From a virus, in the IMG/VR virus record IMGVR_UViG_3300035698_017492, positions 1 through 36,531 of that record: DNA of 36,531 bases; one strand, 5' to 3'. This document shows, in pieces, positions 1-36,531 of the stretch; within the stretch, counting starts at the first letter, position 1; each line of letters begins with the position of its first letter. A model generated the notes under the pieces. That model did not search any database, was not told where the DNA came from, and worked only from the letters and a program-made list of their open reading frames with translations. The position numbers were made by a program, and so were the translations under genes.

Positions 1-105
1 AAAACCATCATTTTTTGAAAAAATTTTTCAGGGTCTGAGATTTCATTGAATTTCCCCTGTCAGATCCATCTAGCCTCAATCAATCACATCTCACTCATAT
101 CTATA

Positions 106-228
106 CTATACTATACGCTCAACTCCCCACCAAACCCCACACACCATTGCTAGGTGATTAAACTCCCTGTAGGTGGCATAATCGGTACTATGGCCCATCA
201 AACCAGCCAAAAACGCCTGTATAGACAC
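106..228 (-). CDS. Possible 40-aa ORF, unknown function
   Basis: A GTG codon at 228 is preceded on the minus strand by AAGGA seven bases upstream, a plausible ribosome binding site. It opens 40 codons ending in TAG at 106. The product contains LMGHST and a tryptophan-rich end, and I recognise no family. It lies about 115 nt downstream of the polymerase stop, in the same direction. Short length, a non-ATG start and no recognisable domain make this a weak call. Confidence 0.2.
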   Translation of the reverse strand: MSIQAFLAGLMGHSTDYATYREFNHLAMVCGVWWGVERIV

Positions 229-231
229 TTG

Positions 232-255
232 TAAGTCCTTTGTATACAACGACTT
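232..255. promoter_or_regulatory. Imperfect dyad around GTATAC, possible operator
   Basis: AAGTC and GACTT arms flank a TGTATACA centre, forming an imperfect 23-bp palindrome. Another GTAAGTC half-like element occurs near 281. The arrangement resembles a repressor or initiator binding site, but no promoter is clearly attached, so the function is a guess. Confidence 0.25.
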
Positions 256-320
256 ATATTAGCTAAAATACAAGGATATGTAAGTCTTTATGCAAGCTAG
301 GCTTATGTCTTTTGCCTGAA

Positions 321-353
321 ATCACCCTGGAATCACCCTGGAATCACCCTGGA
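321..353. repeat. 11-bp tandem repeat at the polymerase stop
   Basis: Three consecutive copies of an ATCACCCTGGA-type unit occur here. On the minus strand each copy carries a TGA, and the polymerase reading frame ends in the copy at 344-346. The repeat therefore overlaps the 3' end of the gene and extends into the untranslated region. It looks like slippage-type duplication. Confidence 0.8.
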
Positions 354-3250
354 ATCACAATTTTTCCATCATCCCCACTTGCAATCGCCCAATTTTTATT
401 TGACGTTCCACACGAAATTCTCAATGGTACTCGAAATTTGATATTTGTATTTTCAAATTCAGCTTTGATTTTTGAAAGTACAGTCAAATCTTTACTCAAA
501 CCTTTTGGTGCGTAGTGCGCGACCTCATCGTGAACACTAGCAAAATTCTTAATTCCTAATTCTCGAATCATTTTATTGTATCTTGGAGCCAATGCTACCA
601 TTCTCTCTTTAATCACATCAGCTGCACAGGATTGTACGATTGTGTTAAACGCTCTGAACGCTGCTTTCTCTGGCAAGTTTCTCTGTCGACCATACAGATT
701 AAAAACATACCCACGAGAAATCAAATTGTCTCGTGCTTGCGTTGTCGTTCGCTTTATTCCTGGCAGTGTGTCATGATATTCTTGGTAGACCTGTTCTCCA
801 CGTTGATTACAAAGTAATTGAAAAATCTTTTCACGTGCAGCAATGTTTGCTTTTCCACTTGAAATAATTGCATCAGCTTTCTCTGCAAGATGTCCAACGA
901 GTGACATATCAAGTGACAACATTGAAACAACTTTCGCTTTACCTCCACCAAACGCAATTGCAAAGTTAACATTTTTTGCAGGCTTACGAGGTATCTCACA
1001 CATATCTGCGACCCACTGATGAAAGTCTGTATCTGGATTTTCTGCAAATGCTGCAATAGCTTTTGCATCTTTGATATATGAAATAATTATTCGGAATTCG
1101 ATTTGAGAATTAAAATTTACAAGGCCATTTGTTGTAATGTAACATCCTGTATCTGGAACAGTGATACTATAAAACCAATCATCACGTACATATTCTACTT
1201 TTGATACTTTGTAATTTTTTTGTCTAAATCCATTGGCCATTGTTCCACGATTTGAACATTCTTGCGAACAGTAAATTCTAAATGCTTGGCTGGGTATAAC
1301 ATCTCGCTTCTTGCCACAGTATTCACAAGTGATCGTTACTTTTCTTTTTGTTCTAGATTTCTTCCATCCAATTTTTCGACACTCTTCACTACAGTACTTC
1401 TTTGACTCTCTTTGTGATGGCCAGCATTCAATTGGATCTCCACAAACTTCACATGCAAATATTGCTTTCCCACCTTGCCAATTTGGATTATTCGATCCAT
1501 CATACGTTCGACGATTCTTCAAAGCATCTCTAAGCTTTTCAATTCGTAGTGTGTGATCTTGAACTTTGTAATTTTCTTTTGCATGCTCAGATGCATGATC
1601 AAACGAATCTTTTAGTTCCAAGTTATCAATACACCAATCTTCTTTGTTTTTATCCTTATGGTGCACATGCTCAAAGTATCCATCTATAGTTTCATCAGTA
1701 AAGTATTGCATTGACAATATGTGCTTGTATTTTATACCTCTACCTAAACCCCAAGAAGGATACTTTCCCTTTTTAGAATCTTGAACGTGCTTTAATCTCG
1801 TTCCACTTTTAAGATCACAGCAATTAATTCTCTCATTATCTAATGTCAAGAATCCATGATCCTTAGTACACTCAAAAGTTGAACCATCATCAAAAGTAAT
1901 TCTATAAATTGCACCACGACCGACTCGTGCACCTCTTGAAGTTTTACAGAACTTTAAGTCTTTACCGTTCTCAAGACTTAAAACAGGTAAGAGATTTTCA
2001 GCAACTTCTTCAATAGGTTTGTCACCATAGGGTGTAGGAATTTTAGTCCCTGCTGGTAGGCAATAATCCCAACTAAGTATTTCTTGATCCTCCGGTGGAT
2101 GTATCAATGCCTTTGCTTCTTTGGACAACTGTTGAGAGTTCGGTCGACGGCATGACATCCTACCAGTTCTAACTATTTGATTGTAATCTGGATGCATTAA
2201 TCCATTGATTTGATGTTCTTGATATGGCTGTAGAAAAATACTATTCAATGTGTGCATCTTTCTATATTTTTGGATCTTCGTAACAATGCTCATCAACTCA
2301 GGAGATTCTTTGACAATTGGATAAGACAAGTACGACAACATCGCAGCTTTGTTAAATGACGGTTTGTTAGATGACGGTTTGTTAGATGACGGTTCATTCT
2401 TGTCGGTGTACCCCATCACGGGTAGACCAAACCTATTGCATAGTACTTCGAAGCAATCTGCGTTAGTGTGAGGTCGAATTGCAAATCCAGTTAACTTGTG
2501 TAATTCTTCTTCAAGCTCCAAGAGCTTATATAAGACAACAACTTGGTTCTTTGTTATTTCCAATGGATCGACACAAAGCCCTGTAACTTCCATGTCATAT
2601 AAAACAGGTGTCAAAAGTATTTCCGTTTCCCAAATACCTTTTGTCTGTTCGTGACGACGACGCAGCATGTAATTATATAACTTACGATTAGTTAAGACAT
2701 CTTGGCAACCATACTCTCCGATTATATCTCCAGGCACGTCGCCGTAGTCTTTACTTTTACATCCTGTTAAGTAATTTTGCAATCTGTTGTCAAGATACGA
2801 AATATCTTCTTCAAGCCATTCACTAGATAAGTCTGCGAGCTTGTGCGAAAACCTGTCACTGTTGATTATTTTTGCAAGTGTTAGAGTGTCAACTAAACGA
2901 CAATCAAAGTCTATTCCATCCTGCTTTAAAAAATGTGCGTCAAACTTAACATTATGATTCACCCAGTCGGTACATGAATTAACAGTATCACGTGTCCAAT
3001 TAATCACACCCTCTATTGGTAGATTCCAACCAGGTCTATGACATCGAATTGGTAGATACCATGCTCCTTTAATATCATCAGCAGTGACACCAATTCCACA
3101 GATTCGATGCCCATGATATGGCTTGAACGCTTTGACCTTTGGATCAAAAGATGTTGTCTCAGTATCAAGGTACAGAGACTTAGCATTTTTTAGATTTGGC
3201 AGTTCACTGAGACTTTGAACAAGTCGTCCACCATTTTCAAATTCAATCAT
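344..3250 (-). CDS. polA: Family A DNA polymerase interrupted by an intein
   Basis: Replicative DNA polymerase of the Pol I family, 968 aa before splicing and about 650 aa after. The proofreading 3'-5' exonuclease is present: LDTET with D29 and E31, the NHNVKFD segment near 98-104, and Y180...D184. The polymerase has motif A (DY395-396 joined to SQIE at 715-718 after splicing), motif B around R755-K759-F763-F767, and motif C H907-D908-E909. No 5'-3' exonuclease domain is seen. The residue matching E. coli Tyr766 is Phe767, which is unusual. Residues 284-301 hold an SSNKP repeat. The start ATG at 3250 has AGGA about eight bases upstream. It is the last gene of the replication operon. Confidence 0.95.
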   Translation of the reverse strand: MIEFENGGRLVQSLSELPNLKNAKSLYLDTETTSFDPKVKAFKPYHGHRICGIGVTADDIKGAWYLPIRCHRPGWNLPIEGVINWTRDTVNSCTDWVNHNVKFDAHFLKQDGIDFDCRLVDTLTLAKIINSDRFSHKLADLSSEWLEEDISYLDNRLQNYLTGCKSKDYGDVPGDIIGEYGCQDVLTNRKLYNYMLRRRHEQTKGIWETEILLTPVLYDMEVTGLCVDPLEITKNQVVVLYKLLELEEELHKLTGFAIRPHTNADCFEVLCNRFGLPVMGYTDKNEPSSNKPSSNKPSFNKAAMLSYLSYPIVKESPELMSIVTKIQKYRKMHTLNSIFLQPYQEHQINGLMHPDYNQIVRTGRMSCRRPNSQQLSKEAKALIHPPEDQEILSWDYCLPAGTKIPTPYGDKPIEEVAENLLPVLSLENGKDLKFCKTSRGARVGRGAIYRITFDDGSTFECTKDHGFLTLDNERINCCDLKSGTRLKHVQDSKKGKYPSWGLGRGIKYKHILSMQYFTDETIDGYFEHVHHKDKNKEDWCIDNLELKDSFDHASEHAKENYKVQDHTLRIEKLRDALKNRRTYDGSNNPNWQGGKAIFACEVCGDPIECWPSQRESKKYCSEECRKIGWKKSRTKRKVTITCEYCGKKRDVIPSQAFRIYCSQECSNRGTMANGFRQKNYKVSKVEYVRDDWFYSITVPDTGCYITTNGLVNFNSQIEFRIIISYIKDAKAIAAFAENPDTDFHQWVADMCEIPRKPAKNVNFAIAFGGGKAKVVSMLSLDMSLVGHLAEKADAIISSGKANIAAREKIFQLLCNQRGEQVYQEYHDTLPGIKRTTTQARDNLISRGYVFNLYGRQRNLPEKAAFRAFNTIVQSCAADVIKERMVALAPRYNKMIRELGIKNFASVHDEVAHYAPKGLSKDLTVLSKIKAEFENTNIKFRVPLRISCGTSNKNWAIASGDDGKIVIPG
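1109..2062 (-). mobile_element. Intein with HNH endonuclease in DNA polymerase motif A
   Basis: Polymerase residues 397-714 (318 aa) form an intein. It begins Cys397-LPAGT, the usual block A pattern, has a block B-like GST..CTKDH near 456-465, and ends with a block F/G-like segment finishing Phe713-Asn714 before Ser715, the +1 nucleophile. Removing it restores DYSQIEFR, the catalytic motif A. An HNH-type homing endonuclease lies inside: H530-H531-x-D533, N543-L and H552/H556. Two CxxC...CxxxC zinc knuckles follow (C600, C603, C620, C624; C642, C645, C661, C665). The penultimate residue is Phe where most inteins have His, so splicing may be slow or assisted differently. Confidence 0.92.
2351..2395 (-). 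repeat. 15-bp coding tandem repeat (SSNKP)
   Basis: Three consecutive 15-bp units, differing by one base each or less, encode PSSNK-type pentapeptides in the polymerase between the exonuclease and palm regions, near residues 286-300. The repeat is in frame, so it lengthens a linker without breaking the gene. Confidence 0.85.
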
Positions 3251-3286
3251 AAGATTATCCTATTACAATTATACTATTACAATGTA

Positions 3287-4180
3287 CTATATTAACTCAC
3301 CATTTTCGTCTAAATCAAAATTACACCACAATGATTCAACGCGCTTAGATATAAAGATACTTGATCCACTGGTTGTACCTTTGTCGTGTCGAGTCCAAGA
3401 TTTTAATGCATTGTCGTACAACGTACTTCGATACCCTGAAATCATAACAGATGCTTCTAAGTCATTAATCACTTCAAGTAATTCTTTGTGATCATCAACA
3501 GACATTTCATATTTATAAGCTTTTGTTGATACTCTAGTCTCGTGTAGATATGGTGGGTCCAGATAGAAAAGAGTTTTCCAATCATCCTCGCGTTTGATTA
3601 CTTTGATTGCGTCATCATTGTAGATTACAACTCGCTTCAGCCTGTCATGAAGTTCTGAAAGACTATCAACAACTTTCAACCATGCTGATGTAGACACTTC
3701 CATATTAGACGATAATGATTTCCTAGTCATAGGTACAAATATTTTGCAACATCCTGCACGAGATTGTCGACAACGAACGAAGAACGCAACAGCAGCAGTG
3801 ACGTCGCAACCGTCAATCATTCGATTCTCAATAGGCATCATCAATGCTTCAGACTCTTCCCAGATTTGTTGGCAGAATGGAGTTGCTTCAATGATTCGTC
3901 GAAACTTTTCAAATGCATCAACGTTCTGAAGAACTTTCCAAAAATTAGTAAGTCCTCCATGAACGTCGTTAACAATTTCACTCTTGCCTGTCTCACTAGA
4001 TTCCATTCCCCATCGATGACGTTTGTCCATAGGATTTTTACGCATTAAAACTGCAAGTCCACCGGCGTATGGTTCAATGTAAGTCAAGTGTCTTGGCATT
4101 AGTCCAATGATCCAATCAGCAAGATAAAATTTCCCACCAAACCATTTCAATGGTTGTTTCGTTACTTTAAATTCTGGCAT
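3287..4180 (-). CDS. D12-class (Dam-like) adenine-N6 DNA methyltransferase
   Basis: This 297-aa protein has the layout of Dam-type alpha-class enzymes: the SAM-binding PLKWFGGK motif near residues 10-17, EPYAGG at 36-41, NDVHG near 71-75, and the catalytic DPPY at 208-211. It would transfer a methyl group from SAM to adenine N6 in a short target, which cannot be read from sequence; GATC is possible. The ATG at 4180 has GGAG five bases upstream, inside the end of the preceding methyltransferase gene, so the two are translationally coupled. No restriction endonuclease lies nearby, which fits self-protection or regulatory methylation. Confidence 0.9.
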   Translation of the reverse strand: MPEFKVTKQPLKWFGGKFYLADWIIGLMPRHLTYIEPYAGGLAVLMRKNPMDKRHRWGMESSETGKSEIVNDVHGGLTNFWKVLQNVDAFEKFRRIIEATPFCQQIWEESEALMMPIENRMIDGCDVTAAVAFFVRCRQSRAGCCKIFVPMTRKSLSSNMEVSTSAWLKVVDSLSELHDRLKRVVIYNDDAIKVIKREDDWKTLFYLDPPYLHETRVSTKAYKYEMSVDDHKELLEVINDLEASVMISGYRSTLYDNALKSWTRHDKGTTSGSSIFISKRVESLWCNFDLDENGELI

Positions 4181-4897
4181 TTATTCTCCAAAGAATTTAT
4201 CAAGTGCGTCATCAAGTTTCTTATCTTTAGGGTTTCTATAATTTGGATCTATTCGAACAGCAGCATCATCGAAATAGAATCCATCTAACTCAATGCCGAT
4301 GAAACTCCGATTCAAATTTACACACGCTACACCAGTTGTGCCACTGCCCATGAAAGGGTCTAAGACTGTATCGTTTTCAGAAGTAAGAGCTTCTATAATC
4401 TTACTTAAAAGTAGAATAGGCTTCTCGTTTGGGTGTGTTAAATCCAAGGCATTTACACGACAAACTCGGATGATAGTTTTAGGTCTTTTACTTTTAAAAG
4501 TAAAAGATCCTTTTGTTGCATAAAGAATATTTTCATGTTGTGGTGCAAATGATCCTTTCAAATCTCCCATTCCATGAATTACCTTATCCCATATAATCTG
4601 AGACTTAACTTTAAATCCTGCCTTTGTAATTTCATCACGAAATATATCTTCCACATCCCATCTTTCAAAACAGATAAGTCTTCCAGTATTTACAAGTACT
4701 CTAAACGCTTCTGGCAGCCACTCTACATAAGATTGTTTGTCATTTTCTATTTTGTCTTTCCACTGATTTTGATCAGTTCTCCGGCAAGACTGATAATCTA
4801 TTCCATATGGAGGATCAGCCAGAACCATATCAACCGATCCATCGGGGATTGATTTCATTTCTTCAAGACAGTCACCATGTATTAGTTCAATGGACAT
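4181..4897 (-). CDS. Beta-class N6-adenine/N4-cytosine DNA methyltransferase (copy 1)
   Basis: This 238-aa enzyme has the beta-class motif order: DPPY at residues 28-31 first, a variable target-recognition region in the middle, HPNEKP near 155-160, and the SAM-binding DPFMGSGTTG at 180-189. Its first 30 and last 65 or so residues are nearly identical to the second copy at 5637-6401, but the middle is different, so the two probably recognise different DNA targets. The start has GAGGA seven bases upstream and overlaps the end of the upstream small zinc protein by 11 nt. DPPY alone does not separate adenine from cytosine specificity. Confidence 0.9.
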   Translation of the reverse strand: MSIELIHGDCLEEMKSIPDGSVDMVLADPPYGIDYQSCRRTDQNQWKDKIENDKQSYVEWLPEAFRVLVNTGRLICFERWDVEDIFRDEITKAGFKVKSQIIWDKVIHGMGDLKGSFAPQHENILYATKGSFTFKSKRPKTIIRVCRVNALDLTHPNEKPILLLSKIIEALTSENDTVLDPFMGSGTTGVACVNLNRSFIGIELDGFYFDDAAVRIDPNYRNPKDKKLDDALDKFFGE

Positions 4898-5168
4898 TTA
4901 CCATTCCTCGTTCTAAGTGTCGTGTTCTAATAAGTTCTTGTACTATTTCTTTTCGTTCCAGCGTAAGAATTGCACCAATGCATTCATATTGGTATCTTAC
5001 TTTGTTTCGATTACTTCTCAGAACCATTCTCTTGTTTACAATCTTCGCTTCGATACATCGATCTTCGTACTTCGATCTATTGTATGCTGAATGGCATGCA
5101 CGACAATGATTTGTCTTCTTATATGCAGCAGGATTCTTATGACATAGGCTACAAATTGTACTTTTCAC
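4887..5168 (-). CDS. Small zinc-knuckle protein, possible HNH-like DNA binder
   Basis: A 93-aa basic protein beginning at a GTG codon with AAGGAG eight bases upstream. The N-terminal half has CxxC (C6, C9) and a second CRAC pair near residues 22-25, followed by HSAYNRSKYE. This resembles the zinc-binding head of phage HNH or endonuclease VII-type proteins, but I see no full nuclease motif. It overlaps the genes on both sides, 20 nt upstream and 11 nt downstream, so it is part of the methyltransferase run. Function unknown. Confidence 0.7.
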   Translation of the reverse strand: MKSTICSLCHKNPAAYKKTNHCRACHSAYNRSKYEDRCIEAKIVNKRMVLRSNRNKVRYQYECIGAILTLERKEIVQELIRTRHLERGMVNVH

Positions 5169-5631
5169 CTTTAGACTCCTTTAAAATTGCTTTAAGATTT
5201 GGCGGTTTGTAGTTCTCACCTTTATCTCTACAACGTGGATCAGCCTTTGAATCACGTTTCTTCTTTGTCAAATTGGAATCGCATACTTCCATTGTGCCTT
5301 GATCTATTGGTAGTCTAAAAGTTTCAGCAGTTCCCATTGCTACAAATACCAAATCGCAAAGACCATCAAACAATTCTTCTTCATTACAATTTGCCAATCC
5401 TAAAATAGTCTCACACATCTCTTCAATTAATAACTGAGCTTGATGCAATCTTGGGTCTGTCTCACCTACCAATATGTCTTCGATCTGCTCAGACATTTCT
5501 AGCAGTACTCTTGCCTTGCATCTAAGGTAGTCAGATATCTCGGTATTCCTAAGACAATCATTTAAATCTTGATCAAGTATAAAACCCTGGTTGTCATGAA
5601 ACTGTCTTACTTTTTCTATATGTGTTTTCAT
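5149..5631 (-). CDS. MazG/HisE-like NTP pyrophosphohydrolase
   Basis: A 160-aa all-alpha protein resembling the MazG/phosphoribosyl-ATP pyrophosphohydrolase superfamily. The signature is a Glu-rich helix pair: LIEEMCE near residues 67-73, NEEELFDGLCDLVFVAMGTAETF near 83-105, and the C-terminal KGENYKPPNL common in phage members. Acidic residues E69, E70, E73, D89 and D92 would hold Mg2+ for removing pyrophosphate from a nucleoside triphosphate. Phage members probably tune nucleotide pools or clear modified nucleotides, and the setting among DNA methyltransferase and replication genes fits that. It starts five bases after the upstream methyltransferase stop. Confidence 0.75.
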   Translation of the reverse strand: MKTHIEKVRQFHDNQGFILDQDLNDCLRNTEISDYLRCKARVLLEMSEQIEDILVGETDPRLHQAQLLIEEMCETILGLANCNEEELFDGLCDLVFVAMGTAETFRLPIDQGTMEVCDSNLTKKKRDSKADPRCRDKGENYKPPNLKAILKESKGEKYNL

Positions 5632-5636
5632 TTATT

Positions 5637-6401
5637 CTAATCTCCAAAGAATTTATCAAGTGCGTCATCGAGTTTCTTATCTTTAGGATTTCTATAATTT
5701 GGATCTATTCGAACAGCGGCATCGTCGAAATAAAACTCATCTAACTCAATGCCAATGAAACTTCGATTCAAATTTCTACACGCTACACCAGTTGTGCCAC
5801 TGCCCATGAAAGGATCTAAAACTGTGTCGTTTTCGTTTGTCAGAATTTCAATCAATTCTGACATCAATCTAATGGGTTTTTGATTTGGATGATTGCCATA
5901 AACTTTTTCATTGCCTGGAGTTAATCCCATTATAAAGTCTCCATGATGGATACTCTCTAAATTAAATGTATATTTACCTTGTTTTATTGCATGAATAAAA
6001 TATTCTCTGCCGGGAACAAATCTTCTTTTCCACTCTGCTGGTTGTGGATTCACTTTTTGCCAATGATTTAAAGACTTCACTTTAGCGCCAATATTTCTAA
6101 TCTCTTTTGCGATGTCCCCCATGTTCTCCCAATCATTAAAAATAATGAAGTGCCCGCCTTTCCTCAGGCACTTCAATGCTACACTGATCCATTTCAATTG
6201 ATCAAATCCTGTATCATAATCCATTGTCTTATCACTATAGTTATCAGTGCCATCCTTTTGTGATTGCCTGAATAAATGTATACTTCCTCCCATTTTCTCA
6301 ATCAGATTAAAAGGAGGATCAGCTAAAATCATATCAACTGATCCATCAGGAATTGATTTCATTTCTTCAAGACAATCACCGTGTATTAATTGTATAGACA
6401 T
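5637..6401 (-). CDS. Beta-class DNA methyltransferase (copy 2)
   Basis: A 254-aa paralogue of the enzyme at 4181-4897. It has DPPF at residues 28-31 instead of DPPY, the HPNQKP segment and DPFMGSGTTG in the C-terminal part. The N-terminal 30 and C-terminal 65 residues match copy 1 almost exactly, while the central recognition part is unrelated. It probably methylates a different site. DPPF is tolerated in some active members but could alter activity. It follows the primase-helicase gene with a 6-nt gap and may share its transcript. Confidence 0.88.
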   Translation of the reverse strand: MSIQLIHGDCLEEMKSIPDGSVDMILADPPFNLIEKMGGSIHLFRQSQKDGTDNYSDKTMDYDTGFDQLKWISVALKCLRKGGHFIIFNDWENMGDIAKEIRNIGAKVKSLNHWQKVNPQPAEWKRRFVPGREYFIHAIKQGKYTFNLESIHHGDFIMGLTPGNEKVYGNHPNQKPIRLMSELIEILTNENDTVLDPFMGSGTTGVACRNLNRSFIGIELDEFYFDDAAVRIDPNYRNPKDKKLDDALDKFFGD

Positions 6402-6407
6402 TATGTT

Positions 6408-9287
6408 TTAAAATTCCTCATTAATGAAGTCTGGCCTTGCATTGAGCTCCATTTCTTCAGATACTAACAACGCTTTCAAAAACTCAATGAACTTAGGTGT
6501 CTTGCGATAGCCACGACCATCTCGTTGTAGTGCGTTCTTACGCACAAGCAAAGAAAGTAACTGTGCAGTAGGGCCTTTGTCCCACCCACACCAATCACAT
6601 ATATCCCTGAACTCAATTAGATTAGTGTACAACAGCTGCTGCACAAAGTCCTCTGGAAACGGTGACTGCAAGATACGTTGTGACAATAACTTTGGGTTCA
6701 ATAAAGTGTTGGTAGCACTAACGGCTTTGCTGAAATCACGATATCCAAAGACACTTTCTGAATAGGTTTTCTCAAGATATTTTGTAATGTACTCAACGTG
6801 GCACTTTCTTACTATCACTTTGTGCAAGTCATCATCTGACACTGAGAACGTTCGGCATGCCAACGCAATTGACAATCTACAAAGCTTAAATCTCATTGAA
6901 CCACGATCAACGATGGGAATAATCTCTGTAAACATTGTACAAAGTCTCGTTGCTTCATCAAGAATAAAATCAACCGCTTCATCTGTGAATGTCACTTGTT
7001 CAGTCGTTCGTGTCCACGCCCAAAGAATTAGTGACTTACTTAATTTCGATGTATGTTTGTGCTCAACATGTGGCCTATACTTTTGGAGTTTATTAAGCAC
7101 ATCCGATTTGATCTGAGTTGACGCTGTGATTAAGACCGTATCGAATCGTCGTATGTCTTCAAGACTACCAATCAATTCCTTCACAGCTTCAATACCAAAA
7201 TTATATGAACTGATCGGCAAGTCACTGCGTGGATTGCTCACCATGATTAATCTTGTTCTGGCATGGGTTCGTCGTTTTTCAATTTTTGGAATTTCTGCAA
7301 CTCCCGACGAACGCATGTCTGTAAGTTTTCCAATAACTTCAACACTTGTTCCTTTGATTTCTTCGAGGATGACAAGCCTTTTATCATGAGTCGGTATGAC
7401 ACCCCATGTGACAAACCACCGATTACCAGAACTGACCTGTTGTAAACCTCCGAGTAATCCTGCGACCGTGGCGTTTTTACATTCAATTCTCTCTCCGAGT
7501 CCATAATGCTCCATTAATCTTAAAATCGCTTCTGATTTTCCCTGTGAACTGTCCCCAGTAATTAAAGTCTCTACCCAACCTTTTGTAAGCTTACCATCGA
7601 ACTTGAATAACAACGCACTGTGATACGTCAAGTCAATCACAAAGTGTAGTGGTTGTCGTTCAAAAATGTGCGTGATGTTTGCAGACAAGTCATCATAGAT
7701 GTCTTTCAATTTTTCGTCTATGGATTCTACTGTCCACTCTTCTGGTTGAAAAACTTTTAATTCACTAAGCTCGTCGTCACTAGGTTGAAAATTTGACAAT
7801 GCATCTTCAGTGGTCTTTGATTCACTGATTAAAATTATACTCTGTTGTGTTTTTGGGTGGGGGTACATCCTACCAATGAATTCATAATTTTCATTGGTCT
7901 CAAGACCATGACCGACGCACAAAGCTGGTTGTAAAATGTCATCTACAGATCGTGAACTAATCTCAAGCTGTGGGGATAATCTTATGTCCTCAACGTTATA
8001 ATATGTACTTGGTTTGAATTCAACATTTTTACATGTGGGTATGTGCAAACCTTCCATTAATGAATCTCGTTGCCCGACTTTCGATGTCGCTACCATCTCC
8101 AATATTGCAGGTGACTCAGGATGTAATTCAATACTTACCATCCCATCTTCACCAGGATTTTCTGCAAAGATCGGGCATATACTACATCCATTTTGGTTTC
8201 TGTCACAGCTAACTTTTATTTTCTTAGGTATAACATATGGTGCAGTGTCCATTGCTGTCACTGTTGCTTTTATTCTGATTCGTTTACCCGTGTACTTAGC
8301 ACGTGATGCTTGGTTCAAATGTAGATCAATAATCTCTGTACTTGACTCAGCGCTTACTTCAAAAATAGACTCCCATTCAGGGGTTTCTTCCATGAGTCTA
8401 ATGAAACTCGGTCCAGTTTTCTTCTCTGGTCCGAAGTAATCATTAACATCACCTGTTGGATATTTTTCAATGTCCAGCGGTAATAGCATATTGTGGATTT
8501 TGCTTGCATCTTTCTTCAGTCTAGCACAAACAGAATCAGATGCTTTTCTTCCCTCTTTGTCTATGTCGTAACACACAAACACTTCTTTAGATTTAAAGTG
8601 TTGGTTGAAACTTATTTCCCAGTTACCTTCGCCTGCTGTTGCAGTAATTGCACCGATGCCTTTACGATTTAATCTTGCAGCTGCAACAATGGCCTTAATT
8701 TCTCCACCGCACAAAACTATTTTGTCATACTTTAATTGATCAAGAGGGAACAATCTAATCTTGCCATGTCCTCTTTTATTTTTCATTTTTTCAGGACCAG
8801 GAGCACCTGGTAGATACCTACGGACATTGACAGTAATTCCATTTACATTTGTAATTGGTATACTGATTCTGCCATCATCAAATCCTAACCTATATTTTCT
8901 AATGTCCCTGTCTGTCACACCCCTGTCACGTAGTGCTTTTAATAAAGGTTTCGCAGTCCAAATATTTTCATGCCATCGTTCAACGGCACTTGTGTCTATA
9001 GGCTTTACATTTTCAATTGCGTATCTTTGTGACAAACTTTCCCACATCACAACACGAGTTGTGCTTAGTGCTTTCGCTAAAAATGAAACTAGATCTCCCT
9101 TAGCCCCACAACCAGCAGTATGACATTTAAACAGATTCTTCTTTAGATTTATGGAGCAGCTTGGAGTTTTATCATCATGAAAAACACACTTAACTTTCAC
9201 CTCGTTGTCTGTTGCAAACTCGTAGGCTATACCGCACCGTTCAAGCTCCGCAAGACATCCAATACTTTGTAGTTGTTGCTCTGTCAT
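6408..9287 (-). CDS. Primase-helicase: CHC2 and TOPRIM primase fused to MCM-like AAA+ helicase
   Basis: A 959-aa replication protein. Residues 34-60 form a DnaG-type zinc finger (C34, H37, C55, C60). A TOPRIM core follows, with GGE194-196 and DID at 241-243, so this end should make RNA primers. Residues about 330-440 look like an MCM N-terminal OB fold with a zinc ribbon (C361, C368, C371). The AAA+ part has Walker A GDSSQGKS (578-585), Walker B LVILEE (638-643), sensor 1 in SNP near 684-686, IRRFD at 712-716 like the MCM arginine finger, and an MCM-like DRGSMRFKLCRL near 794-805. It ends in a probable winged helix. The start lacks an obvious Shine-Dalgarno and lies 19 nt below a terminator-like hairpin. 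Confidence 0.88.
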   Translation of the reverse strand: MTEQQLQSIGCLAELERCGIAYEFATDNEVKVKCVFHDDKTPSCSINLKKNLFKCHTAGCGAKGDLVSFLAKALSTTRVVMWESLSQRYAIENVKPIDTSAVERWHENIWTAKPLLKALRDRGVTDRDIRKYRLGFDDGRISIPITNVNGITVNVRRYLPGAPGPEKMKNKRGHGKIRLFPLDQLKYDKIVLCGGEIKAIVAAARLNRKGIGAITATAGEGNWEISFNQHFKSKEVFVCYDIDKEGRKASDSVCARLKKDASKIHNMLLPLDIEKYPTGDVNDYFGPEKKTGPSFIRLMEETPEWESIFEVSAESSTEIIDLHLNQASRAKYTGKRIRIKATVTAMDTAPYVIPKKIKVSCDRNQNGCSICPIFAENPGEDGMVSIELHPESPAILEMVATSKVGQRDSLMEGLHIPTCKNVEFKPSTYYNVEDIRLSPQLEISSRSVDDILQPALCVGHGLETNENYEFIGRMYPHPKTQQSIILISESKTTEDALSNFQPSDDELSELKVFQPEEWTVESIDEKLKDIYDDLSANITHIFERQPLHFVIDLTYHSALLFKFDGKLTKGWVETLITGDSSQGKSEAILRLMEHYGLGERIECKNATVAGLLGGLQQVSSGNRWFVTWGVIPTHDKRLVILEEIKGTSVEVIGKLTDMRSSGVAEIPKIEKRRTHARTRLIMVSNPRSDLPISSYNFGIEAVKELIGSLEDIRRFDTVLITASTQIKSDVLNKLQKYRPHVEHKHTSKLSKSLILWAWTRTTEQVTFTDEAVDFILDEATRLCTMFTEIIPIVDRGSMRFKLCRLSIALACRTFSVSDDDLHKVIVRKCHVEYITKYLEKTYSESVFGYRDFSKAVSATNTLLNPKLLSQRILQSPFPEDFVQQLLYTNLIEFRDICDWCGWDKGPTAQLLSLLVRKNALQRDGRGYRKTPKFIEFLKALLVSEEMELNARPDFINEEF

Positions 9288-9300
9288 TTAGGTAGCCGTA

Positions 9301-9360
9301 TAAAAAGCGGAGACGTTGGACGCAGGACTAAAACACCACTCATCATCCAACGTCTCTGCT
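9301..9360 (-). terminator. Rho-independent terminator-like hairpin before the primase
   Basis: Arms at 9306-9320 and 9346-9360 form a 15-bp inverted repeat with one mismatch around a 25-nt loop. On the minus strand the stem is followed by GCTTTTTA, the classic intrinsic terminator arrangement. It sits between the SSB-like gene and the primase-helicase, so it may attenuate transcription into the primase and downstream genes. A long-loop hairpin used in replication or as an RNA switch is an alternative. Confidence 0.65.
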
Positions 9361-9425
9361 GTGTGAACACGAATTACAATATACTGTACTATAAACTGTC
9401 TTTAATCTTACTTTAATCTGCTCTA
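9361..9425. other. AT-rich spacer below the SSB-like gene
   Basis: This spacer carries two related ATTAAAG/AATTAAAG words on the minus strand and a TATAGTACAGTATA patch. A weak promoter for the primase could hide here, but no clear -35/-10 pair is seen. Nothing else is recognised. Confidence 0.3.
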
Positions 9426-10274
9426 TTAAAAATCATCAGAGGCAGGAGCAGCCATAGTATCTTTCTCACCAGCTTCAGGTTCGTAGGTTGCTTGAATTGT
9501 TGAAGCAACCCGAAGCTTGTCAAAATCATCATGTAATTGCTCAAAGATTGGTTGTTCGTCTTTCGTCACCCACGGAACTGCATCAGATGGATTCACAATA
9601 TCCAGTCCATACCAATCACCAGAGCCGTCACCGGGACGATACGTCACAACAGCTTCAAACACACAATTAAACAACGAGGTCTTTCTCATCTTGATAAGTG
9701 ACGCGAACTTTTGACCTGAAAAATGCTCACCTTTAGCAAATGACATTACGCATGGTTCACCACCCAACCCATGATTGTAGAGACAAACCAGAAAGTTCAA
9801 ATGCTCGACGTGTCTGATTTGCATTGTGGGATCTTCAGGGTATTTTGGATGTGGTTCAAGCCTTAACTGTTTTGATTTAGATTTTGCAACAATTGGGTCA
9901 TTTGGATCTGTCGTACGATAAATAATCGCAGGCTCTTGGCCTTTGAGTTTGTAAGGATTCCACGTACACCATTCTGCCCAGAACATAACTGGAACAAACT
10001 TGAAACTTGAAATACTACCCTCAACAATTCTCCCTTTACTGTCACGATCATGTTCCGTAATTACAGCATTAGTAGGTGACAGTACAACGTCACTAGTACT
10101 AAATGCTGCAAGCAATTCTGCGGCGGCGGTCTTTTGTATAATCTTAATATATGGTGGCCTAACATATTGCTTTATCTCATCAAGACCTTTTACCTCTTGG
10201 TCTTGTAAAAAGTCTGGTAGTTCAAAGTTTGGAATTACTTTTGTAATTTGGTCACTTACATCTTTCTTTGCCAT
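9426..10274 (-). CDS. Phage DNA-metabolism protein, possible ssDNA-binding protein
   Basis: A 282-aa soluble protein. Near residues 40-60 it has PPYIKIIQKT followed by a beta-rich core with conserved aromatic residues (FWAEWCTWNPY near 98-108). It ends in an acidic-leaning tail finishing SDDF. A short acidic tail ending in Phe is typical of replication SSBs such as T7 gp2.5, where the aromatic end contacts partners. Position between helicase genes and the primase also fits. I do not see a definite OB-fold motif, so the name is tentative. The start ATG at 10274 has AAAGGA eight bases upstream. Confidence 0.55.
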   Translation of the reverse strand: MAKKDVSDQITKVIPNFELPDFLQDQEVKGLDEIKQYVRPPYIKIIQKTAAAELLAAFSTSDVVLSPTNAVITEHDRDSKGRIVEGSISSFKFVPVMFWAEWCTWNPYKLKGQEPAIIYRTTDPNDPIVAKSKSKQLRLEPHPKYPEDPTMQIRHVEHLNFLVCLYNHGLGGEPCVMSFAKGEHFSGQKFASLIKMRKTSLFNCVFEAVVTYRPGDGSGDWYGLDIVNPSDAVPWVTKDEQPIFEQLHDDFDKLRVASTIQATYEPEAGEKDTMAAPASDDF

Positions 10275-10310
10275 GATTCATTCCTTTGTAATTTCATTAG
10301 TGTTTCTATT

Positions 10311-10369
10311 TTCATTACATTCATTTTTCATTACTTCATTACATTCATTTTTCATTACATTCATTTTTT
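10311..10369. repeat. ATG-rich short direct repeats between early genes
   Basis: On the minus strand, ATGAATGTAATGAAAA-like units recur about three times, starting right at the stop codon of the heptad-repeat gene and ending near the start of the SSB-like gene. They contain many ATG and TGA triplets but no long frame. It is probably duplicated spacer; an effect on translation re-initiation is possible. Confidence 0.6.
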
Positions 10370-11167
10370 CTTTCGCTTTGTGAGGATTTCATTCAATGCT
10401 TCATCTTTATTTTTCCCTTCCTCAGAAGCACCTTCGAGTAATTCTAATACTTCATCCAAGCCCTTGTAGGGGGTTATACGCATTGAATACCTTGTATAGG
10501 TGTTTTCAATATTTATTCCTGCAGGCAGTGGTTTCCCTTCCTCTGCAAGATTTGAAATATGCTCCATGACACCGGGCCAATAAGGTTTCACCGTATTGTT
10601 TGCAATAGCAGTTGTGTCTACACCGAGTGCGTCCATAAAAGCATTAAATGCTTCTGGCTCACGTCGTTGATTTGGAATTGCTGCTGCAATTTTTACATTT
10701 GGTGTGCCTGTTGCTAACGCTGCACGAATAGGGTTGTCTTGCTCATTTGTAACCCAGATTGCGCACGCAACATTGATTGCAATTTGTTCAACGCCGTTGC
10801 ACTCTTTACGAAGATCCTCTGAGAATTTTGAAATATCTCTAAGAATATAAATTGTATTAACCATTGCATTCATATCATATTTACCAGATCTTATTTCATC
10901 TCTGATATCAGATACGCATCTGTAGCAGTCTAGATATGTCTGTCTCATCTGCTTGTACTTCAGCAACAAACCATGCAACTGTTTTGTTGATTTACTCACT
11001 ACCTGCTTTGATTCACTCATTGATTGCTTTGATTCACTCATTGATTGTTTTGATTCACTCATTGATTGTTTTGATTCACTCATTGATTGTTTTGATTCAC
11101 TCATTGATTGTTTTGATTCACTCATTGATTGTTTTGTTTCACTCATTGATTGTTTTGTTTCACTCAT
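10361..11167 (-). CDS. Early phage protein with N-terminal heptapeptide repeat
   Basis: A 268-aa protein of unknown function. The first 56 residues are eight tandem heptapeptides, MSETKQS or MSESKQS. A helical region follows (about 60-130), then a C-terminal domain ending in TKRKKK. Every repeat contains an in-frame ATG, but only the first (11167) has a ribosome site, AAGGA seven bases upstream in a leader shared with the two genes before it. The repeat is Ser/Lys/Gln rich and probably disordered or helical. The body resembles uncharacterised phage proteins that sit beside SSB or recombination genes. Confidence 0.75.
   Translation of the reverse strand: MSETKQSMSETKQSMSESKQSMSESKQSMSESKQSMSESKQSMSESKQSMSESKQVVSKSTKQLHGLLLKYKQMRQTYLDCYRCVSDIRDEIRSGKYDMNAMVNTIYILRDISKFSEDLRKECNGVEQIAINVACAIWVTNEQDNPIRAALATGTPNVKIAAAIPNQRREPEAFNAFMDALGVDTTAIANNTVKPYWPGVMEHISNLAEEGKPLPAGINIENTYTRYSMRITPYKGLDEVLELLEGASEEGKNKDEALNEILTKRKKK
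11000..11167 (-). repeat. Eight 21-bp coding tandem repeats
   Basis: A 21-bp unit is repeated eight times with one or two base changes, encoding the heptapeptide MSESKQS. A ninth degenerate unit (VSKSTKQ) follows. Near identity at the DNA level points to recent expansion by slippage. The frame is kept because 21 is a multiple of three. Confidence 0.95.
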
Positions 11168-11169
11168 TA

Positions 11170-11187
11170 CTCTGTCCTTTCCAATCT
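11170..11187 (-). promoter_or_regulatory. Shared ribosome-binding leader, copy at the heptad-repeat gene
   Basis: The minus strand reads GGAAAGGACAGAGTAATG before the start at 11167. The same 18 bases occur before the starts at 11391 and 11609. Here and at 11609 the match continues upstream through AAATCAGATT, so these two leaders share about 28 bases. AAGGA lies seven bases before ATG, an ideal spacing. Confidence 0.75.
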
Positions 11188-11190
11188 GAT

Positions 11191-11391
11191 TTACTTTAAT
11201 TCATTAGCTATTCTTTGTGCTTTCCGAATTTTACTCCTGTAATACATATACAGCTGCGTATACTGTTCTTGCATTATACCTTGCCTCTTTGCCACTGTGC
11301 GATTTTCAGTAATGCGTGCTTGAATTAGAAGATCTAATTCATTTAAAACTTCACGTAGCTCTTTGATCTGATGTGTTTTAGTCTTTGCCAT
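11191..11391 (-). CDS. Small helical early protein
   Basis: A 66-aa basic protein, rich in Lys, Arg, Glu and Leu, likely alpha-helical or coiled coil throughout. Its ATG at 11391 overlaps the TAA of the gene upstream (TAATG) and is preceded by GGAAAGGACAGAG, the same leader used by two neighbouring genes. No family recognised. Translational coupling indicates it is real. Confidence 0.7.
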   Translation of the reverse strand: MAKTKTHQIKELREVLNELDLLIQARITENRTVAKRQGIMQEQYTQLYMYYRSKIRKAQRIANELK

Positions 11392-11609
11392 TACTCTGTC
11401 CTTTCCTTCTCATTGAAACTGTTCACACTAGGATTATTTAATTCGTCATACATCCAATTAGGTTCAATGTCTGCCCAAGACCAACCTTCAACACCATCTA
11501 CATGCAGTGAAAACTTTGGTTTTTCATCTGGCATTTCAGGGTGCTTAATTCCAAGCAAAATTTCTTCAAGCTTAGATGCAATCATTTGCTTTTCTGATTT
11601 ACTAAACAT
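11391..11609 (-). CDS. Small acidic early protein, unknown
   Basis: The start at 11609 gives 72 aa (MFSKSEKQ...). I prefer this ATG over an upstream one at 11696 because it is preceded by GGAAAGGACAGAGTA, the leader shared with the next two genes, and because the longer version would overlap the upstream gene by 95 nt. It overlaps the upstream stop by 8 nt and the downstream start by one base. The product has an N-terminal helix and a Trp-rich middle (WSWADIEPNWMYDEL). Function unknown. Confidence 0.7.
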   Translation of the reverse strand: MFSKSEKQMIASKLEEILLGIKHPEMPDEKPKFSLHVDGVEGWSWADIEPNWMYDELNNPSVNSFNEKERTE

Positions 11610-11949
11610 TACTCTGTCCTTTCCAATCTGATTTTCTAAAAATTCTTTCAACGTAATCACTACTACTCGAATTGAATAGTAGAACTTTGAACTCATTGTA
11701 TTCTTGCGCGATTGCTACCAGTGACACAGACAACGTGACAACTGATCCAACAACACAGATATAATCATCATTGAAATTAAAATGACAATCTACCAATTGC
11801 TTTAGGACTGCTTGACCAAACCTTACATTGTCAAACACTCCGACGCGCCTTTCATTTGGTTTAAATAAATACTCAATGTCACCAAATTTCTCAGCACTTG
11901 AAGTATCAATGAAAGATTTCAATGGTTCAATAATAAATACCTTAGACAT
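11602..11949 (-). CDS. Phage hypothetical protein beside the SNF2 helicase
   Basis: Start taken at 11949 (MSKVFIIE..., 115 aa), where ATG overlaps the helicase stop and AGGGGTGG lies just upstream. A start at 11973 would give eight more residues. The central segment reads FDNVRFGQAVLKQL and DDYICVVGSVVTLSVS, with a hydrophobic stretch near residues 60-80 that looks like a buried strand and helix rather than a membrane anchor. It may be a small alpha/beta protein. No function can be assigned. Confidence 0.7.
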   Translation of the reverse strand: MSKVFIIEPLKSFIDTSSAEKFGDIEYLFKPNERRVGVFDNVRFGQAVLKQLVDCHFNFNDDYICVVGSVVTLSVSLVAIAQEYNEFKVLLFNSSSSDYVERIFRKSDWKGQSNV

Positions 11950-14014
11950 TTTCCACCCCTGTTCTTGGGACATAACTTAAAATCTTTTCCATGATACCTC
12001 TAACGTCTTGTAGTTTCACTGCATTTATTTTCTTATCAATAACACGACATGCAATTTCTTCATCTATAGTTTGTGGGAAAATTAAATCTGTGATCTGAAC
12101 TGAAACTCTTGTTCCTCTTCTCACTGCTCGATCTTCACTCTGTGATCGATGAATCATTGACCAACCTTGAGAGAAGTAAATTTCTTGTGTTGTATTGCAA
12201 CCATGATCTTTTGATGTTCCAACACACTCAGGTATGTGCCCCCATAAATCAAGGCCAACACCTCCAGCAGCAGGATTTCCAATAAAAACTTTTACATCTG
12301 GATCTTCGTTATATGATCTTTCTGCTTCAGCACGATCTTTATCGCTAGTGCCCCCGTAGTATGTGACATGCTTGATTCCTTCTTCTGTGAGTCTTTTTGA
12401 TAATATTTTTATTACATAAACCCAATTGGTCCAAATCAAAGTTTTATCTAATGGGCTTTTTGCTTTGAGGATTTCAACAACAGCTTCTACTTTTGGATTT
12501 GGTGTAATTTCTTCAATGTTGCCACCAGATTCATTTCCAGCATCATCAATTACTAGATCCCATTTAATATATCCAGAAGTGATCTGTGAAAGCCGTAGAA
12601 GTTTTGTAAGAATGTTATTCGCTGTCAATTGCTGATTAGTAGATCTTTCCATATCAGCTTTAATTTCAATGGCTAATCTTTTTTGCAAATTTATATAGCA
12701 TTCACGCTGAAACTTCGACATCTCAACTTCATAAATATCATAGGTCTTATCTGGAAGTTCGGGCATTGCTTCTTTGCGTGTGATCTGAAAGCAAAGTCGT
12801 GCGAATCGCTCTTGAAGAATTGGGAGATTTTGATACCCATTAAGAATTTCTCTGTGATTTTCATCTGCTGGCAGGAACTTTCCATAGTACTTTTTGAAAG
12901 CCTTGTATGTCGTGAAACCACTAAGACCTTCACCTAGCCATTCAAGTTGTGTCCATGCGTCAAATAAATTATTTGCAATTGGTGTTCCAGTCAATCCCGA
13001 ACGACTTTTACAGATTTCTCTTAGTTCAACTATACGTTTCCATCGTTTGGTTTTGTCACTCTTAATCATCTGTGCTTCATCGAGTGAACAATGATCCCAT
13101 TCTACCATGCGAATTGCTTCCCATGATTGTATGACGGATCCATAAGAACAAATCACAACGGTGTATTCACAACCGTCATCTTGTTTGAACGCTTCACACA
13201 TTAGTTTTACCCTATCAAGTTGATTTCCTTGCAGAACAGTCAACTTACCTGGATGCACAGCAAAGTCGATAAACTTGTTGTGCCAAGCCATTCGAACGCA
13301 TTTAGGAACGATGATCAATGCACGATACATTCGAGCTTCTTTTTTATATACCTCGTGTGCTTCGTAACAAACTCTTGAAATTATCACAGGAGTTTTTCCA
13401 GTGCCTTGCTCCCCCCAATGGTTTGCACCATCTTCATGTAATGACGAAAGCAATGCAACTTTCTGTGAACTCATTAATGGTCTGACTGGATGATCAATCC
13501 AATCTTCAGGCATGTCTGGAACGATTCCGTTAAGCTTGTATTCAGCTTTGATTTTAGAATTGAAAGTCTGTTTCACAAATCTTACTAACAAATAATCATA
13601 GACATTCTTCGCGTCGTCATCAAAAGAAAGTTTATCACTTTCCCAAAGTGCGTTAGTCAGAATAGCTGTGAAGTCAGTACATGCAACAAAGTATTGTGCA
13701 TTTCCCCAAGACTGGATGACTTTTCTTTCAGGAAGTCTTTGAACAAATCTTCTGTACATCCAAGATGGAGAAACTTTTCTGTCATCAGATGTAAGAGCAT
13801 AGAATTCAAAAACAAATCGTTTGCCTTTATCGTCGAGTGAGATGTGAAGTTTGTCGTTACGTGCAAAAGGAATACTCGTGAACAACCTTTTTGTAGAATC
13901 ACTTAATGGTTCGATGAACCTTTGTGTGATGGGGTCTATCGGGGGAGTGTTAGATATGATTTTTTGCGAGGATAATCTTAATTGTACTTTTGGCTCTGGT
14001 AAACACAATTGCAT
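11942..14014 (-). CDS. SNF2-family DNA helicase/translocase
   Basis: A 690-aa superfamily 2 ATPase. Walker A is GEQGTGKT (201-208), motif Ia follows as LIIVPKCV (233-240), motif II is DEAQ (312-315) and motif III LTGTP (341-345). The C-terminal lobe has TLIWTNW, NPAAGGVGLDL and the motif VI region SEDRAVRRGT. DEAQ and the motif VI arginines mark the SNF2 group, whose phage members move along duplex DNA in replication, recombination or transcription remodelling. It is the first gene after the consensus promoter at 14085-14113, with AAAGGA ahead of the ATG. The N-terminal 180 residues are not recognised. Confidence 0.92.
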   Translation of the reverse strand: MQLCLPEPKVQLRLSSQKIISNTPPIDPITQRFIEPLSDSTKRLFTSIPFARNDKLHISLDDKGKRFVFEFYALTSDDRKVSPSWMYRRFVQRLPERKVIQSWGNAQYFVACTDFTAILTNALWESDKLSFDDDAKNVYDYLLVRFVKQTFNSKIKAEYKLNGIVPDMPEDWIDHPVRPLMSSQKVALLSSLHEDGANHWGEQGTGKTPVIISRVCYEAHEVYKKEARMYRALIIVPKCVRMAWHNKFIDFAVHPGKLTVLQGNQLDRVKLMCEAFKQDDGCEYTVVICSYGSVIQSWEAIRMVEWDHCSLDEAQMIKSDKTKRWKRIVELREICKSRSGLTGTPIANNLFDAWTQLEWLGEGLSGFTTYKAFKKYYGKFLPADENHREILNGYQNLPILQERFARLCFQITRKEAMPELPDKTYDIYEVEMSKFQRECYINLQKRLAIEIKADMERSTNQQLTANNILTKLLRLSQITSGYIKWDLVIDDAGNESGGNIEEITPNPKVEAVVEILKAKSPLDKTLIWTNWVYVIKILSKRLTEEGIKHVTYYGGTSDKDRAEAERSYNEDPDVKVFIGNPAAGGVGLDLWGHIPECVGTSKDHGCNTTQEIYFSQGWSMIHRSQSEDRAVRRGTRVSVQITDLIFPQTIDEEIACRVIDKKINAVKLQDVRGIMEKILSYVPRTGVENV

Positions 14015-14084
14015 AATGTGATCCTTTGTAATATGTCCTATGTTCTTTGTACTATAAATAATGGTACTTTCTCCATTGTTTACT

Positions 14085-14113
14085 ATTATACTCTATTTTA
14101 ATTGGTTTGTCAA
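14085..14113 (-). promoter_or_regulatory. Perfect consensus sigma70 promoter for the replication operon
   Basis: The minus strand has TTGACA (14108-14113), a 17-bp spacer and TATAAT (14085-14090), an exact match to both sigma70 hexamers at ideal spacing. It points toward the helicase gene, whose ATG is about 70 nt downstream. No other promoter of this strength is seen, so it probably drives the run from 14014 to 344 with host RNA polymerase early in infection. Confidence 0.9.
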
Positions 14114-14152
14114 GTGTAAAATAAAAAACTTTTAAAACTTTTTGCATAAAAA

Positions 14153-14176
14153 CGAAACACGAAACCTATAGCTTCG
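14153..14176 (-). terminator. Possible terminator ending the glycan operon
   Basis: On the minus strand CGAAGC and GTTTCG form a 6-bp stem (one G-U pair) around TATAG at 14160-14176, followed by TGTTTCGTTTTTATG. It sits just below the stop of the last glycosyltransferase and above the early promoter, where a terminator would be expected. The stem is short, so confidence is modest. Confidence 0.45.
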
Positions 14177-14190
14177 GGCTGGGAAAGGGT

Positions 14191-14820
14191 TTAGGATCGT
14201 GCTCCGTTTCGAAGAAGAGATTTATCTTTACGTACTTTCCTACTTGCTTGATAGTGTAGAATTACAGGTTTTGCAAACTCTACCATCACATTATGAATAC
14301 AGCAATACTCACCTGGCAATTTGTAATAAGAATTTCCAACAACTTTTTGCAATGATTTTTGGTCCCAGACTTTTGGGTTGTTTTTACACTGCTGAACCCA
14401 TCTTGTTACAATGTCAAATGTCTGTTCGTTGTTTTGTAGAAAAAGTGTTCCACTTAATAACTCTGTAACAGTGCTTTGAGGTCGACGATAGTATTTTGCA
14501 TGACTAAACTCAAACGCTGCAAGACTACAAGTCATTTTGTTACTTAGGTTATCGTTACTTAGACTATCAAACAAATCTGGATACCTTTTAAACTCTGCAT
14601 CACAGTCTACCCATATGATATTCTTTTTTGGATACTGTTTCAGCATACTTAGTAAAAATACTGGTTTGTAATTTACGTGCTTATACCAATCTCGCTGATT
14701 TTTAATTGCACTAACGTCGTATGGAATACTAAGTTTATCCATTGATTGAATAAAAGTTTTCGCAAGATCTTCGTAAAAAGTATTTTCAGTAAAATAACTT
14801 GTCACTATCCAGGGATTCAT
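14191..14820 (-). CDS. GT-A type glycosyltransferase-like protein
   Basis: A 209-aa protein with the nucleotide-sugar binding pattern IIWVDCDAEF (68-77), whose D72-x-D74 would hold the divalent metal and sugar nucleotide. The helix NYKPVFLLSMLKQYP before it is usual for this fold, and LLSGTLFLQNN near 121-131 resembles the acceptor side of such enzymes. No signal peptide or membrane segment. Last gene of the carbohydrate run, separated from it by the 62-bp inverted repeat. The start has AGAGGA upstream. Donor and acceptor are unknown. Confidence 0.75.
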   Translation of the reverse strand: MNPWIVTSYFTENTFYEDLAKTFIQSMDKLSIPYDVSAIKNQRDWYKHVNYKPVFLLSMLKQYPKKNIIWVDCDAEFKRYPDLFDSLSNDNLSNKMTCSLAAFEFSHAKYYRRPQSTVTELLSGTLFLQNNEQTFDIVTRWVQQCKNNPKVWDQKSLQKVVGNSYYKLPGEYCCIHNVMVEFAKPVILHYQASRKVRKDKSLLRNGARS

Positions 14821-15126
14821 ACTACCATATCCTCTACATCAAACTAACAGGTTTTGAAATATATTTTTATTTAACAGAAAAAGCTTTGGTAACTGATAGT
14901 TGTAAGTCCCAGAATCTGGGCACCCCTACCCGATTCTCTATCTTATCTCTAAGTCCTTTGTTAGTAAATACTTAAGTCGTAGGTATATATATATATATAT
15001 ATATATATAGTATGTCCTGAATATAGTGACATTGGGATAAGATAGAGAATCGGGTAGGGGTGCCCAGATTCTGGGACTTACAACTATCAGTTACCAACCC
15101 TTTTCCGCTAAAATGAACCTTATTTT
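14821..15126. other. Gene-free gap dominated by a long inverted repeat
   Basis: This 306-bp gap has no gene on either strand. Nearly all of it is taken up by the inverted repeat and its TA-rich core, listed separately. The remaining bases at 14821-14885 hold the ribosome site of the next gene (AGAGGA near 14830) and an A-rich run. Confidence 0.8.
14886..15097. repeat. 62-bp perfect inverted repeat around a (TA)13 core
   Basis: Arms at 14886-14947 and 15036-15097 are exact reverse complements over 62 bp, and weaker complementarity continues about ten bases outward. The 88-bp core is not palindromic overall but contains a 26-bp alternating TA tract (14984-15009). Each arm carries its own short palindrome, CCCAGAATCTGGG. 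No transposase lies inside. Transcribed, it would fold into a very long hairpin, followed by CTTTTT on the minus strand. Candidate roles are a strong terminator, an invertible segment, a remnant of a small mobile element or a replication/cruciform site. Confidence 0.97.
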
Positions 15127-15798
15127 TCAAACCTGTAATTTGTTTCGGTGCTTCATAATTGCATTAACAGCTACTAAATCTTCTTCAGTACTGATTGAAA
15201 ATGAATCTATTTCAGGAATTAAAATCGTATCAAAATGTTCACCCAATCTGTTATTGCAATATCTCAGTGCATCAACGTACGTTGCCCAACAATTTCTCAC
15301 TTCTTTTATTCTTGGTGAGATCGCTTTGTGTATCGGTCGTGAAAACACATGCAAATAGTCTTCCTGTGTGTTTAATTGAAAGCTATAATCATGAACAGTG
15401 CAACAAACTGCGTCACGATCAGAGCTTTTTAACCTCATAACACACTGATCAATGTGTTTTGGTGTGTTTAATGGGCTTGTTGGCTCTAATGTCACGGCAA
15501 TATTATAGTCGCTTGGTAGATAATCAAGAACATACAACAAAGTTTCTTCAATTTTAGACCATTCAGTACTTATTTCTTCAGGTCGCAAGATTGTAATTAG
15601 CTTTTCACCAAACAACTCATGTCCTATCTTCAAAAACTCCATACTATCTGATGCAAGAACGACATTATCAATTTCTTTTGATTCAAAAGCGTTCTTGATT
15701 TGGTAGTATATTAAAGGCTTACCACATAAGTCTTTAATATTTTTTGATTCAAGTCGTTTTGACCCAGACCTAGCAGGTATAATTGCCAATGTTTTCAT
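15127..15798 (-). CDS. CMP-sialic-acid-synthetase-like cytidylyltransferase
   Basis: A 223-aa enzyme of the NeuA/KdsB/PseF group. The nucleotide-binding loop IPARSGSKRL (7-16), then KNIKDLCGKPLIYYQI, VVLASDS (46-52), EPTSPLN and the C-terminal ISTEEDLVAVNAIM match acylneuraminate cytidylyltransferases. These join a nine-carbon or related acid sugar to CMP, releasing pyrophosphate, to make a donor for sialyl- or similar transferases. The DUF115/GT42-like gene at 21054-21698 could use such a donor. Exact sugar (sialic, legionaminic, pseudaminic, Kdo-like) is undecided. No sugar-synthesis genes (NeuB/NeuC) are in the window, so the sugar may come from the host. Confidence 0.88.
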   Translation of the reverse strand: MKTLAIIPARSGSKRLESKNIKDLCGKPLIYYQIKNAFESKEIDNVVLASDSMEFLKIGHELFGEKLITILRPEEISTEWSKIEETLLYVLDYLPSDYNIAVTLEPTSPLNTPKHIDQCVMRLKSSDRDAVCCTVHDYSFQLNTQEDYLHVFSRPIHKAISPRIKEVRNCWATYVDALRYCNNRLGEHFDTILIPEIDSFSISTEEDLVAVNAIMKHRNKLQV

Positions 15799-15810
15799 TT
15801 CAGCCCAATC

Positions 15811-16437
15811 CTAATTCATTAACTTGTTTAAAACAAAAAGAGAGTCCCAATAGTTTGGGGTTGATAAACAATGACTGATAGATTTCTCATGCTGCACACA
15901 TGTATACCATTGTGATAAGTGGTTGAGTATTTGTTTGTAAATCTGTTCACCAGTGTTGTTTGCACCAGTGTGTTCATGGAACTCAACAGTGATCTGATCT
16001 GAAATTGGTCCAGGCCATTCGGACAATACGTTGTATTCTGCACCTTCACAGTCTAGTTTTATTACATCCCAATGGGAAACTTCAAAAATGCTACTTAGAT
16101 TCGTGATAGACCTACCAATGATTTTCCAAATCTTTGCATTCTTTGGTTTCGATCCTCCAACACTTGCAAGATGATTTGCTGTACCATTACCAAATGAAAT
16201 AATCTCATTCATCTGTAGATTTTCTGATTCAGGAACCAGTGCAGCATGAGTAAACTTAACTCTATCGATGAATTTCATTGGATCAACTTCTTTATCTGCA
16301 TCAATACAGCATACTTTGTATCCGTTATTATGCATAGCTAATGCAAAATCAAAGTGTCTACACCCAACGTCTAAAATATAACTATTACTTTTAGGAAGTA
16401 GTGCAATTGTGTGTTCTTCAACCAATTGGAGTTTCAT
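15811..16437 (-). CDS. FkbM-type SAM-dependent methyltransferase
   Basis: A 208-aa class I methyltransferase. YILDVGCRHFDFA near residues 20-32 is the SAM-binding loop, CCIDAD near 43-48 the acidic residue after strand 2, and DVIKLDCEGAEYNVL near 124-138 the hallmark of the FkbM family, many of which O-methylate sugars or polyketides. It probably methylates a sugar made or moved by neighbouring enzymes. AGGA lies eight bases before the ATG, and the gene overlaps the upstream one by 20 nt. Confidence 0.8.
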   Translation of the reverse strand: MKLQLVEEHTIALLPKSNSYILDVGCRHFDFALAMHNNGYKVCCIDADKEVDPMKFIDRVKFTHAALVPESENLQMNEIISFGNGTANHLASVGGSKPKNAKIWKIIGRSITNLSSIFEVSHWDVIKLDCEGAEYNVLSEWPGPISDQITVEFHEHTGANNTGEQIYKQILNHLSQWYTCVQHEKSISHCLSTPNYWDSLFVLNKLMN

Positions 16438-17086
16438 TGATAAAATCCTTGTGTGCTCTGAAGGTTACTGTAGGCTTGCTTCCATTTATATGATCATAAG
16501 CATTTATAAAATCAATGTTGTGTTTGATCAGTAAAACACTTGCAATGGCTTCATCGTGTCGATGCGTTGTGAAAATCTTGTCTGGTTTTTGGTCATCCCC
16601 ACAAAACCATCCTTCCAGTTCTAGTTGCTCCCACTCTTCAAAAAATTTCATTGCTTTTGGATATGTAAAATCAAATCCAAAAACAGTTCCACTTATCAAT
16701 GGTGTGTCTTTTAAGGAGTCCCTACTGTACCCAAGGTTATCAAGGCTCCTAGTATTTACATAACGTTGTAGGTAATCACTAGCACCCAAAAATACAACAC
16801 CATGCTTTTTTACTAACTCAAAAAACTCCTGGTGAGGTTTAACCAAGTAGGCTGAAGAATCAGACCAGACAATCGTAGTAAATCCACGATTTATAGCATC
16901 ACGAATAATATGGAGTTTGAAACCATATGGTGACACACGATGTGGCCGATTTTTATTTGGGGGTTTATTCCAAATAATATGTGGGCAACTATAATGTGTA
17001 CATCGTGCTCGTAGTCTTTCAATGAGCTTTAAGTAAATTCCACGGTCAGCGTAACTCAACAATATGTTTTTATGATGATTATTCAT
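16418..17086 (-). CDS. Glycosyltransferase-like protein with SDS in place of DxD
   Basis: A 222-aa protein whose core, YGFKLHIIRDAINRG followed by TTIVWSDSSAYL, has the GT-A layout. The metal-binding motif reads S75-D76-S77 rather than Asp-x-Asp. LISGTVFGFDF and the HRHDEAIASVLL segment resemble later parts of the same fold, with HDE a possible catalytic site. It may be a metal-weak transferase or may use the single Asp. Overlaps neighbours by 8 and 20 nt, so it belongs to the operon. Confidence 0.65.
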   Translation of the reverse strand: MNNHHKNILLSYADRGIYLKLIERLRARCTHYSCPHIIWNKPPNKNRPHRVSPYGFKLHIIRDAINRGFTTIVWSDSSAYLVKPHQEFFELVKKHGVVFLGASDYLQRYVNTRSLDNLGYSRDSLKDTPLISGTVFGFDFTYPKAMKFFEEWEQLELEGWFCGDDQKPDKIFTTHRHDEAIASVLLIKHNIDFINAYDHINGSKPTVTFRAHKDFINETPIG

Positions 17087-17567
17087 TTAGAAAATCCAAA
17101 TTATAAACATTACTCACTACAGTTGTCCAAGGTCTAACAACTTTGTAGTCATAACGATATTTAAAACTTGGTAAAACTGTTTCATATTGATATCCACCTT
17201 CTTCAGTATCATGCACTATTAAATAGTCAGCGTTGTTTGTAAGCCTCTTAATATCTTCTTTTCGTCGTTCACCCGGAGCATGATCAACTAAAACTATATT
17301 CCATCTGTGTTCGTCGATCAATGCACATTCTTCCCATTTATGCACCCATTGAAACTTATGCAAATCAGTTTGTAAGTGTTCAAAGTTTTTAATCCAGTCT
17401 TTCTTTTCCTCAAGAGTAAATACTTTACGCTTAGTGACTCTACTAAACATGCTTAAAGCATAACTTGAGTAATTACCACACCCCATTTCAAGGATAGGGC
17501 CATCTAATTGACTAACTCGTTGAAGCATTGCAGTGACTACTGGTATGTGTGTTGCGTAACAGTCCAT
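17079..17567 (-). CDS. Small class I SAM-dependent methyltransferase-like protein
   Basis: A 162-aa Rossmann-fold protein. ILEMGCGNYSSYAL starts at residue 25 and would bind SAM; VFTLEE near 49-54 is the strand 2 end; NIVLVDHAPGERR (90-102) and YLIVHDTEE follow. The DHAPGE segment in place of the usual motif IV recurs in uncharacterised phage and polysaccharide-cluster methyltransferases. Substrate unknown, perhaps a sugar given the context. Its ATG shares one base with the stop of the upstream gene (TAATG). Confidence 0.65.
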   Translation of the reverse strand: MDCYATHIPVVTAMLQRVSQLDGPILEMGCGNYSSYALSMFSRVTKRKVFTLEEKKDWIKNFEHLQTDLHKFQWVHKWEECALIDEHRWNIVLVDHAPGERRKEDIKRLTNNADYLIVHDTEEGGYQYETVLPSFKYRYDYKVVRPWTTVVSNVYNLDFLNE

Positions 17568-19234
17568 TATTTACTTTCATTAATTAAAGTGCAGAAATCC
17601 CATCGGTATTTACGAATGATTTTAATGTCCTGTTCACTAAGAATTTGCATTAACACTGATTCAATTTTTTCCCAGTTCGGAGATGTGTGACCTGGACGAA
17701 CAGAGTGACAGTCTGACATATCCTTGGCTTTAACAACATTTGGCCAGCATGATCTGTCGATACGATCTACTGGAGGTCCACCACGACGATCAAACTTCTG
17801 ACACTTGTCTGGATACCCACTCCATGCTTTGATTTTTCTACCAAACATTTCTTCATCAAAGCACCATATTCTCATGCCATCTACTTGAGAACTCAAGTTG
17901 TCCCTACGAAATATGTCACTTAGGCTTTCTTCTATACTATTTGGATTTGACGGTTGCATTACTTCTCGCCAAGTCTTAGCCTTCGCACCAACGTAGCAAA
18001 GAGGGTAGTGTGATCCGCCATAAGCATTAGCATAATCAAGATGAACATCATATGACATATTTTGTTTATTGAAAAAGTCTTTGCTAAGTGGGATCATATC
18101 CATGTCACTTGTCATTAAGTACATGTCGTCATGATACATTGGTAGGCAAGAAGCATACATACGAGCGTTCTGTGCAATCGTGGATGATTTGAAATTGTCA
18201 ACCTTGTCTATAAAGTATATCTCTGCATTGTATGATCTAGCAAAATCAAGAGAATACTTTTTCACCGGGTCGTTCAACCAGTTAGTTATATCATCAGCAA
18301 TAAGTATCACAGGACAAAATCCCATATACTTTTGCCATAATATAGAAACAATACCCATAAAGAAAAAGTAAGTAATGCTTGCATCAACAGCTAGTACAAC
18401 GCGTTTCTTGTTTATGCATGCGTTTTCTAAGTTCAAATGCGAAAAGTTTTGTGCAGTGTATGAATCTTTTTCAGCATGATCTATTGCACTAATAATATCT
18501 TTGCAAGGGAGTTTACGTATCTCACTATACCATGTTTCAAAATCACATCTTGCTGTTCCCATAAAAGGAGTGCATGTATCTATTATAGATGCTGGTTCAA
18601 CCTTTGGTAGATCGAACGCACCTTGATGTGGAAATCTCACTGAATGAAAAGCTGAATGGTTTTTAAGAATAGGCCATACATGGTTTTTCAAAAAGGTTTG
18701 ATCTGCACCATGCTCATTGAGTTTTCTACCATAATTATGTCGTTGGATTAACTCATCAACAGAATTACATTTAAGTTTAGCTTTTGCATCTTTAGCCTTA
18801 AACCCAATCAACCCACCGAGCATTGGGCATGAGTGTGCTGGGTTGTCTTGTACACAGTGTAGTGATCTATTAGATGCTATAAACAGTTCTTGCATTGCAT
18901 GTTCACGATGTGTCGGGGAATGATCGGTGTCTCTGCAAAACAGATAATCTACTTCAGGATCGAACAGTGGTTCCAGTCTCCACATCATCGCTCTTGCAAT
19001 GTCTGGATTTGTACCCATGAATTTGAGCTTGATCAATCCAGCATTTGCTAAACGTAAAATCACTCCACCATAATAATTATTGTAAAGACTCTCATCATGA
19101 TAAATCCAAAGTTCATAGTCTGGAAACAAACATAGATATCCCCACACAGAATGCTTTAAGTGTTGCCAATAGTATCCTGGTCGACATGCATGCTTCTTGT
19201 GATTAAATACCGCTAGGCTTATTACTTTTTTCAT
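17567..19234 (-). CDS. Two-domain glycosyltransferase-like protein
   Basis: At 555 aa this is the longest carbohydrate gene. The N-terminal half has WRLEPLFDPEVDYLFCRDTD (DxD at 102-104) and a GGLIGF segment. The C-terminal half has DDMYLMTSDMDM (DxD at 377-379), followed by YGGSHYPLCYVGAKAKTW. Two GT-A-like catalytic domains in one chain suggest a bifunctional enzyme adding two sugars or a repeating pair, as known for some polysaccharide synthases. No membrane segment. The ATG at 19234 overlaps the upstream stop as ATGA. Linkage and sugars are unknown. Confidence 0.7.
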   Translation of the reverse strand: MKKVISLAVFNHKKHACRPGYYWQHLKHSVWGYLCLFPDYELWIYHDESLYNNYYGGVILRLANAGLIKLKFMGTNPDIARAMMWRLEPLFDPEVDYLFCRDTDHSPTHREHAMQELFIASNRSLHCVQDNPAHSCPMLGGLIGFKAKDAKAKLKCNSVDELIQRHNYGRKLNEHGADQTFLKNHVWPILKNHSAFHSVRFPHQGAFDLPKVEPASIIDTCTPFMGTARCDFETWYSEIRKLPCKDIISAIDHAEKDSYTAQNFSHLNLENACINKKRVVLAVDASITYFFFMGIVSILWQKYMGFCPVILIADDITNWLNDPVKKYSLDFARSYNAEIYFIDKVDNFKSSTIAQNARMYASCLPMYHDDMYLMTSDMDMIPLSKDFFNKQNMSYDVHLDYANAYGGSHYPLCYVGAKAKTWREVMQPSNPNSIEESLSDIFRRDNLSSQVDGMRIWCFDEEMFGRKIKAWSGYPDKCQKFDRRGGPPVDRIDRSCWPNVVKAKDMSDCHSVRPGHTSPNWEKIESVLMQILSEQDIKIIRKYRWDFCTLINESK

Positions 19235-19845
19235 AAATTGAACTCTTCACTATCAAAGTAGCTTGATTTTATCTTCTTCTGGTAATCCTCTGGGTAGTCA
19301 ATATCATCGGTCTTGTCTGTAATCAATGTTCTAAACCATCGATCTGTCCAATCTTTGTCAATTGGGATTCCTACCAATGATCTGTAAAGCTCCCATGTAG
19401 ACCCAAGGCTACTTACATTTAAGATGTTGTTAATATTGTCGATAACCTTTTGATACATAACGTTGGTAAATCTAAAACAGAAGTGTTCGTCTACGGATCC
19501 ATAGAACTGAAAGGATTTATTTAGCCCAGGCTGCATGCAAGTATCAAAGCACTTCTTTGTGAAAATAACATCTCCTGGTATAAACGCAATTTCATCTTGT
19601 GTGTCCCAATGTTCAAAGGAACTTTTAACAGTATTCAAAAGCGTCGTATGATTTTCAGGAAATATACACTTTTTGAATTTGCTTTTTATTTCAGGTCTAT
19701 GAGTTAAAATGTTATATCTGTATCCTAAGTGCTTAAGCATTCGTACTTGCCTCTGCAATACAGATGTGCCTCTCACCTGTTGGAGATGTTTTTCAGCACC
19801 ATTCCATCGTTCTGCTTTTCCGCTTGCTAAAATAAATACTTTCAT
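19231..19845 (-). CDS. Sugar nucleotidyltransferase-like protein
   Basis: A 204-aa MobA/GlmU-type nucleotidyltransferase. The N-terminal ILASGKAERW (5-14) is a variant of the LAAGxGxRM loop, followed by K19 and VRGTSVLQRQVRML. FIPGDV (88-93) supplies the metal-binding Asp, and DDIDYPEDYQK near the end matches the family's usual last motif. It would join NTP and a sugar phosphate into an NDP-sugar for nearby transferases. Ser replaces one Ala in the loop, which is common. ATGA overlaps with both neighbours show tight coupling. Confidence 0.75.
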   Translation of the reverse strand: MKVFILASGKAERWNGAEKHLQQVRGTSVLQRQVRMLKHLGYRYNILTHRPEIKSKFKKCIFPENHTTLLNTVKSSFEHWDTQDEIAFIPGDVIFTKKCFDTCMQPGLNKSFQFYGSVDEHFCFRFTNVMYQKVIDNINNILNVSSLGSTWELYRSLVGIPIDKDWTDRWFRTLITDKTDDIDYPEDYQKKIKSSYFDSEEFNL

Positions 19846-20504
19846 TTCGGAAACCCTAAGCCCTTTCTTCTACTGTAAGTTTTGCCATCATCTTTGCCCA
19901 TTTTAGAATTCATTCGATACAATTCATCTTTTGAATTTTTACCTCCCGACCAATCATGCTGTACAATGACTCTACTATCATAATGAACTTTGTTCATTGC
20001 ACGAACAATATCAGTAAACTCATTATCACAGAAAAAGCTTTTATAATCTGGATGATATACATATCCGATGGTTTCATACAGTTTTCTCCCGATAATCGAA
20101 AAAGTTATTGTGTTGTCTTTTCCACAGTATCCATCATTGAAATGTAATGCACCATCCATATCTGGAAAATGATTTCGCATAGATTTAATAATAGCTTTAT
20201 CAAATCCAGGAGTAGGTATCATGTCATCAGAAACAAGAACCAAAATATCCCAATCTTTTTTAAGACTAATATCCGCATTGCATGCTGCAATTTTGTTCTT
20301 ATGATTACCATAGAAGTATGAAAGGTTTTCTACCCTATCCATGCTTTCCCTCATCCAAGGGTTGTTCATCATTTCATCATTTTTATTTAAAGTAATCACA
20401 AACTCAAATTTTGTTGTTGGATGCATCAAGCAGTAGTATTTACTCAAGGTAGATTTAAACCAAATTGGTCGCATCATCGTAGGGTATTTAAATAGGATTT
20501 TCAT
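19842..20504 (-). CDS. GT2-like glycosyltransferase
   Basis: Start taken at 20504 (MKILFKYPTMMRP, 220 aa). A longer frame from 20546 would overlap the upstream gene by 35 nt without a better ribosome site. The segment DWDILVLVSDDMIPTPGFD has the acidic S-D-D of GT2-type folds, preceded by AACNADISLK as in many enzymes that copy sugars from a nucleotide donor. The C-terminal HDWSGGKNSKDELY may complete the active site. Acceptor unknown. Confidence 0.7.
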   Translation of the reverse strand: MKILFKYPTMMRPIWFKSTLSKYYCLMHPTTKFEFVITLNKNDEMMNNPWMRESMDRVENLSYFYGNHKNKIAACNADISLKKDWDILVLVSDDMIPTPGFDKAIIKSMRNHFPDMDGALHFNDGYCGKDNTITFSIIGRKLYETIGYVYHPDYKSFFCDNEFTDIVRAMNKVHYDSRVIVQHDWSGGKNSKDELYRMNSKMGKDDGKTYSRRKGLGFPK

Positions 20505-20511
20505 TTCAGGC

Positions 20512-21057
20512 TTAGCTCGCAAAATAATAGTAAATCGTGCCTTCAATGTATTCTTCTGTATTTAAAACTGGGTAAGCCTTCATTGAAAAAATACTATCTT
20601 CACCATGATTTTTATTTGGGAACCCAACCTTCAAAGCAATGTCACGGCGTATTGCATTCAAATGGTTTGGACACCTATAGTATATTTGATTCTCTTCAAA
20701 CCAATGATCATATTTAAGTGAGTGTATAAAAATCTTTTCAACTCTTTTTCCACGTTCAGTCATCGAAATCTCACCTTGCAGACTACAACAGTCTGGGTTG
20801 GTTTCAACAGCTTTTAGTATCTTTGAAACATAATCATTACTGACTAAATCATCGTCATCAACGAATGCAACATAATCCCCAACAGCTTGCTTTAATAATC
20901 TATTCCTCTTTACACCAGTGGTTAAAGTACCATCATCAGACTTGATTAGTATTTCAACATTAGAATCATCTGTAATTTGAGGCCGTAAAACATCTAATAG
21001 CTTTGCTAAGCTCTCCTGTCTGTTATATAAATGGCATATCAGTATTGATAATTTCAT
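20512..21057 (-). CDS. GT2 family glycosyltransferase
   Basis: A 181-aa compact GT-A enzyme with the textbook GT2 layout: SILICHLYNRQESLAKLL at the start, VEILIKSDDG (34-43), the GVKRNRLLKQAVGDYVAFVDDDD block (48-70) with the DxD-type metal site at 67-70, and HGEDSIFSM near 150, a likely catalytic base region. It is shorter than most GT2 enzymes, so it is probably the catalytic core only. It shares ATGA with the upstream gene. Confidence 0.85.
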   Translation of the reverse strand: MKLSILICHLYNRQESLAKLLDVLRPQITDDSNVEILIKSDDGTLTTGVKRNRLLKQAVGDYVAFVDDDDLVSNDYVSKILKAVETNPDCCSLQGEISMTERGKRVEKIFIHSLKYDHWFEENQIYYRCPNHLNAIRRDIALKVGFPNKNHGEDSIFSMKAYPVLNTEEYIEGTIYYYFAS

Positions 21058-21698
21058 AGTACTATTGACTCCAAGGATTCATATGAAATAAACTCATTAA
21101 GACTGCTGATATTGGAATGTGAGATTACTTTTATACAAGTTTTGCTCTTCAAGATATTCAATGCTAAGATAAAGTTATTAACATACAGATTGAAAGAATT
21201 TTTACTTATCTTTCTGTTATGGTATTCATCATGGTAGTGACATTTCTTACCGGCTGTCATATCAAAACCAAGTAAATGAATCTCAGTATATCCCAGGAGA
21301 ACAGCAAGTTGCAGACCACAGAACCCACTGTTATATCCTGTCTTGAAATTACTAAACGAAAAACCAATGCCTTCAACATCAGCGTTTCGAATAACCATAT
21401 CCATACAGAGTAGATTATAAACAAACCCTGTTCTTACATTCTTGAAGATACCGTTTTCCATTTTCATTGTGCGATGATTTGGATTTGTAACCAATACCCA
21501 AGTTGTCTGTACGTCTTTGAAATATCCTGTCTGAACTTTTTTGAATACACTTGAATCTGCTGTGATACAATATGTTGGATCAGGGACATCCAATGCAGCG
21601 ACATTAATGGCAATAGTATCTTTATCTTTCAATTTTGAAAAATCAAAGTTTATCAGACTTCCACCACCACCAACAATGTATACAGGATTACGATTCAT
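21054..21698 (-). CDS. DUF115/GT42-like protein, possible sialyltransferase-type enzyme
   Basis: A 214-aa protein starting VYIVGGGGSLINFDF (6-20), followed by DTIAINVAALDVPDPTYCITADSS, and later NSGFCGLQLAVLLGYTEIHLLGFDM with HYHDEYH. These match the DUF115 (MptE-like)/GT42 sialyltransferase superfamily, which binds a nucleotide-linked sugar through the Gly-rich loop. With a CMP-sugar synthetase in the same operon, transfer of a sialic-acid-like sugar is the best guess; a pterin pyrophosphokinase role is less likely here. It begins two bases after the preceding stop, right after the tail genes. Confidence 0.7.
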   Translation of the reverse strand: MNRNPVYIVGGGGSLINFDFSKLKDKDTIAINVAALDVPDPTYCITADSSVFKKVQTGYFKDVQTTWVLVTNPNHRTMKMENGIFKNVRTGFVYNLLCMDMVIRNADVEGIGFSFSNFKTGYNSGFCGLQLAVLLGYTEIHLLGFDMTAGKKCHYHDEYHNRKISKNSFNLYVNNFILALNILKSKTCIKVISHSNISSLNEFISYESLESIVL

Positions 21699-21699
21699 A

Positions 21700-22014
21700 T
21701 TAGTGTCCTTCTAAAGCATCTAGCCTTTGAATAAAAGCTTCCAACTGCCCATTTGTTATATTAGCCTGCTGATCTTTAACAGGAAGGGATTTAAGTTTAA
21801 GCTTACCTTTACGAACTTTGATATCATGTACATGTCGTTTAATAATTCTTGGTTTATCCCTCGTAATATCCACCATGTCTTCAATATCACAAGCTTCACC
21901 CTCCATCACAGCTAAATGGGGTTTCGACCATCCTTGTATACTGAACTGACTTGGGCTACATGGGCCTGTCCTGACTATGTTTCCTGTAACTTTGTTATAT
22001 AATACATATTTCAT
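21700..22014 (-). CDS. Small phage protein downstream of J
   Basis: A 104-aa protein beginning MKYVLYNKVTGNIVRTGPC, a beta-rich start common in small proteins next to phage tail tip and fibre genes. The C-terminal NGQLEAFIQRLDAL looks helical. It shares ATGA with the J-like stop and ends two bases before the first carbohydrate gene, physically linking tail and glycan genes. Role unknown; a tail accessory protein is likely. Confidence 0.65.
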   Translation of the reverse strand: MKYVLYNKVTGNIVRTGPCSPSQFSIQGWSKPHLAVMEGEACDIEDMVDITRDKPRIIKRHVHDIKVRKGKLKLKSLPVKDQQANITNGQLEAFIQRLDALEGH

Positions 22015-25000
22015 TTTCGGGTTTCTCTCAAAAATATTCTACTGTTCAAAGCTTTTGCCCCTGAACCACCTTCACTCGTAACTTGTAACGAATAATTATA
22101 AGTGCCTATACTAGGAGCAATATCTACATATGGAAATGTGATCTGTATATTACCAATCAACCATCCAGAAGGTTTAAGCTCTAAAATCAGAGTGTCACTT
22201 ACTCCATCATTTCGATATAAGCGAACATAGGTATAATAAGCTGTCGAATTTAAAAAGAACGCTGCCCATATTTCTACATTACCACCTGTAGTAGTGATAT
22301 CTGCGTCGGCTACCGTAACAAAACTAGGGAATGCAGCAAGGTCTTGACTTGCGGATGTGAAACCGGAAATTATAGTTGTAACAGCTTCATCATTTATCGT
22401 TTCTGTCGTGATTGCTTTCGCAATTATTTTATCAGTACGAATAGTTCCAGCGAGCAAAACCCCTGCATGCATTAATTGCACGCCATTGGCTGGATGAATT
22501 GCATCACCATCATTTACTGCCATCAACCAATTATTTGCTGCAATCGCAACATCAATGTCATCAGTATCTCTGAACGTCGTTGTGAAATTCGGGTCCCAAT
22601 AAATAAACTCCTTGGTAGTATTATCCGCAGTTATGCTATAAGTTGTTCCTTTTAGTCTGAACAAAATATCATTGGCGACATTCGTCGCTGCCCATGAAGC
22701 AGTTCCTGCACTCCCTGTATGTGCCCAAGTAAGATTACTTGTCCAAGGGATATCCATAGATGCTTGGGGGACTGCTGCATTTTTAATTATAGTCTGAACA
22801 TCAAATCCAGATATAGGATCTGCTAATTTATTATCAGATGTTGCAGGTGTATAATCTGGATAATCAACTGTCGGGGTAGTACTAAAAATATCAAATAGAG
22901 ATGCATCGTATTGTTCAAAGACCATTGAAAATGTGTGATCAGGATTCCACGTTTTGCTAATCAGTCTTCGTTTTTTCAACTCTGTTGTAGATCCAACAGC
23001 AACAATGTCTTTTCTAGATACTGCATCTGTTAGCCCTGTAGTTAATGTCACGACCTTACTGGCAACAGAGTCTATAGTATATTTAGTTGTTGTCACTGCC
23101 CCACTACCAGGAACATATGAACGAATGTAAAGTTCTTCTCCTGCTGTTGCTGTCACTATACGATCTAAAGTTATATCAACACCTGTTGAGCTGTCTGAAT
23201 CCTCTATACGATAACTCTCACCCCAGTTTGGTTGGGTCACTTGTACATTAAAAACTTCACCAAGTTTATACATCAATGCATCTTTATACATTACGCATTC
23301 ATTTATTTCAAGCACAAGCTGATTACGCTTTAGTGTAAACGCAGCAACAAATGTAGCAAGGGCTCTATTTTTTATTCCAATCCCAAGAACATTAATCGTG
23401 TTTGAATAATTTCCTGAATCCTCGTTTGAGTATGGCCACTTAATTACTTTGTATCCACGATCTTCGTCTTGATAAGTAACATTGATTGTGCCAGCTTTAT
23501 TAGGAGATGTCATCCATTCCTGTGTCCAAGAACCATCTATAATTATGTCACTAGTAATTATTTCTAAATCACCAGTGACTGTAGTGTCAAGCCATCCAGA
23601 TAAAGTTGTTCCTTCCCAAGTTAAATTTGCTCTACCAATTACTGCTATATTATAAATAGTCGACCAAAGCTCAGCAGCAGCATCGAGAATATGACTACAC
23701 GGTGAAACAGATATAGTCCCACTATTTCCATCATCAACTTTATTATCACATAATAAAGCCCAGTCATAGAAAAATGCAGTGTCTAGAGAGCTTGGCTGAA
23801 ATCCTTCATAAGCTTCAACAGCCCATGGTGTACCACTTCCATCTCCCGTAATAACGGGTTGCGTCAACATATTCCATGCAACCCATGCACGATTATTATT
23901 ATATTCTAATGTCCATGATGTCCCATTATATCGTCGTAGTATTTTATCTTCTCGAACGCATTTAACATCAATACTTCCACTAAGTAAATTTGATGCCCGA
24001 ACAACTAGTCCTAATAAAACTTTACCTGGATGCGTGAATGCAGTATTAACTACACCTCTATATGATCGTAGCCTTACTTCATCCCCAAATCTACATTTAC
24101 TTTGATCAGCAGATTCTTTTGTTACGCGCAATGAATATTGCTTAGTTCTATCTGGTGTAAACCCTAAAGCTGATTCTGTTGTTGAATAGCTTACGTAATA
24201 AGGCTCTAATTGGTTTTTTCTGATAAAAGTATCAATAAGCGTTGTCCAAGAACCTGATCCTTTTACTGCTATATCGACTTTGACATCTATATTCGTCCAT
24301 TCTTGATCACCACTATCATCAAAATAGTATATTCCGCGATCAAACCCTAATGTAAATTCGATTTCATCGAAGCCCTTACGTGGCAAATCATATGTCACAG
24401 CCCCACCATCATGGGTGATTTCATTAGAAGTTCTAATTTCTATTTTTTCGGTTTCAAACCCTGTCATTGCGGTTTGAAGATTTGTCCCTTTTCTGTCTTG
24501 TATAGTGACGTCATCATAGTGATCAGATGTCTGGTTATTAATATAGATCTTATCTAAATCAACTCCTTCAACTGGTCCTTCTCCATAGCAAATCTTCATG
24601 TATAGAATTTCATTCTCACTAGCATCGACGCTAGTCCATCTCGAAACAATGTTACCGTGATGCATATTTTTTCCGTATGCTAACGGAACTGCAATACCTT
24701 CTCTTTGTGTTATTCTTGGGTCCCACCCAAAAGATTGATTTAATGTGCCATATTCTGGAGCTGCTGGTGGCCCAGTCCCAAAAAGCAAACCTCCTAGATA
24801 GTTAAGTGCATAAGCAACTGCAAAATACTGAATAGCGTAAACAACAAAATACAAACTAAAAATCCAAAGCCCAGGGTATGGTTTTATGATTATTTCGGAC
24901 CCTACACGAACCCATGTAGTTACTAGTCTATCATTAGGATAGATTCTACCATTTAATGTTAATTCTGCTTCAGGTAGATGTGATGCATATTTTTGGCGTA

Positions 25001-25112
25001 TATCGAGCAGCGTACATGGCGTGTATTTTGCATCAATAATCACTGGGAGTAAATCAGAACTTGGATCTTGAAATACTGATATTTTAATTGTAGTCTCTTC
25101 TCTATGTAACAT
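22011..25112 (-). CDS. J: J-like tail tip/host-specificity protein
   Basis: A 1033-aa central tail tip protein. The N-terminal 75 residues resemble a ubiquitin-like I-type domain (TLNGRIYPNDRLVTTWVRVG). A hydrophobic stretch at 82-112 could cross a membrane, as in J/I-type proteins. Then comes PAAPEYGTLNQSFGWDPRITQREGIAVPLAYG, a signature of the J/GpJ hub that forms the tail tip. Fibronectin-like and receptor-binding parts fill the C-terminal half. It should anchor receptor binding and start DNA entry. It overlaps the peptidase gene by 11 nt. Confidence 0.88.
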   Translation of the reverse strand: MLHREETTIKISVFQDPSSDLLPVIIDAKYTPCTLLDIRQKYASHLPEAELTLNGRIYPNDRLVTTWVRVGSEIIIKPYPGLWIFSLYFVVYAIQYFAVAYALNYLGGLLFGTGPPAAPEYGTLNQSFGWDPRITQREGIAVPLAYGKNMHHGNIVSRWTSVDASENEILYMKICYGEGPVEGVDLDKIYINNQTSDHYDDVTIQDRKGTNLQTAMTGFETEKIEIRTSNEITHDGGAVTYDLPRKGFDEIEFTLGFDRGIYYFDDSGDQEWTNIDVKVDIAVKGSGSWTTLIDTFIRKNQLEPYYVSYSTTESALGFTPDRTKQYSLRVTKESADQSKCRFGDEVRLRSYRGVVNTAFTHPGKVLLGLVVRASNLLSGSIDVKCVREDKILRRYNGTSWTLEYNNNRAWVAWNMLTQPVITGDGSGTPWAVEAYEGFQPSSLDTAFFYDWALLCDNKVDDGNSGTISVSPCSHILDAAAELWSTIYNIAVIGRANLTWEGTTLSGWLDTTVTGDLEIITSDIIIDGSWTQEWMTSPNKAGTINVTYQDEDRGYKVIKWPYSNEDSGNYSNTINVLGIGIKNRALATFVAAFTLKRNQLVLEINECVMYKDALMYKLGEVFNVQVTQPNWGESYRIEDSDSSTGVDITLDRIVTATAGEELYIRSYVPGSGAVTTTKYTIDSVASKVVTLTTGLTDAVSRKDIVAVGSTTELKKRRLISKTWNPDHTFSMVFEQYDASLFDIFSTTPTVDYPDYTPATSDNKLADPISGFDVQTIIKNAAVPQASMDIPWTSNLTWAHTGSAGTASWAATNVANDILFRLKGTTYSITADNTTKEFIYWDPNFTTTFRDTDDIDVAIAANNWLMAVNDGDAIHPANGVQLMHAGVLLAGTIRTDKIIAKAITTETINDEAVTTIISGFTSASQDLAAFPSFVTVADADITTTGGNVEIWAAFFLNSTAYYTYVRLYRNDGVSDTLILELKPSGWLIGNIQITFPYVDIAPSIGTYNYSLQVTSEGGSGAKALNSRIFLRETRK

Positions 25113-25428
25113 AATAACCTTTTACGAAGGGTGCAAATTCATGATTCAACGAATCGAGTCTTATGTAACTTGGTCCGCGCCGATAAGCAACATGTATGAA
25201 ATGTAAACAGTCTGGATAAACTATTCCTGCATGCCAATTATTATCAGGGGTATTGAATACAACTATTGATAACAAAATGGGGGACACACCCATATTACGC
25301 ATCCCCCAAACTGAAGGAGCCAATGACAAACCAAGCAATTTACCAGCATAGTGACAAAACGACCAACATATAGGAAAATCGTCACTATGTTTGTATTTTG
25401 TTCCAACAAGATATTTTATATCCAACAT
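25102..25428 (-). CDS. Minimal NlpC/P60-like tail peptidase (K-like)
   Basis: A 108-aa protein with the NlpC/P60 pattern: FPICWSFCHYAGKLLGL, with C21 the likely nucleophile, and NNWHAGIV, with H66 the likely base, then a polar residue in FIHVAYRRG. It lacks the Mov34-like N-terminal half found in lambda K, so it is a stripped catalytic domain. Located between L- and J-like genes, as in lambda, it probably cuts peptidoglycan during DNA injection or helps tip assembly. Confidence 0.75.
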   Translation of the reverse strand: MLDIKYLVGTKYKHSDDFPICWSFCHYAGKLLGLSLAPSVWGMRNMGVSPILLSIVVFNTPDNNWHAGIVYPDCLHFIHVAYRRGPSYIRLDSLNHEFAPFVKGYYVT

Positions 25429-25436
25429 AATTAAAC

Positions 25437-26060
25437 TTAAACTTCCATAGATGAATTATCAAGTCCAAGAAATCCACCCCAGCTTTCTGCATTACCCTTG
25501 GTTAAGCAATCTTCATAAGTGCCAGTGCATGTTGTATCCCCTCCTGTATACTTACAACGTGACTTTTTAAACAATGTCGGTGTTGCATACGGACAAATAC
25601 TACTTGAATAATCACGTAACGGAATTCTTTTCGACATTGGGTTTGGTAAACCTAATGTAAAATAAATCCATTCTGAATCTACTTTACATCGTATACTTTC
25701 AAAATCTGCTTCTAATGCAGGTATTGATGTGGACAAGTAATCATTATTGACTTTTATCAATTTGATTGTGCCACCATCTGCACCACCAGTTTTTTGAACC
25801 AAATCATAGATCGTTGAATTTAAAGATGAAGTTCTTAAGATTACTGTAGGTATACTTCCACTACTATTCACAGCACGTGCTGAAACCCCAAGATTGTCTG
25901 CTGTATACTTTTGACCATTATATGTAACGTCTTCATTGTTTCCAACAGCATACACAGTGGACTCTGGAGAAACAGCAAGCTGAACCATCCACAGCCAAGT
26001 ATTCTTATCCATTGGATCAAGTAGAGATTCTCTGAAGTCGTTTGGTAGTGTTGTCGGCAT
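25437..26060 (-). CDS. L: L-like minor tail protein with four C-terminal cysteines
   Basis: A 207-aa protein matching the phage L family: an N-terminal beta barrel, then a C-terminal domain with C156, C169, C178 and C185 and the closing GGFLGL. In lambda, gpL binds an iron-sulphur cluster through four cysteines in this region. It joins the distal tail to the J-like tip. GAGGA eight bases before the ATG lies inside the preceding small ORF. Confidence 0.85.
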   Translation of the reverse strand: MPTTLPNDFRESLLDPMDKNTWLWMVQLAVSPESTVYAVGNNEDVTYNGQKYTADNLGVSARAVNSSGSIPTVILRTSSLNSTIYDLVQKTGGADGGTIKLIKVNNDYLSTSIPALEADFESIRCKVDSEWIYFTLGLPNPMSKRIPLRDYSSSICPYATPTLFKKSRCKYTGGDTTCTGTYEDCLTKGNAESWGGFLGLDNSSMEV

Positions 26061-26063
26061 AAT

Positions 26064-26186
26064 TTATTTCCTCGGTTGTTTTGATGTCCCTTTGTTACCA
26101 TGACCTCCACCACTACCATCTCGTCTTGGTGTCCCTCCACATGATCCTTGTTTCAGTGATTTTGCACTACTTGGTTTCGTTGCCAT
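26064..26186 (-). CDS. 40-aa basic Gly-rich small protein
   Basis: A short ORF with an excellent ribosome site, AAGGAG seven bases before ATG at 26186. The product is rich in Lys, Arg, Gly and Ser (SCGGTPRRDGSGGGHG) with a single Cys, and is probably disordered. Its end carries the ribosome site of the L-like gene, so it may simply be a coupling peptide. It fills the spacer between the frame-disrupted gene and L. No family recognised. Confidence 0.55.
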   Translation of the reverse strand: MATKPSSAKSLKQGSCGGTPRRDGSGGGHGNKGTSKQPRK

Positions 26187-26198
26187 TGTATTCTCCTT

Positions 26199-26448
26199 TT
26201 ATGTCATTTCTACTTTTTTAATTGTTCCCGCTGAATTATAGCAAAGATACACAGCATTAGAATCATCCGTGTCTACCCAGAAACAACATTTACCAGCAGG
26301 CAAATCGTCGGTATCTAACACAGCGTCTTGACTGTAAGTTTTAATCCCCAAGCGGCCTACACTATCCCAAGAATGAAATGTTCCTGATGTAGTTATTTTA
26401 ATAGTGTCTTCTGTTGGTGATGTCCCTACAAAATCCTCCGGTTGTCAT
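26199..26448 (-). pseudogene. Small tail gene with a +1 frame disruption
   Basis: Translation from the ATG at 26448, directly after the fibre stop (TAAATG), runs MTTGGF and then hits a stop after 16 codons. One extra base in the TTTT run at 26430-26433 (AAAA on the plus strand) separates it from an open frame that continues VGTSPTEDTIKITTSG and ends WVDTDDSNAVYLCYNSAGTIKKVEMT at 26199. Joined, the product is 82 aa, beta-rich, like small fibre-associated proteins. This is a true frameshift mutation, a programmed +1 shift, or a sequencing error in the homopolymer; reads are needed to decide. Confidence 0.6.
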
Positions 26449-28959
26449 TTATGGTGTTTCCCATGTTGGGGCTGCTGCACCATGTGCTGTTAACACTTGT
26501 CCGGCTGTTCCTGCCGTGAGCACTACCCAATTAGTGCCATTGCCATACATGATATTCCCTACGGTAGGATCGCCGCTTAAAATCTCAACTGATTCAACTT
26601 GCAACTTACCTGCACTTTTTCTGGATACAGTCGTGTCTGTGGCGTGGCCGAGTTCGATTGTGCCTTTGGCATATAAAACATCTTTAACGTACGTATAACC
26701 AGAATCATCAAAGTAAATCCGATCATTGAAGTACGCTATGGCCTCAACTTTAGTATCAAACTCTATTATCTGAGCTGAAGACACTCTGATCGTTGCAGTA
26801 GAACCAGAGGTGTTAATTATATATGGGAAGTCTGTAACAACTGTTCCATCCCCGTACTTCTGAATACCACCAACAGTTACCCATTCGTCAGCGACCAGTA
26901 GTGGTACCATATTAGAAAGGAACGCCACACTGACAGCGGCTATGCTTGTAGGGGCAATACCACCTACTTGCTTTACATCCATGCTATAGACGTACCATTT
27001 CTCGTCAGTGATTGCGATGTTGTTACCAGCTGTTAGCCAACAAGTTGAACCAGTGGTGAGTGCAATTTCTCCACAAGTAGAATATAATTTACCATCGTCT
27101 ACGGTCGTAATATCTGTTCCATAACCAGTCAATGGCCACGGTCCTGGCCCAGCGAATGACTCATTGAATACAGATACATAATCAGCATCAACAATTTTGT
27201 TCCTATATGGGATTGTGAATAAATCACTATCACCACCATCAGCAGCACCAAAATGATCTCGGTATGAGTGAACTATTGCACCAGTTATTTTTCCAGAGAT
27301 GCTTGCTGCTCGATACACGTCTCTGCTGGAGGTTGAATCCACGCTGCTTGCTGGAGTAGACACATACGAGCAGTTATACTCAGACACAGTTGAATTGACT
27401 AAGACAATGTCTTCCATGTTTCCATCACGGAACACCACACCAGCAGCGTTCTTGAAGTACATATTTGACGTTGTATAAGAGGAGCCCTCAATTGTCACTG
27501 GTGTGACATCTGCATTTTGTTCAGTCCATAGGTTGTTGAATGTTAGGGCTGTGTATGGACCTTGATATCCGTCAACGAAGACAGCAAACCCATCGCATCC
27601 CTGAATAATGCAATCCGTAAAAGTGGTCTGTCCTGTGGATACAGAAGAACCGTTGTTGTTGATATACACAGCAGCTTTAGTCATTGAATTGAACTGGCAA
27701 CCAATGATTTGATCATTACCAACATGCTGCAAAGCGCTTTTGGTTTCAGCAAAATAACCATACTCTGAAGTTCCGCCACCTCGGAATACGCATTCCAAGA
27801 GTTTGCAGCCAATATTGCCCCAAGGCTTATAGAACCCCTTAATACATCCTACAAAGTTGCAACGATTCAGAATCATTCTGCCGATATTTTGGTAGGAGTC
27901 ATTGACTGTTTCGTCACCAACAATAAAACCATTCTTGTCATAATTCCCCCAGAATACCACATCATTAATAATCGTAGGAGCAATCCAGCTTGCATATGAT
28001 GTAGCTCTGTCTGTCCATGCCCACTCATCAGCGTTTTCTGCTTCAATTCTAGATGGGCCATCTGGTGCTGGATTTCCTTCACCACCACCACCACAACCCT
28101 GCACCAAGAGTTGTCCTGTGGTATGTATTACAGAGGCTCGATAAGATGTCGACAATAGATGGACAGGCACACCAAGATTAACAGCAATATTGAAAGCGGT
28201 TGTCATTACCGTTGTGCCTGGTGTAGTATTTGTTGCCCACCAATCAGGGTATACATATTCAACTTGAGAGAATGAACCAAAATCAGCTACAGTGGAAAAG
28301 CCAGAGAACACTTGATACCCACCTGCACTGAACGGGCCGTTGAACGTGCATGTATAGGTTGACGCCTTTGTAATCATTCCGCCCTTAGTTATCTTTACAG
28401 CGAGCGTGGATGGGAATGTTGCCGAGGCCGTAAGAGTTTGGGCATTTGGAATCAAAAGTGTGCCTTCTGTTGCTCCAATTGCCGTAATCGCAGCAGCAAT
28501 GTTCGCGTAGTCTCTCACGTCGAAGAATGCCTTTGACTGCGACTGCCAATCGGTTCCGTCCCCTGTGATTTGATGCCCAAGAGTTGGAGTCAGTGCTGCA
28601 ATGTCGTCAAGGTCATCATCCCAAGCCTGTACATCTGTTCCAATTGCTACACCAATATTTGTACGTGCTGTGGATGCATCACTCGCTCCTGTACCACCAT
28701 CTGCAACAGGTACATCTGTTCCATCCGCACTATAGACCACTTTACCTTCAACACTCAATAAACCGCTAGAAGCAGATAGAGTATTTTCTGTTGCGTGTCC
28801 CAGTTCGATGGTTTTACTAGCTGTGAGAGTATTTGTAACAGTCAATGGGCCTGCAAAACTTTGATGGAATCCCACTGCTGTATGCTCAATGTTCAAATAT
28901 GCATTGAGTTCAGTACCCCATGTATTCATACTTTCACCAACTGTTGGCAGCGTAGCCAT
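26449..28959 (-). CDS. Tail fibre/tailspike with beta-helix domain
   Basis: An 836-aa protein. The N-terminal part contains ADGGTGASDAS (86-96) and DDDLDDIAALTPT, a motif set of phage fibres. From FDVRDYAN (146-153) onward it reads like a right-handed parallel beta-helix with pectate-lyase-like coils, typical of tailspikes that bind or cut polysaccharide. An ELGHAT...L.VE motif occurs at both ends, near 52-73 and near the C-terminus. No S74 chaperone is seen at the end. No catalytic pair can be assigned by eye, so binding rather than cleavage is the safer call. Confidence 0.78.
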   Translation of the reverse strand: MATLPTVGESMNTWGTELNAYLNIEHTAVGFHQSFAGPLTVTNTLTASKTIELGHATENTLSASSGLLSVEGKVVYSADGTDVPVADGGTGASDASTARTNIGVAIGTDVQAWDDDLDDIAALTPTLGHQITGDGTDWQSQSKAFFDVRDYANIAAAITAIGATEGTLLIPNAQTLTASATFPSTLAVKITKGGMITKASTYTCTFNGPFSAGGYQVFSGFSTVADFGSFSQVEYVYPDWWATNTTPGTTVMTTAFNIAVNLGVPVHLLSTSYRASVIHTTGQLLVQGCGGGGEGNPAPDGPSRIEAENADEWAWTDRATSYASWIAPTIINDVVFWGNYDKNGFIVGDETVNDSYQNIGRMILNRCNFVGCIKGFYKPWGNIGCKLLECVFRGGGTSEYGYFAETKSALQHVGNDQIIGCQFNSMTKAAVYINNNGSSVSTGQTTFTDCIIQGCDGFAVFVDGYQGPYTALTFNNLWTEQNADVTPVTIEGSSYTTSNMYFKNAAGVVFRDGNMEDIVLVNSTVSEYNCSYVSTPASSVDSTSSRDVYRAASISGKITGAIVHSYRDHFGAADGGDSDLFTIPYRNKIVDADYVSVFNESFAGPGPWPLTGYGTDITTVDDGKLYSTCGEIALTTGSTCWLTAGNNIAITDEKWYVYSMDVKQVGGIAPTSIAAVSVAFLSNMVPLLVADEWVTVGGIQKYGDGTVVTDFPYIINTSGSTATIRVSSAQIIEFDTKVEAIAYFNDRIYFDDSGYTYVKDVLYAKGTIELGHATDTTVSRKSAGKLQVESVEILSGDPTVGNIMYGNGTNWVVLTAGTAGQVLTAHGAAAPTWETP

Positions 28960-28961
28960 GA

Positions 28962-29363
28962 TTATTTCTTTCCAGTGACAAGAACTTGATGTATTCTAAA
29001 AAACGCAGGGCTAAAATCATCGAGCAATTCACTGTAGATCAAAGCCGTTGTTAAGACCTCACGTTGCCACTTAGTTAATGTAAATTCAACTTTCAACTCA
29101 GATGCAATTTTCTGATCAAATGTAACCTGGTTCTGGCCATTCTGTCCAGGTACTTCTCTTAGTTTAATGTCTATCTTCTCACTCTCTGTTATGTCGAAAC
29201 GATCAAGCATATCTTTTTGGTCTTTAATCTTCGCTACTGTTCTCACCTGGAACTTAGTAAAAATATCTCTAACAGCTAATCTCTCCATTATATTTAGTGT
29301 TAGAGTTTTTACGACTTTGCTTTTCACTACATCAACAGATTTTGATTCAATTTTCTTTGCCAT
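28962..29363 (-). CDS. Unknown tail-module protein
   Basis: A 133-aa protein with a basic N-terminus (MAKKIESKSVDVVKSK) and a mainly helical body, including FDITESEKIDIKLREVPGQNG and an amphipathic C-terminal stretch. It lies between the fibre gene and the M-like pair. Small proteins here are often baseplate or fibre adaptors, but I do not recognise it. Confidence 0.65.
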   Translation of the reverse strand: MAKKIESKSVDVVKSKVVKTLTLNIMERLAVRDIFTKFQVRTVAKIKDQKDMLDRFDITESEKIDIKLREVPGQNGQNQVTFDQKIASELKVEFTLTKWQREVLTTALIYSELLDDFSPAFFRIHQVLVTGKK

Positions 29364-29389
29364 GATACTCAGCCCTTAATAAATAATAC

Positions 29390-29809
29390 TTAACTTCCTG
29401 CACCACCATATTTTCCATCACCATAGATTCCGTAGCCATAACAACCAGAACATATAGTAGTGTCAGTATACTGTGTTAAACTCCTTGTAACATTCCAAGA
29501 ATTTATATCATTATTTGCTTCAAATCTCTGTGGACCATCAAATTGTACATCGTAGTATTTTAAGTCATCAGAATTTAGCCAATAAAAACTTGTAGACTTA
29601 TTTGCTTTGTAAAAGTCCTCTAACAGTACCTTTGAAGCATCATTAATATTTTTAATTGTATGACTAAATGTTATCGCATCAAAAGTCCTTGTTGTAACTG
29701 TAAACGTCCTACCAGAATCAAATAAACCTTTAGATGTTGTACTAGGTTGTCGAGACTCTTTCCAACCATCTGCTAACTCTTCTTGATTCAATGTAGGATG
29801 TGTATTCAT
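29390..29809 (-). CDS. M-like minor tail protein, copy 2
   Basis: Start taken at 29809 (MNTHPTLNQEE, 139 aa), two bases after the upstream stop; a start at 29848 would overlap that gene. Body motifs DFYKANKSTSFYWL and YDVQFDGPQRFEA match its neighbour at 29812-30162 position by position, so the two are tandem duplicates. The fold resembles the lambda M group placed between tape measure and L. It has a C-terminal extension with CSGCYGYGIYGDGKYGG, absent from the other copy. Confidence 0.65.
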   Translation of the reverse strand: MNTHPTLNQEELADGWKESRQPSTTSKGLFDSGRTFTVTTRTFDAITFSHTIKNINDASKVLLEDFYKANKSTSFYWLNSDDLKYYDVQFDGPQRFEANNDINSWNVTRSLTQYTDTTICSGCYGYGIYGDGKYGGAGS

Positions 29810-29811
29810 AA

Positions 29812-30162
29812 TTAACTCGTAGTAGTAAAGTCTTGTGTCGCAGACCAAAGATTTGCTTCACCTAGAGCAACGAATTCTGGTGGACCATCAAATGAAACAG
29901 TATGAATAGTTAATGTTCCTGGATGAGTCCAGTAGAATTCTTTCTCTCTATTTGCAATATAAAATGCTAACAGTGTCACTTTGTCTGTATCAAGAAGTCT
30001 TGGAATATTAAATTGAAATGAGATAGGATCAAACACACGATTTGCACCTTTAAATTCTTTTCCTGTTAATCTTGATGCAGTAAGAACAGTATCATCTTGT
30101 AGAGACTCTACCCATTGATTCACTGATCCTTCTTGCGATAGTGTTGGATAAGTATTAACCAC
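29812..30162 (-). CDS. M-like minor tail protein, copy 1
   Basis: Start at GTG 30162 (VVNTYPTLSQE, 116 aa): GAGGGG lies upstream and the GTG overlaps the tape measure stop by eight bases. A start at 30216 would lie inside the tape measure gene. The core AFYIANREKEFYWTHP and VSFDGPPEFVALGEANLW is shared with copy 2. Probably a tail tip component joining the tape measure to the L and J proteins, as M does in lambda. Confidence 0.6.
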   Translation of the reverse strand: MVNTYPTLSQEGSVNQWVESLQDDTVLTASRLTGKEFKGANRVFDPISFQFNIPRLLDTDKVTLLAFYIANREKEFYWTHPGTLTIHTVSFDGPPEFVALGEANLWSATQDFTTTS

Positions 30163-32725
30163 CTTGTGAAACCCCTCGAATCTTTGAACGAACAGACATA
30201 TTACTATCAGCAGCACCTAGCCACACTTCAACAATTCTTGCATCGCTTTCTAAATATGTTTGTTGTTTTGTGGCTACCAATGGCTGCCCTTCATAGTGTA
30301 GCTTCAGTGAAAAGTCTCCACCATTTAATTTGTTTCCAACACCACTAAAAGTTTCCCCTTCATGTACAACTGCCCATCCGGTTTTCTCAACAGACCCACC
30401 ACTCGCAAGTGTAGGTTCTCCTGTTGTTGTATTAATACCATCGGAAGAGTATCCACCACTATCTCCACTTACATTGTCATTCCCACCTCCACCATTAAGT
30501 AAATAGTTACCAGCCAGGGTAAACAATTGTTTACCAAAACTTGCGGTAGCCCCAGCAGCGGCTTCTGTGAATGGTTTTACAAGAGCAATTCGAATTGCTT
30601 CATAGTACACTTCTTCAAGCATATCCATGACAGAGTCTTTCCAATTACCCCAGTCTTTAATCATGTTCATTGTACTTTGTTCCATAATGCCTTGAAGACT
30701 TGTTTGAAAATCCTGGAATTTTGCTAATGTTTCCGCAGTAAATCCATCATATGCATCACCAACTTCATCACTCATATTTTCAACAGCTTGCGGAATATCA
30801 TCCATGATATTTAACAATCCAACTGTCTGAGATTTTAAGTCTGCAACAATCTCAAATGCAGGATCACTAGGTTTGAGTTTCTTAGATATGTTATTAAGCC
30901 AGAATATGAAAGACTCCATATCACTTTTAGCTTGATTTATATTCGCTGACCATAGTTCGGAAAAAGCTTGACCCGTCGCTCCTTTTACTACTTTACCGAG
31001 TTCATCAATCTTAGATATAAACTCATCAGCTTTTAGAATCGGATTATTGAAAGTATTACTAAGTTTCTTTTCTAGTTTATCAAGCATGCCATAAGTACCT
31101 GAAAACCCACTAGCAAAATTATCAGAAATATTAGTATTTCCTAAAGTTAGATTCTTTAGAACATTAACTATTCCAAGTGTCACACCTATCACATCTTTTG
31201 CATAGTCTACAAGGCTTCTTGCCATATGACTTAAGGCTTCTTGCCAAAACTTCTGAAAATGTACAAGAAACTTATTAAATACTGATGCCATCTTATTCCA
31301 GGCTTCAGAAAAAATCTCAACAAATGATTGAAGCACATCACGCATGCCCCCAAAATTAGTTCTCCACACTGTTGCTATAGAGTATATTCCAGCAGCTATA
31401 ATTGCAATAATCGCAACAATAGGAAACATCCCAGATACTAATAAGGTAACTGATACTATAGCAGCTTTAATAAACAGAATTGCTTTAATCAACAAGCCCA
31501 TAGATAATAGGACAGGCCCAACAGCTGCTACAAAGATTCCCCAACTTATAATTGATTTCTTAGTAGAGTCATCTAATGCAATAAACCACAATGTGACAGT
31601 CTTTATAATATTCCCAATTTTGATCATTGCTGGTTGAAGTTGCTCACCTATATCTTCCTTCAAAGCTATTAAGTGGTTCTTAACAATCGTCATTTTATTT
31701 GCAAAAGCTACTAATTGTTTCTCAGCTACATTCTTTGTAGTTCCACCAGCTGCTTTCAGATCTCTGTGATATCCTCTTATTGCTTTTGACATACCTAATA
31801 ACGGTGTAATAGCTTTTTGACTACGGGCTTCAAACCCAAGTAAATCAAGCTGCATGGCTTTAGATTCAGGTGATAAATTTGACATTGATTTCGTCAAATC
31901 TTCAATGATGTCAGCCATATCTCTATAATTTCCATTCACGTCGAATAGATCAACATTTGCAGCTTTCCATGCTTGACGATTGTCTCGAAAGCCTTTAGTC
32001 ATTAGTCTAAGCATTCTGCCAAACATGTTTCCAGCTTCCTCTGCTTTGATTCCCTGATCTGCATATGCAGATAAAACTGCAACCCCTTCCTCCACCTGAA
32101 TGTTCATAAACTTCATCGCAGCACCTGCATCGGATGTCAATGCCTTCGCAAATTGTTCAGTTTTGGCATTAGCCAATGAGTTTGCCTTTACAAGTACATC
32201 AGTAACTCGTGTAAGGTTTGTTAAATTTTGTTGAGAATCCTTAACAGTTAAACCTAAGGAGCTTTGTGCATCTGTTGCAAGATCTGTAGCTTTTGCCATA
32301 TCAAATGCACCAGCAGTCGCGAATGCTAAGACTTGAGGAAGTGCTGCAATTGATTGTTCAGCGTCTAAACCAGCAGATGCCAAGAAGAAATATGATTCAG
32401 CCAATTCACTTGATGACTTAACCCCCGTCAATGAAAGACTTCTTGCGGTTGCACTCATCTCTTCTTGCATACCGCTAGATACATTACCCATTATTGCTAA
32501 ACTTTCAGTCATTTTTAAATCAAACTCACTGAAAGCTTTCACAGAGCTTCGAGCCATCAAAGCTAATGGAGCAGTGATATAAAGTGACATACGCTTACCT
32601 GCAGACTCAAACTTTGCCGCAGTTACTTTCAGCCTTTTCTCAATACTTTTTGTAGTACGAATATATTGATTAGCATCGAGCTTCAGATGAACTAATAAAT
32701 TTCCAAGATCTAAGCCAAAGGCCAT
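30155..32725 (-). CDS. Tail tape measure protein
   Basis: Start taken at 32725 (MAFGLDLGNLLVHLKLDANQY, 856 aa), with AGGTG five bases upstream; the longer frame from 32782 would overlap the preceding gene. The N-terminal 300 residues match the TP901-type tape measure core: SAFSEFDLKM-like helices, then SYFFLASAGLDAEQSIAALPQVLAFA and MFGRMLRLMTKGF. Hydrophobic segments near 390-460 (including IIAIIAAGIYSIATVW) are the usual membrane-active part, used to pass DNA through the inner membrane. Its length suggests a tail of moderate length. Confidence 0.92.
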   Translation of the reverse strand: MAFGLDLGNLLVHLKLDANQYIRTTKSIEKRLKVTAAKFESAGKRMSLYITAPLALMARSSVKAFSEFDLKMTESLAIMGNVSSGMQEEMSATARSLSLTGVKSSSELAESYFFLASAGLDAEQSIAALPQVLAFATAGAFDMAKATDLATDAQSSLGLTVKDSQQNLTNLTRVTDVLVKANSLANAKTEQFAKALTSDAGAAMKFMNIQVEEGVAVLSAYADQGIKAEEAGNMFGRMLRLMTKGFRDNRQAWKAANVDLFDVNGNYRDMADIIEDLTKSMSNLSPESKAMQLDLLGFEARSQKAITPLLGMSKAIRGYHRDLKAAGGTTKNVAEKQLVAFANKMTIVKNHLIALKEDIGEQLQPAMIKIGNIIKTVTLWFIALDDSTKKSIISWGIFVAAVGPVLLSMGLLIKAILFIKAAIVSVTLLVSGMFPIVAIIAIIAAGIYSIATVWRTNFGGMRDVLQSFVEIFSEAWNKMASVFNKFLVHFQKFWQEALSHMARSLVDYAKDVIGVTLGIVNVLKNLTLGNTNISDNFASGFSGTYGMLDKLEKKLSNTFNNPILKADEFISKIDELGKVVKGATGQAFSELWSANINQAKSDMESFIFWLNNISKKLKPSDPAFEIVADLKSQTVGLLNIMDDIPQAVENMSDEVGDAYDGFTAETLAKFQDFQTSLQGIMEQSTMNMIKDWGNWKDSVMDMLEEVYYEAIRIALVKPFTEAAAGATASFGKQLFTLAGNYLLNGGGGNDNVSGDSGGYSSDGINTTTGEPTLASGGSVEKTGWAVVHEGETFSGVGNKLNGGDFSLKLHYEGQPLVATKQQTYLESDARIVEVWLGAADSNMSVRSKIRGVSQGG

Positions 32726-32753
32726 GTTTACACCTATTGTATGGTTGTGATTA

Positions 32754-33077
32754 TTACTTTTTAATTCCGAGCCATGATGCAATACTGCTTTTCATACTTT
32801 GTAATTTCTTTTGTCGTGATACTGGAGCTGGTTTTTTAAATTTAACTAGATAATCATCGAGCTTTATATTCTTTGGGTTCTTCACATTTGCTTGTACAAA
32901 TACTTTTGCTATCTGTGCAAGAAAATAATCCTCTCGATGAAACGCGTTTATGTCATCATCAAGATACTGCATCCAATCGAGAAACTCTGTACTAGTCGTC
33001 TCATCCTGACAACGCTGCTTCGACATATGCAAATGTGAAGCAAGGCGATGCCAGTTAAGAGTTTCTCCATTTAGTCG
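32754..33077 (-). CDS. T part of the G-T tail assembly chaperone, reached by -1 frameshift
   Basis: The frame runs 107 codons from the slippery site to 32754 and has no credible start of its own: the first ATG (about 33026) has no ribosome site and lies inside conserved sequence. It reads RLNGETLNWHRLASHLHMSKQ followed by TSTEFLDWMQYL and EDYFLAQIAKVFVQAN, a pattern of lambda T/DUF4035-type chaperone ends. It is made only as a fusion to the G part (223 aa in all). The fusion binds tape measure and tail tube subunits during tail assembly and is absent from the finished tail. Confidence 0.85.
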   Translation of the reverse strand, partial: RLNGETLNWHRLASHLHMSKQRCQDETTSTEFLDWMQYLDDDINAFHREDYFLAQIAKVFVQANVKNPKNIKLDDYLVKFKKPAPVSRQKKLQSMKSSIASWLGIKK

Positions 33078-33424
33078 TTTCCCGATTCATCACCATCAGC
33101 ACCTTTATTTAAATTTGACATTGCACTTGCTTTGTCAAAAATATCACCAACTAAACCAGCTGGCCAATCTTGAATCGTAGTGATTGGAACTTTCATATCA
33201 TTTTCATCTTTCAAACAAAGAGCAAGCAATCCACCTTGCAGATTATCATAGCTTGACAACCCTTGTGTCTTACCCGCGTTGTTAAATTTCAGTTTTGATC
33301 CAACTGAATTCAGATATGTATCACGCTCTTTACCTGTAAGCTCATTAATTGTATACTTTTTAGAACTACCATCAAGCTGTTCAATCTCAATCACTTCTGT
33401 TTTCAATTTCAGTGTATATGACAT
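33071..33424 (-). CDS. G-like tail assembly chaperone
   Basis: A 117-aa protein with a beta-rich start (LKLKTEVIEIEQLDGSSKKY) and helical body (LTGKERDTYLNSVG, LLALCL), resembling lambda G-type chaperones. It ends GNKGADGDESGND-like in an acidic tail. Six bases before its stop the frame crosses GGGAAAC, where a share of ribosomes slips to make G-T. AAAGGG precedes the ATG. It sits between tube and tape measure, the usual place. Confidence 0.82.
   Translation of the reverse strand: MSYTLKLKTEVIEIEQLDGSSKKYTINELTGKERDTYLNSVGSKLKFNNAGKTQGLSSYDNLQGGLLALCLKDENDMKVPITTIQDWPAGLVGDIFDKASAMSNLNKGADGDESGND
33077..33083 (-). promoter_or_regulatory. GGGAAAC -1 ribosomal slippery site
   Basis: The heptamer GGGAAAC is in the G_GGA_AAC phase of the G-like gene, the ideal X_XXY_YYZ form, two codons before the stop. 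Slipping back one base enters the T frame exactly. Lambda uses GGGAAAG at the same place. No downstream pseudoknot was worked out. Confidence 0.85.
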
Positions 33425-33440
33425 ACCAGCCCTTTCAATT

Positions 33441-33546
33441 TATTGTTTATGCTTCAATTTATTTATTATTTATTGTTTATGCTTCAATTTATTTATTATT
33501 TATTGTTTATGCTTCAATTTATTTATTATTTATTGTTTATGCTTCA
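33441..33546. repeat. 30-bp tandem repeat, 3.5 copies, between tube and chaperone genes
   Basis: Three exact 30-bp units (33441-33530) plus a 16-bp partial unit that overlaps the last codons of the tube gene. On the minus strand each unit carries GAAGCATAAAC, so the stop of the tube gene is copied in every unit. The rest is A/T rich with ATAAATAATAAATAAA. Confidence 0.97.
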
Positions 33547-33983
33547 GTCATCACTGGAGCAGTTTCAGTTCCACTGGCATTTTGATTTCCTGGAATGATC
33601 TCAACATCTGCCATTGGCTGTGTTCCTTCAGTGTGTGTATTCGGAGTGAAACTTTTAACATGTCCCCAGAATGCAAACGTCGCTGTGTCTGGTAATGTAA
33701 TTGTCATAAGCTGTCGATCATTGATCATTGCACTCATTTCGTCATATAGTGCAGGGTCCCAAGCTACTGAGAGTCCACCAGCTAAAAGAGTTTTCAACTG
33801 TCGTTCTGCAAAAGTTCTCCACGTCGAATTTCGCATCGTCGTCGTATCAATGGCATCTCCACCATCAATCCCAGGAATAGTCACTTCTTTTTCATGCATC
33901 ACCAAAGTCAATACACTTGCGCTAGATAATTCAGAAGAAGAAAAAGATATAGTGGTTTGATAACCATCAGTCATAATAGACAT
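33537..33983 (-). CDS. Major tail tube protein
   Basis: A 148-aa protein with the tail tube pattern: IPGIDGGDAIDTTTMRNSTW, then FAERQLKTLLAGGLSVAWDPALYDEM, ITLPDTATFAFWGHVKSF and the closing MADVEIIPGNQ. These form the beta sandwich and central hairpin that stack into hexamer rings. AAAGG precedes the ATG. Its last codons overlap the first partial unit of the 30-bp repeat. No C-terminal Ig domain as in lambda V. Confidence 0.85.
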   Translation of the reverse strand: MSIMTDGYQTTISFSSSELSSASVLTLVMHEKEVTIPGIDGGDAIDTTTMRNSTWRTFAERQLKTLLAGGLSVAWDPALYDEMSAMINDRQLMTITLPDTATFAFWGHVKSFTPNTHTEGTQPMADVEIIPGNQNASGTETAPVMTEA

Positions 33984-33996
33984 ATTATGTTGCCTT

Positions 33997-34629
33997 TCAA
34001 TTAGTTAGTTCTTTGATTGTTACTAAAAAATTCACGGTAAAATTGGATCTCCTTTTTGCTCCAGGGTCTGTTCCCATGAATGCTATTGGAGTTGTTCTTG
34101 ATATATTTTGAATCAAGTATTCTAAAGATCCAATTGTTATACTTGCAAATCTTACTGCATCAAGTGCAGCAGCAACATTTTCAATCTTTGTATATGCTGC
34201 TGCTTGCGTTTGTGATCTTAATCTTAATTGAATACCTTGATGCTGTATAATACCACCATCCATATATTTGCCATCAGTGACTCCGCCTGTATCATACACT
34301 GCACCACAATTAGTTTTTATTTGATTTCCATCTGGCAGTGATGCTGTGTATAATGGCCATGTTGTTTCATCGGATGGATCGGACATTGTACCAAGTGTTT
34401 CAATTATATACTGTGCGATTATACTTGCAGGTGACCTTTGCAATACTCCCGTTCCTTGAGCAGTTATAGCAAGAGATTTTAAACTGAAAACTCCACTTGA
34501 CATTGCAGCAATTAAATTATTTTCACCGACACTCGTACCAACAGGAACTCTAGATGCCGCGTGTAAATTAAACACACCACCCGTCATTGCAACCATAGAG
34601 TTATTTGATCCAACTATTGTATTACTCAT
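33997..34629 (-). CDS. Tail completion/minor capsid-like protein
   Basis: A 210-aa protein. Residues about 65-210 (SPASIIAQYIIETLG, VYDTGGVTDGKYMDGG, GIQLRLRSQ, YTKIENVAAALDAV) resemble tail-terminator/minor capsid proteins that cap the tube and join tail to head. The first 60 residues are an added region with two similar halves, NNSMVAMTGGVFNLHA and NNLIAAMSSGVFSLKS, unlike normal members. The ATG is followed by the tube gene 13 nt downstream. Confidence 0.6.
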   Translation of the reverse strand: MSNTIVGSNNSMVAMTGGVFNLHAASRVPVGTSVGENNLIAAMSSGVFSLKSLAITAQGTGVLQRSPASIIAQYIIETLGTMSDPSDETTWPLYTASLPDGNQIKTNCGAVYDTGGVTDGKYMDGGIIQHQGIQLRLRSQTQAAAYTKIENVAAALDAVRFASITIGSLEYLIQNISRTTPIAFMGTDPGAKRRSNFTVNFLVTIKELTN

Positions 34630-35117
34630 TATAGCACCGTAATAGTTCGATAAGGTGTAGTCTGTGACAATGTCATTTCCAAAATAGCAGTCGTTCCATC
34701 ATCTACATCGAGTAACTGATAAGTACTTGTTTCACCAGTTTTGAGTTTCCAATTACCTGCACACCACGATTTCATAATCACATCAAGATCTTCAATCTTA
34801 GCGAGTAAGTTTTCACCAACTGGAATATGCAAACTACCAGACTCTTTTGCATAGACTCTATAGGCAACATTCCGCGTCCATACTGCTGAAGGTAAAGACA
34901 GTTGCCACCCACCATCACCATCACTATATGTTCCAGCACCTGCAAGAGCTTCAGCCGCTTGCCACGTAGTATCAGATCCTCTATACCATTTACCTGCATT
35001 TATTCCATCTAATGCTTTTAGGTAAAAGTTTACAGTACCTGTTATGATTGGACTTCCACTTGCCTTTGCAACCAAAGGCAGTGAAAGTATATTAGCTTGT
35101 CCACATAGTACATCCAT
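34629..35117 (-). CDS. Phage structural protein, neck region
   Basis: A 162-aa beta-rich protein with FYLKALDGINAGKWYRGSDTTWQ near 32-54 and YRVYAKESGSLHIPVGENL further on. These resemble uncharacterised head-tail or decoration proteins. It ends inside the next ATG by one base (TAATG). AGGG lies upstream of the start. Function unknown beyond likely virion part. Confidence 0.6.
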   Translation of the reverse strand: MDVLCGQANILSLPLVAKASGSPIITGTVNFYLKALDGINAGKWYRGSDTTWQAAEALAGAGTYSDGDGGWQLSLPSAVWTRNVAYRVYAKESGSLHIPVGENLLAKIEDLDVIMKSWCAGNWKLKTGETSTYQLLDVDDGTTAILEMTLSQTTPYRTITVL

Positions 35118-35121
35118 TTTA

Positions 35122-35541
35122 TTACCCTGTCACAGTTAAGACGATACTTACTTGCAGAGTGTCACCAGAGACTAAAAATCTTTCAACAGACAACGCAACC
35201 GCAAGAACTAGCTTTCCAGTGTCATCAATTGTTGTCCCGAGGAATGCATGTGTTGCGCCATTCCATGTTCCTGATGATGTAAATGTTTGAGTGAGAGATG
35301 TGATTTTCCAATCAAGAGTCCCTGTGGTAGCAGAAGCCCAATCAGTACCATCAGATGCAATTGTGTTTCTTGCATAGCCATCAGCGACAGCCAATTCAGT
35401 AAGATCAGCAAGAGATGCATCTTCAGCAATTGAAGCATCTTCGCATAATCCTAAGTAAAAACTTGCTGGAACTGATTGTTCCTCAGTAAATGCAGTTTCA
35501 AGGATGTATTGTAAACCTTCTTGACATACTTCATCAGACAT
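35122..35541 (-). CDS. Phage structural protein, unknown
   Basis: A 139-aa protein, acidic and Thr/Ser rich: SFYLGLCEDASIAEDASLADLTEL, GYARNTIASDGTDW and a C-terminal SGDTLQVSIVLTV. The pattern is familiar from small proteins found in phage head-tail regions, probably beta-sandwich, without a known job. AAAGGGG stands eight bases before the ATG. Stop is four bases before the next ATG. Confidence 0.65.
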   Translation of the reverse strand: MSDEVCQEGLQYILETAFTEEQSVPASFYLGLCEDASIAEDASLADLTELAVADGYARNTIASDGTDWASATTGTLDWKITSLTQTFTSSGTWNGATHAFLGTTIDDTGKLVLAVALSVERFLVSGDTLQVSIVLTVTG

Positions 35542-35553
35542 AACAATGCCCCT

Positions 35554-35880
35554 TTATATTTTAGTTATCTTCTGTTTCATTTGTACGTGTATTTCTTCTT
35601 TGTATAATTTTGTTCCATCAGGACGAACCTCGACAGAAGCTCTACTTTTGGTAGGATCTATGAATTTGATGCGCTTTGGCTTTTGATTTACAACATTTAC
35701 CTTAGAATCTTTCATCACAATTGCACCACACATTGGGCACCTAATAGATTCTTTGGTAGATACTGCCGCCCATTTTTTGATACCCATGTTACTTTTACAT
35801 GTTGAGCATAGAATTAAATCATGCTCTTGATTTGTTTTACCTTTGATTCCTACAGATACTTTAAATTCATTCAGTGTCAT
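35554..35880 (-). CDS. Small zinc-ribbon protein
   Basis: A 108-aa protein with two CxxC pairs, CSTC near residues 25-28 and CPMC near 48-51, an ordinary zinc ribbon. The C-terminal half is basic (RIKFIDPTKSRASVEVRPDG). It is embedded among structural genes, so a virion or assembly role is as likely as DNA binding. Function unknown. Confidence 0.65.
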   Translation of the reverse strand: MTLNEFKVSVGIKGKTNQEHDLILCSTCKSNMGIKKWAAVSTKESIRCPMCGAIVMKDSKVNVVNQKPKRIKFIDPTKSRASVEVRPDGTKLYKEEIHVQMKQKITKI

Positions 35881-35895
35881 TGTTCAGCCCTTCGA

Positions 35896-36531
35896 TTAGT
35901 TGTTCGTTGTTTGTCGTATGACTACAAAACCATATACTGCATTGACAACTCCACTTGCTGGTATGTATATCTCAACACCTATGTCACCAACTGCAACGAA
36001 CGTTGCAGATAGACCTGTATCTAACATTTGTTGTATGTCACTAGCAGAAACTGATGATACAACTGTTGCACTTTTAAGTAAGTCTAACATTTGTTGTATG
36101 TCACTAGCAGAAACTGATGATACAACTGTTGCACTTTTAAGTAAGTCTAACATTTGTTGAGTATCTGTTTTTGTTGCTGATGCAGAAAACGAAACTTGCA
36201 AACCAGTTTCTAAAAACACTCTAATATCTGTACCAGAAATTGAAGCAGCGAATGCAATTGGTTTGTTTAAATCAACCATCTGACTTGTTTCAGTTTTAGA
36301 AACAGAAGAACTAAACGAAATTGCTTTGAGCAAATCAACCATTTGACTTGTTTCGGTTTTAGTCACTGAAGCAGCCAACGATACTGCTAAGCCTGTTTCT
36401 AAGAATGTTCTAATATCAGTGCCATCAACAGATGCTGCAAAACTCACATCTTTAAGAAGATCAGACATCTGTTTAGTATCTGATTTTGTCACCACAGTAT
36501 TAAGTGTGGATGTCTTCAATAAATCAGACAT
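35896..36531 (-). CDS. 21-residue-repeat structural protein, 5' end cut by the window
   Basis: At least nine consecutive 21-aa units, with consensus QMxDLLKxxxFxxSVxxTDIQ or xFLETGLxVSxxASxTKTDTS, followed by a unique end (IYIPASGVVNAVYGFVVIR). The first Met at 36531 is part of a repeat (MSDLLK), so it is probably not the true start and the gene continues past the window. Two adjacent units at 36020-36145 are identical at the DNA level. The repeat may form beta layers or helical hairpins as in fibrous virion proteins. No family recognised. Confidence 0.7.
   Translation of the reverse strand: MSDLLKTSTLNTVVTKSDTKQMSDLLKDVSFAASVDGTDIRTFLETGLAVSLAASVTKTETSQMVDLLKAISFSSSVSKTETSQMVDLNKPIAFAASISGTDIRVFLETGLQVSFSASATKTDTQQMLDLLKSATVVSSVSASDIQQMLDLLKSATVVSSVSASDIQQMLDTGLSATFVAVGDIGVEIYIPASGVVNAVYGFVVIRQTTNN
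36020..36159 (-). repeat. Exact 63-bp tandem duplication in the repeat protein
   Basis: Two identical 63-bp copies (36020-36082 and 36083-36145), with a further 14 bases of a third. Each codes one 21-aa unit, so recent duplication added a whole unit. Confidence 0.95.

Follow-up and report, generated by a model that had tools for sequence, protein, structure and literature searches.

We found that a single phage gene encodes a DnaG-type primase and an MCM-like helicase in one continuous chain, in the window under study (the whole 36,531-nt stretch of viral DNA that was analysed). The two halves were tested separately, and both identities, first proposed in a sequence-only reading of this DNA, were supported. 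Bacteria use DnaG together with the 5'-3' helicase DnaB, whereas archaea and eukaryotes use an AEP primase with the 3'-5' helicase MCM. The fusion mixes the two sets in one chain, which suggests that a given type of primase is not tied to one helicase polarity. To our knowledge, a bacterial-type primase and an MCM ring helicase in one protein is a pairing not known from cells; the parts are ordinary and the pairing is unusual, within the known kind of phage primase-helicases. We consider it likely that the fusion is the phage's own primase-helicase, in which an MCM ring would travel 3'-5' while the primase at its front would prime the lagging strand.

In overall architecture, residues 1-311 form a complete primase of the DnaG/T7 type, consisting of a CHC2 zinc ribbon and a TOPRIM polymerase core, and residues 312-860 an MCM core, in which an OB fold with a four-cysteine zinc ribbon precedes an AAA+ motor; a winged-helix-like end comes after (Table 1). 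The structure prediction proposed with the earlier reading gave an AlphaFold model of the full protein with a pLDDT of 89.7, which matched both archaeal MCM (Z 30) and DnaG (Z 20). Our family alignment and profile comprised 59 non-redundant full-length proteins, the 959-aa protein included. The other 58 came from independent contigs and shared its architecture and catalytic residues. Since these independent relatives keep both, and cultured phages also carry the fusion, the joining of the two halves is far beyond chance.

Table 1. Positions of the fusion gene, its domains and the neighbouring cassette genes in the window
Feature	Position	Strand	Remarks
TOPRIM-primase/MCM-helicase fusion gene	6408..9287	(-)	single open frame, ATG start, 959 aa; full-length relatives exist
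CHC2-type zinc ribbon of primase	9018..9224	(-)	residues 22-90; C34, H37, C55, C60; PF01807; matches 1d0q
DnaG-type RNA polymerase core with TOPRIM	8355..9008	(-)	residues 94-311; E196, D241, D243; basic R140, R156, K167
MCM N-tier, OB fold and zinc ribbon	7788..8354	(-)	residues 312-500; C361, C368, C371, C419; AlphaFold strands; aligned to MCM N-tier
MCM AAA+ motor	6708..7787	(-)	residues 501-860; Walker A K584, helix-2 insert, Walker B E643, presensor-1 hairpin, sensor 1 N685, arginine finger R714, sensor 2 region K801/R804
C-terminal winged-helix-like domain	6411..6707	(-)	residues 861-959; helix-helix-helix-strand-strand order in AlphaFold model
Family A DNA polymerase, intein-interrupted	344..3250	(-)	PF00476, PF14890; presumed partner polymerase
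PRA-PH/MazG-like nucleotide pyrophosphohydrolase	5149..5631	(-)	PF01503; cassette member; in 37/81 loci
Pam3 gp34-like protein, 282 aa	9426..10274	(-)	PF23977; directly upstream of fusion; near fusion in 43/81 loci
Pam3 gp32-like gene	11602..11973	(-)	Pfam family named after phage Pam3 gp32; keeps place beside fusion in many phages
SNF2-type helicase of cassette	11942..14014	(-)	PF00176; near fusion in 54/81 loci

For the N-terminal half, Pfam, a PDB profile search and structural alignment agreed on the CHC2 zinc finger and TOPRIM core that had been read from the sequence. Pfam matched the CHC2 zinc ribbon at residues 30-91 (E 2.5e-9) and, weakly, Toprim_2 at residues 213-284 (E 5e-4). A PDB-wide search with the 59-protein profile led to DnaG-type primases (2au3, E 5e-24). 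Folded alone, the primase part reached a pLDDT of 95.8, and its core was aligned by VIA-align with Aquifex DnaG (2au3) at Z 19.6 over 205 residues (rmsd 2.8) and with T7 gp4 at Z 17-18. The C-terminal DnaB-binding domain of bacterial DnaG is absent, the residues past 311 belonging to the MCM and the winged-helix-like end; the N half is a DnaG-type primase module, not DnaG proper.

The C-terminal half was matched to MCMs from E 2e-7 in the PDB-wide profile search. MCM was the sole ATPase family found among the best 60 of 68 matches (E <=1): neither DnaB, SF3/D5 nor DUF927, to which the sequence-only reading had allowed that the AAA+ part might lie closer, appeared there, nor did Mg-chelatase or MoxR. 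In agreement with this, the best 50 PDB matches of the model in Foldseek were all MCMs, and VIA-align placed model residues 314-851 on SsoMCM 6mii (Z 30.2, 460 residues, rmsd 5.5), identity in the structural alignments with MCM being about 15%. The VIA-align matches listed were MCM only, a list from which absence does not exclude other families. Profile comparison by hhalign with archaeal MCM gave E 5e-14 for the C half and E 1e-13 for its AAA+ part, the latter alignment spanning Walker A, Walker B, sensor 1, arginine finger and sensor 2. The Pfam MCM P-loop match (PF00493, residues 541-721, E 0.0018) scored 17.9 bits, against a cut-off of 23.3 that is passed by the relatives from BSP7 (27.7 bits), Wollypog (24.0) and BboS-125 (49.7); because PF00493 was also matched in 14/14 control genomes, bacteria included, this match alone is unspecific. 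Of the MCM parts named from the sequence, the OB fold, zinc ribbon, AAA+ core and sensor 2 were borne out by the AlphaFold model and by structural alignment up to about residue 860, and the winged helix (861-959) stands at the level of predicted secondary structure only. Together, the profile and model comparisons support an MCM core in the C half.

Conservation was high in both halves. TOPRIM residues E196 and D241 were kept in 59/59 proteins and D243 in 58/59, with the CHC2 zinc ligands in 57-58/59. All four zinc-ribbon cysteines of the N-tier were invariant (59/59), as were K584, E643, R679, N685, R714 and K801; position 804 was R or K throughout (59/59), and the first Walker B acid, usually D, was E in 38/59 and D in 21/59. 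Judged by this conservation of catalytic residues and zinc ligands among the 59 proteins, the primase and helicase halves both look catalytically alive. Alignments to SsoMCM began at its residue 68-105, and the primase therefore seems to stand in place of the MCM helical subdomain A.

Like the fusion, T7 gp4 and Twinkle carry a CHC2/TOPRIM-type primase ahead of a ring helicase in a single chain, but the T7 helicase is of the RecA-fold SF4 class, moves 5'-3' and encircles the lagging strand, whereas that of the fusion is an AAA+ MCM. Archaeal MCMs (SsoMCM 6mii and 4r7y, and haloviral MCMs) have the same OB/zinc N-tier and AAA+ core (Z 28-30) and the same hhalign motifs, yet are free-standing and without a primase. 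The MCM half is already held by an existing family, PHROG 18685 (E 1e-86, fusion residues 314-938), which is labelled 'unknown function'; since the match is confined to profile positions 377-1012, the front part of that family is not the TOPRIM primase of the fusion.

A scan of viral contigs found 298 encoded relatives, and tblastn against phage records returned end-to-end relatives, including a metagenomic siphovirus at 44.5% identity. Cultured phages of Microbacterium, Arthrobacter, Bacillus, Weizmannia and Paenibacillus carry them as well. The 'DNA primase/helicase' proteins of Krampusvirus, Wollypogvirus, Bacillus phage BSP7, Weizmannia phage Youna2 and Paenibacillus phage API480 aligned end to end with the fusion at 25-31% identity, and are family members; most such relatives are annotated 'DNA primase' or 'primase/helicase', and MCM is unmentioned in the annotation of these five. 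In a bacterial genome collection only three matches were obtained, all in MAG contigs, which is consistent with a family residing mainly in lytic phages. No TOPRIM-MCM fusion was named in the literature searched; a prior mention is possible, a key viral-replication survey (2016) lying outside its coverage. We also observed a solitary MCM of the same lineage, 639 aa long and without a primase, on a contig binned as Candidatus Gracilibacteria (L092:2435-4351). It lies near genes for an ATP-dependent DNA ligase and a protein of the FtsK family.

A sister group carries a different primase. In Bacillus phage vB_BboS-125 and about 35 contigs, a PriS/PriL-type primase (PriS PF01896 plus a PriL-like part) stands in front of a homologous MCM module, which the A2 profile matched in BboS-125 with 500 bits over residues 365-1009. 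These proteins, which are probably of the B. cereus BcMCM type, share with the fusion the order of N-terminal primase and C-terminal MCM, but their primase is archaeo-eukaryotic and unrelated to the TOPRIM primase; Pfam found no PF01896 in the 959-aa fusion, where TOPRIM is present instead. One helicase is thus paired with two unrelated primases. In the MCM tree, AEP-MCM formed one clade (97-100) and TOPRIM-MCM one side of a weakly supported branch (72), with archaeal MCMs far off. The primase and MCM halves of the TOPRIM form diverged in step (r = 0.88, 1711 pairs), which indicates that primase exchange is rare. MCMs, in some cases together with AEP primases, have been described from mobile elements of bacteria (PMC5862659).

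As to mechanism, MCM rings are known to track along the leading strand in the 3'-5' direction, N domain foremost, and to exclude the lagging strand (PMC8426354). In the eukaryotic replisome the primase is held on the face of the N-tier, over the channel that runs between the MCM zinc fingers and lets the lagging strand out (PMC10501992). By analogy, six fusion chains would assemble into an MCM ring around the leading-strand template and travel 3'-5' with the N-tier leading. The excluded lagging strand would exit between the N-tier zinc fingers, where each chain would bear its primase, so that primers would be made at the front of the ring by a covalently held bacterial-type primase, and the family A polymerase of the phage would then extend them. 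This primer site would correspond to the docking position of Pol alpha-primase on the eukaryotic CMG. Ring formation, polarity and primase placement are here extrapolated from MCMs that are only distantly related (about 15% identity); the AlphaFold model, being of a single chain, shows neither a ring nor the position of the primase on it. Primase and OB fold are closely spaced, with 30-47 residues separating D283 and residue 320, and because the primase is joined by this short linker to the N-tier, before the OB/zinc domain, a eukaryotic geometry with a bacterial-type primase is the likeliest arrangement. More broadly, we lean, with less assurance than for this protein itself, towards a replisome that is widespread among phages: a bacterial-type TOPRIM primase would be carried foremost on a 3'-5' MCM ring and would prime the lagging strand, which the ring excludes, with one MCM lineage combined with either of two unrelated primase types. 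If true, nature would have performed a module-swap experiment in the replisome core, one MCM lineage having been combined with two primase types. The pairing is open to experiment, as fusion phages have been cultured on B. subtilis and Microbacterium foliorum. Coupling of a primase to a 3'-5' ring could be studied with one purified protein rather than with the dozens of subunits of the CMG replisome, and the AEP-MCM sister group offers a matched control for TOPRIM-MCM.

To place the gene in its context, we surveyed gene content in 47 virus records encoding the fusion family, the window included, most of them fragments. DnaB_C (PF03796) was found in 0/47 of these records and not in the fusion gene, although all 14 control genomes were matched; because many records are fragments, the missing DnaB is only suggestive, and the phage could instead borrow a host helicase. 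Exactly one CHC2 zinc ribbon, that of the fusion itself, was present in 45/47 records, and PolA in 40/47. The conserved cassette order is SNF2 helicase, gp32-like protein, coiled protein, gp34-like protein, fusion, pyrophosphohydrolase and PolA. As a guess, the gp34-like and gp32-like proteins might act as SSB or loader.

These data also bear on other explanations. The fusion might act chiefly in replication initiation, as phage P4 alpha and the SCCmec/SaPI Rep proteins do: it would recognise the origin, perhaps through the C-terminal winged helix, melt it and synthesise the first primers, with the fork using host DnaB. We regard this as unlikely, though not negligible. The winged-helix-like C end of the AlphaFold model would suit such a role, but archaeal MCMs carry a winged helix as well. 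Three iteron-like repeats lie just upstream in the cassette, and SCCmec Cch2 and SaPI Rep, which are initiator helicases that bind iterons, provide the precedent (PMC7581432). However, specific binding of the repeats is only putative, and the cassette brings its own PolA, which points to a self-contained fork. An initiator role is in any case compatible with a primase-helicase at the fork, the two being not strictly exclusive.

It is quite improbable that the TOPRIM part no longer primes and serves as an ssDNA-binding or loading module on the MCM helicase. Animal Twinkle, which lost priming and retained the primase fold (PMC3610141), is a model for such a change, but the near-complete conservation of E196, D241, D243 and the zinc ligands speaks against it, as does the absence of a second CHC2 primase from the fusion-bearing records. 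We give hardly any credence to the idea that the AAA+ half belongs with the ComM/Mg-chelatase or MoxR-type ATPases, would serve in recombination or remodelling, and resembles MCM because of the common helix-2 insert. The unspecific PF00493 match would allow it, yet ComM and RavA, tested directly by hhalign against the C half, fell far below archaeal MCM (ComM E 4e-4 to 1e-4, probability 34-56%; RavA/MoxR E 0.02-0.04), no such structure was among the best PDB profile matches described above, and an MCM-like OB and zinc-ribbon N-tier sits before the motor.

Several further features of the cassette of this probable primase-helicase were observed. The PolA intein carries an HNH endonuclease (PF14890, PF13392), and is apparently absent from many relatives, since their polymerase frames are shorter (~640-690 aa). 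The three iteron-like repeats are 24-nt direct repeats at 10311-10374, in the gap on the upstream side of the gp34-like gene, and may be an origin or a regulatory site. At its start, the coiled protein (10364-11167, minus strand) repeats a seven-residue SESKQSM unit about eight times in tandem, seen at the DNA level as 21-nt repeats within 10961-11191. The fusion also has three genes for DNA methyltransferases beside it (one D12, two N6_N4; 3287-6401, minus strand); they are present in only 2-4/81 related loci, and are therefore a recent or local addition. Finally, three identical 18-nt copies lie at 11165-11182, 11389-11406 and 11607-11624, and on the minus strand each reads as a ribosome-binding site and ATG (GGAAAGGACAGAGTAATG), that is, a repeated translation start.
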